Assembly (NCBI GenBank): GCA_963205275.1
Contig: CAUJIH010000106.1
Location: 1 to 64,000, forward strand
From: Verrucomicrobiota bacterium
GTDB taxonomy: Bacteria > Verrucomicrobiota > Verrucomicrobiia > Verrucomicrobiales > DEV007
Length of the DNA stretch: 64,000 bases
Direction of reading: 5' to 3'
The notes under the pieces are model-generated. The model saw only the letters and a list, made by a program, of their open reading frames with translations. It did not search any database and was not told the origin of the DNA. A program made the translations under genes and the position numbers. Shown here piece by piece: positions 1-64,000 of the stretch (positions within the stretch are counted from its first letter, which is position 1; every line of letters starts with the position of its first letter).

Positions 1-109
1 GGGAAAAAGTGAACAGGGCCACCGATCCACAGAATGGACCAGCCAGAGTCCTGTGACACGCAATTCTTTCCTTGCTGTCATGGATACCTCCGTTCATCAT
101 CTTCCTGCG

Positions 110-973
110 ATGATGACTCGAAGACATGCATTGAAATACGGCACTGGCCTAGCCGTCGCCACCGCAGTGACTGCTCCTGGAACGAACTCACAGGCTGTAA
201 TCCGAGCCAGAAAATCTACCTTTGCCGAAGTGGATTCAGATTATCCGCGCATTGTCGCCCATCGAGGATTCAGCAGTGCTTGTCCGGAAAATACTCTCCC
301 TGCCTTTGGAGCCGCTGTCGCAATGGGAACGGACGAGATCGAACTCGACGTCTGGCCGACAATGGATGGAGAACTGGTGATTCTTCACGATTCTTCTCTG
401 AACCGTACGACCAATCTCACGGGCAAGGTGAAGGAAATGAGTTGGGCGGAAGTTCGGAAGGCCGATGCTGGGATTCGACAGGGCGAAGTGTGGGCGGGCA
501 TTCCGATTCCGCGACTAGAGGAAGTCTGGGAGGCGCTCTCCGGCCTCTGTGTTTTCAATGTGCATGTCAAGGACTTGGGGCCGGATGCTCTCGTCATTAA
601 AAAAATCCGTCAACTCGCAGAAAAATTTGGCATTGTTGACCAAGTTTATCTGGCGATCGAAGCGGAGCATTCGGACACGGTGATCCAAATTGCGCCGGAT
701 CTCCATCGCTGCTGCCTCACGGGTAATCTCGGCTGGAATTTGGTCGATACCGCGATCAAACAAAAATTCCATCGAGTGCAGTTCTTCAACAAGTATTGTG
801 ACGAGGAGCACATCCGAAAAGCCCATGAGCACGGGATTCTGTGCAATTTGTTCTTCGCCGATGAAGTCGAAATCGCAGAACGATTCTATGGCATGGGAAT
901 CGACGCCCTCTTGACCAACAGCCTCGCTCAAATTTTACCTGTGCGAGATCGGCTGAGGGCGAATGCTAAGTAG
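110..973 (+). CDS. Glycerophosphodiester phosphodiesterase family protein, probable Tat/Sec-exported
   Basis: ORF 53..973 (GTG start); ATG pair at 110/113 gives MMTRRHALKYGTGLAVATAVTAPG Tat-like leader; motif IVAHRGFSSACPENTLPAFGAAVAMGTDEIELDVWPTMDGELVILHD is typical of GDPD. Confidence 0.9.
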   Translation: MMTRRHALKYGTGLAVATAVTAPGTNSQAVIRARKSTFAEVDSDYPRIVAHRGFSSACPENTLPAFGAAVAMGTDEIELDVWPTMDGELVILHDSSLNRTTNLTGKVKEMSWAEVRKADAGIRQGEVWAGIPIPRLEEVWEALSGLCVFNVHVKDLGPDALVIKKIRQLAEKFGIVDQVYLAIEAEHSDTVIQIAPDLHRCCLTGNLGWNLVDTAIKQKFHRVQFFNKYCDEEHIRKAHEHGILCNLFFADEVEIAERFYGMGIDALLTNSLAQILPVRDRLRANAK

Positions 974-1006
974 ATCGTCCGTTCCGTTGAGGCGAGCAGT
1001 AGGCCT

Positions 1007-2707
1007 TTACTCCAGACGGAAGACCTGCACATCGTCAAACCAGACACGATCCTCTGACGTGAGCTGATCGTTGACGCCCAAGAGAAGAGTTAAGCGCTGG
1101 GCACTTTTGGGAACCTCGACGACTCCAAGGATTTCCTGCCATTCTCCTGTCGAAGAATCAGATTCTGCAGCGACGAAAATCTGATCTCGGACCTCGGCTG
1201 TCCATTTGCGATCAGCCGTCTGCCAGCGGACACGGAGGTAAGCACTCCCCAGCCCCTGATTCCGAACTCGTGCCGCGACAGCGTAACTTTCGCCAGCTTC
1301 CGCAGGCCAACTCTGTAGGAAGCAGCCATCTACGACTCCGCTCGCCTGAGCCGATCCTTTTGCAAGACATCCGTTCTCCCGATCCCAAGAGAAGACGCCA
1401 TGTGATTTTTCAGCCTGCCAGGAATTCCATCCGGCCGGACTCTGCTTTTCCCGCCAGGTAATTAGATGACCCTCTTCACTCTGAATCTGCTCATTCGAAA
1501 AGTCACCGTTTCGCACCAGATTTTCCGGATGCTGTTTTGCGATCACACTACGAGCGAAGGCCACCGGATCGGTAGCAAACGCGAGAATCTGATCCGCTTT
1601 CGGCAAGACCTCTGGCCAAGTTTCCGGATTCACCCCACGCCGATCCGTAGGAAACCAACGATATTTCTCTCCATAGATCCACACGTATTCATCGGCGACC
1701 CGCAGTGCCGTCCGGACGTTCTCACGTAGGCGAAGCGAAGAAGTCCCGCCCTTAGGATCAATGTAATAAATCGATGTCGCCGGATTCACATAGGCATCCA
1801 GATAGACGCCAAAACTGGTCTGCACCTGTGCCCGATAGCGAGCCCGATTAACCGGGCTGATGAGTTCCTGGCAGTTTCCTCGCATCAAATTGGCAGATTC
1901 GAGATATTCATCGACACTGTTGTACAAGTAAGCACTCTCACAGCCATCTACGATGGTGACGGTGGGAGGTGCGACATCGAGCCAGCCATCGAGAAAGGCG
2001 GGCAGTAGTCCATAGGTACTCCGAGACAAGAGCCTCTGCTGGCTGCTCTGTCCAGCGATGTGGGCATTAATGGAATTCAAGAAATAACTAAAGAGGGTGA
2101 TCTCGGGATATTCTGCGGCGACGGCTTCCATGACTTCGCGTCCTCGCTGCTTGGCTTTTGTGGAATAGTCGTTGAAGGAGTGCTGATTCCATTGCGGCTG
2201 TGCCTTCCATGAGAACTGAGCAAACGGAGGCGTGTAGTGCTCTGGATCAAACAACAATCCTTTGAAGCCTGCCTGACGAGCGAGATGGGCAGCGATGCGC
2301 CAGTGCTCGACTACCGCCGTCCAGCCAGCGTCGTCAAAGTAGTCCACGTCGCCAGGATTCGCTCCGATGATCAGAAAATTATCGGTGAAGCGAGTGAACT
2401 TGCACGCCTGCAGATCTTTCAGCGGAGCATCGAACCACTGCGGCTGCCATGCCTGATTGGAGAAGGCGACCCGCATCCGTTGCTGCTGCGTGGCGTCCTT
2501 TTCACCGACCACGTCCACGACGATCCCATGAAACGGCTGTTTCTCCATTTCGGTGAGATTCTCTCTGAGTCGCTTCGTATCCGCGTGCTCCCATCCTGTG
2601 GCAATCAGCTTTTTTTGGCGGTGAAAGGACTCCTCAGCAATGGAGTGCCGCGCTCCCGGGAACGGGACCACAAGGAGCGCGATCAGAGTGAAGGCGAGGC
2701 GCTTCAT
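1007..2707 (-). CDS. Secreted protein of unknown function, glycoside-hydrolase-like N-terminal region plus C-terminal carbohydrate-binding-like beta domain
   Basis: Long ORF; internal ATG at 2707 gives signal peptide MKRLAFTLIALLVVPFPGARHSIAEE; C-terminal ENLVRNGDFSNE...WFDDVQVFRLE resembles CBM-like jelly-roll domains. Confidence 0.75.
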   Translation of the reverse strand: MKRLAFTLIALLVVPFPGARHSIAEESFHRQKKLIATGWEHADTKRLRENLTEMEKQPFHGIVVDVVGEKDATQQQRMRVAFSNQAWQPQWFDAPLKDLQACKFTRFTDNFLIIGANPGDVDYFDDAGWTAVVEHWRIAAHLARQAGFKGLLFDPEHYTPPFAQFSWKAQPQWNQHSFNDYSTKAKQRGREVMEAVAAEYPEITLFSYFLNSINAHIAGQSSQQRLLSRSTYGLLPAFLDGWLDVAPPTVTIVDGCESAYLYNSVDEYLESANLMRGNCQELISPVNRARYRAQVQTSFGVYLDAYVNPATSIYYIDPKGGTSSLRLRENVRTALRVADEYVWIYGEKYRWFPTDRRGVNPETWPEVLPKADQILAFATDPVAFARSVIAKQHPENLVRNGDFSNEQIQSEEGHLITWREKQSPAGWNSWQAEKSHGVFSWDRENGCLAKGSAQASGVVDGCFLQSWPAEAGESYAVAARVRNQGLGSAYLRVRWQTADRKWTAEVRDQIFVAAESDSSTGEWQEILGVVEVPKSAQRLTLLLGVNDQLTSEDRVWFDDVQVFRLE

Positions 2708-2734
2708 TCGATATAGAACCTTCGATATAGAACC
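2707..2734. repeat. Perfect 14-bp tandem duplication TTCGATATAGAACC x2 just upstream of the 2707 minus-strand start codon
   Basis: Read directly: ttcgatatagaacc (2707-2720) ttcgatatagaacc (2721-2734). Confidence 0.9.
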
Positions 2735-2744
2735 ATAAGAACTC

Positions 2745-5501
2745 TCAGAAATCCAGTCGTTCGGCAGGCTGGAAAGTGAAACGCACGCGGACGGGTTCAC
2801 CCGTCGCTTCTTTCGCTGAAAACTGAGCTTCGTGTTCTCCGCTCAGATTCAAATCCGGAACGGCCTCTCCCGACTTGGGTTCTGGAATTCCGGGACCGTA
2901 GAGGCGAGATGCCTCACCAGGCCAGAAGAGGACGAATTGGCCTTCCGTGACCTCACCGAGCCATGTCCATGTCTGATCTCCGAGACGGATGACTGGATCG
3001 ACGACCTTCGCTCCCTTGGGCACATGGAGTTGCACCCCCACTCGTGCACCAGCGGAGGGAATCGAGACTTTCCAAGAACTCCCGGATTTCACCTGATCTC
3101 GCCAGACGGCATAGATGACTTTTTGCAAATATTCTTTTCCGTTGGCGGTCAGGAGACGATATTCACGACGTTTCGCCAGCAGCTCCGGCTCGGAATCACC
3201 AGGTGTGATTTTTCTCATCTCCGGATCGATGCGCAACTGCTTGCGAATCGCTTCCGGAAGCTTGCCAGAAAGGCGCAACTTCTCATAGCGGGCAATCAGA
3301 TCGAGGATTTCACCCGTGAAAGGATGGGCGGCTGCTGCATCCACCGAGACTTGAAAGGACATGGAGGAATCGTAGCCAAGAGTAGCTCCGAGGACATATT
3401 CGAACATGTCAGGCGTGCACGTGGGGTCGTAGCCGTAATACCATCCAATATCCAGCGGCATCAGATTTTTCTCCATCCAGTCAAAACCGCCAGAGCGCTG
3501 ATCCAGATAGCCCTTCAGGTCGCCATGCCCGTCAGCGGACGCACTACGAGCCAGTGCATGCCAAGAGTAATGACTGTAACTGCTGCCTTGGAGGAGAGTA
3601 TTCTTATCCGCCAAATGATCGTAAAACGCTTTGTGCAGACGGGCATTGTAATACCAGTGTTCGCCCTGAAGACGCTCTGAGCCATCGAAATAGACCATCT
3701 GAATCCCGCAAGTATTCGCCACATGCGCGAAATTCGCTGCGACTTCATCGGCTAAGGTCGTATCCAGATCGTACATGTGATAGCCATAAGCCCGGACTAG
3801 GTGACGAATCACCGTCCCTGCTGGGTGTGCTACGGCTTTCGTCCCCACATGGCCGCGCTTGCACTCGGCAAAGCCGACGGGAGATTGACTCTTCGAGGTA
3901 TATTTGATCAATTCGTCACCGATTTGTAGAATCGTCCCGGCTCCTGTATATCCGCCATCTTCGTCAGGGAACTCGGTCGGAAATTCCTTCAGAGGTAGAA
4001 AGACATCCGTCGCAGAGACATCCGCAGCCAGCGTCGCCGTCGCCCCCTTGACGAGGCGAGGATCAGGCACGGGGGTGAGGTAGGAATCAGGCGAATAGAT
4101 CGACGGAGCGAGAAAATGCAGTCCGACATGAAACCCCGCTGCTTTAAATTGGTCGAGTGTGCGCTTGAGTCCCTCCAGACCATCGGGATAGCGGTCCGTA
4201 TTAATATTGTAATGCCCGGTTCCCTTCGCCCACGATTCCTGACCGAAGAGGACCGTATCGAAGCCTCCGCGCTTCGCCAATGCCAAGCCCTGTTCCACCT
4301 GGGATTCGCGGAAATTGGTGAGAAAAAGGTAGGATCGCTTGATTCGAGGCGAGAGCTTATTCCAGACTCCATCCAGCTTAGGACTCGGCAGTCCAGCAGC
4401 CTCCTCAAAGCGTTGGAGCACTTGAGGAAATTGATCTTCCTTGCAGGCGATCACGCCGAAGGTCGCCGGCTCGATCCCATGTTCTTTCACGGTTTCCGCG
4501 CTGAGATGTCGGACGGGGAAGGAAAACATAGGCGAGGAGGGATCTTCGAAATCTTCCAGAGGAATCGTGATGGACTTGCCTTCACGCTCGATCACAGCCT
4601 CGATCTGATCCACCAGACAGGTGACAGTGGTATCAGCGGGGAGTCCGTTGTAATAGAGACTCACGCCCATGATCCGATCATAGTGGAGTGTATTGAGTGC
4701 GGGCTTGGTCAGTGTCATCTGCTGCCAGCCTGTGAAATTGATGGGAATGTAGTCGTCGCGATATCCGCCAGCATTGTCGTGAAGCTGGATTTTCAGCGAC
4801 TGCCCTTTCCCATCGCCGTGGACCCACGCACGGATCGCCTGACAGCCCGTGAGATCAAGCGGAGTACCGAGGTAGCGTCCGCTCATGCTCCATCCACCAG
4901 GTTTGGCATCGCAACTGGCCGTGAACTGTCCCGCGTAATTCCCCACTTTTCCGGGACTAATGCGCGTCAGATCGTGCTTGCAGCCGTCGCGATCTGCCTG
5001 GCTCGTCCGATTATTCTGAGAGGTCGCGTGAACATTAGGCGTAGCTGCCATGATGGCCAAGCGATTCCCCTCAAAGGAGGCGCTGTTGAGCGTACCACTC
5101 ACTTCTGCTTCCAACGGCGTGGCGAGAGTAAATATTGTAAGCCGATCCGCTGGCGAACTGAGATCGAGCTTGGAAAGTCGAAAGAGAGCAAAGCCCTCGC
5201 CTTTCGTGATCTCGAACTCAGCTCTTCCACTTCCGGAAAACTCTGCGACGAGGCTTTTTTCTGAGAGTTGCAGCTTGGTCGCAGGATAAGTGACTCCCCT
5301 GCTCTGGACAGCGATCACGGGTTGATTCGACTTCGGCCAAGCCTTGCCCCCTGAAAATTCAATCCAGGCTTGCGCATCGGGTTCTAGCGCCAATCGCGCC
5401 GGACCGAGTTCCAGCCATCCTGCGCTACTACTCAGGGTGGTGACGAGCCAGAGAGCACTCAGTGCTCCGAACTTCTTCCATTTGTCTTGAGTCAATGTCA
5501 T
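2745..5501 (-). CDS. Large secreted glycoside-hydrolase-like protein (918 aa)
   Basis: Long ORF with N-terminal signal-like WKKFGALSALWLVTTLSSSAGW; central TIM-barrel-like region (FDTVLFGQESW..., GLKRTLDQFKAAGFHVGLHFL, QMVYFDGSE). Confidence 0.75.
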   Translation of the reverse strand: MTLTQDKWKKFGALSALWLVTTLSSSAGWLELGPARLALEPDAQAWIEFSGGKAWPKSNQPVIAVQSRGVTYPATKLQLSEKSLVAEFSGSGRAEFEITKGEGFALFRLSKLDLSSPADRLTIFTLATPLEAEVSGTLNSASFEGNRLAIMAATPNVHATSQNNRTSQADRDGCKHDLTRISPGKVGNYAGQFTASCDAKPGGWSMSGRYLGTPLDLTGCQAIRAWVHGDGKGQSLKIQLHDNAGGYRDDYIPINFTGWQQMTLTKPALNTLHYDRIMGVSLYYNGLPADTTVTCLVDQIEAVIEREGKSITIPLEDFEDPSSPMFSFPVRHLSAETVKEHGIEPATFGVIACKEDQFPQVLQRFEEAAGLPSPKLDGVWNKLSPRIKRSYLFLTNFRESQVEQGLALAKRGGFDTVLFGQESWAKGTGHYNINTDRYPDGLEGLKRTLDQFKAAGFHVGLHFLAPSIYSPDSYLTPVPDPRLVKGATATLAADVSATDVFLPLKEFPTEFPDEDGGYTGAGTILQIGDELIKYTSKSQSPVGFAECKRGHVGTKAVAHPAGTVIRHLVRAYGYHMYDLDTTLADEVAANFAHVANTCGIQMVYFDGSERLQGEHWYYNARLHKAFYDHLADKNTLLQGSSYSHYSWHALARSASADGHGDLKGYLDQRSGGFDWMEKNLMPLDIGWYYGYDPTCTPDMFEYVLGATLGYDSSMSFQVSVDAAAAHPFTGEILDLIARYEKLRLSGKLPEAIRKQLRIDPEMRKITPGDSEPELLAKRREYRLLTANGKEYLQKVIYAVWRDQVKSGSSWKVSIPSAGARVGVQLHVPKGAKVVDPVIRLGDQTWTWLGEVTEGQFVLFWPGEASRLYGPGIPEPKSGEAVPDLNLSGEHEAQFSAKEATGEPVRVRFTFQPAERLDF

Positions 5502-5595
5502 TCTGATCAGAGTAGTAGTCGAAAATCATCGCTTTGACTAGCTCAATGCATATGAGAGCTTGAAAGAGTACATCTGCTGCGATAAGAGAGTGAGG

Positions 5596-6882
5596 ATGAA
5601 ACATCCACTGACTGGCAGTCTCCTGATCCCCCTTGTGATCCTACTGATACAGACGGGCCTGATTGCAAGTCAATGCGCAGCAGAAGAACGTGATTCCCTT
5701 CTCGCGTTCGACCAGGTGATGAACGAGGTGCTCCGAATCAATGAAATCCCCGGAGCGACTCTCTGCTTGGTAAAGGATGGGAAATTGATCTATGCGAAGG
5801 GATTTGGCCTAGCTGATGAGGACAAAAAGCTGCCTGCACAGGTCGATTCCGTGTATCGGATCGCGAGTTTGTCAAAGTGCATCACAGCAGTCGCGACCGT
5901 GCAACTGGTGGAACAGGGAAAACTGAAGCTCACGGATCCCGTCTTTTCCCTTCTGAAGCTGAAGCCCTATCTAAAAGCAGGCGAGATCTCCGATCATCGA
6001 CTGGATGACATCACGGTGGAGCACCTATTGCGACATCGAGCCGGATGGGATGACAAGGCACCGAATGCGCCACGCTGGGGAGCGATAACCGCCCAAAAAG
6101 TGATGGGGCTGAATCGCTTCGCAACGACGGAAGAAGTGATCCGGGTAATGATGCGCGAGCCGCTGAATTTCGATCCAGGATCGCGGATGGCGTATTCCAA
6201 CTTCGGCTATCTGGTGCTCGGGCGAGTCATTGAAGCGGCGTCTGGCCAAAGCTATGAAGACTACGTGACGAAAAACGTTCTCCTGCCTCTGGGAATGACC
6301 CATACCAGACTCGCAAAAACGGCGCAGAAGGACGCATGGCCGAAGGAAGTCTGCTACTACGATGAAAACCGCGAACGAAAACCGGCGCCCTTCGGTGGCG
6401 AAAAAGGGACGCCCGTGACGATCCCGTATCGCTACAACTACATGGAGCGCCTCGATTCCTTCGGTGGCTGGACTTCATCCGGGATCGACCTCGCCCGCTT
6501 CATGAGGGCCTTTGACGACCCCGAGCACTGCGAGATTCTCAGCGCAGAAAGCATTCACAAAATGTGGTCGGCGTGGAAGGCTCTACCCCCAGAACTCACA
6601 GAGAAGGACGGGAGCCAATATTATGGTCTCGGATGGTCCGTGAAAGTTCGTGGAGTGGGCCAATACGACACCTCCCATACGGGACGACTCCCAGGGACAT
6701 CGGCCTTATTATCTAGGCATCATGACGGACTGCACTGGGTCGCGCTGATGAATCGCCCGATGGCACAAGTGGGAGAGAAAAAGTTCACGACGAAAGAGTT
6801 GGATCGAAGACTCAGCGAAGCAGCGCAGTCCGTGAAGAACTGGCCTAAAGAAGATTTGTTCTCTAAGTTTCCGGAAAAGTAG
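5596..6882 (+). CDS. Serine hydrolase, beta-lactamase/class C penicillin-binding-like (secreted)
   Basis: ORF 5560..6882 (TTG); ATG at 5596 with signal peptide; SLSK (SxxK) in VYRIASLSKCITAVATVQLVEQGKL; YSN in MAYSNFGYLVLGRVIE. Confidence 0.9.
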   Translation: MKHPLTGSLLIPLVILLIQTGLIASQCAAEERDSLLAFDQVMNEVLRINEIPGATLCLVKDGKLIYAKGFGLADEDKKLPAQVDSVYRIASLSKCITAVATVQLVEQGKLKLTDPVFSLLKLKPYLKAGEISDHRLDDITVEHLLRHRAGWDDKAPNAPRWGAITAQKVMGLNRFATTEEVIRVMMREPLNFDPGSRMAYSNFGYLVLGRVIEAASGQSYEDYVTKNVLLPLGMTHTRLAKTAQKDAWPKEVCYYDENRERKPAPFGGEKGTPVTIPYRYNYMERLDSFGGWTSSGIDLARFMRAFDDPEHCEILSAESIHKMWSAWKALPPELTEKDGSQYYGLGWSVKVRGVGQYDTSHTGRLPGTSALLSRHHDGLHWVALMNRPMAQVGEKKFTTKELDRRLSEAAQSVKNWPKEDLFSKFPEK

Positions 6883-6974
6883 AGTAACAGGAACGCCTTT
6901 CCACTGACTCGATCACCGTCTGCCGAACTTTCATGAGACGTGGGAAGCTCGCCTGACTGTTTTGCGCTTCTTCG

Positions 6975-7538
6975 TTAGTTCAGTCCCTCTTGCGCCCGTC
7001 CGCCGCGTCCGACTTCCGGCGTGAAACCCAGGGGAATGTGCCATTCCGCTTTCACCGCAGTCTCTTTTAATAGCTGACAAAGGGATCGGAGGATCGCTAT
7101 GTTCACCACGATCTCAATCCCCTCCCCACGCTCCGGATGTAAGCTGAGCGTTGAATCCCCCGGCGATTGTTTCTTGGCACCAATATTCGCTAGGAGGACG
7201 GGATTCTTTCCCAGTGGATAGATGATTTGACTATCCGGCCCTCCGGACTCGGGGATGGCATTATCGATCTGATCTGCTGGCACCGTTTGCCTAGTGGCCT
7301 CTGCGAAGAGGTCCGGTGGGGGATCTGCTGGAGAGACGTGACACTCCACCACGGGTTCAATCCCTGGCGGACACATGACCTCCACTCCGAGCATCTGAGC
7401 CAGCACCCGCCACAGGATTCCCACATAGCGACGCGTCAGCCAGAAGAGGAACGACTGTCCCTCGATCGTCCTGATTTGCAACAGAACCCGATCCTCCACC
7501 GAGGAGTAAGTCATCTGTATCTGGTGCAATTTCGCCAT
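6975..7538 (-). CDS. Hypothetical protein (187 aa)
   Basis: ORF divergent from blaI-like gene; no motif recognised. Confidence 0.6.
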   Translation of the reverse strand: MAKLHQIQMTYSSVEDRVLLQIRTIEGQSFLFWLTRRYVGILWRVLAQMLGVEVMCPPGIEPVVECHVSPADPPPDLFAEATRQTVPADQIDNAIPESGGPDSQIIYPLGKNPVLLANIGAKKQSPGDSTLSLHPERGEGIEIVVNIAILRSLCQLLKETAVKAEWHIPLGFTPEVGRGGRAQEGLN

Positions 7539-7671
7539 CCGTATATCCTCCCAATTTTACATCATTCGTCAATCTACCACATACGAAAAGAGTGCAATGG
7601 ACGCGAGTCTGTTGTGCAAAGGTTACGATAGCGGAGGGGAGAAGAAAAGATCACATCATTAAAAAAATCGC

Positions 7672-7701
7672 TTGCACAGATTACATTCGTAATCTTATAA
7701 T
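7672..7701 (+). promoter_or_regulatory. Probable sigma70-type promoter of the BlaI/M56 operon
   Basis: TTGCAC (7672-7677), 18-nt spacer, TATAAT (7696-7701), about 36 bp upstream of ATG 7738. Confidence 0.65.
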
Positions 7702-7713
7702 TACATCTGTAAT
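7679..7713. promoter_or_regulatory. BlaI/MecI-type operator: two adjacent dyads overlapping the promoter
   Basis: GATTAC-ATTC-GTAATC (7679-7694) and ATTACA-TC-TGTAAT (7700-7713), both perfect; the TACA..TGTA core matches the known BlaI/MecI operator style. Confidence 0.75.
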
Positions 7714-7737
7714 CCAAAAACTATTACCTTCTGCTTT

Positions 7738-8142
7738 ATGGCCCAATCTTCTAGCACTCCTCCTCCACGCATCACTGAAGCCGAATGGGCTGTCATGAGG
7801 GTGTTATGGGAGCTGGAGGAGGCCTCGCTCGGCGAAGTGGTGCGTAGACTCGACCATCCTGACTGGAAGCCACGTACAGTACAGACACTGGTGCGGCGAC
7901 TGGTGGAGAAGGGCGCGCTGGCGGTAGAGGCACAAGGTCGCGATTTTCGCTATCGCCCGGCAGTGAGTCAGAATGAATGCCAGATGGACGAAGGCAGATC
8001 ATTTTTGCAGAGAGTGTTTGATGGTCAACTGACGCCCTTCATCGCCGCTCTTGTGGACAAACGGCAAATCAGTAAAGATGAACTTCAACAGCTTCGCGAC
8101 CTGCTTGATGCTGCTGAAAACAAAATTCACGATAAGCCATGA
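7738..8142 (+). CDS. BlaI/MecI/CopY family transcriptional repressor
   Basis: ITEAEWAVMRVLWELEEASLGEVVRRLDHPDWKPRTVQTLVRRLVEKGAL winged-helix BlaI signature. Confidence 0.93.
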   Translation: MAQSSSTPPPRITEAEWAVMRVLWELEEASLGEVVRRLDHPDWKPRTVQTLVRRLVEKGALAVEAQGRDFRYRPAVSQNECQMDEGRSFLQRVFDGQLTPFIAALVDKRQISKDELQQLRDLLDAAENKIHDKP

Positions 8143-9668
8143 ACATGTCATCTTTATTCGACTGGCTACTGCAAACGAGTGCGGAGGCATCCGTGCTCAT
8201 CTGCGCCCTGCTACTGTTGCGTCGAATTTTGGGAAAGCGTTTGCCTCCCGGCTGGCGGATCGCGTTGTGGATGGTGATCATCGGGAAATTGATACTGCCT
8301 GTATCGTTCTCATTTATGCCCGGGCTTGGTTCATTCTGGAAGAGCAAAACTCAAAGCGATTCAGCAGTCGTCGAATTCATCGACATGGGACCTGCAGATG
8401 AGATTGCTCCTAGGACGAGTCCTTCCGTGCTCACTCCCTCTATGGCATGGAGTATGCATGAGATTCTCACATTCATCTGGCTCGCTGGCATAGTGATGAC
8501 GCTGATGGTGACGCTGGTGCGTGATGCAGCCTTCCGACGTAAGCTTCGTGCAATGCGTGCATCAAATGACGCTGCACTTGATCGAATGATCAGCGAGATT
8601 TCGAATGAACTCGGACTTCGCCGAGTGCCGCAGGTCCGGATTACAGAGGCTGACACCGTGCCTGCAGTGAGCGGATTACTCCATTCAATCTTGATTCTCC
8701 CACGCAACTGGCGCGATCTGTTGCAGGGAGATTCGATGATCCTTGTGCTGCGGCACGAGCTTTCTCATCTGAAGCATCACGATCTCTGGTGGAACTGGGC
8801 GACGCTGTTGGTGAATGCCGTGCATTGGTTCAACCCTCTGGTCTGGCTTGCTGCCGCCGAGTTTCGTGAGGATCGCGAGTTGCGATGCGATGCGACGGCG
8901 CTCGACACATGCTCGCCGCAGCAGCGTATGGAATATGGACGCGCGCTTCTCTACTTTCAGGAACACTTCTCCGCACCCGCTGCCATGACAGGGCTGGCTC
9001 CGTTCGTGCGCAACCATTCTGCCCTGCATCAACGCATACTCATGATTACCCAGCCTACAATCACTCGCCCTTGGCTCCACTCAGTCATCGCCTTGTCTCT
9101 CGGCCTTCTCGTTTGCGCCGCTTTCGGTGCTGATCGCCCGGAAGATGACAAAGATGCCAACCGATCCCGCGACGGGGAACACTCTCGCACTGGTCCTCGC
9201 GATGGAGAACGTCCTCGCACTGGTCCTCGCGATGAGGAACATCCTCGCACTGGTCCTCGCGATGGGGAACGTCCTCGCACTGGTCCTCGCGATGGGGAAC
9301 GCCCCCGCACGGGTCCTCGTGATGAGGAACGTCCTCGCACTGGTCCTCGCGATGAGGAAAAGCCTCGTGCGAACCGTCAGAAAGATGGAGAACGCACGTC
9401 GGACACCCCGGCTCATGCGGACTCGCTAGTGCTTCGAGTAGTTGATGGTGGCGAGAACGTAATCGTTGGTGACGAAAAAGTGCCGATGAATCGTTTGCGT
9501 CATCATCTCAGCCAGACGCTTCCTAATTATGCAGGAGCACGCGTGACCGTCGAGGCGGACGACGATATTCCATTCAAGACGGTGGGCCAAGTGCTCGATG
9601 CAGCCCGCGACAATGGCGCGAAAGGTGCGCAGATTCAAAGCACACCCGAAACCAAAGGTAAAGACTAA
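8139..9668 (+). CDS. M56 (BlaR1-like) membrane metallopeptidase with C-terminal repeat linker and ExbD/TolR-like domain
   Basis: ATGA overlap with blaI-like gene; multiple TM segments; HELSH zinc motif in LVLRHELSHLKHHDLWWNW; last TM PWLHSVIALSLGLLVCAAFGA; C-terminal LVLRVVDGGENVIVGDEKVPMNRLRHHLSQTLP...VTVEADDDIPFKTVGQVLDAARDNGAKGAQIQS. Confidence 0.88.
   Translation: MNMSSLFDWLLQTSAEASVLICALLLLRRILGKRLPPGWRIALWMVIIGKLILPVSFSFMPGLGSFWKSKTQSDSAVVEFIDMGPADEIAPRTSPSVLTPSMAWSMHEILTFIWLAGIVMTLMVTLVRDAAFRRKLRAMRASNDAALDRMISEISNELGLRRVPQVRITEADTVPAVSGLLHSILILPRNWRDLLQGDSMILVLRHELSHLKHHDLWWNWATLLVNAVHWFNPLVWLAAAEFREDRELRCDATALDTCSPQQRMEYGRALLYFQEHFSAPAAMTGLAPFVRNHSALHQRILMITQPTITRPWLHSVIALSLGLLVCAAFGADRPEDDKDANRSRDGEHSRTGPRDGERPRTGPRDEEHPRTGPRDGERPRTGPRDGERPRTGPRDEERPRTGPRDEEKPRANRQKDGERTSDTPAHADSLVLRVVDGGENVIVGDEKVPMNRLRHHLSQTLPNYAGARVTVEADDDIPFKTVGQVLDAARDNGAKGAQIQSTPETKGKD
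9171..9380 (+). repeat. In-frame 30-bp tandem repeat, six good copies plus one degenerate copy
   Basis: Unit gat(g/a)(g/a)ggaacgtcctcgcactggtcctcgc at 9171, 9201, 9231, 9261, 9291, 9321 and degenerate at 9351; encodes D[GE]E[HR][PS]RTGPR. Confidence 0.95.
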
Positions 9669-9684
9669 AGCTCACAGGTAGCGA

Positions 9685-12180
9685 TCAACTCTCAGCCTCT
9701 TCACTGAGGAGGAAATGGAGTTCCTTCAGCCCGTCAGGAACTTGAAACAGATGATCCTGCTTCTGCAGATTGCTTTCACTGACGAGAAAATGCTCCGGTA
9801 GCCGTACCAACGGAGGCAGAACGCCCGCACCCGAGGCTCGCAAGGTCACACGACAGTGCTCGCGATCCGTCATTTGCGCCTCCAGAGAAACGCTGCCGAG
9901 TGGAGTATGCAGATTCCGAAGAAGCGTTGTCCCATTTTCCACCAACCACAGCCAAGGAACACCTCCGAGTAGAGTCACCATTCCGTCATGCTCGAAATAC
10001 AGACTGTTCAACATCATTTCGAGAATGCGACCATTTCCGCTACCGTTCGGCTGCCAAGGGACGAAGGCGGGATTGCTCTTGGCGAAGCGCTCCTGCACTT
10101 GGTGCGCATCCTGCGTGATTCCATAGCGCAGATTGACACGATTCGCGGCGAAGGCCTTCTTCCACTCGCCTCGACGCAGCCAAGCGTGATGCCAAGGCAA
10201 TTCACCGGTCCCGATGTAGGCGATTTCGCGATCCATTTTACCGACGAAAAAGCCGTCCATGAGATTCTTCTCTACATATTCTTCATATCGGCAAAAGCGC
10301 TCGGATCGAACATCAAGCAACCCCGTATAGGCGAGGATCATCGCTCCGCAGATGCGCTCGAAGCCAGGTTGGATCTTTGTCTCGCGACCCGTGAGAATCT
10401 TTCGCTCGATGTAGCCGTCAGGGCGTGTCATCCCTTCAATTGCTCGCGTTAGATCGGCTCGATAGCTCTCTAGTTCTTTTCGAAACTCTTCTGCACGCTC
10501 ATGCTGCATTCGCTCGAGCAAAGCAACGGCTTTCTCCATTCCGAAAAATGTGAATGAGTCTGTGATGGAGACGATATACCCGATGTCTCCATCTGTGGCA
10601 CATCCGAAGGGCATTAACCCGTAGTACAACGGGCGCGATCCGTCGGCATTCAGCTTTCGCGTCGCCCGCAATTCGCCGACGATCCAGCCCAGAGCTTTGA
10701 GGATCTTGGGCAGATACTCACTCAGAAATTTCTCGTCCTTTGTATACAAATAATAATCGGAGGCCAGAGCAAGAGCCGATCCTGTGGTATTTAGCCACTT
10801 CGGTCCGGTCGTCCCCACGGCTCCAGCAGTGCTGGTCAGTTCACCTTCTGGTGGATTCCCAGAATCCTGCAGGCTAAAAATAAAATCTAGCGAGCGACGC
10901 ACGACCTCGAACTGCCCGAGTCTCAGCATAGGCATGAGCATGTACATCGCCTCCCAGACCCATACGAAGTGTCTCTCTGAACTTCCGCCCTGCGTAGGCA
11001 TCAGGCTCTTCTCACGAGGAAATTGCACGCAGAGCTGGAGTGTGGAAAGCTGAAGTGCTGTAAAAATCTGATCCCATTCCTCGACGGGAAACAGCAATTG
11101 CGTATGCTTCTCCGTGAACTGCGACTGAAAGTGCGTCAGCGCTGCCACTCGATCTTCCGCAGACATAGCCTTCATGAGATGCTGCCTATCCGCATCCGTC
11201 GCCCCTTCCATGTCGGTAAGCACCGCGATTCGGAGCTGCTTCTTCTCTCCCTGCTTCATCGAAGCGGAAAAATGGAGTACGTCCTGAACGTGGTCCAGCC
11301 TCATGCAGGGAGCCACATGATGGGGGCGTCCACGCAAGGGCTTTCCTCCAAATTCCTTCTTCTCCTCCCATTCCAATTTCCAATCGACTGCCTCGACTTT
11401 GCCGATCAGCGCAGAATCGCGATAGATCGCGTTTTCCCGAAGTTGAACTCCTTCGCACGGAAGCCACTTCGAAGCATCCCAGTAAAAAGGCTGGTAGTGA
11501 TATTCGAACAGATCCGACTCCTTCTGAAAGTTGACCTTCGCTCTCACATGCGCCTCCTGGGCTCCATTGCCTTCGTTCGTCACGGTGACGACGATCCAGA
11601 GTATGCTTTGCCTCTCACCGGCAGCACGGCAGAAATAGTCGAATTCATACACCAGCCCATTACTAAAATAGCGAGCACGAGCCAGCGGATACTTCCCCTC
11701 CTCCAAGGATAGATGGGAAGCACGCATCTCGGGCACGATCGGAGGATTCTCCAGAGCGAACTGAACGATGAAAGTCTCGATTTCTCGTGCCGCGAGTACG
11801 GCAGGCCGGTCCTTGGTGGAGAGTTTCGGAAGCACCCGACGACGACAGACGTTCAGCGCCGAATCAAGGTGAATGAAATCCGGATTACCGACGGGCTGGA
11901 TGGGCAAATGCTCCGTCAAAGGCGGGATAAAGGATTCGCCCTTGTCGCTGAGGATCTGGATCCACGAATCGTGACCGATCTCGGCATAAGTCGTCGCTCT
12001 TCGATGCGCCGCAGCTGGCGAGGAGGCTGACAGCGCAGAGGCTGCGGGCGCTGCCTGCTTCGACTCTTCCGCAGAGAGCACTACCGGGACCGCACTCGCA
12101 CTCATCGCAGTGGCGGAGAGAAAATTCCGACGGGAAAGGCGACGGTTCGGAGAGCAAGTGGGATCAGTGGAATCGTTCAT
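9685..12180 (-). CDS. Tat-exported protein, six-hairpin-glycosidase-like (831 aa)
   Basis: Tat-like N-terminus RRLSRRNFLSATAMSASAVPVVLSAEES; WVWEAMYMLMPMLRLGQ..., alpha-helical barrel-like middle region. Confidence 0.75.
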   Translation of the reverse strand: MNDSTDPTCSPNRRLSRRNFLSATAMSASAVPVVLSAEESKQAAPAASALSASSPAAAHRRATTYAEIGHDSWIQILSDKGESFIPPLTEHLPIQPVGNPDFIHLDSALNVCRRRVLPKLSTKDRPAVLAAREIETFIVQFALENPPIVPEMRASHLSLEEGKYPLARARYFSNGLVYEFDYFCRAAGERQSILWIVVTVTNEGNGAQEAHVRAKVNFQKESDLFEYHYQPFYWDASKWLPCEGVQLRENAIYRDSALIGKVEAVDWKLEWEEKKEFGGKPLRGRPHHVAPCMRLDHVQDVLHFSASMKQGEKKQLRIAVLTDMEGATDADRQHLMKAMSAEDRVAALTHFQSQFTEKHTQLLFPVEEWDQIFTALQLSTLQLCVQFPREKSLMPTQGGSSERHFVWVWEAMYMLMPMLRLGQFEVVRRSLDFIFSLQDSGNPPEGELTSTAGAVGTTGPKWLNTTGSALALASDYYLYTKDEKFLSEYLPKILKALGWIVGELRATRKLNADGSRPLYYGLMPFGCATDGDIGYIVSITDSFTFFGMEKAVALLERMQHERAEEFRKELESYRADLTRAIEGMTRPDGYIERKILTGRETKIQPGFERICGAMILAYTGLLDVRSERFCRYEEYVEKNLMDGFFVGKMDREIAYIGTGELPWHHAWLRRGEWKKAFAANRVNLRYGITQDAHQVQERFAKSNPAFVPWQPNGSGNGRILEMMLNSLYFEHDGMVTLLGGVPWLWLVENGTTLLRNLHTPLGSVSLEAQMTDREHCRVTLRASGAGVLPPLVRLPEHFLVSESNLQKQDHLFQVPDGLKELHFLLSEEAES

Positions 12181-12370
12181 GAGAATCTCAACGGAAAGCT
12201 TTTATGATGAAGAGTAATTTGAGACAATCAAAAACGTATCTAGTTCCTTGTGCACTACTGAAAGTTAAGCCATGATCCCCACGATAGCGTTTGCATTCCG
12301 AGCCACTTGCTCATCCGGAAAAGTTTCGCTTTCAGAATAGCCCATTCATACCAAGTCCGTTCATACCGCT

Positions 12371-13549
12371 ATGACTCTGTATCCCCTGCCTGTCGCACTT
12401 TTCCTGATCGCTCTCAACTTTTCCTCGGAAGCATGGGCCGTAGATTGGGAGAAGCAAGCGGCGGAAGATGCCAAACAGGATCGCACCAGTATCGCCTACG
12501 ACGGAGAATCGCCGAACAAACTGGTCTGCGACACGACCCTGCGCCAGCTACCGGATGGCTCCTGGACCCTACTGATGCTCGCCGGAGATGACTTTGAACC
12601 CTCACCGAAAAATTACATCGGCCTGACGCGCAGCACTGATCAGGGAAAGACCTGGTCAGCTCTGGAACCGCTCCATCTCGGATTCGCTCGCGAGGGGAAA
12701 ACCAGTGGTCAGTGTCCCACAGAGCTGATGGTGTCTGGCAAGCGCAGCACCGTGTTCTTCTCCACGCATTCGCAGACTTGGGGGCGAGACTGGAAATCCT
12801 GGATGGCTTTCAGCGACGACGCCTGTCGTACCTGGAGCGATCCTCAGCCAGTTCCTGGACGGCTGGCTGACTTCACCTTTATCCGCAATCACATCGTAAC
12901 CACCGACGGACGAATCCTAATACCGTTTCAACATTACCTCGGCCCTCCGGCGGGAACACCACCACCTCCACCCGAGGAGAAGCCGTGGCATAAGTCACTG
13001 GCCCACTATGTCAGCAATCCTCGCAATGGGGTGCTGATGAGCAATGACGGCGGCAAGACCTGGACTGAGCACGGCGACATCCGTATCACTGATAACGACC
13101 GCTATCACGGATGGGCGGAAAACAACATCGTCGAACTCAGCGATGGCCATATCGCCATGATGATCCGAGCAGATCGACTCGGCGGCGTTCTCTACTATGC
13201 CGAATCAGAGGACGGTGGTAGAACTTGGCCGGAGTTCGCCCATAAAACAGACATCCCGAATCCTGGATCGAAAGCAACCCTGTACCCTCTCGGAGGTGAC
13301 AGGGTTGCAATTCTACACAATCCGAATCCGAAACATCGCAGTCCCCTCGCCCTCTGGATCAGCTTCGATGGCATGAAGACCTGGCCCTATCGCCGCGTCC
13401 TAGTCCCCGAATCTTCTGACGGCCCCAAAGGTCACCTGAATTACCCCGACGGCTTCGTTAGTGGTGATAGGCAGTGGTTGCATTTCGCCTTTGACGACAA
13501 TCGCCACCGTGCTGTCTATTATGGGGCGAAACTACCTCCCCTGCCATGA
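12371..13549 (+). CDS. Sialidase-fold (BNR/Asp-box) exported protein
   Basis: Signal peptide; Asp-box motifs [44 protein letters not shown]. Confidence 0.9.
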
Positions 13550-13617
13550 AGGCAAACTCCTTTATGCTTTTCGTACATTCCTCGTTCATTTGGAGTTCCG
13601 AATTACGCTTCCCTACG

Positions 13618-14991
13618 ATGAAAAAGTTGCTTTACTTCCTTCTTCTCGTCTCTCTTTGGATCATCAGCGATCGCGTTTTTTTGAGTTCTGCTTCGGCACA
13701 AACTACTTCTACGCAGACCCCGGTCCCCAATCGATGGCGCGGGGCGCTGGCAGACTATGACTCTGAGCCACGCCTGCCGAATGGCCGTGTCGATGTGGAG
13801 ACCCTCGTCGCTCGACTCAAGGAACTCGGCATCTCCACCTACTACTACCTCGTCTGGCATGCAGCGACCGACTGGGACGATCTGAAGCTCTTTCTTCCAA
13901 AAGCCGCCGAGGCTGGTCTGGATGTGTGGGTGTATCTGGTACCTCCGTCCGAAAGCAAACCGATCGCAAAACTGAGCTCCGAACCCTTCGGCATGGACTA
14001 TCAGCGCTGGGCAGAAGAAATCGCAAAATTGTCACTTGAACACAAGAACCTAACAGGCTGGGTGATCGACGACTTTTACGCCAATTACAAATTCTACACT
14101 CCGGATTATGTGCGTGAGATGCAGGCCAAGGCAAAGATGATCAACCCAAAGCTCCGCTTCTATCCACTGATGTATTTCCGGGAGATTAAACGCGACTTTA
14201 TAGAGCAATATCGCGAGGTGATCGATGGAGTCGTCGTAGCGTATCCCGAGGATCGTGAGGAAATTGATTCGGCTTGGGGATTGTTGAACGACGCACTGCT
14301 CACTCAGCCGGGAGAGATCAGCTACCCCTGGGGTCAGCCTTCGAAAGCCGGAGACTTTCTCATGGCCAGTCAGCAGGTAAAAGTCGGGTCTGGGGATAAA
14401 CTCGTGATTCACTTTCAAGAGAAAGACGATTTCACAGCACCCACGATGGGCTATCATTTCAAACAGCTCCTAGTGAACGATGAGGTCGCATGGGAGGAAG
14501 ACATCGGTGGCGGAGAAAAGGGAGCGAAGGAAGTCACAGTGGACCTCACTTCGCTCGTGAAAGGAAAGAGCGAAATCACACTAGCCTTCCGAATTCTCGA
14601 CAAGAAAGGAGTCAGTAACTTTGGGTTTCGTTGGCAGGTGCGTAATCTGCGTACCGAAGGACTAACGCTCGCCGCAGACATTTCTGAGCCAGTAAAATGG
14701 CAAGTCACTCAGAAAGGGGCCTTCGAGACTGGCTTCGGACCAGCGACGAAGAAACCTGCCCACAGTTTCCATATACCTTTCATCGTGATGACATCCGGAC
14801 AAGCGAGTGAGTTCTTAATGCGACACGGTACCCCCGCCTCTCCGGAACGGATGGCGGAATGGGTGAGCATGTGCCTCGACGCCTGGCGTGACGGCAAGTG
14901 CGATGGGGTAGTTACCTACTGCCTCGACAAGCGCCCCGGCAGTCGCGTGTTCGATCTCTCACGGGATTTATTTCGCGGAGCGGCGAAGTGA
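13618..14991 (+). CDS. Secreted glycoside-hydrolase-like (TIM-barrel) protein
   Basis: ORF 13546..14991 overlaps previous stop by ATGA; internal ATG at 13618 gives signal peptide MKKLLYFLLLVSLWIISDRVFLSSASA; GISTYYYLVWHAATDWDDLKLFLPKAAEAGLDVWVYLVPPS. Confidence 0.72.
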   Translation: MKKLLYFLLLVSLWIISDRVFLSSASAQTTSTQTPVPNRWRGALADYDSEPRLPNGRVDVETLVARLKELGISTYYYLVWHAATDWDDLKLFLPKAAEAGLDVWVYLVPPSESKPIAKLSSEPFGMDYQRWAEEIAKLSLEHKNLTGWVIDDFYANYKFYTPDYVREMQAKAKMINPKLRFYPLMYFREIKRDFIEQYREVIDGVVVAYPEDREEIDSAWGLLNDALLTQPGEISYPWGQPSKAGDFLMASQQVKVGSGDKLVIHFQEKDDFTAPTMGYHFKQLLVNDEVAWEEDIGGGEKGAKEVTVDLTSLVKGKSEITLAFRILDKKGVSNFGFRWQVRNLRTEGLTLAADISEPVKWQVTQKGAFETGFGPATKKPAHSFHIPFIVMTSGQASEFLMRHGTPASPERMAEWVSMCLDAWRDGKCDGVVTYCLDKRPGSRVFDLSRDLFRGAAK

Positions 14992-15073
14992 ATGTGAGGG
15001 AGTGAGTTGGTCGTCGAAATTGACATAGAAATTTCCTGGACCATTGGAATTGTCCGCCATTCCCTCCCACTTC

Positions 15074-16564
15074 TCACTCGAATAGAGCTCGTACGGCAGG
15101 CTTTGTCACTTTGCCCATCGCGTTACGCGGGAGTGCGGATACGATGCGAAGACTCTGGGGAATTTTATAGGGAGAAAGTCGTTCTCGACACCAATCTCGA
15201 AGGTGAGAAAGTTCTAACGTGGACTCCGATTTCAGAACAGCGACGGCTGTGACCGCCTCGCCCCAGGTATCATCGGGCAGACCGATCACGGCGACCTCTG
15301 TGATCAGAGGATGCTCCAGCAGTACGGACTCTATCTCGAGTGCGCCCAGCTTGTAGCCACCGCTCTTAATGATATCCACGCTCTGACGACCAAGGATGCG
15401 GTAGTATCCGCGCTCACGCACCGCCATATCTCCTGTGCGAAACCACCCGTTCTCGAAAGCGTCGGCGGTAGCCTGTGGTCGATTCCAGTATTCGGAGAAA
15501 ACCCCGGGACCACGTACCTGAATTTCCCCTGCTTCGTCTTCACTGGTGATGAGTTGACCATTCTCCGACTTCAGCCGGACTTCCATTCTTGGCAGCGGCA
15601 GCCCGACGGCTCCCGGACGGCGCTCGCCCCGATAGGGGTTCGAAATCGCCATACCGATCTCGGTCATGCCATAGCGTTCGAGCAATCGTTGCCCTGTGAG
15701 AGCAGTCCACTGCTCGTGAACCGTGGCAGGGAGGGCTGCACTGCCGGAGACCATGAGTCGCATTTTGCGAAAGCCTTCAGTGATGGCAGCGCGATCGTCA
15801 GAACTCGCTGCTCCCAGCACCTGAATGAGCTTCACATAGATCGTAGGAACTGCCATGAAAAGCGTCCAAGCATCGGACCGAACACGCTCTAGGATGGCAT
15901 CGGTATCAAAACGTGGGTAGGCCTCGATCATCGCTCCACTCCATAGAGCACAGGCGGTGATATTGATGATGCCGTGAATGTGATGCAGTGGCAGGAAAGA
16001 GGGGATCCTGTCCTCATGACTCCACTCCCAAGCCTGAACCAGACTCTCGATCTGCACCTGAATGTTTGCATGGGTAGTGACGACTCCCTTCGGTTTGCTC
16101 GTAGTGCCACTCGTATAGAGAATCATCGCACGTCGGGAAGGATCGATTTCCGGAAGCGAATCGAAGTCGACATTACCGATATCGTCCAATCTCAGCAGAC
16201 GCAGACGCAGTTTTTCACACAGGGAGGCGATTCGGGGAGCATTCGTGGCATCGGCGATCACGGCACTCACCTGCGAATCGACCAAAGCGTATTCCCATTC
16301 CGCTTCCGTCGCAGACAGGCAGATCGGAACTTTGATTCCACCGGCCCGCCAAATCGCCCATTGCGCAGCAGTGTACTCGCAACCTGGAGTAACCAGCACC
16401 GCGACTCGTGCCTCGTTCAGGTCATCCGTCTCTCGGAGTAGATCTGCGGCGATCCCAGCAGAGCGCTCCAGAAGATCTCGATATCGATAAGTCCCCTCAG
16501 ATGAGTGGAAGGCAATGCGATCCTGAAAAGAACGAGCACGACCAAGAAAAGGTAGTTCAGACAT
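15074..16564 (-). CDS. AMP-dependent acyl-CoA synthetase, MatB (malonyl-CoA synthetase)-like
   Basis: P-loop MILYTSGTTSKPKGVVTTHANI; ERYGMTEIGMAISNPY; GWFRTGDMAVRERGYYRILGR; adjacent to madM/madL-like genes; ATG at 16564. Confidence 0.88.
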   Translation of the reverse strand: MSELPFLGRARSFQDRIAFHSSEGTYRYRDLLERSAGIAADLLRETDDLNEARVAVLVTPGCEYTAAQWAIWRAGGIKVPICLSATEAEWEYALVDSQVSAVIADATNAPRIASLCEKLRLRLLRLDDIGNVDFDSLPEIDPSRRAMILYTSGTTSKPKGVVTTHANIQVQIESLVQAWEWSHEDRIPSFLPLHHIHGIINITACALWSGAMIEAYPRFDTDAILERVRSDAWTLFMAVPTIYVKLIQVLGAASSDDRAAITEGFRKMRLMVSGSAALPATVHEQWTALTGQRLLERYGMTEIGMAISNPYRGERRPGAVGLPLPRMEVRLKSENGQLITSEDEAGEIQVRGPGVFSEYWNRPQATADAFENGWFRTGDMAVRERGYYRILGRQSVDIIKSGGYKLGALEIESVLLEHPLITEVAVIGLPDDTWGEAVTAVAVLKSESTLELSHLRDWCRERLSPYKIPQSLRIVSALPRNAMGKVTKPAVRALFE

Positions 16565-16577
16565 GAAAAAATTCCGA

Positions 16578-17339
16578 TTAGACAATGGCTTTCACCGCGA
16601 AATAGAGGATGGAAGGTCCACACAAACACCCCAGTCCAGTGTGGAAGGTGGCGACCAGCGCTCCATAAGGAACCAATCGACGGTCGGTAGCCGCCAGTCC
16701 GGCACTAACTCCGCTGACAGTACCGGCGAGTCCACCGAACACCATCGCGGAGCGCGGGGTACTCAGACGGAGGAAACGTGCAGCAACAGGGGTCGCGACC
16801 ATCACGAGGATGGCCTTCACCACACCGATGGCGATGCTCAGAGCCAGAATCTCCGACTCGGCTCCGATGGCGGTACCCGTTACGGGTCCGACAATGTAGG
16901 TGATCGCACCCGCTCCCAGAGTGGTCAAACTGACCGCATCGCGGTAACCGAAACTCCACGCGACCATGACGCCGACGATGAAAGGCAGTACCGTCCCCAG
17001 CACGAGGGCGATTCCCCCTACCCACCCAGCTCGCTTTGCCTCCTCCGGATGCACTTCAAAGGCCGTGGCGACGATGGCGAAATCTCGTAGCATGTTTCCT
17101 CCCATCAGTCCGACTCCGCTAAAAAAAGCGAGATCAGCGAGTCCTTTGGAGCCACCAGTATAGCGCCCTCCGACGTAGGCCAATGCCAGCCCGATCAGGA
17201 TCGCGATGGCCGATCCCTGAATGCGCCCGCAAGTTAGCTTTCGCGAGAGGAATCCAGACAAGAGGATCACCAACCCCACGACTGCAAAGCCAGTGACGAG
17301 ACCGTTGCTCTCTGCTGCTCTTTCGATGATCTCCCACAT
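16578..17339 (-). CDS. madM: Malonate transporter subunit MadM
   Basis: Highly hydrophobic 253 aa, AFFSGVGLMGGNMLRDFAIVATAFEVH, AGAITYIVGPVTGTAIGA; adjacent to madL. Confidence 0.85.
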   Translation of the reverse strand: MWEIIERAAESNGLVTGFAVVGLVILLSGFLSRKLTCGRIQGSAIAILIGLALAYVGGRYTGGSKGLADLAFFSGVGLMGGNMLRDFAIVATAFEVHPEEAKRAGWVGGIALVLGTVLPFIVGVMVAWSFGYRDAVSLTTLGAGAITYIVGPVTGTAIGAESEILALSIAIGVVKAILVMVATPVAARFLRLSTPRSAMVFGGLAGTVSGVSAGLAATDRRLVPYGALVATFHTGLGCLCGPSILYFAVKAIV

Positions 17340-17342
17340 GAC

Positions 17343-17780
17343 TCAGCGTGATTCGACCTCGTTGGAATCAGGATGAGGCAGTGGCTCACCACGATTGATG
17401 AAGGCGACGAAACAGCCGCAGACTAGAACGCTTGCAAGGGCAGCAATCAGGGCCATCGGCCCGCCTTTGAGCGCCACGAGCATGTTCTGCTGCATGGCCA
17501 TCGCGACGACGACCGGGATGTAAATCGCACCCCAGTAGATCACTCCTTTTTCCGAAGCCGCGTTCAAGCGTCCTGAGCGATGCAGGTAGTAGCGAGCCAC
17601 GATGAGCAGAATCATGGCGATCCCCACGCCTCCCACGTTCGTCGTCATGCCGAGTGCTCGCCCCAGCAAGTCGCCTAAAATAATGCCTAACAGATGACAG
17701 GCTGCGAGGAGGGCGGTTCCATAGATGGGCATGGGGCAAGCTGACAGAATCGTCGCTATCTTGTCAAGCACCTCTCGCAA
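17343..17780 (-). CDS. madL: Malonate transporter subunit MadL (true start probably at MPIYGTALLAACHLLG)
   Basis: MPIYGTALLAACHLLGIILGDLLGRALGMTTNVGGVGIAMILLIVARYYL is MadL-like. Confidence 0.87.
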   Translation of the reverse strand: MREVLDKIATILSACPMPIYGTALLAACHLLGIILGDLLGRALGMTTNVGGVGIAMILLIVARYYLHRSGRLNAASEKGVIYWGAIYIPVVVAMAMQQNMLVALKGGPMALIAALASVLVCGCFVAFINRGEPLPHPDSNEVESR

Positions 17781-17902
17781 TCTTCCTCTAGGAAAAACAA
17801 GCGAGAAAACGCCATTCCCTTGATGATGGCCGCATGTCAGCGGCTGAGAGAAAATCCCCCTACCGCTGAAATGGTCAAAGGCCGAAAAAATGTGACCTCA
17901 AC

Positions 17903-19891
17903 TCAGGAGAGCGCTCGGGCGGCTGAGACGATGTGCTCCACCGTCATGCCCAGCTCTGACATCACCACATCTCCCGGAGCGCTGATACCAAATCGATCGA
18001 TCCCTAGAGCCACACCGTCGAGACCCAGATATTTCCACCAGAGTCCGGTGACTCCAGCCTCGATCGAAATGCGTCGAGTGACTGAATGGGGCAGGACTTC
18101 TTCGCGATACTCCGCCGATTGACGATCAAAGCGCTCGAAACAGGGCATGGAAACTACACGCACTCCGTCACCGAGTTCTTCCGCAGCCTTCATCGCATGC
18201 TGAAGTTCACTACCGGTCGCGAGCAAGATGAGCTTCAGCTCTCCCGTCTCGCGGCGGGCGATATAGCCACCTTTCAGAACTCCTTCGCGCCGAACTTTGA
18301 CCGGAATGGAGGATTGGGTCGCGATATTCTGGCGCGTAAGAATCAAAGCGGTCGGCCCGTTCTTACGCTCGATCATGGCAGCGAAGGCCCCTGCCGTTTC
18401 CTCCGGATCGCCCGGTCGAATGACATCGAGATTCGGGAAGACACGGAGTCCACTGACGGTCTCTACTGGCTGGTGAGTGGGACCATCCTCGCCGACGCCC
18501 ACGGAATCGTGGGTGAAGATGTAGCCGACCCCCAATCCGGCCAACGCAGCTAGACGGATGGCCGGACGCATGTAGTCTGCGAAGACGGCGAACGTCGCTC
18601 CCGTGGCGCGAAAGATTCCGTCATAAGTGATCCCGTTCAGAATCGCTCCCATTCCATGCTCGCGTATGCCATACCAGACGTTGCGAGCATCAAAATCGAC
18701 ACGGCTGACATCCCCACCGCCTTTGATGTAGTTTTTCGTCGAACCGAACAGGTCAGCACTGCCCGTAATCAAAGCTGGGATCGCAGCAGCGACCGCCTGG
18801 ATCACGTCGCCACCCGCAGCGCGGGTCGCTCCCTTGTAGTCCGCAGCAAATTCGGGGATCCGGTCGAGGAGATTCTCAGGAGTTTTCCCAGCGACCGCAT
18901 CATCCAATTGCCCAGCTAGATCAGGATTGGCAGAGCGCCAAGCATCGTAGGTTTTCGTCCAAGCCTGGTAGACTTCATTCAGTTGCTCCCGGTGCGATTG
19001 AAAGTAGCTCTCGGTCTCCGATGAGACAAAGAAAGTCTCCTCCGGCAAGCCGAGTCCCTTCCGCGCTTCAGTGGCGAACTTCGCTCCGCCTTCTCCATGG
19101 GCGGCGGCGGTCCCGGCCACCTGCGGAATCCCACGACCGATCTGCGTTTTCGCCTCGATCAACTTCGGCTTCCCATTGCGGTTGGATTTCGCGTGCGTGA
19201 TGGCCTTGTGAAGGGCCTCCAGATCGTGCCCATCGACACTGACGGTTTCCCAGCCAAAGGCTTCGAAGCGCTCGAGCGGATCGTAGCTCTGCGTCACATC
19301 GGCCATAGCATCGAGCGTGACATCATTGGAATCGTAAATCAGGATGAGATTGTCCAGCCCGACGTGCCCCGCGAAGGAAATCGCTTCGGCTGCAATTCCT
19401 TCCTGTAAGCAGCCGTCACCCGCGAGGCAGATGATGGTTTGGTCGAAGATCACATGCTCAGACGTATTGTAATTCGCCGCCGCCATCTTGGCGGAAAGAG
19501 CATAGCCGACGGAGTTTCCCACCCCCTGCCCGAGAGGCCCTGTCGTGCACTCCACACCCACAGTTTCGCCAAATTCCGGGTGCCCTGGCGTCTTGCTGTG
19601 GAGTTGACGAAAGTTCTTCACTTCCGACATCGGGAGATCGTATCCGGAAATGTGAAGCCAAGCGTAGAGGAACATGCTTCCATGACCAGCGGAGAGGATG
19701 AAGCGGTCGCGATTGAGCCATTTCGGAGCACTGGGCAGATAACGTAGATCGCTGCCGAAAAGCACAGCACCGACCTCCGCAGCCCCCAGCGGCAGGCCGA
19801 GGTGCCCGGAACTGCAGGCATGAATGGCATCAATGGCGAGACCGCGTGCCTCATTGGCAGCACGAGAAAGGGCTTCAGTGTTCAGACTCAT
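17903..19891 (-). CDS. tkt: Transketolase
   Basis: ATG at 19891; [77 protein letters not shown]. Confidence 0.97.
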
Positions 19892-19990
19892 AAAAGTTAT
19901 CGTTCGAGAGGTGCAACCCTTGGCGCATTTAGTCGCTATCGCAAGCAAGGATTGATGGCGGAATCACTTTCAAAGCGCTCGATCAGCCTA

Positions 19991-21694
19991 TCATTTTCTC
20001 TTCACCCCTACGATCATCTCCGCTAATTTTCTACGAGCTTCGCTGTACGCAGAGGCATTTTTCTCCCACTGAAACCATGATGCCGCAAGCGGCATGACGA
20101 TCTTCTCCGCTTCAGCACGCAAGCCAGCTCGATCCAGGATGGCGAGATACTCGTAATCCTCGATGCTGTCACGCAGTGCTTTGAGTCGCAGACTCGGAGC
20201 GATCCCGTCATATCCGACGGCTCGACTAGGATAAGTCAGCGTTCCTTCCCCCTGAAAGAGCTGACCCTTGCCACGATCACGACGATCCAGAGTCTTCGGG
20301 TCGGTCCATGGGTCCTCGACACCAGACCAATATGACAGGTTCCCCCAGTAGAGCAGGCCGCTCATGTGATACCGCCATGCGATCCACGCCGGGACACGAT
20401 AGTTGAGCAGTGGGAAATCAATTTGCCACCACGGCGTCGGATCACGCTGACAAAGAGCTGTGTAGGTCCAGATCGTCTCTCCCAATGCACGCCTCTGGGC
20501 AGCGGTCTCCTCGTCGTGTAAAGGAAATAGTGGGCACCAGATATCTACAGCGCCATAGAGATCGCCCCATTTTTCGTTCTGTGTCTTCGTTTGTTCAACC
20601 ACGGCCACCTTCACGACTGACTGAGCGGCACGGATGGGAGGCCCCCATTTCTGGACGTAACGATATTCCTCTTCATCGTTCGGTTCATCCTTGAGATAAG
20701 TATAGAAGGTCACAAAGGGTCGATTGAGCTCCGCTGCTAACTGATCGTAGCTTTTCAGCCACGCCAGCAACTTCGCATGCTCAGCTTCCGGATCTTTGAT
20801 GATGCTCTTGGGGTGAGGCGTTCTCAGAGCATTGACGTGATAGAGATCCACGAACTTCCGCAGCACATCGACCTGCTCACTCGTGAAGTGAAATGAACCG
20901 TCGTCTCCCCGTAGCGGAGTGAGCAAGGCAGAGGGCGGCGTTGCGTTGATGTGATGACGGCTGAGTTCATCCGCTACCTGCACTTCCATCGCATCCGGCT
21001 CTTTGAAATCCACCTCCTTACCCTCCTTGGCACGATTCGCGTAGTAGCGACGCAACTGTTCCGCAGGCGAACCGAATGCCGTCTGAAAAGTTGGCACCTC
21101 CGGCATCGAGAAGTCCCATACCGTCAACTCTACGGTCAGCTTTGCCAGCTCGCGATCTCCGGCGATGACGCGATAGATGCCTTGGTATTGTCCTGCCTTC
21201 GCGTCCTGCGGAACGAACAGATCCACCCAAAATCCGTGCGTCTCATCGGCAGGCAAATCAAAGGGCACTGCTTGAAAACGAGCATCGTCAGGGAGCGGCT
21301 GTTTCGTCAGGGGATGAAGGAAGGGAATCAGGGGATCCGGATACCAACCCGGTTGAAAAGAATCGTTGCGACTGCTCGGCAGAGTCAATTCGAGATGGTG
21401 CTCTCGATAGATGATTGCATCATCGGCCCGGATCTCTACACCCTCCGCGCTTTTCAGATCACCGGGCTGAATGTCTATCCCCTTCACGTCGGCGTCCGAG
21501 CGTACAAAGATCTGAAAGCTCTCCCACTCATTGCGGGCAGCGGCAAGAGCGATCCTATCTCCCTCATGTGCAGGCGCATCTCGTAGGAGTCGCACGGTAT
21601 CACTTTCCACCCAGACCTGACATCCGGCCCGCGTGATCGTCGTAACGAGCATGGAAAACGCAAAAAGGAGGCAGCAGGCGAGTTTCGTTTTCAT
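19991..21694 (-). CDS. Secreted DUF4091/GH123-like protein
   Basis: Signal peptide MKTKLACCLLFAFSMLVTTITRA; ARNEWESFQIFVR; PFVTFYTYLKDEPNDEEEY; WRYHMSGLLYWGNLSYW. Confidence 0.82.
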   Translation of the reverse strand: MKTKLACCLLFAFSMLVTTITRAGCQVWVESDTVRLLRDAPAHEGDRIALAAARNEWESFQIFVRSDADVKGIDIQPGDLKSAEGVEIRADDAIIYREHHLELTLPSSRNDSFQPGWYPDPLIPFLHPLTKQPLPDDARFQAVPFDLPADETHGFWVDLFVPQDAKAGQYQGIYRVIAGDRELAKLTVELTVWDFSMPEVPTFQTAFGSPAEQLRRYYANRAKEGKEVDFKEPDAMEVQVADELSRHHINATPPSALLTPLRGDDGSFHFTSEQVDVLRKFVDLYHVNALRTPHPKSIIKDPEAEHAKLLAWLKSYDQLAAELNRPFVTFYTYLKDEPNDEEEYRYVQKWGPPIRAAQSVVKVAVVEQTKTQNEKWGDLYGAVDIWCPLFPLHDEETAAQRRALGETIWTYTALCQRDPTPWWQIDFPLLNYRVPAWIAWRYHMSGLLYWGNLSYWSGVEDPWTDPKTLDRRDRGKGQLFQGEGTLTYPSRAVGYDGIAPSLRLKALRDSIEDYEYLAILDRAGLRAEAEKIVMPLAASWFQWEKNASAYSEARRKLAEMIVGVKRK

Positions 21695-21774
21695 CAGATC
21701 CTCACGAAGAATGAATCTGTGCCGCAGTAGGGTCAACCGAAAAGATGTCCTACGCTCGAAACCCTCTGGAGACT

Positions 21775-24135
21775 CTATTTCCGATTTTCTAAAGAGGCTC
21801 GGAACTCCTCCAGTCTCGAATAATCCAAATTGAGTGTCCGATTTTTCAGCAGCAAATCCAAATCCTGTCGCGCTCCTTCGTAATCAGCGACCTGCACTCG
21901 TAAAATCGCCCTCTGAAAACGCTCATAGCCCGCGTCGGGCTGGATCGCCAACAACAGCTCCAGATAGTCTACCGCCTGCTCGGGCGTCTGCTTGCGATTG
22001 ACTTCGAGATCGACCAAGTTTCTCAACATCCGCACTGCGATCTCGCGGGGTTCCGCTGGAGAGAAGGCGCTCTCTTCTGGTGTGTTTCCCGTCAGTTTTA
22101 ATACCACCTGCGCCACTTCCTCTCGAGTGAAACTGGTCCCGCCTTCGAATACGTCGAACAACACAGGGGCGGCAGAGTCGCCCTTCTGCGGCTTCCAACC
22201 TACCATGAATTTCCCCGGCAACGCGACTCCATAAACTCCCGGCACCGAGAGTCTGCGCGCCAACTCGACAAAGATCACTCCCAGAGTGATCGGCAGTCCC
22301 TCGCGGTCATCCAGCACATGATTCACATAGCTGTTGGCATGGTGATAATACTCTCCTCGACTGCCGTGGAAACCACTCTCTCGGAAGAGAAAATCGCGAA
22401 GAGCCTCCGCCTTCTTCCTCGGAGTTCCATCGGAAACCGTCTTTCTGATCCAGGCATCCGCATCCTTGACCAGAAACGCAAAAATCGCCCGATAGTGATC
22501 CAGATCGAGATTGGGATCATCAATTCTGGCGATCTGCAATCCTACCTCGAATAGATCCACTTCCTCACTCTTCTTCGATAGCACTTCGAGCATCTGCTTT
22601 TCCACATCTACCCGATGAATCAGAGCCTCCAGACGCCGAAGTCTCTCGATTTTCTTCTCGAGTCCTCCCACCTCCGCATCGATATAGCGACGGCTTTTAT
22701 CGCCGTTCTGCTCGAGGGATCCGATGACTGCCTCGCTACTGCCTTCTTTGTCAAAGCGCTTCAGAACATCGCTCAGGTCTCTCCGTTCCTTTTCCGTCAG
22801 ATTCTTTTCCTCAAGGTCCACCCCCACTCGGAAATCGCGAAACTCTGCCTCCGTCTTTCGGAATTTGCACAATCCCACCTTTCCTCCGCGCATCGCTGCA
22901 TCTTCGACCTCGAATACCTTTTCTTCATTGATCCAGGCCAGGATTTTCTTTCCCTCCACCCGCACGCGAAGTCGATTCCATTCACCTCGGTGATAAGCAT
23001 CCGTTTCGCTCTGTCCTAAAACGGTCCAGCTATAGACATCAGGACCTTCAAAGCGACCTAACCTCACTTTCCCATCCGTCGGATAAAACCCATAGTGCTT
23101 CTCACCGCCATCTGCGGCGAAAGCGAGGCCAGCAGCATCGCCTTCATTGCCTAACTTCACCTGTACAGAGACTTCGTAGGGTTCTGCAGGTAGGTCCAAT
23201 GCGGAAAGACAGAGCGCCCGTCCGCCGAACCCTTCCCCCGCTCGGCGTCCGACGATCACACCGCCGCGCTGAGTCCACTCAGCCCCCATCACCGCCGTCC
23301 ATAGCCGTGGGTCCAAGGTGCCGATAGTACTCCATCGCGTCATCGGCACGGGATTCGGCTTCTCCAGCAGCTTCCTCAAATGACTCGCAGGCACCGCAAA
23401 GCCCAAATTCTCTGTCACCCGGTGTCTCAGCGTCACGATCCCGATCACCTCACCCTTCACGTTCACCACAGGTCCCCCGCTGTTTCCTTGCTCGATCGGC
23501 ATCGCCAACTGAAGCATCGGGAACTCCGGCGTCTCTCCTTCTTTGACAAAGCCTTCCTCCAGCTTGCGAATCGCGGAGATCGCGCCGGGAACGACACTGG
23601 AGACCAAGCCTCTCGGGGCACCGAATCCCAAGATCACGTCCCCTTGCTTCGCCGTATCGGAATCCCCCACCACCAGCGCGGGATAGTCCTTCTTTCCCGG
23701 GGCAATCCTCAACACAGCTAAATCAAAATGCCGGTCTGATGCGTAAATCTCTGAGACCTTGCGCTTCGTGCCGTCGGAGAATTCGACCTGTAATGGCTGT
23801 CCTTCACCGATCACATGGAGATTCGTGACCACTAGGCCCTCCTTCGCAATGACAAATCCTGATCCTGTTCCACGAGTGTCCCCGTCTCGACCGATCTGAT
23901 GAACGGTCACGATCGCTGGTCGCACCATTTCCGTGACTCGTGTAATAATAGCCGGATCCAGAAATTCGTGAACAAGATTAGAATCCTGAATCTTCAGATC
24001 GGTCGCCTTTTCGGCTTCAACAAAGGGATCAAATGGGGTTCCCGATGGAGAGCCTTTTGCCTCCGAGTCTGCTCTTGACGCGGCCGTAACGAATGTAATC
24101 GAGAGCGCAAGAATCGGTGCAAGGCGAAAACTCAT
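21775..24135 (-). CDS. Trypsin-like (HtrA-type) serine protease fused to LamG-like region, SirB1/transglutaminase-like domain and TPR-like tail
   Basis: ATG 24135; His VTNLHVIG, Asp HFDLAVLRI, Ser EQGNSGGPVV; middle DAAGLAFAADGGEKHYGFYPTDGKVRLGRF; SirB1-like HHANSYVNHVLDDREGLPITLGVIFVELARRLSVPGVYGVALPGKFMVGW. Confidence 0.88.
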   Translation of the reverse strand: MSFRLAPILALSITFVTAASRADSEAKGSPSGTPFDPFVEAEKATDLKIQDSNLVHEFLDPAIITRVTEMVRPAIVTVHQIGRDGDTRGTGSGFVIAKEGLVVTNLHVIGEGQPLQVEFSDGTKRKVSEIYASDRHFDLAVLRIAPGKKDYPALVVGDSDTAKQGDVILGFGAPRGLVSSVVPGAISAIRKLEEGFVKEGETPEFPMLQLAMPIEQGNSGGPVVNVKGEVIGIVTLRHRVTENLGFAVPASHLRKLLEKPNPVPMTRWSTIGTLDPRLWTAVMGAEWTQRGGVIVGRRAGEGFGGRALCLSALDLPAEPYEVSVQVKLGNEGDAAGLAFAADGGEKHYGFYPTDGKVRLGRFEGPDVYSWTVLGQSETDAYHRGEWNRLRVRVEGKKILAWINEEKVFEVEDAAMRGGKVGLCKFRKTEAEFRDFRVGVDLEEKNLTEKERRDLSDVLKRFDKEGSSEAVIGSLEQNGDKSRRYIDAEVGGLEKKIERLRRLEALIHRVDVEKQMLEVLSKKSEEVDLFEVGLQIARIDDPNLDLDHYRAIFAFLVKDADAWIRKTVSDGTPRKKAEALRDFLFRESGFHGSRGEYYHHANSYVNHVLDDREGLPITLGVIFVELARRLSVPGVYGVALPGKFMVGWKPQKGDSAAPVLFDVFEGGTSFTREEVAQVVLKLTGNTPEESAFSPAEPREIAVRMLRNLVDLEVNRKQTPEQAVDYLELLLAIQPDAGYERFQRAILRVQVADYEGARQDLDLLLKNRTLNLDYSRLEEFRASLENRK

Positions 24136-24241
24136 GGGAACAGTCTGATTCGCAAGATTAGCGCATTTCTCCACAGATTGCCAAGCCTCCGCTCAGGAAA
24201 AATTCACTCACCTAATATTTGGGCGAGTTCGATCATTCGCG

Positions 24242-24565
24242 TCATCCTCTCACATTCTTCCCACAGGACCAGCAGATCTCGAAGTTACCGGGGTTCATCG
24301 CGCCACAGAAGGAACATGTGACTTCTGTGCGAGAGTTTACTTCCTCACTTTGAAAATATTCTTGCAGAATCGTCGCCGCTCTTTCGTAATCCTCTTCATT
24401 GACGACATACAAGACGGGATCAAGGCGAGGAGGAGTCAGGGTTGGGATTGCCGGCACATCTAGTTCATTGCTCCTTTCCACGATGGTCTCGATCCCTTGA
24501 TTTTCGAGTAAGGAACGGATCAGTCCCATCCGCGACATATCCGCCTCGCTGCATAACTCTTTCAT
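24242..24565 (-). CDS. DUF2007-like protein with C-terminal zinc ribbon
   Basis: GLIRSLLENQGIETIVERSNE...PVLYVVNEEDYERAATILQEYF plus CSFCGAMNPGNFEICWSCGKNV; internal ATG at 24565. Confidence 0.75.
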   Translation of the reverse strand: MKELCSEADMSRMGLIRSLLENQGIETIVERSNELDVPAIPTLTPPRLDPVLYVVNEEDYERAATILQEYFQSEEVNSRTEVTCSFCGAMNPGNFEICWSCGKNVRG

Positions 24566-24739
24566 ACCATTTAGTGTAACAGGAAAAGGCTTCTGAGTGA
24601 AAGAGAATCGCTCTGACACGATCTATCGTCGGCTTGACTGCGATCTTACTTCAGGTCGTAGGGACGATATCGTGACAAAACTCTTGAAAACACGAGTGTC
24701 AGTGCGACCTAAACCGCCTACTCTATCCCACCCGTCTCT

Positions 24740-27700
24740 ATGAATACGTATCGGAAGGTCAGCAGAAAAAACACACAGCGGTATCTCATCTTGGAACTCG
24801 TGCTAGGTCTCGGGGTGATCTCGGGATTGCTCTGGGCCGCTCCGTCCGTAGAGGAATTCCATGCAGGACTCCCGTCGGGCCAAGTGGTGACGCTGTATGC
24901 GGATCAGGACTTCGAAGCGGAGAAGCTGAGTTGGGGATTCTGGCCGTCCGAGTCTCACACGCGCATGGAGCTGGATACGCAGGTAGTTCAACATGGGAAA
25001 CAGTCACTGCGTCTGACGGCCTTGGAGGACAGTGATCGCGCATTTGCTCTGTCAAATCAGGCCACCTATGAGCCAGGAATCCTCTACCGGATTTCAGTTT
25101 ACGTCCGCCGTGATCCGGGAGTGCAGGAATCATCCATTAGCTTTGTCGTCAATTTCTCCGAAGGATCGGGCAAGGGAATCAAGGAACGAGTCTATCCCAG
25201 CGCACTGACCCGCGAGCGTGTCGGAGACTGGGAGCGCTGGTCAGGACTGATCTCGCCTAGCAAGACTGCTCTCCTGGGGATGCTACTGCTGGGAGTGGAA
25301 CACACTACGGGCCGTGTGTGGTTCGACAATATCACCATCGAGAAGTTGGGCGATGCAAAGGATCTCCGGCCTGACGTGTGGACCAATCTAACCGCCGGAG
25401 TAGAAATCGGCCCTACACCCTTGCAAAAGCTGATGAAACTCCGTGAGGGGAACACTCCACTCTATCAGATGGCCACTCGTTACAATCACTTGCTCTGGCA
25501 GTCCGGAACGCTGGAACGAGAGCTGCGTGAGCTGGAACGCTGTCTTTTCAATGCAAACCAGTCCCTGACATCGACGCTGCGCTCACAGTTTGACCAGAGT
25601 GAACATCTCCTGAACCAGACCTTTCAGGCATACACAGCAGCCTTGCGAGCCAATGCCAGCTCGACAGATCCTGACTGCATCGCAGCAGCGGGTCAATTAG
25701 AGAGCACCCTCCAGCAACTGGCTACAGCGCTGGCACAGGCACGCAAGTCCTTGCCTGTCGCCACGCAGCAACTCCCCGCCCACCTAGGGCCACAGTCGCG
25801 CTCCCTGCGCCCGCTTGAAGCCGATGGTCGGATGAATCGGCTCTTGTTCGGGGTGTGGAGTCCACTCGATTTCAGCTCTCAGGAGCAAGAACGCTTTGGC
25901 TTTGAATTTCACTCGACGGCTCCGGGGGAACCCAAAGAACACACTCCGGACAAGATCGATTTTTCCAACGTGACGATGACCTGTGATCGCTTGGAACAAT
26001 CCGGCTTCAGTAGTACCTTCGGAATGCTTAATTTCGGCGTTCACGAGCGTCTCTACGCACCTCAGTGGTTCATCGAACAGCACAGGGACGAGCCCGATTT
26101 CTACAAACTTGGAAGTGACGGTAGCCACGGAGGGCACACAGGGAATCTTCACAGTCTCAACTACTTTCATCCCGCAGTTCGAAATTATATCCATAGCTAT
26201 CTGGAACGATATGCAGAATTTTGTCGCAACGAGCCACGCATCCTCTTCTACGAAGTCGCTCTGGAAGCCTACTCGGGCTTCGCCAACGAAAAGGGAAAGC
26301 ATCTGATCAGCTATGGCAAACACATGGAATCCGCCTTTCGCGATCACCTGCAAGGCAAGTATCATTCCATCGCTGAACTCAACAAAGCGTGGGGAACTGA
26401 CTATGCCGGATTTACAGCGATTCAGCCGCCTACCGATCCCCACATTCAGCGATGGGAACCGCCCACACCTCTCACCGCTGAGTTTGCCAACTTCGCCGAG
26501 CAATCCTACATCGACTATCTAAAGCTGATCTACACATCATTGAAGAATCGCGATCCAGATAAACCTATCGTCGCTCGGCACAGCAGCCTACTTAGCGGCA
26601 TCAATGGGGCACGCATCTTCGAGACCTGCGACGTGCTTTCGTTCCATCGCGGTGCTCCGGAAATGAATCTGGTCAATCTCTATCTAAACAGTCTTAATCG
26701 ATACGCACACCGCTCACTGGCCTACATGGAAGACTTCTGGGGAAAGCAGGAAGAGTCTGGTCGCGTCTGGGATGAGCGAGCCCAACGCCGAGGTTTGGAA
26801 AAACACGTCATCCGCGAAGGCTTCTGGGGTCGAACGCTACAGATGAAATGGTATTCCTATTCCACCGGTTCCTACTTGTTCGAATACAACGGAAACTGGT
26901 TTAATCCGCGCACAGATCTCACCACCTGGCGCTACTGTATGCCGGGCTTACAAACGGCGATGCGCCGACTGGAGAGTGTCGACTGGATGCTGACACACAG
27001 TCAAATCGAGCCCTTTAAGATACTGGTGCTCCAACCATCGGCAAGCATGCGCGTCAACCTACCAGCAAACGCTCCTCTCATGGAAATGAGGTTGTTGTAT
27101 CACTTACTGGCTCCTGCCGGGCTATTCTTTGAACTCGTCCCCGAAGAGTATGTTCTCGATGGTAGATGCTCTCTGGACGACTTCTCTGCCGTTTTGTTGC
27201 CACAGGCCGAATTCCTTCCAACAAAATTGCAAAGCCAGTTGCTCGATTATACCAGCAAAGGCGGCATGCTGGTGGCCCTGGGCCGCCCCGGCAGCTACGA
27301 CGACCTGGCTCGGCCCAGCAAGCCTCTCCAGGATGGATTGCGAGCGCTCACATCCGAGGAGGACTGGGCAGCGGCAGAGAAGGCTTGGAACGCGTCCCCC
27401 GATCCTGATCACCGTCCAGAAGGCTCTGGATTCGTCCGCGTGTGTGCCGACAAAGGTCATCTGATCGCGCTGCATGGGGTAGGTGCACTCAACGGTGAGG
27501 AGCAACGCAGCGCCCTAGTAGATCTTCTCACCCTCCAATCACCACGAGCCGCTTGGGCTGAAAACAGCAGCTTCGAGGTGCTGTTGCGCGTGACCGAGGA
27601 CGGCGGACGCTATCTGTGCATACTCAATCCTAACGTCGATCACGCCATTGAGGACACGATACACATCTCTGCCCCAGTCAAGCAGGCAGTCGATCTATGG

Positions 27701-27811
27701 ACGGTCGAAGGGAGCGCCATTCCGATCCAGCCGAATCAAGTGGGTAGCCAGTTCAAGCTCCGCCTCGGCCCTGGAGAAGCGACCGTCGTGTATGTCGGAG
27801 ATGAACCTTAA
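24740..27811 (+). CDS. Large exported beta-galactosidase-like (GH42/GHA-like) protein with N-terminal CBM-like domain
   Basis: 1023 aa; N-terminal TM/signal; FARL-type barrel EPRILFYEVALEAYSGF, HLQGKYHSIAELNKAWGTDYAGF; C-terminal region with VLLPQAEFLPTKLQSQLLDYTSKGGMLVALGRPG. Confidence 0.8.
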   Translation: MNTYRKVSRKNTQRYLILELVLGLGVISGLLWAAPSVEEFHAGLPSGQVVTLYADQDFEAEKLSWGFWPSESHTRMELDTQVVQHGKQSLRLTALEDSDRAFALSNQATYEPGILYRISVYVRRDPGVQESSISFVVNFSEGSGKGIKERVYPSALTRERVGDWERWSGLISPSKTALLGMLLLGVEHTTGRVWFDNITIEKLGDAKDLRPDVWTNLTAGVEIGPTPLQKLMKLREGNTPLYQMATRYNHLLWQSGTLERELRELERCLFNANQSLTSTLRSQFDQSEHLLNQTFQAYTAALRANASSTDPDCIAAAGQLESTLQQLATALAQARKSLPVATQQLPAHLGPQSRSLRPLEADGRMNRLLFGVWSPLDFSSQEQERFGFEFHSTAPGEPKEHTPDKIDFSNVTMTCDRLEQSGFSSTFGMLNFGVHERLYAPQWFIEQHRDEPDFYKLGSDGSHGGHTGNLHSLNYFHPAVRNYIHSYLERYAEFCRNEPRILFYEVALEAYSGFANEKGKHLISYGKHMESAFRDHLQGKYHSIAELNKAWGTDYAGFTAIQPPTDPHIQRWEPPTPLTAEFANFAEQSYIDYLKLIYTSLKNRDPDKPIVARHSSLLSGINGARIFETCDVLSFHRGAPEMNLVNLYLNSLNRYAHRSLAYMEDFWGKQEESGRVWDERAQRRGLEKHVIREGFWGRTLQMKWYSYSTGSYLFEYNGNWFNPRTDLTTWRYCMPGLQTAMRRLESVDWMLTHSQIEPFKILVLQPSASMRVNLPANAPLMEMRLLYHLLAPAGLFFELVPEEYVLDGRCSLDDFSAVLLPQAEFLPTKLQSQLLDYTSKGGMLVALGRPGSYDDLARPSKPLQDGLRALTSEEDWAAAEKAWNASPDPDHRPEGSGFVRVCADKGHLIALHGVGALNGEEQRSALVDLLTLQSPRAAWAENSSFEVLLRVTEDGGRYLCILNPNVDHAIEDTIHISAPVKQAVDLWTVEGSAIPIQPNQVGSQFKLRLGPGEATVVYVGDEP

Positions 27812-27837
27812 AGATTCATCGACTTGAACCAACGAAC

Positions 27838-29622
27838 TCACATCCCATCCGATTTTGGATTCTCCGCCAGAAGTGAGCTAATGAACGGGAAGAGCTGCTT
27901 CTTGCGACTCACGATTCCTTTCAGCGTGAATAGATGAGAGTCACGCTTCGGATAGCCAATTTTTTGTCGAATTTGCGCCGGCGCTTCGATGAGCAATAAA
28001 CTGTCGTTCAGAGTGATGTCTGTAATCATCAGACAGGCTAGATCGAGTCCGTGCTTCTCGACGAGCGCCTGCAACTCTCGCTGGAGGTCTTCGCGAACGG
28101 GCCAGAACGTATCAAATCCGATTTCCTCTACTTGGGAAATGCTCACGCGATACCCACTTTCCTCAAATTCCTTGCGGTCGGATCGGACGGCTTCTTCGAA
28201 ATTTCCACCTCGTAACACGGATCCAGCGGAGAAGAAGTCTTCCTTGAAGCGGGCTACGTCGATTTCGGCGATCTGACTGGCCCATTCCAGAACAGCCCTG
28301 TCCTCGTCAGTGGTGGTCGGCGATGTTAGATTGAGCGTATCGGAAATAATCCCGGCGCAGATGCAGACAGCGATCCCGCGAGAGGGTTCGAGATTGTGCC
28401 CTCGGAATGCACTACCGACGATGGTGCAGGTGGAGCCGACGGTTTTGTTAATGAACTGCACAGGTTCCTTGGTAACGAGATTGCCGCTCAGACGGTGGTG
28501 GTCGAGTACTTCGATGATCTCAGCCTCCTCGGCACCGGCGACGGCCTGAGAGAATTCGTTGTGATCAACCAAAATCAGGCGCGGCCTCTCGGGGTTCACT
28601 AGGTCGGTACGTGAGAGAACGCCGACGAGACGATTGGTCTCGGGATCACAAAGCGGAAAAAGCACCTGTTCACGATCAGATTTCAGGCGTTCGCGCACGG
28701 CTTGCAGCTTCGTCTCAGGGGCAAAGGATACGAACTCCCGGGAGATGGCGCTCTGAATGGAGCGAGCACCGCGAATCAGTTGTGTACAGGAGGCGGTATC
28801 GCGCTTAGTGAGTAGAATGGCCGTGCCCTTGTTCTTCGCCGCATGAATGATCGCCTCCGAAGGTCGAAATCCGCTGGTGATCACGAGGCATTTCACACCC
28901 GCCTCGGCAGCATGGAGCTGGACGCCGACGCGGTCTCCCGTGATGATGATGAGCTGCTCCTCCAGCAAAGCGTGGATTCTGTCTTGCATGACAGGCTCGG
29001 ACGATCCGGCGACCATCATGAGGAAAGCCTGCTCGACGGAAGGCGTATCCCCCATCGAGATGACCTCGGCGTCGAGCGTTTGAGCGATCTTGTCGATCGA
29101 GGCAGTCACCTGACGAGCATATTTAGCGGGAACCGTAGGGTCCGAACCGATGGGAATCAAGAGTTCGAGCAAGTCTTGCAAAGCCAACATCCCGATGAGA
29201 ATCCCATCCTCACCGACTACGGGCATGCTCCGATGATGATGATCGGCCATCTTGCGATAGGCCTCGATCACTGAGTCAGATGGGAGTGCCGTGTTCACCT
29301 GCTGCCGAGCGATATCGATGGCCTTGGGCTGAATATCGCTGATCAGAGTGGGACGGGCGATCCCAGCGGTTTGGAGTACCCATTCCGTCCGGGCATTGGG
29401 TGGCCCACAGCAGGCAGCGACAGCTGTGGGAATGCGAGTCTGCCGGAGCAGGTCGGCATAGGCCAGTGCGGAGCAAATCGCGTCAGTGTCAGGGTTTTTA
29501 TGCCCCATCACCCACGTCGGGCGTTGGATAAAGGAGGAAGTGGCGGCGTCGGTCACAGGCGAATGATCCACTATCTCGGGCGGGATTCGACTAAAATTTG
29601 CAGCAATAAAAGGAATTCGCAC
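27838..29622 (-). CDS. Manganese-dependent (family II, DHH) inorganic pyrophosphatase with CBS and DRTGG domains
   Basis: VMGHKNPDTDAICSALAYADLL; LVDHNE; IEVLDHHRLSGN; CBS-like HHRSMPVVGEDGILIGMLALQDLLE; DRTGG-like IITGDRVGVQLHAAEAGVKCLVITSGFRPSEAI. Confidence 0.9.
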   Translation of the reverse strand: MRIPFIAANFSRIPPEIVDHSPVTDAATSSFIQRPTWVMGHKNPDTDAICSALAYADLLRQTRIPTAVAACCGPPNARTEWVLQTAGIARPTLISDIQPKAIDIARQQVNTALPSDSVIEAYRKMADHHHRSMPVVGEDGILIGMLALQDLLELLIPIGSDPTVPAKYARQVTASIDKIAQTLDAEVISMGDTPSVEQAFLMMVAGSSEPVMQDRIHALLEEQLIIITGDRVGVQLHAAEAGVKCLVITSGFRPSEAIIHAAKNKGTAILLTKRDTASCTQLIRGARSIQSAISREFVSFAPETKLQAVRERLKSDREQVLFPLCDPETNRLVGVLSRTDLVNPERPRLILVDHNEFSQAVAGAEEAEIIEVLDHHRLSGNLVTKEPVQFINKTVGSTCTIVGSAFRGHNLEPSRGIAVCICAGIISDTLNLTSPTTTDEDRAVLEWASQIAEIDVARFKEDFFSAGSVLRGGNFEEAVRSDRKEFEESGYRVSISQVEEIGFDTFWPVREDLQRELQALVEKHGLDLACLMITDITLNDSLLLIEAPAQIRQKIGYPKRDSHLFTLKGIVSRKKQLFPFISSLLAENPKSDGM

Positions 29623-29834
29623 AGAAAATACTTATCGGATTCCCCTTAATCGAGAGATGATGAGAATCGGAAATGCTTGCTTCGCCTCGTCTAAACTCGT
29701 ATTACAATTGGTGATTGCGAATGGATTCCCTAAATGTCAGACCTCGTTGGAGTGCCTGATTTTTGGTTGAATCCCCCAAGACTCCTTTCCACGAATCTTT
29801 GCCTACAGATTCCCGGAAGCTCCCACGCGCATCT

Positions 29835-32447
29835 ATGAGCCAAGACGTTTTCCCATCCTCTCTCTCGCGTCGCTACGCGATGTTCATCTCTTATCGTCAC
29901 GCCGATAACCTCGAAGCGGGCCGCAAGTGGGCGACGTGGCTACATGAGGCTGCCGAGAGCTATGAAGTCCCTGTCGATCTGATCGGGCGAACGAATCTCC
30001 GAGGCGAGTCGGTGCCCAGCACGCTCTACCCAGTCTTCCGAGATGAAGAAGAGCTCCCCGCCGACGCCGATCTGAGCACGAATATCGAACGAGCACTGGA
30101 AAACAGTGCTTTGCTAGTCGTGCTATGCTCGCCGCGATCTGCTCAGTCACACTTCGTGGCAGAGGAAATTCGGTATTTCAAAGAACTGGGAAAAGGTGGC
30201 CGGATTCTCGCTTTGATCATCGACGGGGAGCCCAATGCATCTGATGATCCTCAGAAATTAGCGCAATTCGGAGCGAATGCCGAGTGTTTCCCTGAACCTC
30301 TGCGCTTCGGCGTGCGCGATGCCGAGGGAAAGGTGGACTGGTCGAAGCGCACAGAGCCAATCGCCGCTGACTGCCGGCCAGGTGGCCAGCCCATTCAGGG
30401 ATGGACCACAGTAGCAGCCTACGAAGAGGATCTGGAGAAAAAGGGGCTGGAGAAAAAGGAGAGAGCCGATGCCGTGCACGAGTATCGAAATCGACTGGAA
30501 CTGGCAAAGCTAAAGGTGATCGCGGGCGCTCTGGGGGTCCCGTTAGGAGAGCTAACGCAGCGGGACAAGGCCCGCCAACTTGTCCGGGCAAAGAGGCGGA
30601 CGCGAATTCTCGGCACTCTGAGCCTAGCTTTCGCCCTGCTAGCTGTGGCAGTGGGCGTGCTCGGATGGATGGCCAGTGAGGCGAAAAAGCTCGCAGTGCA
30701 GGAAAAACTCCGGGTGATCACCACTCTGGCGAACTCCGACTTCCAAGAAGGTGGTAATCGCCTTCAGGATGCCGTCACAGCCCCGGCCGGAATGGCCTAC
30801 TTGGCACGGTCCGCCCGAGCGGGCGATGAACGCGCTGCCACGCAGATATGGGCACTGTACCAGCAGCAGCCATTCTGGATCCCAACAGCGAAAACCGATC
30901 CTCTGCCGATCGCAGAGCGACATCTCAAATCACTGGCTCCACCCAAGAATTTTCGAACAGTTGATCTTGACGGAAAAGCGGTCGCGCCCACCTGGTTTGC
31001 GAAAAGCGCTGACGGGAAGCGCTGTATAACCGTCGTCAGCAAAGGAGATGCCGGAGAAGGACCGATCACTTTTCGCTTTTGGACACTGTACGGAAACCCC
31101 ATCGGAGAGTGGCAAAAACTTGATTACCAAGGCGATAATTATCTTTACGGAATCGCCGGAGCTGTTTTGTCTGAGGATGGTCGATTCGCCGCGATCATCG
31201 GGCAACCTTGGCGAGATTCTCAGTACATTGAACTGTGGGATGTGGAGAAAGGCAGGCGAATCGAAGGCATAGACGCTCCGAAGGCGGATGGTTCCATGCC
31301 GAATTACCAGGGAGGAACTTTCGTTGACCTGTGGTTCACATCGTGGAAGGCAGGAACGCCAGGACCACTATTTGTTACTCTCAGCAACCGAGGAAACGCA
31401 GTGGTCTATCGCCTGATTGTAGACGGTGACGATGCCAGCCTGATCGAACTTGGCAGAAACTCACATCAACGAGCACTGGTTCAAGCAGCCGTGGACGACG
31501 ATGCCGATCTGTTCGTCAGCGCGGCAGAGGATCAGTCCATCCGTGCCTGTCGGATCACTGACGGAGCATCTGTAGGCTGGCCTCTCACAGTGGATGGAAC
31601 CGTGACAGCTTTGAAAATTAATGGAGCTGAGGGCATCACCGCTCGTCTCACAGGAGGCAAAAGCACTGGCTGGGCACTGCTGAAACCGACCCAATTACCC
31701 CTCCCGGCACAAGCACGGCTCACCTTCACGCAGGATAAAGCATTACAGAAGCAGTGGGGAGATGAGAAAGAAGGGGATGAGATCACCGGAGACACCCGGG
31801 GGAAAGAAAAACTCCGCATTGTAAATGAGAAAATCGTCGAACTCTCAGCCGCCGATGGAAAATCCCTCTGGAAGCACTCTTTTCCCTCTGCGATGCGGTA
31901 TGCTCGCTTTTTTGATAAGAAAAAAATCGTGGTGCAATCCACCGACTTCATTACCGAAGTGTGGGATGTGAAGAGCAATGCACCTGTGTATCCTCGCATC
32001 GACGAAACCAGACTGTTTACTGAGTCTTACCGTTCCGATACGGTTTTGCTCTCGTCTCTGTCACCGAGCGGGAAGTTCATGCTGACGCGGAGTTTCTTCT
32101 GGAACGCACCTAATGTCGCCATCCACAACTTTACCGTCTGGGATACTACGACAGCGAAGCCAGTCATCACCCCGATTCAAATCGTGAATTCTGGATTTGA
32201 GGACGCTCCACTCCCAAACCACGCGGAATTTTCCTCGGATGGGGCCTTCCTCTTCCTAGGTCTCTCGGAGGGAACTAAAGATAAAGTTCTGCTCGGTATC
32301 CAATTGGAACCGCCTTCAGAAGTTCTTCCCATAATGCCTAGTCTAGCGGAGGCACTCGGAGGATTCACCTTGAAAAGTGACGGCAGCCTAGAAGCGGTGA
32401 AATCGAATCGGAAAGCCGTGATCGAAGCTGTAAAGTCTCATCATTGA
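29835..32447 (+). CDS. TIR-domain protein with TM helix and propeller/WD40-like C-terminal region
   Basis: ORF 29763 (TTG) ..32447; ATG at 29835; TIR: YAMFISYRHADNLEAGRKWATWLHEAAESYEVPVDLIG, YPVFRDEEELPADADLSTNIERALENSALLVVLCSPRSAQSHFVAEEIRYFKELG; TM ILGTLSLAFALLAVAVGVLGWMA; repeats such as LYGIAGAVLSEDGRFAAIIGQPWRDSQYIELWDVEKG. Confidence 0.88.
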   Translation: MSQDVFPSSLSRRYAMFISYRHADNLEAGRKWATWLHEAAESYEVPVDLIGRTNLRGESVPSTLYPVFRDEEELPADADLSTNIERALENSALLVVLCSPRSAQSHFVAEEIRYFKELGKGGRILALIIDGEPNASDDPQKLAQFGANAECFPEPLRFGVRDAEGKVDWSKRTEPIAADCRPGGQPIQGWTTVAAYEEDLEKKGLEKKERADAVHEYRNRLELAKLKVIAGALGVPLGELTQRDKARQLVRAKRRTRILGTLSLAFALLAVAVGVLGWMASEAKKLAVQEKLRVITTLANSDFQEGGNRLQDAVTAPAGMAYLARSARAGDERAATQIWALYQQQPFWIPTAKTDPLPIAERHLKSLAPPKNFRTVDLDGKAVAPTWFAKSADGKRCITVVSKGDAGEGPITFRFWTLYGNPIGEWQKLDYQGDNYLYGIAGAVLSEDGRFAAIIGQPWRDSQYIELWDVEKGRRIEGIDAPKADGSMPNYQGGTFVDLWFTSWKAGTPGPLFVTLSNRGNAVVYRLIVDGDDASLIELGRNSHQRALVQAAVDDDADLFVSAAEDQSIRACRITDGASVGWPLTVDGTVTALKINGAEGITARLTGGKSTGWALLKPTQLPLPAQARLTFTQDKALQKQWGDEKEGDEITGDTRGKEKLRIVNEKIVELSAADGKSLWKHSFPSAMRYARFFDKKKIVVQSTDFITEVWDVKSNAPVYPRIDETRLFTESYRSDTVLLSSLSPSGKFMLTRSFFWNAPNVAIHNFTVWDTTTAKPVITPIQIVNSGFEDAPLPNHAEFSSDGAFLFLGLSEGTKDKVLLGIQLEPPSEVLPIMPSLAEALGGFTLKSDGSLEAVKSNRKAVIEAVKSHH

Positions 32448-33067
32448 TGGAGCGATTTCTCTATCAGTGGGATGGCTGGAACGAGGAGATTTTTCTTCGC
32501 ATCAATTCTCTACGGGTTCCGTGGATCGACGAGTCCTCGCGCTGGGCGACGAGACTCGGAGACGGAGAGAATTGTGCGTGGATCATCTTCCTGCTCCTGC
32601 TTCTTCTCCTGCTGCGTCGGTGGAGTAATGGCGAAGGCTGGGGACGGATTCTGCCCTCGAACTCGTCTCTGATTCGATGCCTCAGCGTTTGCGTCATCGG
32701 CGCTCTGATCACTCTGATTCTTGTAAAAGGACTGAAGCCGATATTCCATATGCCGCGCCCCACGGAAGCATTATCGCATCATCCGGTACATCGGATCGGT
32801 GGCCCTTTTTTCGGATTCAGTTTCCCCAGCGGCCACGCGACCTTTTCTATGCTGCTGGCCTGGGTATTTTGGCGAGACTTTCGAGCCTTTGGACGAATGG
32901 TGCTGGTTGCTTGGGTACTCTGGATCGGTTTTTCCCGAGTCCATGCGGGTGCTCATTTTCCGGTCGATATCGTCGGAGGCTGGATCGCAGGAAGCCTCGC
33001 TGGTCTGCTGGCGTGGGAAATCGTGAATCTATCGCATCGTTCTCAGCGAACGATGCTCGTGAAGTAA
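32444..33067 (+). CDS. PAP2-family membrane phosphatase
   Basis: KGLKPIFHMPRPTEA, FPSGHATFS, SRVHAGAHFPVDIVGG triad motifs; TM helices; ATGA overlap with TIR gene. Confidence 0.93.
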   Translation: MMERFLYQWDGWNEEIFLRINSLRVPWIDESSRWATRLGDGENCAWIIFLLLLLLLLRRWSNGEGWGRILPSNSSLIRCLSVCVIGALITLILVKGLKPIFHMPRPTEALSHHPVHRIGGPFFGFSFPSGHATFSMLLAWVFWRDFRAFGRMVLVAWVLWIGFSRVHAGAHFPVDIVGGWIAGSLAGLLAWEIVNLSHRSQRTMLVK

Positions 33068-33636
33068 TCGGGTTCATTTCCGGGCTTCCACTTAATATTG
33101 CAACCAGAACTGGGATACCATGGTTCGGGTGTCGCACGTCCCGCGAGTAGGTCGTCGATCGCTTGATCGAGGTCCTTTCCGCTCGGAATACCGCGACCGG
33201 GCCGACTGGTGTCGAACTGCCCCGCGTAGCAGAGTCGCAACGTAGAGTCGAATAAGTAGAAATCCGGCGTGCAGGCCGCCGAGTATGCCAGCGCAACCTC
33301 CTGTGTTGCATCAAAAAGATAGGGAAAATCCCAGGCATTCTCCTGGGCAAACTCGATCATTTTCTCCGGAGCATCCGCAGGATATCGCTCAGCATCATTC
33401 GAGCAAATCGCTGCCGTAGCGATCCCCTCTTCCGCGATTCGCTTCGTGAAGCGGCCAAGAAATGCGGCAAGATGGATCACGTAGGGACAGTGATTGCAGG
33501 CGAAAAAAATGAGAAGACCTCGTCGATCCGCGGCCAAGGAAGCCGGAGAATGGATCGCACCGGAGGAATCGGAAAGAGAAAATGCGGGAGCTTGCGCTCC
33601 GGGAGTCAGTCGAAATGTGGAAGGAACTTCAGCCAT
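33043..33636 (-). CDS. Thioredoxin-like/redoxin (AhpC/TSA) protein
   Basis: GAQAPAFSLSDSSGAIHS...GLLIFFACNHCPYVIHLAAFLGRF; CxxC-type CNHC. Confidence 0.88.
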   Translation of the reverse strand: MAEVPSTFRLTPGAQAPAFSLSDSSGAIHSPASLAADRRGLLIFFACNHCPYVIHLAAFLGRFTKRIAEEGIATAAICSNDAERYPADAPEKMIEFAQENAWDFPYLFDATQEVALAYSAACTPDFYLFDSTLRLCYAGQFDTSRPGRGIPSGKDLDQAIDDLLAGRATPEPWYPSSGCNIKWKPGNEPDYFTSIVR

Positions 33637-33753
33637 GAGAGAGAATTAAAGGAATTCAAAAGGAATTCATTAGAGCAGGGTTGACATTCTATCGGAAATC
33701 ACCGACCTGTCCCGTCCAATTTTTTAATCGCAAACGAAGAAAAGGTCCAAGTC

Positions 33754-34248
33754 ATGGCAACAGTTGAAGTTATTCTGAAAGAAAAGATCGAGGGTCTCGG
33801 AGCCGAGGCCGATGTCGTGAAGGTGAAGCGTGGCTTCGCACGGAACTTTCTGCTTCCTCAGGACCGTGCCTACGAAGCAACGAAGTCGAATCTCCGCCAT
33901 GTGAAGGCGCTAAAGGAAACGCGTGCAAAGCGCGAAGCGCAGGAGCTAGCGGACGCCGAGAACACGGCGACTAAACTAAGGAAGCTACGCCTGTCTCTGC
34001 CACTGTCTCTCGGACAGGGTGGAAAAGCCTTTGGATCAGTGACGACTTCGGACATCGCTGCCCTGATCGCCGAGAAGAGTCGCCTGACAATTGATCGCCA
34101 CCAGTTGCTTCTCGAAGCTCCGATCAAGACTCTGGGGTCTTTCGAGATTCCTGTGAAGCTGCATCCGGCAGTCAACGCATCCGTGACGGTACGTGTCGTC
34201 GCAGCAGAGACCCCGGAAGAAGGCGAAGCGGAGTCTTCTGAGAGCTGA
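33754..34248 (+). CDS. rplI: 50S ribosomal protein L9
   Basis: MATVEVILKEKIEGLGAEADVVKVKRGFARNFLLPQDRAYEAT. Confidence 0.96.
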   Translation: MATVEVILKEKIEGLGAEADVVKVKRGFARNFLLPQDRAYEATKSNLRHVKALKETRAKREAQELADAENTATKLRKLRLSLPLSLGQGGKAFGSVTTSDIAALIAEKSRLTIDRHQLLLEAPIKTLGSFEIPVKLHPAVNASVTVRVVAAETPEEGEAESSES

Positions 34249-34474
34249 TCCAGCTTTGATTCTGATCGGGATCGACTCTCTGTTTCAGAGTATGTCCAGT
34301 TCCGATTTCCATACGAGTTTCCTTCAAAAGTGAAGCTCGCTCCAGCACGTCAGTAGATTCCCTGAAATCTGCTGAACGGCCCCATAGTCGCGACCGATAG
34401 GTGACTTATTCAACTGTCGGTGACGAATCGCTATCACTTGCCTACCTTCTCCGTTTTCTCCAGTCAGTTATCTC

Positions 34475-35938
34475 ATGGCCAAACCAAAAGACAGTACTAG
34501 CAAAGGAGATTCGCTGAAAAGAGGCCCTAAGTCGACAGGAGCGAGCGGTGTATCCGCGGGAAATGCGACATCTCCTGTGGAGGATGTAACCCGGTCCATG
34601 CCGAGAAATGAGGATGCCGAGAGAGCAATCCTCTCCTGTATGCTGCAGGACCCCGCCAATACGATTCCTCGTGCGATCGAATCACTGAACTCCGGATTTT
34701 TCTACATCCCGGCCTATCGCACGATCTTCGAAGCGATGCTGCATTTATATAAAACGAATCAGCAAGGCAATTTCGACCTAGTAGTCCTGATCACAGAACT
34801 CGGGAATCGCGGACAGCTCGATGCCGTGGGAGGTCCGAAATCGCTCGCTGATCTACTCGACGACGTACCGACGACGGCTCTATTCGAGGAATATATCCGA
34901 TTTTTAAAAGAGAAGTTTATTCTTCGCCGGGTCATTCAAGATTGCACCGAATGCATCTCCGATGCCTATCTGCGGCCGGAAGACGTGGCTGGCTTCCTCG
35001 ACTCCGTCGAGAAAAGAATGCTGCAGATCCGAAATGAAACCGAGCGAACGAAGGGAATAGAGGATATCCGTACCCACGTCATGGCCGTGATCGATTCCGC
35101 TCAGAAGATGTATGGAGGCGAAGGCGGCAGTGGACTGAATACGGGCTTTGACGATCTGGATAAGATGACCACCGGTTTTCATGGGGGGGAAATGATCGTA
35201 ATCGCCGCACGTCCTTCGATGGGAAAGACCTCCTTCGTGATGAACATCGTAGAGAATCTGGCGGTCCCGAAGGATAAGCGTGTTCCGTGTGCTGTCTTCA
35301 GCCTAGAAATGACCGCGCAATCTCTGGTACAGCGACTGCTCTGCTCTCGGGCGAAGATCGACATGAACAAGCTGCGAAGCGGCTTTCTCTCGAAAACCGA
35401 TATGCACGCGATGATGAGAGTGGCTGGCGATCTGGCAGAGGCCTCAATCTTCATCGACGATACTCCCGGCCTCTCCATCAATGAACTCCAAGCGAAGGCG
35501 AGAAGGCTAAAGCAACAACATGACATCCAACTGATCGCGATTGATTACCTCCAGTTGTTGAGAGCGCCAGATGTCGGGAATCGGGATGGACGAGAAAAGG
35601 AAATCGCCGCGATTTCTGGTGGAATCAAGGGAATTGCTAAGGAGCTGAATATCCCTGTGGTGGTTTTGGCACAGTTGAACCGGAATCCAGATTCGCGAGG
35701 TGGCGGCAAGCCCCGCATGAGCGACCTGCGGGAATCGGGTTCAATTGAGCAGGACGCCGATCTGATCGGTCTATTAATCCGCGAAGAAATTTATGCTGAG
35801 GACGATAAGAAGGACGAACTCAAAGGCAAAGCAGAACTGATCATCGCGAAGCAGCGAAACGGTCCGACCGGCGAAGTTCCCCTGACATTCCATAAAGAAC
35901 TCATGCGTTTCGAGAGCCGGGCGCATCAGCAGGATTGA
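34475..35938 (+). CDS. dnaB: Replicative DNA helicase DnaB
   Basis: MPRNEDAERAILSCMLQDP; Walker A IAARPSMGKTSF; LIAIDYLQLL; LAQLNR, DLRESGSIEQDAD; no intein-like insertion. Confidence 0.97.
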   Translation: MAKPKDSTSKGDSLKRGPKSTGASGVSAGNATSPVEDVTRSMPRNEDAERAILSCMLQDPANTIPRAIESLNSGFFYIPAYRTIFEAMLHLYKTNQQGNFDLVVLITELGNRGQLDAVGGPKSLADLLDDVPTTALFEEYIRFLKEKFILRRVIQDCTECISDAYLRPEDVAGFLDSVEKRMLQIRNETERTKGIEDIRTHVMAVIDSAQKMYGGEGGSGLNTGFDDLDKMTTGFHGGEMIVIAARPSMGKTSFVMNIVENLAVPKDKRVPCAVFSLEMTAQSLVQRLLCSRAKIDMNKLRSGFLSKTDMHAMMRVAGDLAEASIFIDDTPGLSINELQAKARRLKQQHDIQLIAIDYLQLLRAPDVGNRDGREKEIAAISGGIKGIAKELNIPVVVLAQLNRNPDSRGGGKPRMSDLRESGSIEQDADLIGLLIREEIYAEDDKKDELKGKAELIIAKQRNGPTGEVPLTFHKELMRFESRAHQQD

Positions 35939-35962
35939 GGACAATGTGAATCTTCCCTCGAC

Positions 35963-36739
35963 TTACTCTACGATAAAGAAAGGGTTGCGAAGATTCTCTT
36001 TATTGTAACGAAGCTCTTCACCGGTTTCACAATCGACCACTCGCCGTCCAGCTTCATTCGCAACTGCATGGGCGGCGGCAGTGTCCCACTCCATCGTCGG
36101 TCCTAAACGTGGATAGACATCTGCGCTCCCATCAGCAACCAGACAGAACTTGAGCGAGCTCCCAGCAGACAAGTAAGTCACCTCTTTGCCCTCTGCCTCC
36201 AGAGCTGCAACGAATTCGCGCACCTCATCGCTCAGGTGAGATCGACTCGCCACTACAGTGACGCTGCGCTTTTTCGAATAGTGTTCCCCTCCCGTCATTC
36301 TGTCCACAGGACCACCCTCCACCGACTTCCAAGCTCCCTGCCCCTCAGCTGCCCAATAGAGTCGATCCCCTACCGGCTGAAATACCACTCCTAAAACCGG
36401 ACGCCCGAAACGCACCAGGGCAATATTCACTGTGAACTCACCATTTCTCTTCACGAATTCTTTCGTGCCATCGAGCGGGTCAACCACCCAGCACTCGGGC
36501 CAGTTGCGACGCACTTCATAGGGCAATGCCTGAATTTCCTCCGAGATGATCGGAATATCTGGAGTCAGCCCCTTCAGTCCCGCCACGATTACCGCATTCG
36601 ACTGGCGATCCGCCTCCGTCAATGGCGATGCGTCCCCTTTACTATCGACAGAAAACTCGGTTCCGTACACCTCCATCACCGCCGCTCCAGCGAGCCTAGC
36701 GATTTCCTTCACTTTTTCGATATCGATTCCGTCTGACAT
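35963..36739 (-). CDS. cysQ: 3'(2'),5'-bisphosphate nucleotidase (inositol monophosphatase family)
   Basis: SPLTEADRQSNAVIV, IISEE, WVVDPLDGTKEFVKRNGEFTVNIAL, EWDTAAAHAV. Confidence 0.93.
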   Translation of the reverse strand: MSDGIDIEKVKEIARLAGAAVMEVYGTEFSVDSKGDASPLTEADRQSNAVIVAGLKGLTPDIPIISEEIQALPYEVRRNWPECWVVDPLDGTKEFVKRNGEFTVNIALVRFGRPVLGVVFQPVGDRLYWAAEGQGAWKSVEGGPVDRMTGGEHYSKKRSVTVVASRSHLSDEVREFVAALEAEGKEVTYLSAGSSLKFCLVADGSADVYPRLGPTMEWDTAAAHAVANEAGRRVVDCETGEELRYNKENLRNPFFIVE

Positions 36740-36788
36740 ATTCTACTACCCAAGCCGAAAGCTCGGGGAAGTCAACCGATGCTACCCC

Positions 36789-37769
36789 TCAGACGCAGTC
36801 TTCCATCGCAAGGATGATTTTGCCAATATGCTCGGAACTTTCCATGTGACGATGCGCCACTGCTGCGTCTGCAAAAGGAAAGATCTGATCGATTACCGGA
36901 TGAAATAGCCCTCTGCTGATCATCGGCCACACTTGCGCTTCCACCTCCTTCGCCAGAGCGGCTTTGAATTCCGCACTGCGAGAGCGCAGGACGCAGCCCG
37001 AGACCGTCAGTGATCGCGAAATCAATGCCATCAGATCGATCTCTGCGCATCGTCCCTGAACAGCGTTGATCAGAACCAAGCGCCCGTCTGCTCGAAGAAG
37101 CGACAGATTCCGCGCGAGATAATTCCCGCCCACCATATCGAGAATCAGATCGCACTTTTCATCAGCGAAGGCCTCCGAAAAATCAACGTTCCGATAATTG
37201 ATCGCTCGACTTGCTCCTAGCTTCGAGCAGGCCTGGGCCTTCTTTTCACTTCCAGCGGTCGCCAGCACGTCACAGCCTACTGCCTTCGCCATCTGAATCG
37301 CTGTCGTTCCGATTCCACTCGAACCACCGTGTACGAGGATTCGCTCCCCTGACTGCAATTTCCCTCGCTGAAAGACGTTCAGCCAGACGGTGAAGACAGC
37401 TTCAGGCAAGGCGGACGCTTGGCAAAAATCAAATCCTTCGGGTATCGGTAGGCAGTGCCCCTCGTCCACAGTGACGAACTCAGCATAGCCGCCACCAGCC
37501 ACGAGAGCACACACGCGGTCGCCCGGCTTCCATCGACTCACCTGTGATCCACAGATATCGATGATTCCGGCGACTTCCAACCCCGGCACATCCGCCACGA
37601 CTCCCGCCGGAGCCGGATAGCGCCCCTCTCTCTGAAGAAGATCGGCACGATTCAGCCCCGCCGCCTTTACAGAGATTCGTACTTCATTTGAAGCCGGAAC
37701 CGGCTCAATTTGTTCTGTAGCCACGAGGACAGATGCGTCACCTGGCTGGGAAATTACGATTACTTTCAT
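36789..37769 (-). CDS. NAD(P)H quinone oxidoreductase / zinc-type alcohol dehydrogenase-like (MDR family)
   Basis: GLNRADLLQREGRYPAPAGVVADVPGLEVAGII; ILVHGGSSGIGTTAIQMAKAVG. Confidence 0.92.
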   Translation of the reverse strand: MKVIVISQPGDASVLVATEQIEPVPASNEVRISVKAAGLNRADLLQREGRYPAPAGVVADVPGLEVAGIIDICGSQVSRWKPGDRVCALVAGGGYAEFVTVDEGHCLPIPEGFDFCQASALPEAVFTVWLNVFQRGKLQSGERILVHGGSSGIGTTAIQMAKAVGCDVLATAGSEKKAQACSKLGASRAINYRNVDFSEAFADEKCDLILDMVGGNYLARNLSLLRADGRLVLINAVQGRCAEIDLMALISRSLTVSGCVLRSRSAEFKAALAKEVEAQVWPMISRGLFHPVIDQIFPFADAAVAHRHMESSEHIGKIILAMEDCV

Positions 37770-37838
37770 CTTTTCATTCGGGCGAAATCTTCACTTGGCA
37801 GGGAACCGACTTCCCAATTTCTCCCCTCCCCTATTTCT

Positions 37839-40598
37839 TCACGGCAGCTTCGCTAACTGCTCCGACACCCACTTCATCGCCTGACTGGCTGTATTGTCGC
37901 TGGGATCAGCGGTCATACACTGCTGCCACTCCACCTTGGCGATCTCTAGATGCTGTTTGGCCTCCGTCTTATTACCTGACTGTAAACAAGCGAAGCCAGC
38001 TAGACCACGGGTGCGTGCCAAGCTCCTCCGGTAGGTCGCCGGGGCATCGTCGCTCTTAGAAATCTCGTCGAGGAGAGCGAGCGCTTCCTTTAGAGGAACT
38101 CGACTTTCATCAAATTTCCCCGAATCTCCTAAAAGTTCGGCCAGATGAGACAATCTCTGCGCATAAGAAAATTTTACATCATCTGCAACAGCGCGACTCC
38201 CATCGACGATGGGACCCAGGATTCCAATAGCTCGCCTTTCCATCGCGATGGCATTCTTCATATTTCCCCCATCTCGTTGCTCCTCCGCCAGAGTGCCATA
38301 GATGTCGGCTAGCGTTTTTAGATAGGTCGATTCGTACGGATTCGCAGCTACGACGTGACCAAGCACCTCCGCCGCTCCCTCCAGTTTCGCCGAATCCTTC
38401 GCGAGCATGCCCACGCGAGCCAGACTGTTTCCCAACCCCAGTTGGTAGGCATCCACAGCGGCATCCAAGCGAACGGCTTCAGCATAGAGATCGCTCGCCT
38501 GTTGATAAGCATCCTTCGCGAGTCCCAATTCTCCCCGTGCCTCCAGAATCCGCCCCGTAAGAGAAAACGAATGGGCTAGAGCACCGATGACGCGGTGATT
38601 CTGTGGATCAGCCTTCTGAAGAGCCACTAGACTCGCCCCCACCGACATCGCCGCATCGAGCGCTGCCTCGGCGTGTCTCATCTCCAATTCGCTCTCTGCG
38701 ATGGATAGGGAGTTTTCATGGATCCGAAGCGCCACCTTGTCCGTGAGCTCAGAATTGCGATTGCGAGCCTCGGCCCAGGCGTGTGATGACTCGGTGTAGT
38801 AGTTCCGAGCAGCAGAGAACTGCGCGTTTCGCATGGCGAGATCACCGAGCGACCTCTTCGCACAAGCGATGTTCTCTGCAAACTCAGCTTTCGCTGTTTT
38901 CGGATCCGCCAGCAGCGCTGTGTAGCGGCGCTCCGCTTCGGAGAATGCGGCGAGTGCTTTTCCAAACTCGCCAGTTTCTCGATAGATATTGCCCAGATAA
39001 AACTGAGCATTAGCTGTCGATACGATGAAATCAGAAGCATCTCCGTAGGTTTCAATGAGCCGCTCGTAATGCTTTCTAGCTTCTTCCAAGGTAGCCGCAC
39101 GCGCTTTGCGGAACTCCGGCACATCCGAATCGCGATTCTCCAAAACAAGCTGAAAAAAGCGATCTCCATTGTCCTGAGTCTCTCTCAGAAGCTGACGGGC
39201 GAGCTTCGCCTGACCGAGAAGCTGATTCTTTGAATCCTCCGACTCATTTAACTCGGAAACAAGCTGCTTCTTCCGCATTTCCTCGTCCTGAATTCTCTGG
39301 AAGGCCTGCGCCTGCTTCTGGATCATCTCCTGTCGCTTGAATTCAGACTCTCGCAAATCACTCACAACGACACCTTTTTCCCGGCGAGCCTTGATGTAGT
39401 GGAAAAACGCGAGATAGGATGCCAACAAGGTCAGAGCGAGCGAGACACTCAAAGCAACCTTCAGGCGAAACACCATATTTTCGCGAATCCGTAGAAGAAA
39501 ATTGCTCCAGAGTCCCCCCTTCTGATCACTCTCCCGCAACTCTCCATCCAGCGGGCGCACCAATTCCTGCGCGGAAGAAGCCACAGCGCGACCCTGTGCA
39601 GGCAGAGAAGTTCTTTCTCCAAATGAACTCGACATCACAGGCACAGTCGTCCCTGACAGCGTCTCCTGTACATCCTCCCCTACGGTCCCGAGCTCCTTCG
39701 CGATCTCCGACATTGATGTCGGACGATCTCCCGGTACAATCGAGAGGCAGCGGTCAATGATCTGACGCAAGACTTTCTCCCGAGCATTGGCCGCCGGCCC
39801 CGGCCAGAGAGGACGAGGCTCTGCCTGAATCTGTTGTAGAAAATATCCCGCCACCTCCGACGGCTCCCCAAATACGACCGCTGCAGAGCTTTCGAGCCAG
39901 GCAGGATTCTCCCGGCAGCGCTGCCAGAGAGCATGGAGACGAGGCAGACGCCCTGTGAGTAGGCGATACGCCAAGACGCCGAAGGAATACACGTCCCAAC
40001 CCCGTCCGCGCCCTCCCCGAAAATCTCCGGATTCGAGTTGTTCCGGAGCGGCATAAAAAAGAAACTCGCCAGATTCCAGATATTGCAGCCCCTTGACGAA
40101 CATGCCTCCGAAGTCTCCTATCTGCAATCCCTGGCCGCCCCCCTCTTCTTTCACCAGATAGAAAACCTCTGGTCGTAGAGCTCCGTGAAATAAATTCGCC
40201 TGATGCAACTCAGCCAGCAGTCGGACGATCTTCTCCACGATCTCTGAGGTCTGCCCCGGAGACAACATCGGCATCACCTCTGCGAGAGTGCCGGTATGCC
40301 ACGGCTCCTGGGAACCACCGCGCCAGCCATGAAAGGCCATAGAGCTAACACTGGGGAGTTTCTCATCTTGAAGTCGATACTCATAAATCGAGTCCACCCC
40401 CACAGGAAGTCGCTTCACAGGAGCTAAATTATCGAAAAATGAATGAAGCAGTCTGTCATTGGTTGCCTGGGCCTTATACACGCGCATGACTCTCCGCTCG
40501 CCACGACCATGCATGGCGATCAGAATCCAGCCAAAGGGGTCCTCGGCCAGAACCTCTTCACATTGATAGCCTGGGAGTTCAGGAAACAGCATCTGCAA
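37839..40598 (-). CDS. Ser/Thr protein kinase-fold transmembrane protein with TPR-like region; probable pseudokinase
   Basis: FHGALRPEVFYLV in place of HRDLKPEN; IGDFGGMF (DFG), YAAPEQ (APE), WDVYSFGVLAYRLLTGRLP; TM LKVALSVSLALTLLASYLAFFHY; TPR-like helical C-terminal half. Confidence 0.88.
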   Translation of the reverse strand: MQMLFPELPGYQCEEVLAEDPFGWILIAMHGRGERRVMRVYKAQATNDRLLHSFFDNLAPVKRLPVGVDSIYEYRLQDEKLPSVSSMAFHGWRGGSQEPWHTGTLAEVMPMLSPGQTSEIVEKIVRLLAELHQANLFHGALRPEVFYLVKEEGGGQGLQIGDFGGMFVKGLQYLESGEFLFYAAPEQLESGDFRGGRGRGWDVYSFGVLAYRLLTGRLPRLHALWQRCRENPAWLESSAAVVFGEPSEVAGYFLQQIQAEPRPLWPGPAANAREKVLRQIIDRCLSIVPGDRPTSMSEIAKELGTVGEDVQETLSGTTVPVMSSSFGERTSLPAQGRAVASSAQELVRPLDGELRESDQKGGLWSNFLLRIRENMVFRLKVALSVSLALTLLASYLAFFHYIKARREKGVVVSDLRESEFKRQEMIQKQAQAFQRIQDEEMRKKQLVSELNESEDSKNQLLGQAKLARQLLRETQDNGDRFFQLVLENRDSDVPEFRKARAATLEEARKHYERLIETYGDASDFIVSTANAQFYLGNIYRETGEFGKALAAFSEAERRYTALLADPKTAKAEFAENIACAKRSLGDLAMRNAQFSAARNYYTESSHAWAEARNRNSELTDKVALRIHENSLSIAESELEMRHAEAALDAAMSVGASLVALQKADPQNHRVIGALAHSFSLTGRILEARGELGLAKDAYQQASDLYAEAVRLDAAVDAYQLGLGNSLARVGMLAKDSAKLEGAAEVLGHVVAANPYESTYLKTLADIYGTLAEEQRDGGNMKNAIAMERRAIGILGPIVDGSRAVADDVKFSYAQRLSHLAELLGDSGKFDESRVPLKEALALLDEISKSDDAPATYRRSLARTRGLAGFACLQSGNKTEAKQHLEIAKVEWQQCMTADPSDNTASQAMKWVSEQLAKLP

Positions 40599-40676
40599 CC
40601 TTTGAAAACGGATGAACGCAGGAAACCTTATAACAAAGCGCTGAAAACACGCCTCACTGAAGCCCTCCCCTATGAA

Positions 40677-41999
40677 TTACGTAGGATACTGCCAAGGACC
40701 GCGATACTCTCTCTTCAGCAAAGCATTCGCCTCCTCGTCACTGGGGAAACGCTCCGCCTCTCCATCCCAGACCAAGCTCCGTCCCAGCTTCTGACTAATC
40801 ATTCCCAGCAGACTCATATTCGTCGCCAGATGACCGATCTCGATATCAGCGACCGGACGTCGTCCCGTCTGAATCGCATCGATAAAATCTCGCCACAGCA
40901 TCGGAATATTGTCTCCGTCCTTCTCGTGATCGAAGCGTGGGTCTTCGTGTACGACGGGTGAATTATCCGAAGGATAAAAAGTCCAGCCATCCTTCCACCC
41001 CAAGTAAAAAGTGCCCTGACTTCCGTGAAAATAGCATCCCACCTTCGACTTTCCGGTCTCGCTTCCACCAAATCGACGATGCTCCCAGACGGCCGTGAAT
41101 CCATCGAACTCATAGCTCACCACCTGATGATCAGGAGCGTCGCTCGTTTGTTCTTTCTCGTTGAGAATCACAGCCCCTCGAACTGGGCGTCCTCCGGTAG
41201 AAAAGATTTTCTTCGGATGCTTCTGCCCCGACCACCAGAGGATCTGATCCAGCCAATGCACGCCCCAATCCCCGAGCTGCCCATTCGCGAAGTCCAAATA
41301 ATTGCGAAACCCTCCGGGATGGATGCGCTTATTAAAAGGACGAAGCGGTGCCGGACCACAGTAGAAATCCCAGTCCAGATTCTCCGGCACAGGAGAATTC
41401 AGTTCCGGTTTTTCCGCCCCCCCTGGACTCTGGACGAAGGCTCGCACCATTCCGATAGTCCCGGCCTTCCCTTCCTTCAGAAACTTCATTGCACTCTGAT
41501 AATGCGGCCCAATACGTCGATGCATTCCAACCTGCACCACTCGATTGACCTCCCGAGCCACTCGCAGCATCGCTCGACTCTCCAGAACTGTATGCCCGGT
41601 GGGTTTTTCCATATACACATGAGCACCAGCCCGGAGACAAGCGATCCCCTGGAGTGCGTGCCAATGATCCGGCGAAGCCACGATGGCGATCTCTATCTTT
41701 TCCTTCTCTAGAAGTTCACGATAGTCCCGGTAGCCTTTCGGCGCCTTGCCCGTCATTCCATCGATCTCATCGACTGACACCTCCAGTTCATCCGCATCCA
41801 CATCGCAGACGGCCACCACATCCACCGATCCATCGGCGAGCGCGGAACGAAGAATGTTCATCCCCCACCATCCTGATCCGATCAGGGCTGTTCGATATTT
41901 CTTCCCGCTCTTCGACTCGGATTTCACCCAAGGGACGAGTGCGGTAGTCGCTGCTCCAGCGGTCACCTGGAGAAAACTGCGGCGGGGAAGGTTCTGCAT
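40677..41999 (-). CDS. Gfo/Idh/MocA family oxidoreductase with Tat-like leader
   Basis: ATG 41999: MQNLPRRSFLQVTAGAATTALVP; ALIGSGWWGMNILRSALADGSVDVVAVCDVD; HVYMEKPTGHTVLESRAMLRVA. Confidence 0.92.
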   Translation of the reverse strand: MQNLPRRSFLQVTAGAATTALVPWVKSESKSGKKYRTALIGSGWWGMNILRSALADGSVDVVAVCDVDADELEVSVDEIDGMTGKAPKGYRDYRELLEKEKIEIAIVASPDHWHALQGIACLRAGAHVYMEKPTGHTVLESRAMLRVAREVNRVVQVGMHRRIGPHYQSAMKFLKEGKAGTIGMVRAFVQSPGGAEKPELNSPVPENLDWDFYCGPAPLRPFNKRIHPGGFRNYLDFANGQLGDWGVHWLDQILWWSGQKHPKKIFSTGGRPVRGAVILNEKEQTSDAPDHQVVSYEFDGFTAVWEHRRFGGSETGKSKVGCYFHGSQGTFYLGWKDGWTFYPSDNSPVVHEDPRFDHEKDGDNIPMLWRDFIDAIQTGRRPVADIEIGHLATNMSLLGMISQKLGRSLVWDGEAERFPSDEEANALLKREYRGPWQYPT

Positions 42000-42047
42000 G
42001 ATCGTGAGAAAGTTGCGTTTGAATCGAATCGAGGCGAGCAATAGAGA

Positions 42048-43052
42048 ATGATGCAGGTTCCTCTCTACGATGCCAAGTCCTATGATCGACCCTTTTTCGA
42101 AAAAAATGGAGCCGAAGCGGGGATCAGCTACCTCTTCCATCCATTCCGACTGACAGCGGAAACAGCAGCCACAGCGGCGGGAAGCACAGCGATCTGTGTC
42201 TTCGTGAATGATGTGATCGACCGCCTCTGTCTCACCGCGCTCGCGGAAGCGGGAGTGAAAATCGTCGCTCTGCGGTGTGCCGGGTTTAACCAGGTCGATC
42301 TGACAGCAGCCCGCGAACTCGGAATTCGTGTGATTCGCGTTCCCGCTTACTCACCCCACGCAGTCGCCGAACACGCCGTCGCACTGCTACTAACCCTGAA
42401 CCGAAAAACTCACCGTGCATACAACCGCGTGCGTGAGCATAATTTCTCTCTGGATGGACTCGTAGGATTCGATCTGCATGGACGCACCGCAGGAATCGTC
42501 GGAACTGGAAAAATCGGAAAAATTCTAGCGGAAATTCTTCACGGCTTCGGCATGAGCATACGTCTCTACGATCCCAAGCCCGATACCCACTGGGCTGATG
42601 CCCGCAGAATGCACTACGTGCCTCTGGATGAGCTATTCTCTCAATCTGATGTCATCTCCCTACACGCACCGCTCACCACCGAGACTCGTCACTTGGTGAA
42701 TGCACACACGCTCGACATGATGAAAGAAGGGGCCTATCTCATCAATACCGGTCGAGGTGCCCTGATCGACACCCCCGCCCTGATTGGTGCGCTGAAGCGC
42801 AAAAAGCTCGGCGGGGTGGCACTCGACGTCTATGAGGTAGAAGAAGGGATCTTTTTCGAGGATCTCTCCCAAGACGTGCTTCACGACGACGATCTCGCCC
42901 GACTACTGAGTTTTCCCAATGTCTTGATCACCTCACATCAGGGTTTCCTCACGGAAGATGCTCTGTCTGAAATCGCGAGAGTCACCACTGAGAACCTCGC
43001 TCGCTTCTTACGAAATGACTGCTTTTTACCCAATACCGAGGTCAGTTCCTGA
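42048..43052 (+). CDS. ldhA: 2-hydroxyacid dehydrogenase, D-lactate dehydrogenase-like
   Basis: ALRCAGFNQVDLTAARELGIRVIRVPAYSPHAVAEHAVALLLTLNRK; GIVGTGKIGKILAEIL; LINTGRGALIDT. Confidence 0.92.
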   Translation: MMQVPLYDAKSYDRPFFEKNGAEAGISYLFHPFRLTAETAATAAGSTAICVFVNDVIDRLCLTALAEAGVKIVALRCAGFNQVDLTAARELGIRVIRVPAYSPHAVAEHAVALLLTLNRKTHRAYNRVREHNFSLDGLVGFDLHGRTAGIVGTGKIGKILAEILHGFGMSIRLYDPKPDTHWADARRMHYVPLDELFSQSDVISLHAPLTTETRHLVNAHTLDMMKEGAYLINTGRGALIDTPALIGALKRKKLGGVALDVYEVEEGIFFEDLSQDVLHDDDLARLLSFPNVLITSHQGFLTEDALSEIARVTTENLARFLRNDCFLPNTEVSS

Positions 43053-43069
43053 ATCTCACTCATCCACTA

Positions 43070-43561
43070 TTGATGAACTCCCCCACACGCATCCTCTTCG
43101 TCTGCCTCGGAAATATCTGCCGCTCACCCGCTGGTGAGAACGTGATGCGCCATCTGATCGAACAAGATGGGCTACAGGCACAGTTTGAAGTCGATTCCGC
43201 TGGAACGGCCGATTATCACATCGGAAACCCGGCAGACCCAAGAATGATCGCAGCAGCCTCGCGGAGAGGAATCGTAATGACCGGGCGAGCACGACAGGTA
43301 AAAGTCTCCGATTTCAGTGACTTCGACTGGATTTTTGCCATGGATCGCAGCAATTACGAGGACTTATTACGGATAAAAAATCGCTGCGCGAATCCTACGG
43401 TTCGGCTCGTGTCGTTTTGTGACTTCTGCAAAAATCACTCCCATAACGAAGTTCCCGATCCCTACTACGGCGGGCTAGAAGGCTTCGATGAGGTGCTCGA
43501 CCTGCTTGAAGACGGATGTGCTGAATTCCTCCAGTGCTGGAAGGATGGTACGCTGAGATAA
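43070..43561 (+). CDS. Low-molecular-weight protein-tyrosine phosphatase
   Basis: ILFVCLGNICRSPAGENVMRHL; VPDPYYGGLEGFDEVLDLL. Confidence 0.94.
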   Translation: MMNSPTRILFVCLGNICRSPAGENVMRHLIEQDGLQAQFEVDSAGTADYHIGNPADPRMIAAASRRGIVMTGRARQVKVSDFSDFDWIFAMDRSNYEDLLRIKNRCANPTVRLVSFCDFCKNHSHNEVPDPYYGGLEGFDEVLDLLEDGCAEFLQCWKDGTLR

Positions 43562-43579
43562 AGCTCTCAGCGAAGCGGA

Positions 43580-44332
43580 TTACTCTGACTTCGCCTGTCT
43601 ATCACCTTTCCCGCCCTTATCACCTTTCCCGCCTTTTCTAGCGGAGCCACTGCCATCGTCCGGGAATCTAGGCGGCGCAGTTAGTTCGCTGGCGTCTAAC
43701 TGACTATCATGATTTTTATCTAGAGCAGCAAAATTTTTCTCCACAGCGTCTGTCCCGGCCTTCTCTCTAGCCTTCGCCAGAGGAGGAAAGCTAGCGAACT
43801 CATCTCTGGACAACATGCCATTCCCGTTCTTGTCCAGCTCATCGAATTGCGCATTACTCACCTCCGCTGCCGCTTTCTCCCTGACTCTCACGAGAAAGGG
43901 CGAGGCAAAAAATTCCTCTCTCGAGAGAGAGCCACTTCCATCCTTATCCAGTTCTTTGACGAGTGCATCTGCGTGCGAGGACGGGCTCGCCTCCGAATTC
44001 CGCTTTCGAAATCCATCCCGTCGAGGCATAGGCACCGCCAACTCCTTTAGATCGAGCTGGCCATCCTTGTTCTTGTCTCGTTCCGTAAATATCTTGGCAA
44101 GCAACTCATCGCCCCCCCTTTCCTTCATTTTTGCGGCCCAAGGTGCCGCTGCGAACTCTTCCTTCGAGATTGTGCCGTTTCCGTCCTTGTCGAGTAATTT
44201 AACCATGCCTTCAGCACGCTTTTCAGGATCAATGGCTTTTCCTTTCCCCAATCCTTTCCCGCCTTTGGATTGAGCGAAAGTAACGGTTAGGCTCGCCATG
44301 AGAAGGATTGCAATCACAAAGAGTTTTTTCAT
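43580..44332 (-). CDS. Secreted multi-EF-hand protein
   Basis: Signal peptide MKKLFVIAILLMASLTVTFAQ; DKDGNGTISKEEF, DKNKDGQLDLKEL, DKDGSGSLSREEF, DKNGNGMLSRDEF, DKNHDSQLDASEL. Confidence 0.9.
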   Translation of the reverse strand: MKKLFVIAILLMASLTVTFAQSKGGKGLGKGKAIDPEKRAEGMVKLLDKDGNGTISKEEFAAAPWAAKMKERGGDELLAKIFTERDKNKDGQLDLKELAVPMPRRDGFRKRNSEASPSSHADALVKELDKDGSGSLSREEFFASPFLVRVREKAAAEVSNAQFDELDKNGNGMLSRDEFASFPPLAKAREKAGTDAVEKNFAALDKNHDSQLDASELTAPPRFPDDGSGSARKGGKGDKGGKGDRQAKSE

Positions 44333-44489
44333 CGGATCGGTCGATAGAGAGAGTATCGGCAGGACGAAGTAAGTGCTCAAAAGGTCCCGCTTTCTCGACT
44401 TCAACGCCAACTCTCAGAGAAAGTTTCGCAACTTTTTTCGAGAATCGATCTGTTGCTCGATCAGCGACTCAAAATACGGTCCAAAAAGC

Positions 44490-44523
44490 AAAAAACCGTC
44501 CCAGTTTCCCGCGACGGTTTTTT
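44490..44523. terminator. Intrinsic terminator, symmetrical (could act in both directions)
   Basis: AAAAAACCGTC (44490-44500) - 12-nt loop - GACGGTTTTTT (44513-44523), perfect 11-bp arms. Confidence 0.85.
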
Positions 44524-44551
44524 GAATGATTTCGTTGAGGCAAGAACGTGA

Positions 44552-44878
44552 TTACTTCGCAGCTTTGCCTTTTCCACCTTTCTGTGAAGCGGCAACCAAC
44601 TCATCTTTAGAAATTTGGCCGTCCTTATCTTTATCGAGATGGGAAAACCCCTTATCAACAGCACCGTCACCCTTTTCTTTGAGCTTTACGCCTCGGGGAG
44701 AAGCGGCAAACTCTTCCTTGGAGAGAGTTCCATTGCCGTCTTTATCGCTCTTCTTGATAAATGATTCGGCGCTCTTTGCGGGATCAGCCTTTCCTTTGGC
44801 TTTCGCGGCACCTCCTTCAGCAAAGCTGATGGAAAGGCCAATCGCAAGAGCAGCTGCAATTACGAGAAATTTTTTCAT
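44552..44878 (-). CDS. Small secreted EF-hand protein
   Basis: MKKFLVIAAALAIGLSISFAEG; DKDGNGTLSKEEF, DKDKDGQISKDEL. Confidence 0.87.
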   Translation of the reverse strand: MKKFLVIAAALAIGLSISFAEGGAAKAKGKADPAKSAESFIKKSDKDGNGTLSKEEFAASPRGVKLKEKGDGAVDKGFSHLDKDKDGQISKDELVAASQKGGKGKAAK

Positions 44879-44963
44879 AGATTTTGATAGAGTTATATAA
44901 TCTAATAATCTTAGAAACTCCTTCCTCACCTAAGTGCTACGAAGGAATCTTCTAAATATCACC

Positions 44964-45329
44964 TTAGTTCGCAGCCTTGCTCTTTCCACCTTTACCGCCC
45001 TTACCACCCTTTCCAGGGGCATGCTGGCGAGGAGCCGCCAGTTCATCCTTGTCGAGCTGGCCATCCTTATTCTTATCACGGGAAGCGAATATTTTGTCGA
45101 TAGCACCCTCTCCACCTTTTTCCTTAGCCTTTGCCGCCCAAGGAGCAGTCGCATACTCTTCCTTCGAGAGAGTACCGTTGCCATCCTTATCCAACTGTTT
45201 AATGAGAGCTTCTGCTTTCTTCGCGGGATCCACGGGAGTTTTTCCCTTACCTTTGGCACCTTCCCCTTCAGCAAAACTGAAAGAAAGGCCGAGTGCGATA
45301 GTAGCAGCGATTACGAGGAACTTTTTCAT
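44964..45329 (-). CDS. Small secreted EF-hand protein, paralogue of the previous one
   Basis: MKKFLVIAATIALGLSFSFAEG; DKDGNGTLSKEEY, DKNKDGQLDKDEL. Confidence 0.87.
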   Translation of the reverse strand: MKKFLVIAATIALGLSFSFAEGEGAKGKGKTPVDPAKKAEALIKQLDKDGNGTLSKEEYATAPWAAKAKEKGGEGAIDKIFASRDKNKDGQLDKDELAAPRQHAPGKGGKGGKGGKSKAAN

Positions 45330-45431
45330 TGATGATTCGAATTCGATTGTGTGATTTCAGTGTGATTTCGGGAAGCTAGTCCCACGCTCTAAAACGTCTG
45401 AACTCGAAGAACGTTGCAAAAAAAATTCGAT

Positions 45432-47306
45432 TTATTTTTTCGATGTCTCTCCCTGACTCAGAGCCGCCTCAATCAAGCGATACCCTCGATTGACCAGCCC
45501 CACTCGATCCTCCAGTAATCCCGCAGCGAGCAAGGCCTGATCGAGCAATTGCTCCGCTGCCAGCCGAGCGAGATCGGGATTCTGCTCGCGTGCGGTAGCC
45601 AATGCGTGGACGAGTGCATGGCGCGGATTCAACTCCAGCTCTGCCTTGAGCGGGGGGAGAGCCTCTGAGGGATTCATCGCCTGCATCATCTGACGCATGT
45701 GCGCTGTCATTCCGTGCTCAGGCGGGCAGGCCGCTGCAGGGCTGCTGATCAGTCGCTTGCCGGGAGTCACTTTCTCCAAGCGGTCCGAAAACTCACTTTG
45801 GAAGAAGTCGCACAGAGAGGTCATCGCCTCCTCCGACAAGGTCTCACCCGCTTTCTCCGACGTTTCATCATCTGGTAAATCGATTCCGGGCGATGCCGCA
45901 GAGACGAGCTTCTTGCCCTCAAACTCATGCAGAGCTTGCAGCAGGTATTCGTCAACGGAATCGGTCAGGAAGAGCACCTCGATTCCTCGCGCCTTCATCG
46001 CCTCCAAGTGAGGCGCTGCCTCCACTGTCGCCCGATCAGGTCCGAGTAGGTAGTAAATGGTCTCCTGTCCCTCCTTCGCACGCAGAAGGTAATCGTCAAA
46101 GCCAATCATCCCCCCCGCATCGCCCATACTGCTCTCAAATCGGAGTAGTTTCGCCAGCCCCACACGATGATCGAAATCCGTGACGATTCCCTCCTTAAGA
46201 AAGCGAGAAAATTTCGCGTAGAACTCTTTGTATTGATCCGGTCCGCTCTGCGCCTCGCCATCAAGAAATTTCAGAAAACGCTTCGTCACCACTCGATTCA
46301 GCTTTCTCACGAGAGCGCTGTCCTGCATCGACTCACGACTGATATTCAGCGGAATATCGGCACTGTCAATCACCCCTCGCAGGAACCGCAGCCAGTCAGG
46401 AAGAAGCCCCATCGGTTTGTCGTCGATCAGAACATTTTTACAGTAGAGTGAAACTCCCGGTTCCATCTGTCCCATGCCCCAGAGTTCCGTATTCTCGGTC
46501 GGGACGAAGAGCAGCGCGTTCAGCTCAATCGGCGAGTCCGCATTGAAATGCATGTGGTAGCGCGGAGCATCGAAGGCTTTCGCTGTGAATTTATAGAATT
46601 CAGTGTATTCCTCCTCCGTGATCTCACTCTTCCGCTTTCTCCAGATCGCTTCCACCTTGTTCACCCGTTCCTCCCCGAGCAGCACGGGGAATGGAATGAA
46701 GCTCGAGTAACTCTCGATGATCCGACGAATCCGATCCGTCTTCGCAAACTCGACACATTCTTCCCGCAGCTTCAGAGTAATGCGGGTTCCTCGGGGCAGC
46801 TCTTCATCCGACGGTGTGATCTCGTATCCGGTCTTCCCGTCACTCGTCCAGACGAGACTCTCGCTTCCCGGCTTCCAAGACCGAGTGGAAACTGTCACCT
46901 CATTCGCCACCATGAACGCGGAATAGAATCCCACCCCGAATTGTCCGATCAGCGTACTCTCGCTCTTCGCTGCCTCTTCCAGATTTCGAAGAAAAGCCTT
47001 CGATCCTGAGTGTGCAATCGTACCGAGATTTTCATGCAATTCCTCGCGAGTCATTCCGAGACCCCGATCTGTAATGGTGAGTGTGTGTGCCTCTTCGTCT
47101 GCGGAGAGTTGAATTTCCAAGGCTAGCTCTGGCGAAAGCACATCAGCTTCCGTAAGCTGGATGTGGCGCATTTTCTCCAAAGCATCGGAGGCGTTCGAGA
47201 TCAATTCGCGTACAAAAATCTCCCGGTCTGTATACAGGGAGTGGATAACGATATCGAGAACTTGGCTGACTTCTGCCTGGAAGTCGTGTTTTTCTGTGGC
47301 TGACAT
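45432..47306 (-). CDS. htpG: Molecular chaperone HtpG (HSP90)
   Basis: ATG 47306; HDFQAEVSQVLDIVIHSLYTDREIFVRELISNASDALEKMR; IGQFGVGFYSAFMVA. Confidence 0.97.
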   Translation of the reverse strand: MSATEKHDFQAEVSQVLDIVIHSLYTDREIFVRELISNASDALEKMRHIQLTEADVLSPELALEIQLSADEEAHTLTITDRGLGMTREELHENLGTIAHSGSKAFLRNLEEAAKSESTLIGQFGVGFYSAFMVANEVTVSTRSWKPGSESLVWTSDGKTGYEITPSDEELPRGTRITLKLREECVEFAKTDRIRRIIESYSSFIPFPVLLGEERVNKVEAIWRKRKSEITEEEYTEFYKFTAKAFDAPRYHMHFNADSPIELNALLFVPTENTELWGMGQMEPGVSLYCKNVLIDDKPMGLLPDWLRFLRGVIDSADIPLNISRESMQDSALVRKLNRVVTKRFLKFLDGEAQSGPDQYKEFYAKFSRFLKEGIVTDFDHRVGLAKLLRFESSMGDAGGMIGFDDYLLRAKEGQETIYYLLGPDRATVEAAPHLEAMKARGIEVLFLTDSVDEYLLQALHEFEGKKLVSAASPGIDLPDDETSEKAGETLSEEAMTSLCDFFQSEFSDRLEKVTPGKRLISSPAAACPPEHGMTAHMRQMMQAMNPSEALPPLKAELELNPRHALVHALATAREQNPDLARLAAEQLLDQALLAAGLLEDRVGLVNRGYRLIEAALSQGETSKK

Positions 47307-47381
47307 AGTGATAACAAATGAAATCAGAAGGAGATGAGAAATTGCGGATACGGCAATCCCGAAAAGTGGAAAATGAAGAAA

Positions 47382-47406
47382 CCCGGGCACTTGTCAAGTG
47401 TCCGGG
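47382..47406 (-). terminator. Probable terminator downstream of the Sel1-repeat gene
   Basis: Minus strand CCCGGACACTT-GAC-AAGTGCCCGGG followed by TTTCTTC; 11-bp stem with one mismatch (wobble). Confidence 0.6.
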
Positions 47407-47465
47407 CTAAGCAACTCTTTTGCGACAAAGGGATCAATCGATCAGCCTCGCCGCAGGTCTCACTC

Positions 47466-49268
47466 TTAGCGTCCTGATCCGCGAAAGAGGCTGGACTTCT
47501 TCTCTCCCGCCTCTCCCTTCGCCCCATCCTTGGCAGGAGCAGTTCCTGCCTTTGAATCTGTCGCGGGAGCATTCTGACTGGTGGGGGACGGACTCGGCGC
47601 GGTGGACGATGCCGGGGCGGTGGCTGGTGTCGCCGCCTTCACCGCAGCCGCTTCAGACGCAGCCGCAGCATCCAGTTTCTGAATCTGTTCTGGAGTCAGC
47701 TTCGCCGCTGCTTCCTTCAGCGTATTGACGGCGACTTCGTTTCCAGGAACAAGATCTGCTGCTCGCTTGAAATATTTGTAAGCGGTCTCGTAGTTCGGAG
47801 CAGGTGGCTGATCAGCGGCTACGAGAACTCCACGGAAATACAGCCCTCCCAAGCGGAGCAGAGCCTCAAACTGTGTAGGAGCATTCACCTGAGGAGCGGA
47901 TACCAGCTTCGCATACGCATCCGCAGCAACCTTCGCCGGAGTGCTGCCCTCCGGCACCGGAATCAGTCCAGATTCCGCCATCACACCCAAGCTGAGAATT
48001 CCCTCTGGCAAGCCCTGAGCAGCCGCCCTAGAAAACCACCCAGCCGCTGCGATGGGATCACGCAGAGTTCCGATTCCGTTCAGATAGTAAACGCCCGCTT
48101 TGTGCATCGCCGGGGCGAAGCCACCACCCGCAGCCTGAAGAAAGCCGGCGAAGGCCTTCGCAGGGTCCTGGTCCACGGAGCGGCCCTCTTCATAGAAAGT
48201 ACCTACATTGTAAAGAGCTAACGGCACCTGATTCCGTGCAGCGAGACGATAGAGCTCCAGAGCAGCGGCCGCATTCGGAGTCACATCAACCTTCCCATCA
48301 TTCGGATCGATATCGACTCCACGATCATAATACCCGGCCAAAATTAACTGTGCTGTTGCATCATTCCCTTGAGCAGCTCTCGTGAAATAGTCGAGCGCTT
48401 TGGGGAAATCCTTCGTCACCCCTGCCGTGCCGTTGGCATAGAGTTCACCCATCGTGCGGAGACCGGCTGGGACATTCTGATCCGCCAGTTTCGTGAACTT
48501 TTCGACCGCTGCCTTTGGATCTGCCGGGATCTGGCGAGCCCCGAATTTCTTTCCATCGAAAAGGATGGAACCAAGAGTCGCCAGCGCATTGGGATTTCCC
48601 GCGTCAGAGGACTTGTTCAGCCATTCCCAAGCCTTATCGTCGTCCGTTTTCTCTGCTCCGCCCGCTCCGAGATAGAACTGGGAAAGCTCGAACTGTGCCT
48701 GACTATCTCCATCGTTAGCAGCCTCCAGCAGCAGCGCCTCTGAGGCAACGGGATTGCGCTCTTCTCCCCCCAGACCATTCAGATAAATGGTCGCCATATT
48801 TCGTCGAGCTGCATTCAGTCCCCCATCGGCAGCCTTTTTGATAAAGCTCAGTCCTTCCTTCGACTTTTCCAGATCCTGGCTCGAACTCGCGAGAAGAAAG
48901 CCATAATTGTTCATCGCCTGGAGCTGTCCGAGATCAGCCGCCCGCTTGTAGTATTTCATCGCCTCCGGAATGGCATTCTGCCCTTGTCCCTGCTGAGACA
49001 ACATCCCCATTGCAAAAAGAGCGTCTTTATCATTTCCGTTTTCCGCGAGATCACGGAGCTTGTCGATGGCCTCCTGAAGAGTCGGAGAGGGAGTCTCACC
49101 CTTGGCCATGGCGGACATCGCCTTTTCCATGGCTTCGATCTGACCCACGGCTTCGGCGCTGGGTTTCACCCATTCATTGGTATCAATACCGAGGGCAGCC
49201 GCTCCATGCGAAGATGTCGCAAGGAAAGCCGAAAGTGCGAGAGCGATACAGAGGGGCCTCAGAATCAT
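47466..49268 (-). CDS. Sel1-like repeat/TPR secreted protein
   Basis: Signal peptide; repeated Sel1 units e.g. ALDYFTRAAQGNDATAQLILAGYYDRG, PIAAAGWFSRAAAQGLPEGILSLGVMAESG; low-complexity Ala/Pro/Ser C-terminus. Confidence 0.9.
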   Translation of the reverse strand: MILRPLCIALALSAFLATSSHGAAALGIDTNEWVKPSAEAVGQIEAMEKAMSAMAKGETPSPTLQEAIDKLRDLAENGNDKDALFAMGMLSQQGQGQNAIPEAMKYYKRAADLGQLQAMNNYGFLLASSSQDLEKSKEGLSFIKKAADGGLNAARRNMATIYLNGLGGEERNPVASEALLLEAANDGDSQAQFELSQFYLGAGGAEKTDDDKAWEWLNKSSDAGNPNALATLGSILFDGKKFGARQIPADPKAAVEKFTKLADQNVPAGLRTMGELYANGTAGVTKDFPKALDYFTRAAQGNDATAQLILAGYYDRGVDIDPNDGKVDVTPNAAAALELYRLAARNQVPLALYNVGTFYEEGRSVDQDPAKAFAGFLQAAGGGFAPAMHKAGVYYLNGIGTLRDPIAAAGWFSRAAAQGLPEGILSLGVMAESGLIPVPEGSTPAKVAADAYAKLVSAPQVNAPTQFEALLRLGGLYFRGVLVAADQPPAPNYETAYKYFKRAADLVPGNEVAVNTLKEAAAKLTPEQIQKLDAAAASEAAAVKAATPATAPASSTAPSPSPTSQNAPATDSKAGTAPAKDGAKGEAGEKKSSLFRGSGR

Positions 49269-49503
49269 AAGATAAGATGTGGATTAAAAGCTGTTTACAA
49301 TCAGGGAAAGGATCGATTCCGATCCATCGTCACGGGAATCCTTGTCTCTGCTTACGCAAATTGTGACACGGAAAAGCGGCGATGAGTCGGGAGGCTACGA
49401 GAAAAAGAGCAATTTGGCAAGGACAAGTTGAGAGACAAGGGATTGGTTCAGAAAGCAGCTTGAAACCCATCAAATCGAGCCCCTTTCTTCCTCTGTCCAT
49501 TTT

Positions 49504-50901
49504 TCACAAAATTTGCCGTTGCTTGGCAGAGAGATATTGCGATACGACTTCGGCGCAGAGTTGCTCTTGATCGGGGAGCGTCAGAGTTGCCCCGAGACGC
49601 CGAAGCTGTCTACCGATTTCGCGAAGATCCGCCCACTGGTAATGTCCGGCAAGACGAGTATAGATATCGGCGTCCGAGTCAGGCATGTTCTTCGGAGAAA
49701 AGATGGGCCAAGCATCCTCGGGACGAACCATGTTCACCAGAACGAGATGCTGCCGAGACACCAATGGCAAGGCCTCGAAAAACTGTTCTGCTCCCAGTGG
49801 GTCTGTAAGATCCGTGAGAACGACCAGTAGAGCGCGCCGAGAGAGACGCATCCGCAGGGCAGACATGATCTGACCGTAATCTGGAGCCACGGCTCTGGGT
49901 TCCAGAGTGTAGAGAGCATCGCGAACCAGATTGTAATGCCCTTTCCCCCGCCCGGCCCGGAGAAAGCGATCCTCGCGATCCGCAAAGCTGATGAATCCGA
50001 ACAAATCGCCCTGACGCTCAGCGACACCGGCGAGGACGAGAGCACAGTGGAGAAACTTTTCCAACTGCGTGGTCACAAACTCCTCGCCTCCCTGCGATTC
50101 CTCCAAGGTGCGGAGATCCGAAACCTCATCGGCAGGAACACGGATTTCACGGGCGCTGAGACGGGAGTGATCGACGACGACGTATATCTCCTGTGTACGC
50201 TCGATCTGATACGTGCGTGTCACTGGATGACGCCGACGAGCGGTCGCCTTCCAATCTACGTCTGCATAATCGTCGCCGAGCTGATAGTCGCGCAACTGCT
50301 CAAATTCTCGCCCTTTCCCGAGCTGTCGCATCAGGCGCATCCCGTCATTGCCACGCATGAGAAATATGGCGGCGAGCCGCCGACGCTCCGTACTCAGGTC
50401 GGGGTAAACACGAACTTCCACGGGGATCGGAAAACTGCTGCGTATCATCCAGAGTCCCATCCGCGAGCGCGTCTCTGCCTGTATGGGCCCTAGACGAAAC
50501 TGTCCCTGTCGTAGAGGGATCAGCGGATAGACAGTCGTCTGCCTCGTCACGGTGGGTAGGCTCTCCAGAAAAAGGATGCGGGGGCCGACACAACGAAACT
50601 CCGAACGAATCTCCACACCATAGCGCACATTTTTCAGGAGCGATCCCCGATTCAAAAAAACAAGAGGCAGGACGACTTCTCGCCCTTTGGTGCAACGTAG
50701 CAGTTCGGGAGATTCGACCGAGAGATTCGCTAGGCAGCGATGCGACAATGCCAGATCGACTGTAGCGAAGACTAGCACGAGCAGGATCACCAGCACCGCG
50801 ATCTGCGACTCGACACCTTCCAGCGCTACGGCGGCAGCGCAGGCAGGCACGATGAGTAAAGCAGTCAGCCAGAGGAGGGAAATGTGCGGGACAGACCGCA
50901 T
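49504..50901 (-). CDS. DUF58 domain-containing membrane protein
   Basis: TM N-terminus; GREFEQLRDYQLGDDYADVDWKATARRRHPVTRTYQIERTQEIYVVVDHSR; paired with MoxR ATPase. Confidence 0.92.
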   Translation of the reverse strand: MRSVPHISLLWLTALLIVPACAAAVALEGVESQIAVLVILLVLVFATVDLALSHRCLANLSVESPELLRCTKGREVVLPLVFLNRGSLLKNVRYGVEIRSEFRCVGPRILFLESLPTVTRQTTVYPLIPLRQGQFRLGPIQAETRSRMGLWMIRSSFPIPVEVRVYPDLSTERRRLAAIFLMRGNDGMRLMRQLGKGREFEQLRDYQLGDDYADVDWKATARRRHPVTRTYQIERTQEIYVVVDHSRLSAREIRVPADEVSDLRTLEESQGGEEFVTTQLEKFLHCALVLAGVAERQGDLFGFISFADREDRFLRAGRGKGHYNLVRDALYTLEPRAVAPDYGQIMSALRMRLSRRALLVVLTDLTDPLGAEQFFEALPLVSRQHLVLVNMVRPEDAWPIFSPKNMPDSDADIYTRLAGHYQWADLREIGRQLRRLGATLTLPDQEQLCAEVVSQYLSAKQRQIL

Positions 50902-50957
50902 GATCTAGAACAAAATGAGTCAGCAGACAGTAAGAGAGATGTGCTCCTGGATTTAAT

Positions 50958-51950
50958 CTAACGAGGAACAGGAACGGCTTCGAGGATCTTCTCAACCGCC
51001 TCGCGGAGCGTTACTCCCTCGATTTCATACTCAGGTCGCAACACGATCCGATGCCCCAGCACTGCGGCAGCCATCATGCGAATATCATCAGGGATCACGT
51101 AATCTCGTTCCTCCAGCGCTGCTCGTGCACGACTGGAGAGCAATAGCGCCTGCGTCGCTCGCGGTCCCGCTCCGACTAGGATGCTGTCCTGCATACGAGA
51201 CTGGCGCACGATTTCGACTGCATAGTTCAGCAAATCCTGGCTGACCCGGACAGTCTCCATCGCAGCACGCATCCGCACGATTTCAGCCTCGGCGAGCACG
51301 GCTTTGACGGCTCCGCGTTCGAGAATCAGCTCAGGAGACTGTCCACTGAGCAGCGAAGCAGCGAGCGCTCGCTCCTCCTCTGCTGTGGGATAGTCCATCT
51401 CAATACGGAGCAAGAAGCGATCCTTTTGCGCCTCCGGCAATGGATAAGTGCCTTCATATTCGGCGGGATTCTGCGTGGCGAAGACAGTGAAGCTATCGGG
51501 AAGGCGATGTGTTTCTCCGTCGATGGTGACAGATCGCTCCTGCATGGCCTGCAGTAGGGCAGACTGTGTCTTCGCCGGGGCACGGTTGATCTCGTCGGCG
51601 AGTAGAAAGGAGGTGAACACTGGTCCTTTCACCAGTCGAAAGGAATTTTCTCGCAAGTCGAAAACTCTCGTCCCTACGATATCCGATGGCATGAGGTCGG
51701 GAGTGAACTGGATACGAGAGAACTCACTGTCCAGCACGCGAGCGAGAGTGCGGACGAGCAGAGTCTTGCCGATGCCAGGCACGCCTTCGAGAAGGATATG
51801 CTGACCAGTAAAAATCGCGATTAGACACTGATCGACCACCTGATGCTGACCGATGATTACCTTGGCCACCTCTTGTCGCGCTCGGAGCAAAATTTGCTGA
51901 ATCGTTTCATTGAGGACTCCTGTTTCGTCGTTCTGGGGCGAATCTGTTTC
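50958..51950 (-). CDS. MoxR-family AAA ATPase
   Basis: ATG 51950; Walker A HILLEGVPGIGKTLLVRTLA; ADEINRAPAKTQSALLQAMQER; FATQNPAEYEGTYPLPEAQKDRFLLRI. Confidence 0.95.
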   Translation of the reverse strand, partial: ETDSPQNDETGVLNETIQQILLRARQEVAKVIIGQHQVVDQCLIAIFTGQHILLEGVPGIGKTLLVRTLARVLDSEFSRIQFTPDLMPSDIVGTRVFDLRENSFRLVKGPVFTSFLLADEINRAPAKTQSALLQAMQERSVTIDGETHRLPDSFTVFATQNPAEYEGTYPLPEAQKDRFLLRIEMDYPTAEEERALAASLLSGQSPELILERGAVKAVLAEAEIVRMRAAMETVRVSQDLLNYAVEIVRQSRMQDSILVGAGPRATQALLLSSRARAALEERDYVIPDDIRMMAAAVLGHRIVLRPEYEIEGVTLREAVEKILEAVPVPR

Positions 51951-52102
51951 CATGACGTGATTCTTTTCGCACATCCGGCGGGATTTCTCACTCTCTTTCC
52001 ACTCGAGAAGCAGGAATTCTTATTGATCAAAGCCACCCGGACTTGCCACGAGCAGAGTGCTCGGCAGAGTTGCAGGAAAATGAAGATAGCCGACGGTGAG
52101 GG

Positions 52103-52630
52103 ATGCTCGTGATTTCTATCGCTGCCCTCGCTGAAGAGCGGATTATTGGTTCATCCAAAGGCAAAATTCCGTGGAAACTGCCTCGTGACAAGGCGCATTT
52201 TCGCGCTTGCACTGCGGGACGGTGGCTGCTGGTGGGGCGGAAGACCTACGACGAAATGACCGGATGGTTCGAGGATAGGACACCCATCGTACTGACGTCC
52301 GATCGAGAATTTCGCACGAATGTCTCCGGACATCGAGTCGCACACTCCTTGGCGGAGGCGATCGATCTGGCCAGAGGAGCAGGGGTCTCAGAACTGATGG
52401 TCTGCGGTGGGGCGCACACATACGCTACAGCACTGCCGATGACGGACCGCCTCATTCTGACTCGCATCGCACTGAAAGTCGATGATGAAAATGCCCCGCG
52501 CTTTCCGGAATTTGAGACCTCGGGAGAGTGGCAACTGATAAGCGCTGAAGAATGGCCCGCAGAAGATGGAGGTCCCGCAGCGAGGCTGGAGATGTACGAT
52601 AGAATTCGGGGATCAGACAAAATGATCTGA
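52103..52630 (+). CDS. folA: Dihydrofolate reductase
   Basis: MLVISIAALAEERIIGSSKGKIPWKLPRDKAHFRACTAGRWLLVGRKTYDEM. Confidence 0.9.
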   Translation: MLVISIAALAEERIIGSSKGKIPWKLPRDKAHFRACTAGRWLLVGRKTYDEMTGWFEDRTPIVLTSDREFRTNVSGHRVAHSLAEAIDLARGAGVSELMVCGGAHTYATALPMTDRLILTRIALKVDDENAPRFPEFETSGEWQLISAEEWPAEDGGPAARLEMYDRIRGSDKMI

Positions 52631-52670
52631 CGAATATCGGACAGCTCAGTTCTACGATTCGTGCGCAATT

Positions 52671-54128
52671 TCACAAATCGATCACGAATCCGCCTCCGAT
52701 CGTGACGGCTTTCGCTACGTCGAGCGGAACCCACCGCAATTCGTATTTCGGCCCCCAGGAGTCGCTCACTGCAAGTTCGTTGGTCGCCGTGTTGTATCCG
52801 ATAATCATGCAAATGTGAAAATTCTCGCTTGGAACCAGTTTCTTGCCCGCCTCTTCTCCTGTCGTCTTCGCTTTTTCTGTCCAAGCAGCCCAGTCGCTTT
52901 GCTGCTGTCGCTCTTCCGTCCAAGCATTCGCCAGTTTGTTATAGTCTTCGAGCGAAGCCATTTGCCACAGAACGGGGACGCCCTTGTCGATGTATCGAGA
53001 GACGGCTCGGGTGGTCAGCTTCTCTTGCAGAGTCAGATCGCTAATTCGACGAGATTTACTGCGAATGATCCGCTTTGCGTCCTCAGCGAGCTTGCTGGTG
53101 TTCGTACCTCCACCGGGGGCGGTGGCAGCGGTCGCGAGCAGATACATGTCAGCGGGGACTTTCATGTAGCGCATCGCTCGCTCAAAGGTCGCCGGAGCAC
53201 AGTATCCCTTCGGTCCTTGATTTACCATGGGGATATTCGTAATCAGGACGTCGCCATTCTCTTCGTGTTTGACATTGGCCAGAAGAACTTTACGCAACTC
53301 CTGATCATACACCTCAGACTGCTTTCCTGCTTGGTCAGCCAAGCCTGGAGGCACGATCAGGAGGTGGACATACTCGCCTTCCATTTCCGACAGAATGAAG
53401 GAGTGGCTGGCATAGTCCCATCGTTTCGCGGTGCGACGATCATCCTTTTCTCCATATCGCTGCGTGATCGCGACGCCGAAGGCTTCGCTCAAGGCCAGCG
53501 CAATGGCGGCCGCATCCCGTTTGATGGCTCCATTGAGATCGCTGGCAGATGGTAGCTCACCCTTCGACTGAAAATGCTCTTCACCCTCCCCGACTTCGCT
53601 CCCGTAGTCTCCTTTGTTGGCAAAAACCAGAGAAAATTGCTCCACCTTTCCCTGCTTGTCCCCATAAAGCACACAACTGTATGGGTGAGCGTTCAGGAAG
53701 CCGTAGTTCAACTGCGGATACAGTCGATAGCTGCTGGTCTCCTCTGTTTTTGACTCACCGGGCCATTTCAGACGCTCTGCAACCCTCTCTGCTGGCTCAT
53801 CCCACAGGGTCAGATCCGAACTGAACAGCGGATGGCCGACCGCCTGATTGACCTTCCCCAGATTCTCCTTCATCTTCGCCGTCTCTTCGGCTTTCCACGC
53901 AGAGAGTCGCTCGAAACTGGGATCATCCAGTGCTGTCAGTGGAACGGTATATGTCTGCGAGCCGAGACTAAAACTGACCTCGTTATCGGTGAGGCTGAGT
54001 GGTTCGATTTCCAGAGTGCGCCCGGTTTCCTTCTGTGTGATTTGGATCGTTCCTGCCTGTGATGATACGGAGAAGCGGATGAATCCGATTAGTAGCAGGA
54101 CGAGTAAAGGGTAACGGGTAGAAAACAT
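52671..54128 (-). CDS. Secreted protein with C-terminal C39-like papain-fold peptidase domain
   Basis: Signal peptide; NIPMVNQGPKGYCAPATFERAMRYM (Cys), ENFHICMIIGYNTATNELAVSDSWG (His/Asp). Confidence 0.8.
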   Translation of the reverse strand: MFSTRYPLLVLLLIGFIRFSVSSQAGTIQITQKETGRTLEIEPLSLTDNEVSFSLGSQTYTVPLTALDDPSFERLSAWKAEETAKMKENLGKVNQAVGHPLFSSDLTLWDEPAERVAERLKWPGESKTEETSSYRLYPQLNYGFLNAHPYSCVLYGDKQGKVEQFSLVFANKGDYGSEVGEGEEHFQSKGELPSASDLNGAIKRDAAAIALALSEAFGVAITQRYGEKDDRRTAKRWDYASHSFILSEMEGEYVHLLIVPPGLADQAGKQSEVYDQELRKVLLANVKHEENGDVLITNIPMVNQGPKGYCAPATFERAMRYMKVPADMYLLATAATAPGGGTNTSKLAEDAKRIIRSKSRRISDLTLQEKLTTRAVSRYIDKGVPVLWQMASLEDYNKLANAWTEERQQQSDWAAWTEKAKTTGEEAGKKLVPSENFHICMIIGYNTATNELAVSDSWGPKYELRWVPLDVAKAVTIGGGFVIDL

Positions 54129-54250
54129 GACCAGACTCTCAAAATGAACCTTTCACTCTGCAACTCGCAGGGCATGGATTCATCCTAATGAAACTGATCT
54201 TCCTTTGGCAAGGATTTTTCTCGTCAGTGGAAATTTTCTATCAATTGACC

Positions 54251-54946
54251 TCAGAGCGGTTTCACTGCGATGCTCTGATAGTGGACTTCACTATCCGGAT
54301 CATGCGCCTGAATGGCGAAGGTGCCTTCGGAGACTCGTCGCCCATCGGTAGCGCCTTCTCCGGGACCGCCCTCGGGTTCGGTATAGTCAACGGTGGTCTC
54401 TCCATTGACCTGAATGACGATATGCTTTCCCCGGACGATGATGTGGTAGTCGAACCACTCTCCGTCGGTGCTAGGAGACTTCGCGCGGATCGTGTTCAGT
54501 CCTCCTTTGGGCTCCTGTTCACCTTCCTTGAGCACGACGATATTGCGGATGCCATAGAGACTCCCTGTCTTCTTCGGATCCTTGTGCGTCGAATTGACCT
54601 GACACTCGTATCCCTTAGCCGGCCAGCCTTCAGGCTGGAATTCGGTATGAAAATAGACGCCACTATTGGCTCCGGGCCAGGTTTTCGCACGGACTTTCAA
54701 CTCGAAGTCTTTGAACTTTCCCCCGTGAACATCACCGATGTAGAAGAGATGGCCTCTCGGCCCTTTCACGACTAACTCGCCGTCTTTGACTGAAAAGCTG
54801 CCGGGATTTTCCGAAGCCTTCCATCCATCGAGATTCTTTCCGTTGAACAACTCAATAAATCCGTCTTCGGCACGGAGCTTGCTGACCGAAGGCAGTGCCG
54901 CAACGAGAAGGAAAAGGAAAAGGAAACAAATACGAGAAATTTTCAT
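54251..54946 (-). CDS. Secreted DUF1080 / 3-keto-disaccharide hydrolase domain protein
   Basis: Signal peptide MKISRICFLFLFLLVAALPSVSKLRA; GFIELFNGKNLDGWKASENPGSFSVKDGELVVKG; NSGVYFHTEFQPEGWPAKGYECQVNSTH. Confidence 0.92.
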   Translation of the reverse strand: MKISRICFLFLFLLVAALPSVSKLRAEDGFIELFNGKNLDGWKASENPGSFSVKDGELVVKGPRGHLFYIGDVHGGKFKDFELKVRAKTWPGANSGVYFHTEFQPEGWPAKGYECQVNSTHKDPKKTGSLYGIRNIVVLKEGEQEPKGGLNTIRAKSPSTDGEWFDYHIIVRGKHIVIQVNGETTVDYTEPEGGPGEGATDGRRVSEGTFAIQAHDPDSEVHYQSIAVKPL

Positions 54947-55058
54947 TGGATGCAGCGGACACGGAATCTGCTCGTAGAAATTTCGCAATTCCGGATACAT
55001 GCCATTCTGAAAAAGAATCCGTTTGCTAAATCACTCTGGTGATCCGTTCATAGCGCCG

Positions 55059-56360
55059 ATGTCGGCACCCACTCTTAAAATCGGTCTGGCCGGTTTCGGT
55101 AACGTCGGGGCAGGCGTGTATCGGAACTTGGAAAAGAATCGGAAACTCCTTTGCGAACGAACAGGCTATCATCTCGAAATCTCCCGAATCGCGGTGAGGA
55201 ATCGAGAGAAGGCACGTCTGGCGGAGGCCCCGACGGAGTTGTTTACCGAAAATCTATCTGACCTTCTCGACGATCCGGAGATTTCGATCATCGTGGAGTT
55301 AATCGGAGGCACCGATCAGGCCTTCGATTTGATCAAAGGCGCGTTGGAGCGAGGGAAATCGGTGGTCACGGGAAATAAGGCACTGCTGGCCGAGCGAGGG
55401 CGGGAGCTGTTCGCCATCGCCGAGGCCTGTGATCGCCCGATCCACTATGAAGCGGCCGTCGCGGGAGGAATTCCGATCATCAAGGCGATGCAGGAATCTC
55501 TGATCGCAAACCATATCCAATCGGTCACAGGAATTATCAATGGTACCTGCAATTACATTCTGACACGCATGTTCGAGGCAGGACTGAGCTACGAAACGGC
55601 ACTGGCCGAAGCTCAGGAACTCGGCTATGCAGAGGCCGACCCGGCACTGGATATCAGCGGCTGGGACGCCGCACACAAAGCGATCATCCTGGCATCCCTC
55701 AGCTACGGTCGCTGGGTGCCGTGCGACCAAATTCACGTCGAGGGGATCGAGAATATTCGCTCCGAGGACGTAAACTTTGCCACGACGCTGGGCTATGTGA
55801 TCAAACTTCTGGGCGTGATTCGATTGCATTCGGAGACGCGATCAATCGAGCTGCGCGTCCAGCCCTCTCTGCTACCGGTCCGGCACATACTCGCCTCGGT
55901 GAAGGGCGTCTTCAATGCTGTCGCTGTACAGGGCGATCTCGTGGGCGAGACGATTTTCTATGGCTCAGGCGCAGGGGCTGATCCGACCTCCAGTTCCGTA
56001 ATCGCCGACATCGCAGATGCGGCGATGTGGACGCGCCCCAATCCCGGCTCGGGCCTAGTGACGCATTCGCTCTATGGCGACACCTTGCCCATCGGAGACA
56101 GCATATCGAAATACTATCTGCGCGTCGATGCTGAGGATAGACCAGGGGTGTTGGCGAGGATCGCGGCTGTGCTGGGTGAAAATGAGATCGGTATCCTGTC
56201 AGTAATCCAACCGGAGGAACATGAGGCGGATACGGCACCCATCGTTCTGATGCTGCACTATGCACCTTATCGACGTATCCTGACCGCACTGGATCAGATC
56301 GCTCTACTCGACTGCGTCCGGGGGCGTCCGATCCTAATGCGAGTGGAAGATGTCGGTTGA
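55059..56360 (+). CDS. hom: Homoserine dehydrogenase with C-terminal ACT-like domain
   Basis: ORF 55023..56360; KIGLAGFGNVGAGVYRNLEKN; SVVTGNKALLAERG; GIINGTCNYILTRM; C-terminal YYLRVDAEDRPGVLARIAAVLGENEIGILSVIQ. Confidence 0.96.
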   Translation: MSAPTLKIGLAGFGNVGAGVYRNLEKNRKLLCERTGYHLEISRIAVRNREKARLAEAPTELFTENLSDLLDDPEISIIVELIGGTDQAFDLIKGALERGKSVVTGNKALLAERGRELFAIAEACDRPIHYEAAVAGGIPIIKAMQESLIANHIQSVTGIINGTCNYILTRMFEAGLSYETALAEAQELGYAEADPALDISGWDAAHKAIILASLSYGRWVPCDQIHVEGIENIRSEDVNFATTLGYVIKLLGVIRLHSETRSIELRVQPSLLPVRHILASVKGVFNAVAVQGDLVGETIFYGSGAGADPTSSSVIADIADAAMWTRPNPGSGLVTHSLYGDTLPIGDSISKYYLRVDAEDRPGVLARIAAVLGENEIGILSVIQPEEHEADTAPIVLMLHYAPYRRILTALDQIALLDCVRGRPILMRVEDVG

Positions 56361-56473
56361 GCGTCTTCAAAGTGTTCCGAGAAATCACTCGTGCGCTTGT
56401 CTTTACGAAGAAATGCTGCAAGATTCCCCTTCTACAGTTTAATCTATCTTAATTTTCGAGTTTCTCTTCTAGC

Positions 56474-57841
56474 ATGGAATTTGTCTCTACCCGAGGAAGC
56501 AGCAGTCCGGTCAGCTTTAATGAGGCCTTCGCGCGCGGTCTAGCTCCCGATGGCGGCCTCTATGTCCCGCGCCATCTTCCGCTGCTTCCTCAGACGATCC
56601 TCGTAGAAGAAGCGATGCCGTATGCGGCGATGGCTTGGGATTTCCTCCGTCTCTTTGATACAGACCACGATCCGGATCACCTGTTCGAGATCATCGATCA
56701 GGCCTACGGAAGCTTTAGTGATACGATCAATGCTCCACTAGTCCAACTGGATGACAAACTGTTCGTCCTAGAACTATTCCACGGACCGAGTCTGTCGTTC
56801 AAGGATTTCGGTCTTCAGCTCGTCGGAAGTCTCTTCCAGGAGCAAGTCGAGCGCACGGGTGTTCCGATCAACGTTCTCGGAGCGACTTCCGGTGACACAG
56901 GAGCGGCAGCCATTCACGGCTTAGCGGGTAAAAAGGGAGCGCGGGTTTTCATCCTGTATCCGGAAGGGCGAATCTCCGAACTGCAGGAGCGCCAAATGGC
57001 CTGTACGGGAGCAGAAAATATTTTCCCGATTCCGATTCAGGGAACTTTTGACGACGCTCAAGCGATTATTAAGGAGTTGTTCGGAGACGAGTCCTTCACG
57101 AAGAAGATGCGACTGTCGGCAGTAAATTCGATCAACATCGTCCGCATTCTGGCCCAGTGCGCATACTACATTCACGCCTTTACCCAGCTTCCACCCGAAG
57201 CGGGCGACGAGATGGAGTTCGCAGTCCCGACCGGGAATTTCGGAAATGTCTTCGCCGGTTGGCTAGTCCACCAGATGGGCCTGCCTGTGGATCGCTTCGT
57301 AGTAGCGACAAATGAGAATGATATCCTTTATCGCTTCTTCACCACAGGAGAATACCGTCCGGAAGCGGTGCATCCCAGCCATGCGCCGTCCATGGATATC
57401 CAGATCGCCTCGAATTTCGAGCGTTTCCTCTACTATCACAATGAGAAGAACGCCGAAGCTACGAAACAGGCGATGGCGAATTTCCAAAAAAGCGGATCGA
57501 TCTGCATTCCGAATTTTGATCCGAGCAATTTCGTGGCGACCCGCAGCACGGACTCGGACATCCTTGAGAATATCCGCCATGTGAAGCAGAAATACGATTA
57601 CATCGTCGATCCTCACACCGCTTGCGCCTTCCAAGGACTGGATACGAATTCTAACGCGACTCGCGTAGTACTAGCGACTGCCCATCCCGCGAAATTCCCG
57701 ACTGTCATCCGAGAAGCACTTGGAGTCACTCCGACGGAACCGACGCTGGAGCAAATCAAAAAAACCCAGCTAGTAAAGTATCCGGTGGCAGCGAATGCCG
57801 CCGCTGTTCGCAGATTTTTGGAAGAAAACGGGATCGAATAG
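56474..57841 (+). CDS. thrC: Threonine synthase
   Basis: MEFVSTRGSSSPVSFNEAFARGLAPDGGLYVPRHLP; HGPSLSFKDFGLQLVG; LGATSGDTGAAAIHGLAGK. Confidence 0.96.
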   Translation: MEFVSTRGSSSPVSFNEAFARGLAPDGGLYVPRHLPLLPQTILVEEAMPYAAMAWDFLRLFDTDHDPDHLFEIIDQAYGSFSDTINAPLVQLDDKLFVLELFHGPSLSFKDFGLQLVGSLFQEQVERTGVPINVLGATSGDTGAAAIHGLAGKKGARVFILYPEGRISELQERQMACTGAENIFPIPIQGTFDDAQAIIKELFGDESFTKKMRLSAVNSINIVRILAQCAYYIHAFTQLPPEAGDEMEFAVPTGNFGNVFAGWLVHQMGLPVDRFVVATNENDILYRFFTTGEYRPEAVHPSHAPSMDIQIASNFERFLYYHNEKNAEATKQAMANFQKSGSICIPNFDPSNFVATRSTDSDILENIRHVKQKYDYIVDPHTACAFQGLDTNSNATRVVLATAHPAKFPTVIREALGVTPTEPTLEQIKKTQLVKYPVAANAAAVRRFLEENGIE

Positions 57842-57947
57842 CCTTCCTTATTCGGGATGGCTAATTTTCTCGTGTTGAGAAGATGAAAATCCTAACGGGG
57901 ATGCTACACTGGCCTGCTTGTATTCCGACGAGGACGGAAGCCGCCTC

Positions 57948-58757
57948 ATGAAAAACATCGATCTCATCTATCTGATCAGCCACCACTGGCGGAAGGGGAT
58001 CGAGGTGATCATCCTCTGGGCGATCATATATAATTCCTATCGCTATTTTCGAGCGACTCGGGGAGCGCGCATCTTCACAGCGCTATCCATCATTTATATC
58101 GGGATGGTTTTTATATCAGCCGTCTTGAAGCTGGAAGTGATCGGATGGCTGCTTCGTTATGTATCAGTATTCCTAGCAGTGGCAATCGTTGTGATCTTTC
58201 AACCGGAGTTGCGGCGGGCGCTGGCAGAACTAGGGAGCCGACGTATTTTCTCCTCAATGAATGCAGACTCTCGGCAACGTTTCGCCGACCTGCTGATTGA
58301 GATTTCTCATTATCTATCTCGAAAAAGAATTGGGGCTCTCATCGCAATCGAGCGAAGTATCGATCTGAAGCAATATCTGGAGACCGGCACGGAGATGAAT
58401 TGTCTCCTTTCTCCGGAGTTGGTTTACACCATTTTTCACAAGGGAACGCCCTTGCACGACGGAGGAATGATCGTGCGTCTGGCGGATGAGAGAATCATAG
58501 GAGCCGGATGTGTTTTCCCCTTGGTCCAGCGCGAGTTAGGCATTCAAGGCATCGGGCTTCGACACAGAGCGGCGATGGGAATCACGGAAGAATCGGACGC
58601 CATCGCTCTCGTTATATCGGAGGAGACAGGGGCCATCTCCATCGCCGTGGGTGGACGTCTAGACCGCGATCTGGAAGATCATATGCTCCGCGAGCGACTC
58701 GATGAGCTTCTTTGTAATCGAACACCCGGAGAGGAGGAAAGCGATGGAGAAGCTTAG
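57948..58757 (+). CDS. cdaA: Diadenylate cyclase CdaA (DisA_N domain, membrane type)
   Basis: N-terminal TM helices; VVIFQPELRRALAELG; GALIAIERSIDLKQYLETGTEMNCLLSPELVYTIFHKGTPLHDGGMIVR; GLRHRAAMGITEESDAIALVISEETGAISIA. Confidence 0.93.
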   Translation: MKNIDLIYLISHHWRKGIEVIILWAIIYNSYRYFRATRGARIFTALSIIYIGMVFISAVLKLEVIGWLLRYVSVFLAVAIVVIFQPELRRALAELGSRRIFSSMNADSRQRFADLLIEISHYLSRKRIGALIAIERSIDLKQYLETGTEMNCLLSPELVYTIFHKGTPLHDGGMIVRLADERIIGAGCVFPLVQRELGIQGIGLRHRAAMGITEESDAIALVISEETGAISIAVGGRLDRDLEDHMLRERLDELLCNRTPGEEESDGEA

Positions 58758-58992
58758 AAACTTTTTTCTGGAAAACTGGCTAGCGAAGGGCATCTCGCTA
58801 TTCGTCGCGATCGCGATCTGGTTCGTGATATGGAAGAACATCCATTTATCTCAGGAGGAGTTTCCCATCCCTGGGACGACAATACCTGCCAGTGCCCGTC
58901 CGCCGTCTCTCCCCTCGATTGATGACCGCCTCCTGAATTCACTGACGCCCACGACTTCAGCCCCGATTCCGGGAGGAGAGGATCGTAAATAG
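58744..58992 (+). CDS. Short single-TM protein, candidate truncated CdaR-like partner of CdaA
   Basis: ATG 58744 overlaps cdaA 3' end by 14 bp; MEKLRNFFLENWLAKGISLFVAIAIWFVIWKNI resembles the N-terminal TM of CdaR/YbbR proteins; no YbbR repeats follow. Confidence 0.65.
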   Translation: MEKLRNFFLENWLAKGISLFVAIAIWFVIWKNIHLSQEEFPIPGTTIPASARPPSLPSIDDRLLNSLTPTTSAPIPGGEDRK

Positions 58993-58993
58993 G

Positions 58994-59647
58994 ATGAGAG
59001 AGAGAACCGGTCTTTTCGTTACCGGAACGGATACCGGCGTGGGAAAAACTTGGACTACGCTGACCCTGCTGAGACAACTACGCGATCTGAGAGTCTTAGC
59101 GGTGGGAATGAAGCCGGTCGAGTGCGGCGGACGCGAAGATTCTCGCATGCTATCTGAAGCTGCGGGCGTGAGATTCGATCTGGACCTGATCAACCCCTAC
59201 CCTCTGCTCGAGCCTCTTGCCCCGGCAGCGATGCGGGAGGAGGAAGGTGCAGTCGAGATTGAAGCAGTGCTGCATACCTTCTCCCGGCTTCGCGAAGCCA
59301 CTGATATTGTGCTCGTGGAGGGCGCGGGGGGATGGCTCGTGCCACTGAATGGTGAGCGAACGATGGCCGATCTGGCGACGGCCCTAGCTCTGCCTGTGTT
59401 GATCGTGGCAGCGAATCGACTCGGAGTGCTGAATCACACGCTGTTGACTGTCCGTGCGATACAGCAGGCTGGATTGGAATGTCGGGCGATTTTTCTGAAC
59501 ACACTTCCTTCAGACAGAGAAGAGAAAGATCTGTCTCGACAGAGCAATGCTCGAGTTCTGCGCCAAATCCTCCCTCTGATTCCGGTGATCGATGGAGTCC
59601 CCAGCGAACTCGTGCAGACCGTATTCCCTGAATTCACAGATCTATGA
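58994..59647 (+). CDS. bioD: Dethiobiotin synthase
   Basis: GLFVTGTDTGVGKTWTTLTLLRQL; GMKPVECGG; VEGAGGWLVPLN. Confidence 0.93.
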   Translation: MRERTGLFVTGTDTGVGKTWTTLTLLRQLRDLRVLAVGMKPVECGGREDSRMLSEAAGVRFDLDLINPYPLLEPLAPAAMREEEGAVEIEAVLHTFSRLREATDIVLVEGAGGWLVPLNGERTMADLATALALPVLIVAANRLGVLNHTLLTVRAIQQAGLECRAIFLNTLPSDREEKDLSRQSNARVLRQILPLIPVIDGVPSELVQTVFPEFTDL

Positions 59648-62600
59648 GGCAATTGGCGACCTTCTTTTTCTTGGCCCCGGCTGTATTCTTCTTGAACAGC
59701 AGTTTCGCCAATGAACCGCATCTCACCTTCTATCTCTCCTTCGATAAAACGATCCATGCGGCGATGGCCGATGCAAAGACGCGGGTCGAAATGGTTCTAG
59801 GAATGGCACCGCAGTTTGCGGATGGGATCTCAGGCAAGGGACTGTTGACAGGAGCCGAGAACACGGGCATTTCCTTCGATGGGCTCACCAATATTTCTCC
59901 AGAGCAATGGACGATCTCTCTCTGGATGAAGGGCCTATCGAATGCAGATTGGAATGGCGGAAGGTATCTCGAACACTTTTGGAGCCTAAGCGGATCGAAT
60001 GGTGCCACCCAGTATTTTTATCACTACACCAAAGCAACGGCTCCGTGGCTCTACTCGCGACGAAACAAGGAGGAAACTTGGATTCAGATGATCCTGCCCA
60101 CAGTGCCGGAGAAAGAATGGCATCAGTGGGTGGCGACTTGGAAAAAAGGAGGTGGCACCTATCTGTATCTGGACGGTCAACTGGTAGGCCTGTCAGCGAC
60201 TCAGCCGCCGGAATTGATCAAGAAAATCACTGTCGGCCAGCAGACCAACATTCTGTCTCCGCCGGAGAACAACAAAATTATCGACGAATTTAAGATCTAC
60301 GACAAGGCTCTCGACGGTGGAATCATTGCTGAAAACTACTGGCGACTGAGTGCCCGGGCCTTGGGTTCACTCTCATCCGTCGCACCCACCGTAGGAGAGT
60401 TGACTCTCGATGGTCGAACTGGTGACAACGAATGGCCTGATACCACAGGATTCAAGGGTTTGGTGGATCGTCAGACGCGGAAGGCCTCCGAGCAAAGCAC
60501 AGAGGCTGTCATCGCTCACGATGCAGAGTATCTGTATCTGCTCCTCCAATCCGACAATCCCCCTGCCGCCCGCCAGAATTTAGATGCGACCGTGATGCAC
60601 GGCACGGTGAAGCGCGATGCGACCAAGAACGATGGAGATGTGGAGAACGATGATCATTTCCTGATCCAACTCCAGCCGAACAGCCCGGAAGGCAAAACAT
60701 ATACGATTCTCGTCAATGGAAGCGACACGATCTACGACGCTGCTGACGGAGATGTATCTTGGAATTCCGGTGCACGATCAAAGTCGAATCCTGACGTAGA
60801 TCGATGGACGGTGGAACTGGCCATTCCACTCAAGTCGCTGGGGGGCGAGAAAATTGCAGACGGAACGGTCTGGCGCGCGAACTTTGCCCGAGTCTGGAAG
60901 CAACTGAGAGCCGGAAGCGACATCTGGGAACCGAACGGGATGGGAACGCTCCGATTCAACTCGACAAAGGAAGTACAGACTCGTCTGAATCAGCTCGAAT
61001 TCGGGCGAGATGGAACGGTGGAGGCGAGTCTCGACTTGCACAATCCCGCCAATGTCACCCAAGAAATCGTCGCTATGCTGACGGTGAGCCATGCAAAACT
61101 AATCGAAAAGAGAGTCACCCTGGAAGCGGGGCAGCATCTATCGGTCAAGCTGTCAGCAACGCTGGAAAAGGCAAACGGCGCGCTGATCGGAGTCGAGGTG
61201 AATCGCGGCGATACTCCTCTGTTCCGCCAGGCGACCCCTTTCATCCAGAATACTGTCGGCCATATTCAGCTATGGAAATATCCGAGTGATCAAAAAATTC
61301 GCATCGGATGGGAACTTTTCACTGATGCTGATCCCTCATCGCTCCACCTAGAGGCGAAAATCAGGAATGCGGATGAAAAGGTCGTTCAAACGGTCTCTCA
61401 GAAAAAACTGAAATCGCTCAGCGACTCCGTGATGATCGCAGTCGAAGACTTGGCAGAAGGAAACTATGAAATCGAGGTGAAAATCGCCGACGCGAACAGT
61501 ATGGTTCAGCAACAAGTCATCTCCTGGCAGAAAAACCCACTGCCCGAATGGTTCGGGAATCATCTAGGGATCAGCAATACCCCACCCACGCCGTGGACCG
61601 ATGTCAAAGTGGACACCAAAACAGATTCCGTCTCCATCTGGGGGCGCACGCATGAATACGCGCAGCATCTGCTACCCGTGCAGATTGTGAACCAGGGAAA
61701 AGACATGCTCTCCGCTCCCATGCGATTCGTGATCGAAGCAGGAGACCAGACCCAAGCAAGCAACGCGACCAAAGCCGAATCGAAGTGGAAAAAAATATCG
61801 GCGACGCAAGCAGATTCACTCCGCTCTCAAAAGTTCGGAGCCTTGCAGATCAGCAGTGCTTCCCGCACGGAATTCGATGGAATGACCTGGAATGAATTTG
61901 TGGTCGAGAATCAGGGCAAAGACTCGTTGAAATCTCTGACTCTGGAGATTCCCCTAAAAAGAGAATGGTCGGAGTTGTTCAAGCCTTATGACGACTATCG
62001 ACTGAAAGAAACCGGACCATTACCGAAGGACGGCTGGAAAGGCCCGGCGATGAAGATGCCTTGGATCGGCAGCGGCGATGGTGGATTTCAGATTTTTCAG
62101 GAGCAGGTCGCGACCTGGAAGGGAAGTCGCACCATCGAGATTCTGCCTCAAGAGGATGGCAGTGCCCTCATCCGAATTCATATCGTGGATGAACCTACGA
62201 GCCTCGATCACCCACTCGCCTTCTCGCTCGGCTGGATCGCCGCACCGGTCAAGCCAGCCCCCAGGGATCTTCGCGACTGGCGCTTGTTCAATACAGGTCC
62301 TTTTGTGAACGATCTTCGGGGAACAGCTCCCGCATCTGCCTATCTGAGAGACGCGATTCAGATCAATCCGGGAATCAAACCCCTGCTTCCCTGGTGGCAA
62401 AGCTGGTGGAAAGTTCCCGAGGGTTACAAGGGAAACGTCGATCACGCAGGAAGCTATGTCGAACCTCGCGACGACTTGAAGACGGACGCGGGAATTCTAC
62501 TCTATCATGACATCGAATTAGTCCAGTCCGCCTACAGCCGTCTCACGGGTGAGGTGGGGACGGCGACGAAATGGTTTGCAGAATTCGCCGATGAGTGGGC

Positions 62601-63546
62601 ACCTGATACTATGGGATATACCCCCGATTCCGAAAGCGATTTCTCCGCCCAAAAGACGATCGTGAGTCAGGCATCCTCCTCTCTCCGCGACTACTTTCTC
62701 TGGGGCTTCGATCAACTGATGGCTCGGAGCCATACGAAGTCGCTCTATTTTGACGTATCTCGCCCTATCGATGACACCAACATCTACCATGGTGCGGGAG
62801 TGCAGCAGCACGACGGGTCGATCGAACCCACGCGCAATATTCTGGGACTCCGAGAGTCGATGAAGCGAATCTACACACTCCTGAAGCAGCGACATCCAGA
62901 CGGGATTCTATTCGATCACATGTCGGGAGAGGTTCTCCTCCCTGTCTTCTCCTTCGTCGATGCGATGGTCGATGGCGAAAACTACTCCGGGATTCTGGAT
63001 CGCAAGGACAATCCAGGATATGAAAAAGTCCTCTCCGTCGATCAGTTTCGCACGGAGTACTCCATGCAGAACAACCTCGGCTGTGGAACGGTATTTCTGG
63101 CTCAGTTTGAGCGAGCAAAGTCCATCACACCCGACGAGTGGAACGACGACACGGTCCGACATGTGGACTACCTCCTCGGCCTGACATTTCTACACGATTC
63201 TGCCCTGTGGTGGAGCTATATGCCGGCGAATCATCTGGCACAGGCCTTTGCTGCACTCGATTCGACCGGACTGAGAGCTGACTGGACATTCGTTCCCTAT
63301 TGGCACCAAAAGCTCATCTCGCTACCGCAAAACGTGTATGCCAGCATCTACCAGTCGCCAAATCGGAAAGCGGCCGTTCTTGTGATCATGAACACATCCG
63401 GCAAGGAACAGCAGATCCACCTACCGAAGAATCTCGCACAAGATGTCTTTCCCCATACAAGAACTGTCTATCCGAAACCGGAGGACGCTCAAAGATCGGT
63501 GCGTATTTTGAACAACTCATTTGCCATTTCCGTCCTCGAAAAGTGA
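59644..63546 (+). CDS. Very large secreted protein: LamG-like, CBM9-like and glycoside-hydrolase-like regions (1300 aa)
   Basis: Signal peptide; LamG-like ISPEQWTISLWMKG...KEWHQWVATWKKGGGTYLYLDGQLVGLS; CBM9-like DGRTGDNEWPDTTGFKGL...DRWTVELAIPLKSLGG; ATGA overlap with bioD. Confidence 0.8.
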   Translation: MRQLATFFFLAPAVFFLNSSFANEPHLTFYLSFDKTIHAAMADAKTRVEMVLGMAPQFADGISGKGLLTGAENTGISFDGLTNISPEQWTISLWMKGLSNADWNGGRYLEHFWSLSGSNGATQYFYHYTKATAPWLYSRRNKEETWIQMILPTVPEKEWHQWVATWKKGGGTYLYLDGQLVGLSATQPPELIKKITVGQQTNILSPPENNKIIDEFKIYDKALDGGIIAENYWRLSARALGSLSSVAPTVGELTLDGRTGDNEWPDTTGFKGLVDRQTRKASEQSTEAVIAHDAEYLYLLLQSDNPPAARQNLDATVMHGTVKRDATKNDGDVENDDHFLIQLQPNSPEGKTYTILVNGSDTIYDAADGDVSWNSGARSKSNPDVDRWTVELAIPLKSLGGEKIADGTVWRANFARVWKQLRAGSDIWEPNGMGTLRFNSTKEVQTRLNQLEFGRDGTVEASLDLHNPANVTQEIVAMLTVSHAKLIEKRVTLEAGQHLSVKLSATLEKANGALIGVEVNRGDTPLFRQATPFIQNTVGHIQLWKYPSDQKIRIGWELFTDADPSSLHLEAKIRNADEKVVQTVSQKKLKSLSDSVMIAVEDLAEGNYEIEVKIADANSMVQQQVISWQKNPLPEWFGNHLGISNTPPTPWTDVKVDTKTDSVSIWGRTHEYAQHLLPVQIVNQGKDMLSAPMRFVIEAGDQTQASNATKAESKWKKISATQADSLRSQKFGALQISSASRTEFDGMTWNEFVVENQGKDSLKSLTLEIPLKREWSELFKPYDDYRLKETGPLPKDGWKGPAMKMPWIGSGDGGFQIFQEQVATWKGSRTIEILPQEDGSALIRIHIVDEPTSLDHPLAFSLGWIAAPVKPAPRDLRDWRLFNTGPFVNDLRGTAPASAYLRDAIQINPGIKPLLPWWQSWWKVPEGYKGNVDHAGSYVEPRDDLKTDAGILLYHDIELVQSAYSRLTGEVGTATKWFAEFADEWAPDTMGYTPDSESDFSAQKTIVSQASSSLRDYFLWGFDQLMARSHTKSLYFDVSRPIDDTNIYHGAGVQQHDGSIEPTRNILGLRESMKRIYTLLKQRHPDGILFDHMSGEVLLPVFSFVDAMVDGENYSGILDRKDNPGYEKVLSVDQFRTEYSMQNNLGCGTVFLAQFERAKSITPDEWNDDTVRHVDYLLGLTFLHDSALWWSYMPANHLAQAFAALDSTGLRADWTFVPYWHQKLISLPQNVYASIYQSPNRKAAVLVIMNTSGKEQQIHLPKNLAQDVFPHTRTVYPKPEDAQRSVRILNNSFAISVLEK

Positions 63547-63619
63547 GGCCCCTCCCCTCGGTCCCCCCGATCACCTTCGCGGTTCCGAGATTTTGTAAAA
63601 TTCTTTGAAGGCCGTGCTT

Positions 63620-63646
63620 GACTGAACGCAACATGATAGTTCAGTC
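63620..63646. repeat. Perfect 8-bp inverted repeat upstream of the final CDS
   Basis: GACTGAAC (63620-63627) - 11 nt - GTTCAGTC (63639-63646). Confidence 0.6.
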
Positions 63647-63793
63647 GCTCTTATCTATAAAGACAGTTTTCACAAGATCGATTTGATCTCCAGACAGCAC
63701 CGTTTCCTATGATCATAGGACGCAGAAAATTACGTTGACTGTTGAGTTCTCTATCGACACCCTGAGAATCACCCCAACAAAAAGAAGCGAATA

Positions 63794-64000
63794 TGGAGTT
63801 TAGTTGCCCATCATGCGGCATGCATTTAAAGGCGGAGGCAGAACATGCCGGGAAATACGTGAAGTGCCCAGGCTGCGGCACTAAAATGCAGGTTCCTGCG
63901 GAAGAGTCAGCTCCACAGCAGCAACCCGGGGCACCCCAATTAAATATCCCGTCACCCAGCATTCCGACACCCAGTGGAGTGAATCGTATTCCTCCGCCAT
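63794..64000 (+). CDS. Zinc-ribbon protein, 3'-truncated by window end
   Basis: ATG 63794: MEFSCPSCGMHLKAEAEHAGKYVKCPGCGTKMQVPAEESAPQQQPG; open to base 64000. Confidence 0.8.

Follow-up and report, generated by a model that had tools for sequence, protein, structure and literature searches.

BlaI/BlaR1-type switches are the means by which staphylococci detect penicillin. The gene pair considered here, located in a 64,000-nucleotide stretch of a Verrucomicrobiota genome that was analysed as a whole (the window), is a relative of the staphylococcal switch in which the penicillin sensor is replaced by an ExbD/TolR domain, a type that stems from the machinery powering the outer membrane. BlaR1-type switches have been studied almost only as antibiotic sensors, and here a Ton/Tol domain sits on the protease chassis and is kept in dozens of species together with identifiable operators and candidate target genes. 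The features of the locus are as follows.

7672–7701 (+): sigma-70-like promoter, TTGCAC (7672–7677), 18-bp spacer, TATAAT (7696–7701); sequence reading
7679–7694: operator 1, GATTACATTCGTAATC, arms perfectly palindromic, located in the −35/−10 interval; motif scan and sequence reading
7699–7714: operator 2, AATTACATCTGTAATC, at a distance of 20 bp from the first and overlapping −10; motif scan and sequence reading
7738–8142 (+): BlaI/MecI-type repressor, 134 aa; Pfam Penicillinase_R 5.5e-36, MecI 1sd6 E 3.6e-19
8139–9668 (+): M56-ExbD fusion protein, 509 aa; ORF, Pfam, AF2 and Foldseek
8166–9047 (+): M56/BlaR1 membrane protease module, residues 10–303; Pfam Peptidase_M56 E 9e-55, profile versus 8exp
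9075–9131 (+): TM4, residues 313–331, no acidic residue; hydropathy, AF2 helix 311–329
9168–9359 (+): 30-bp tandem repeat, 6.4 copies, encoding a (RDGERPRTGP)n polyampholyte linker; TRF
9420–9644 (+): ExbD/TolR-type periplasmic domain, about residues 428–502; Pfam PF02472, AF2, Foldseek

Composition of the fusion protein

The open reading frame of the fusion begins with ATG, proceeds in one frame through 509 codons without an internal stop and is joined to that of the repressor by an ATGA overlap. The initial annotation had read this arrangement as a BlaI-like repressor followed by an M56 protease with HELSH and several transmembrane segments, and the ORFs, the Pfam matches and four hydropathy segments (about 9–27, 41–59, 109–127 and 313–331) agree with it. 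Both the Penicillinase_R winged helix and a linked palindromic operator place the repressor in the BlaI/MecI family. In the protease HELSH corresponds to H206-E207-H210, and the zinc site is composed of H206, E207, H210 and E247, all of which are invariant among 36 sequences. A search of the PDB with the whole protein by phmmer gave no match at E 0.01, but the profile built from its M56 relatives matched S. aureus BlaR1 (8exp) with E 2.9e-35 over BlaR1 residues 3–323. In the alignment of the M56 profile with 8exp residues H201, E202, H205, D210, D246, Y261 and R294 of BlaR1, the roles of which have been described (PMC9834060), correspond with an offset of +5 to H206, E207, H210, D215, D251, Y266 and R299; D215, D251, Y266 and R299 are likewise invariant in the 36 sequences, and F289 occupies the position of the BlaR1 autocleavage P1′. 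The layout is also that of BlaR1, with three transmembrane segments, a protease predicted to be cytoplasmic, a fourth segment (SVIALSLGLLVCAAFGA) and a C-terminal domain that would be extracytoplasmic, the orientation being assigned by homology only. A penicillin-binding SxxK sensor had been reported as absent behind the last transmembrane segment, and indeed the scan of the tail after TM4 revealed no SxxK, YxN/SxN or K[TS]G motif. The NCBIfam BlaR1 model gave 140 bits against a cut-off of 400. Thus, the fusion protein is an M56/BlaR1-like protease and not a BlaR1 beta-lactam sensor.

The charged repeat linker noticed earlier proved to be the 30-bp array of 6.4 copies listed above. It lies in a 98-aa linker with 26 D/E and 25 K/R residues, which is predicted to be disordered (AF2 pLDDT below 50 at residues 364–426) and which in relatives measures between 57 and 232 aa. 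About 100 aa of tether may suffice to bring the ExbD-type domain to the wall or to proteins spanning the periplasm.

The domain at the end of this tether had been described, from its pattern, as about 80 aa of ExbD/TolR type, and an AlphaFold comparison had been proposed. Pfam ExbD (PF02472) matched residues 424–503 with E 7e-7 and 29.8 bits versus a gathering cut-off of 25.4, and the tail alone with E 8e-8. The AF2 model of residues 410–509 has the order beta-beta-beta-alpha-beta-alpha, and with the model of these last 100 aa Foldseek returned ExbD/TolR periplasmic domains as all eight best PDB matches (E 1.3e-5 to 5.5e-3; entries 8pek, 8p9r, 2pfu, 5by4, 8vgd, 8vgc and 2jwk) and no other PDB match below E 0.01. 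In the full-length model pLDDT is near 95 for the protease and mostly 92–97 for residues 429–501, and in its Foldseek search six chains of five BlaR1 entries (8exp to 8ext) ranked highest, followed by ExbD 8pek and TolR 5by4. Since a phmmer search of the PDB with the tail yielded largely noise, ExbD ranking seventh, and the fused-domain profile of relatives found ExbD first but weakly (E 0.01), it was the fold search that settled the ExbD/TolR identity. The same profile retrieves the true ExbD proteins of the window’s genome and of Verrucomicrobiota, which supports common descent. Identity to the solved ExbD/TolR structures is only about 13–21% over the fold match, so ligand-binding sites may not be kept. 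The transmembrane helix of ExbD with its conserved Asp is missing from the fusion, as profile positions before 48 are unmatched and TM4 has no acidic residue; therefore the fused domain is not an ordinary motor subunit. A gene for an ExbB/TolQ partner was not found among the identified neighbours of the fusion. By fold and profile the tail is an ExbD/TolR domain, and the protein as a whole is not an ExbD/TolR motor subunit; the proposed combination of BlaI with an M56 protease bearing such a domain in place of the penicillin-binding sensor is borne out by both domain matches and fold.

Operators and candidate targets

The blaI promoter is overlapped by two tandem palindromes (GATTAC-N4-GTAATC); a consensus scan describes the same promoter as TGCACA / 17 / TATAAT with 10/12 agreement. 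The motif recurs upstream of blaI in nearly all relatives, usually twice and 20–24 bp apart, and GATTACANNYGTAATC agrees with the 16-base consensus RNYKACANNYGTMRNY of CopY-class operators (PMC7253601). The strict pattern GATTACRNNYGTAATC occurs 12 times in 13 fusion genomes, ten times at the fusion promoter, and a fusion genome usually contains a single promoter with the strict motif; the reversed control pattern has no match in the same 13 genomes. In the window’s 4.08-Mb genome no further promoter copy of the operator was found, a result that weaker operators may have escaped. Its only other exact copy (C22:36763) was rejected, as it lies inside rpsI and does not have the R..Y spacer, and four one-mismatch sites besides operator 2 were discarded for want of this spacer as well.

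The two strict-pattern sites away from fusion promoters belong to different genomes. In one of them (G016) the operator immediately precedes a PSCyt2/PSD1 gene with DUF1501 behind it, and this pair is unlinked from the fusion. In the other (G063) it precedes a gene for a secreted coiled-coil protein that shares its charged repeats with the M56 linkers, after which comes a pectate-lyase-like gene; in G060 operator-like sites are found before an unlinked pectate-lyase-like gene. The coiled-coil protein of G063 (L181:862–1611, minus strand) occurs alone behind a BlaI-type operator, and tails similar to it are fused to other M56 proteins (L022, L023, L026 and L029).

The search for further fusions and their neighbours, suggested at the outset, disclosed a recurring operon. 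In a second family of the order blaI, the M56-ExbD gene and a pectate-lyase-like gene follow each other in 19 of 20 stretches (one of which has lost its 5′ part at a contig end), and PSCyt2 comes next in 14 stretches; in five genomes of the window’s own family the order is blaI, M56-ExbD, PSCyt2, DUF1501. Several relatives of the same genus also carry the pair alone, in conserved form. It stands alone in the window’s genome too, where the downstream neighbour is convergent and no homologue of the relatives’ PSCyt2 target was found at E below 1e-120. In relatives, then, the pair often heads an operon of uncharacterised genes and probably controls them. PSCyt genes have been described near sulfatases and pectin lyases (PMC5615132), and the pectate-lyase-like and PSCyt neighbours suggest that the output may have a carbohydrate-related function.

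Several other genes of the window deserve mention. A serine hydrolase of class-C-like beta-lactamase fold (PF00144, 1.1e-59) is encoded at 5560–6882 (+), 0.86 kb upstream of blaI; no operator precedes it, nor is there any elsewhere in the 64-kb window apart from the blaI promoter. Large putatively secreted proteins with no Pfam match at 1e-3 surround the pair (9685–12180 (−), 13546–14991 (+), 2745–5501 (−) and 1007–2800 (−)), and a BNR sialidase-like gene (12371–13549) lies close to them. The surroundings are perhaps a glycan-related island of undescribed families. A perfect 14-bp tandem duplication, (TTCGATATAGAACC)x2, was also noticed at 2707–2734, close to where two minus-strand ORFs overlap.

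Distribution and evolution of the fusion

The survey covered 75 genomes of the family, 289 of the order and a phylum sample of 388. At a threshold of at least 45 bits the ExbD-type domain was counted in 60 genomes of Verrucomicrobiales, 14 of the window’s family and 46 of the second family, and it is fused to M56 wherever checked intact. Among 20 stretches fetched from the second family the fusion is intact in 18, while one is cut by a contig end and another has a frame break inside M56; in the latter (L248 of G490) M56 is split over two frames with the ExbD part and operators intact, which may be an assembly error or recent decay. In the phylum sample fusions were found only in Verrucomicrobiales, other inspected matches being ordinary ExbD proteins, mostly of 138–195 aa. 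Three longer ORFs with ExbD matches (L150, L155 and L169) were rejected as ordinary ExbD with a spurious out-of-gene reading upstream. The fused-domain profile detected no ExbD in the fetched M56 loci outside the Verrucomicrobiales fusions.

In the maximum-likelihood tree of the M56 part the window’s protein belongs to a 16-member clade with support 100/99, all members of which carry ExbD, and in a second clade ExbD is present in five of seven members; of the remaining two, one is truncated at the end of its contig. Between close relatives the median dN/dS is about 0.35 for the ExbD part versus 0.25 for M56, and purifying selection thus acts on the ExbD part. Because of this selection and because the same single-frame fusion recurs in many genomes, it is neither an accident nor the product of a frame error, which had been named at the start as one way in which the C-terminal segment might prove separate from the protease; the other, lack of ExbD similarity, is contradicted by the profile and fold matches. 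That first description did not yet include the operators, how widely the fusion is distributed or its probable target genes.

The tail itself varies among relatives. Some relatives have the same M56 chassis and operators with an EF-hand or coiled-coil tail instead of ExbD, and the ExbD part may therefore be exchangeable for reasons other than sensing. In the second family L046 and L244 are 87% identical in M56 and 67% in ExbD, and L245 and L249 are 80% identical in M56 and 97% in ExbD (dS 0.37 versus 0.07). Such mismatches in divergence suggest that ExbD segments were exchanged between lineages, perhaps via the repeat linker. Other architectures were encountered as well. One protein (L028:1474–3129 of G051) has two tandem ExbD-like domains and is without the operators found in other relatives. 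In the C-termini of L003, L010, L011 and L019 ExbD is followed by a second charged-repeat tract and EF-hands, so that calcium may be a second input there. In Bacillota the tails of the M56 proteins L068, L069, L104 and L074 resemble, by eye, N-acetylmuramoyl-L-alanine amidase (VIDPGHGGED) or M23 peptidase, and would represent cell-wall enzymes on a BlaR1 chassis.

Possible input of the switch and its relation to known systems

Based on these data we consider it reasonably probable that the pair is a proteolytic switch of BlaI/BlaR1 type with the tethered ExbD/TolR domain as envelope sensor. BlaI dimers on the two tandem operators would cover the −35/−10 spacer and the −10 element and keep the operon off. 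The M56 protein would span the inner membrane and expose its zinc protease to the cytoplasm, as homology with BlaR1 suggests, and beyond TM4 the long flexible charged tether would carry the ExbD-type domain into the periplasm. There it may meet an envelope partner, most likely a glycan strand of peptidoglycan or an extended segment of TonB/TolA type; upon contact the dimer would change its state, the protease would cleave BlaI and the operon would be turned on. The output in relatives would be the pectate-lyase-like protein and/or the PSCyt2/PSD1–DUF1501 pair; in the window’s genome no gene besides those of the switch was found behind the operator. The choice of ligand, close to the input by envelope energisation or peptidoglycan that had been suggested at the outset, follows the published behaviour of ExbD periplasmic domains, which form dynamic dimers, bind peptidoglycan glycan chains and capture the TonB strand (PMC10771500, PMC10907165). 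Since BlaI-type repressors have been tied to peptidoglycan fragments (PMC3305447) and the tether could have the necessary reach, the fusion is taken for a sensor of envelope state. Among the points against the proposed switch, the cleavage position of S. aureus BlaI, N101-F102, is A-L in the window’s BlaI by our own reading of the sequence. In a more tentative version, rather doubtful as it stands, the tethered ExbD would be a gauge of Ton/Tol engagement, a rival of motor-borne ExbD/TolR in binding peptidoglycan or the TonB/TolA strand, so that the energised state of the envelope would set M56 activity, the cutting of BlaI and the expression of PSCyt2/DUF1501 and pectate-lyase-like genes. If true, transcription would be coupled directly to the energetics of the envelope, with neither a two-component system nor a sigma/anti-sigma pair in between.

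The same domain could also be an anchor and no sensor, keeping the protease in place at the Ton/Tol machinery or peptidoglycan, while the signal comes in by another route such as the membrane or the extracellular loop between TM2 and TM3. The loop EL1 of BlaR1 does take part in signalling (PMC9834060), and relatives with EF-hand or coiled-coil tails demonstrate that the chassis can do without ExbD; however, EL1 is poorly conserved, while purifying selection acts on the ExbD part, which persists although the linker differs greatly in length. We consider the anchor unlikely. Still less can be said for a degenerate pair that has lost its targets in the window’s genome and is left with self-regulation. 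The single BlaI, the single M56, the lack of another promoter operator in 4.08 Mb and of a close homologue of the PSCyt2 target at E below 1e-120 speak for such decay, but the pair retains all its catalytic residues, an intact ExbD fold and both operators, several solo pairs of the same genus are nevertheless conserved, and weaker operators could have been missed in a genome that is 96.5% complete; we regard this as improbable.

Direct driving or gating of the protease by proton-motive force, with the fused domain working as an ExbD/TolR subunit in an ExbB/TolQ motor, would be compatible with the genuine fold and with the eight ordinary ExbD genes that the genome possesses in addition to two TonB_C genes, but it is very improbable given the missing helix with its Asp, a TM4 devoid of acidic residues and no ExbB-type gene seen beside the fusion. 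Scarcely any credit, finally, is given to a beta-lactam sensor that delegates drug binding to another protein, such as the hydrolase at 5560–6882. The pairing of BlaI with M56, the proximity of this PF00144 gene and the M. tuberculosis BlaR1 homologue, likewise devoid of a sensor domain (PMC9834060), are in its favour, but the tail has no SxxK, SxN or KTG, the hydrolase gene has no operator, and what relatives conserve as partners of the pair are PSCyt2/DUF1501 and genes of pectate-lyase-like type.

The preferred reading, an envelope sensor on a BlaR1-type chassis, may be placed among known systems as follows. With BlaR1/MecR1–BlaI/MecI (S. aureus BlaR1, PDB 8exp–8ext) the pair shares a BlaI-type repressor adjoining a four-TM M56 zinc protease, the same catalytic and structural residues, palindromic promoter operators and a C-terminal domain after TM4 that is extracytoplasmic by homology. 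Instead of their sensor of about 250 aa, similar to class D beta-lactamases, it has the 98-aa charged tether and an ExbD/TolR domain without SxxK, and among the genes found behind the operator there is none for a beta-lactamase or PBP target. ExbD/TolR periplasmic domains (8pek, 8p9r, 8vgc/8vgd, 2pfu, 5by4 and 2jwk) agree with the tail in fold and in the succession of strands and helices, and Pfam ExbD matches the tail above its cut-off, but in the fusion this domain is hung on a protease and not on a motor, without the helix bearing the proton-path Asp and without an ExbB/TolQ neighbour. The operators resemble those of CopY/CopR and BlaI in fitting the 16-base consensus (PMC7253601), and differ in the mostly fixed GATTAC/GTAATC arms of this lineage and in their tandem arrangement 20–24 bp apart.

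Exchangeable extracytoplasmic tails are a property of M56 proteins in the same and other phyla, where unrelated EF-hand, coiled-coil, secretin-like, regulatory and amidase-like tails were seen; an ExbD tail was detected by the fused-domain profile in none of the fetched M56 loci outside the Verrucomicrobiales fusions. M56-TonB fusions exist in Bacteroidota. A limited search of the literature disclosed no description of an M56-ExbD fusion, which is not proof of its absence. Other tails occur commonly on M56 proteins of the fetched loci; the chassis is therefore a known one, and what is new is the variant with ExbD, its new element being the input domain of the switch.
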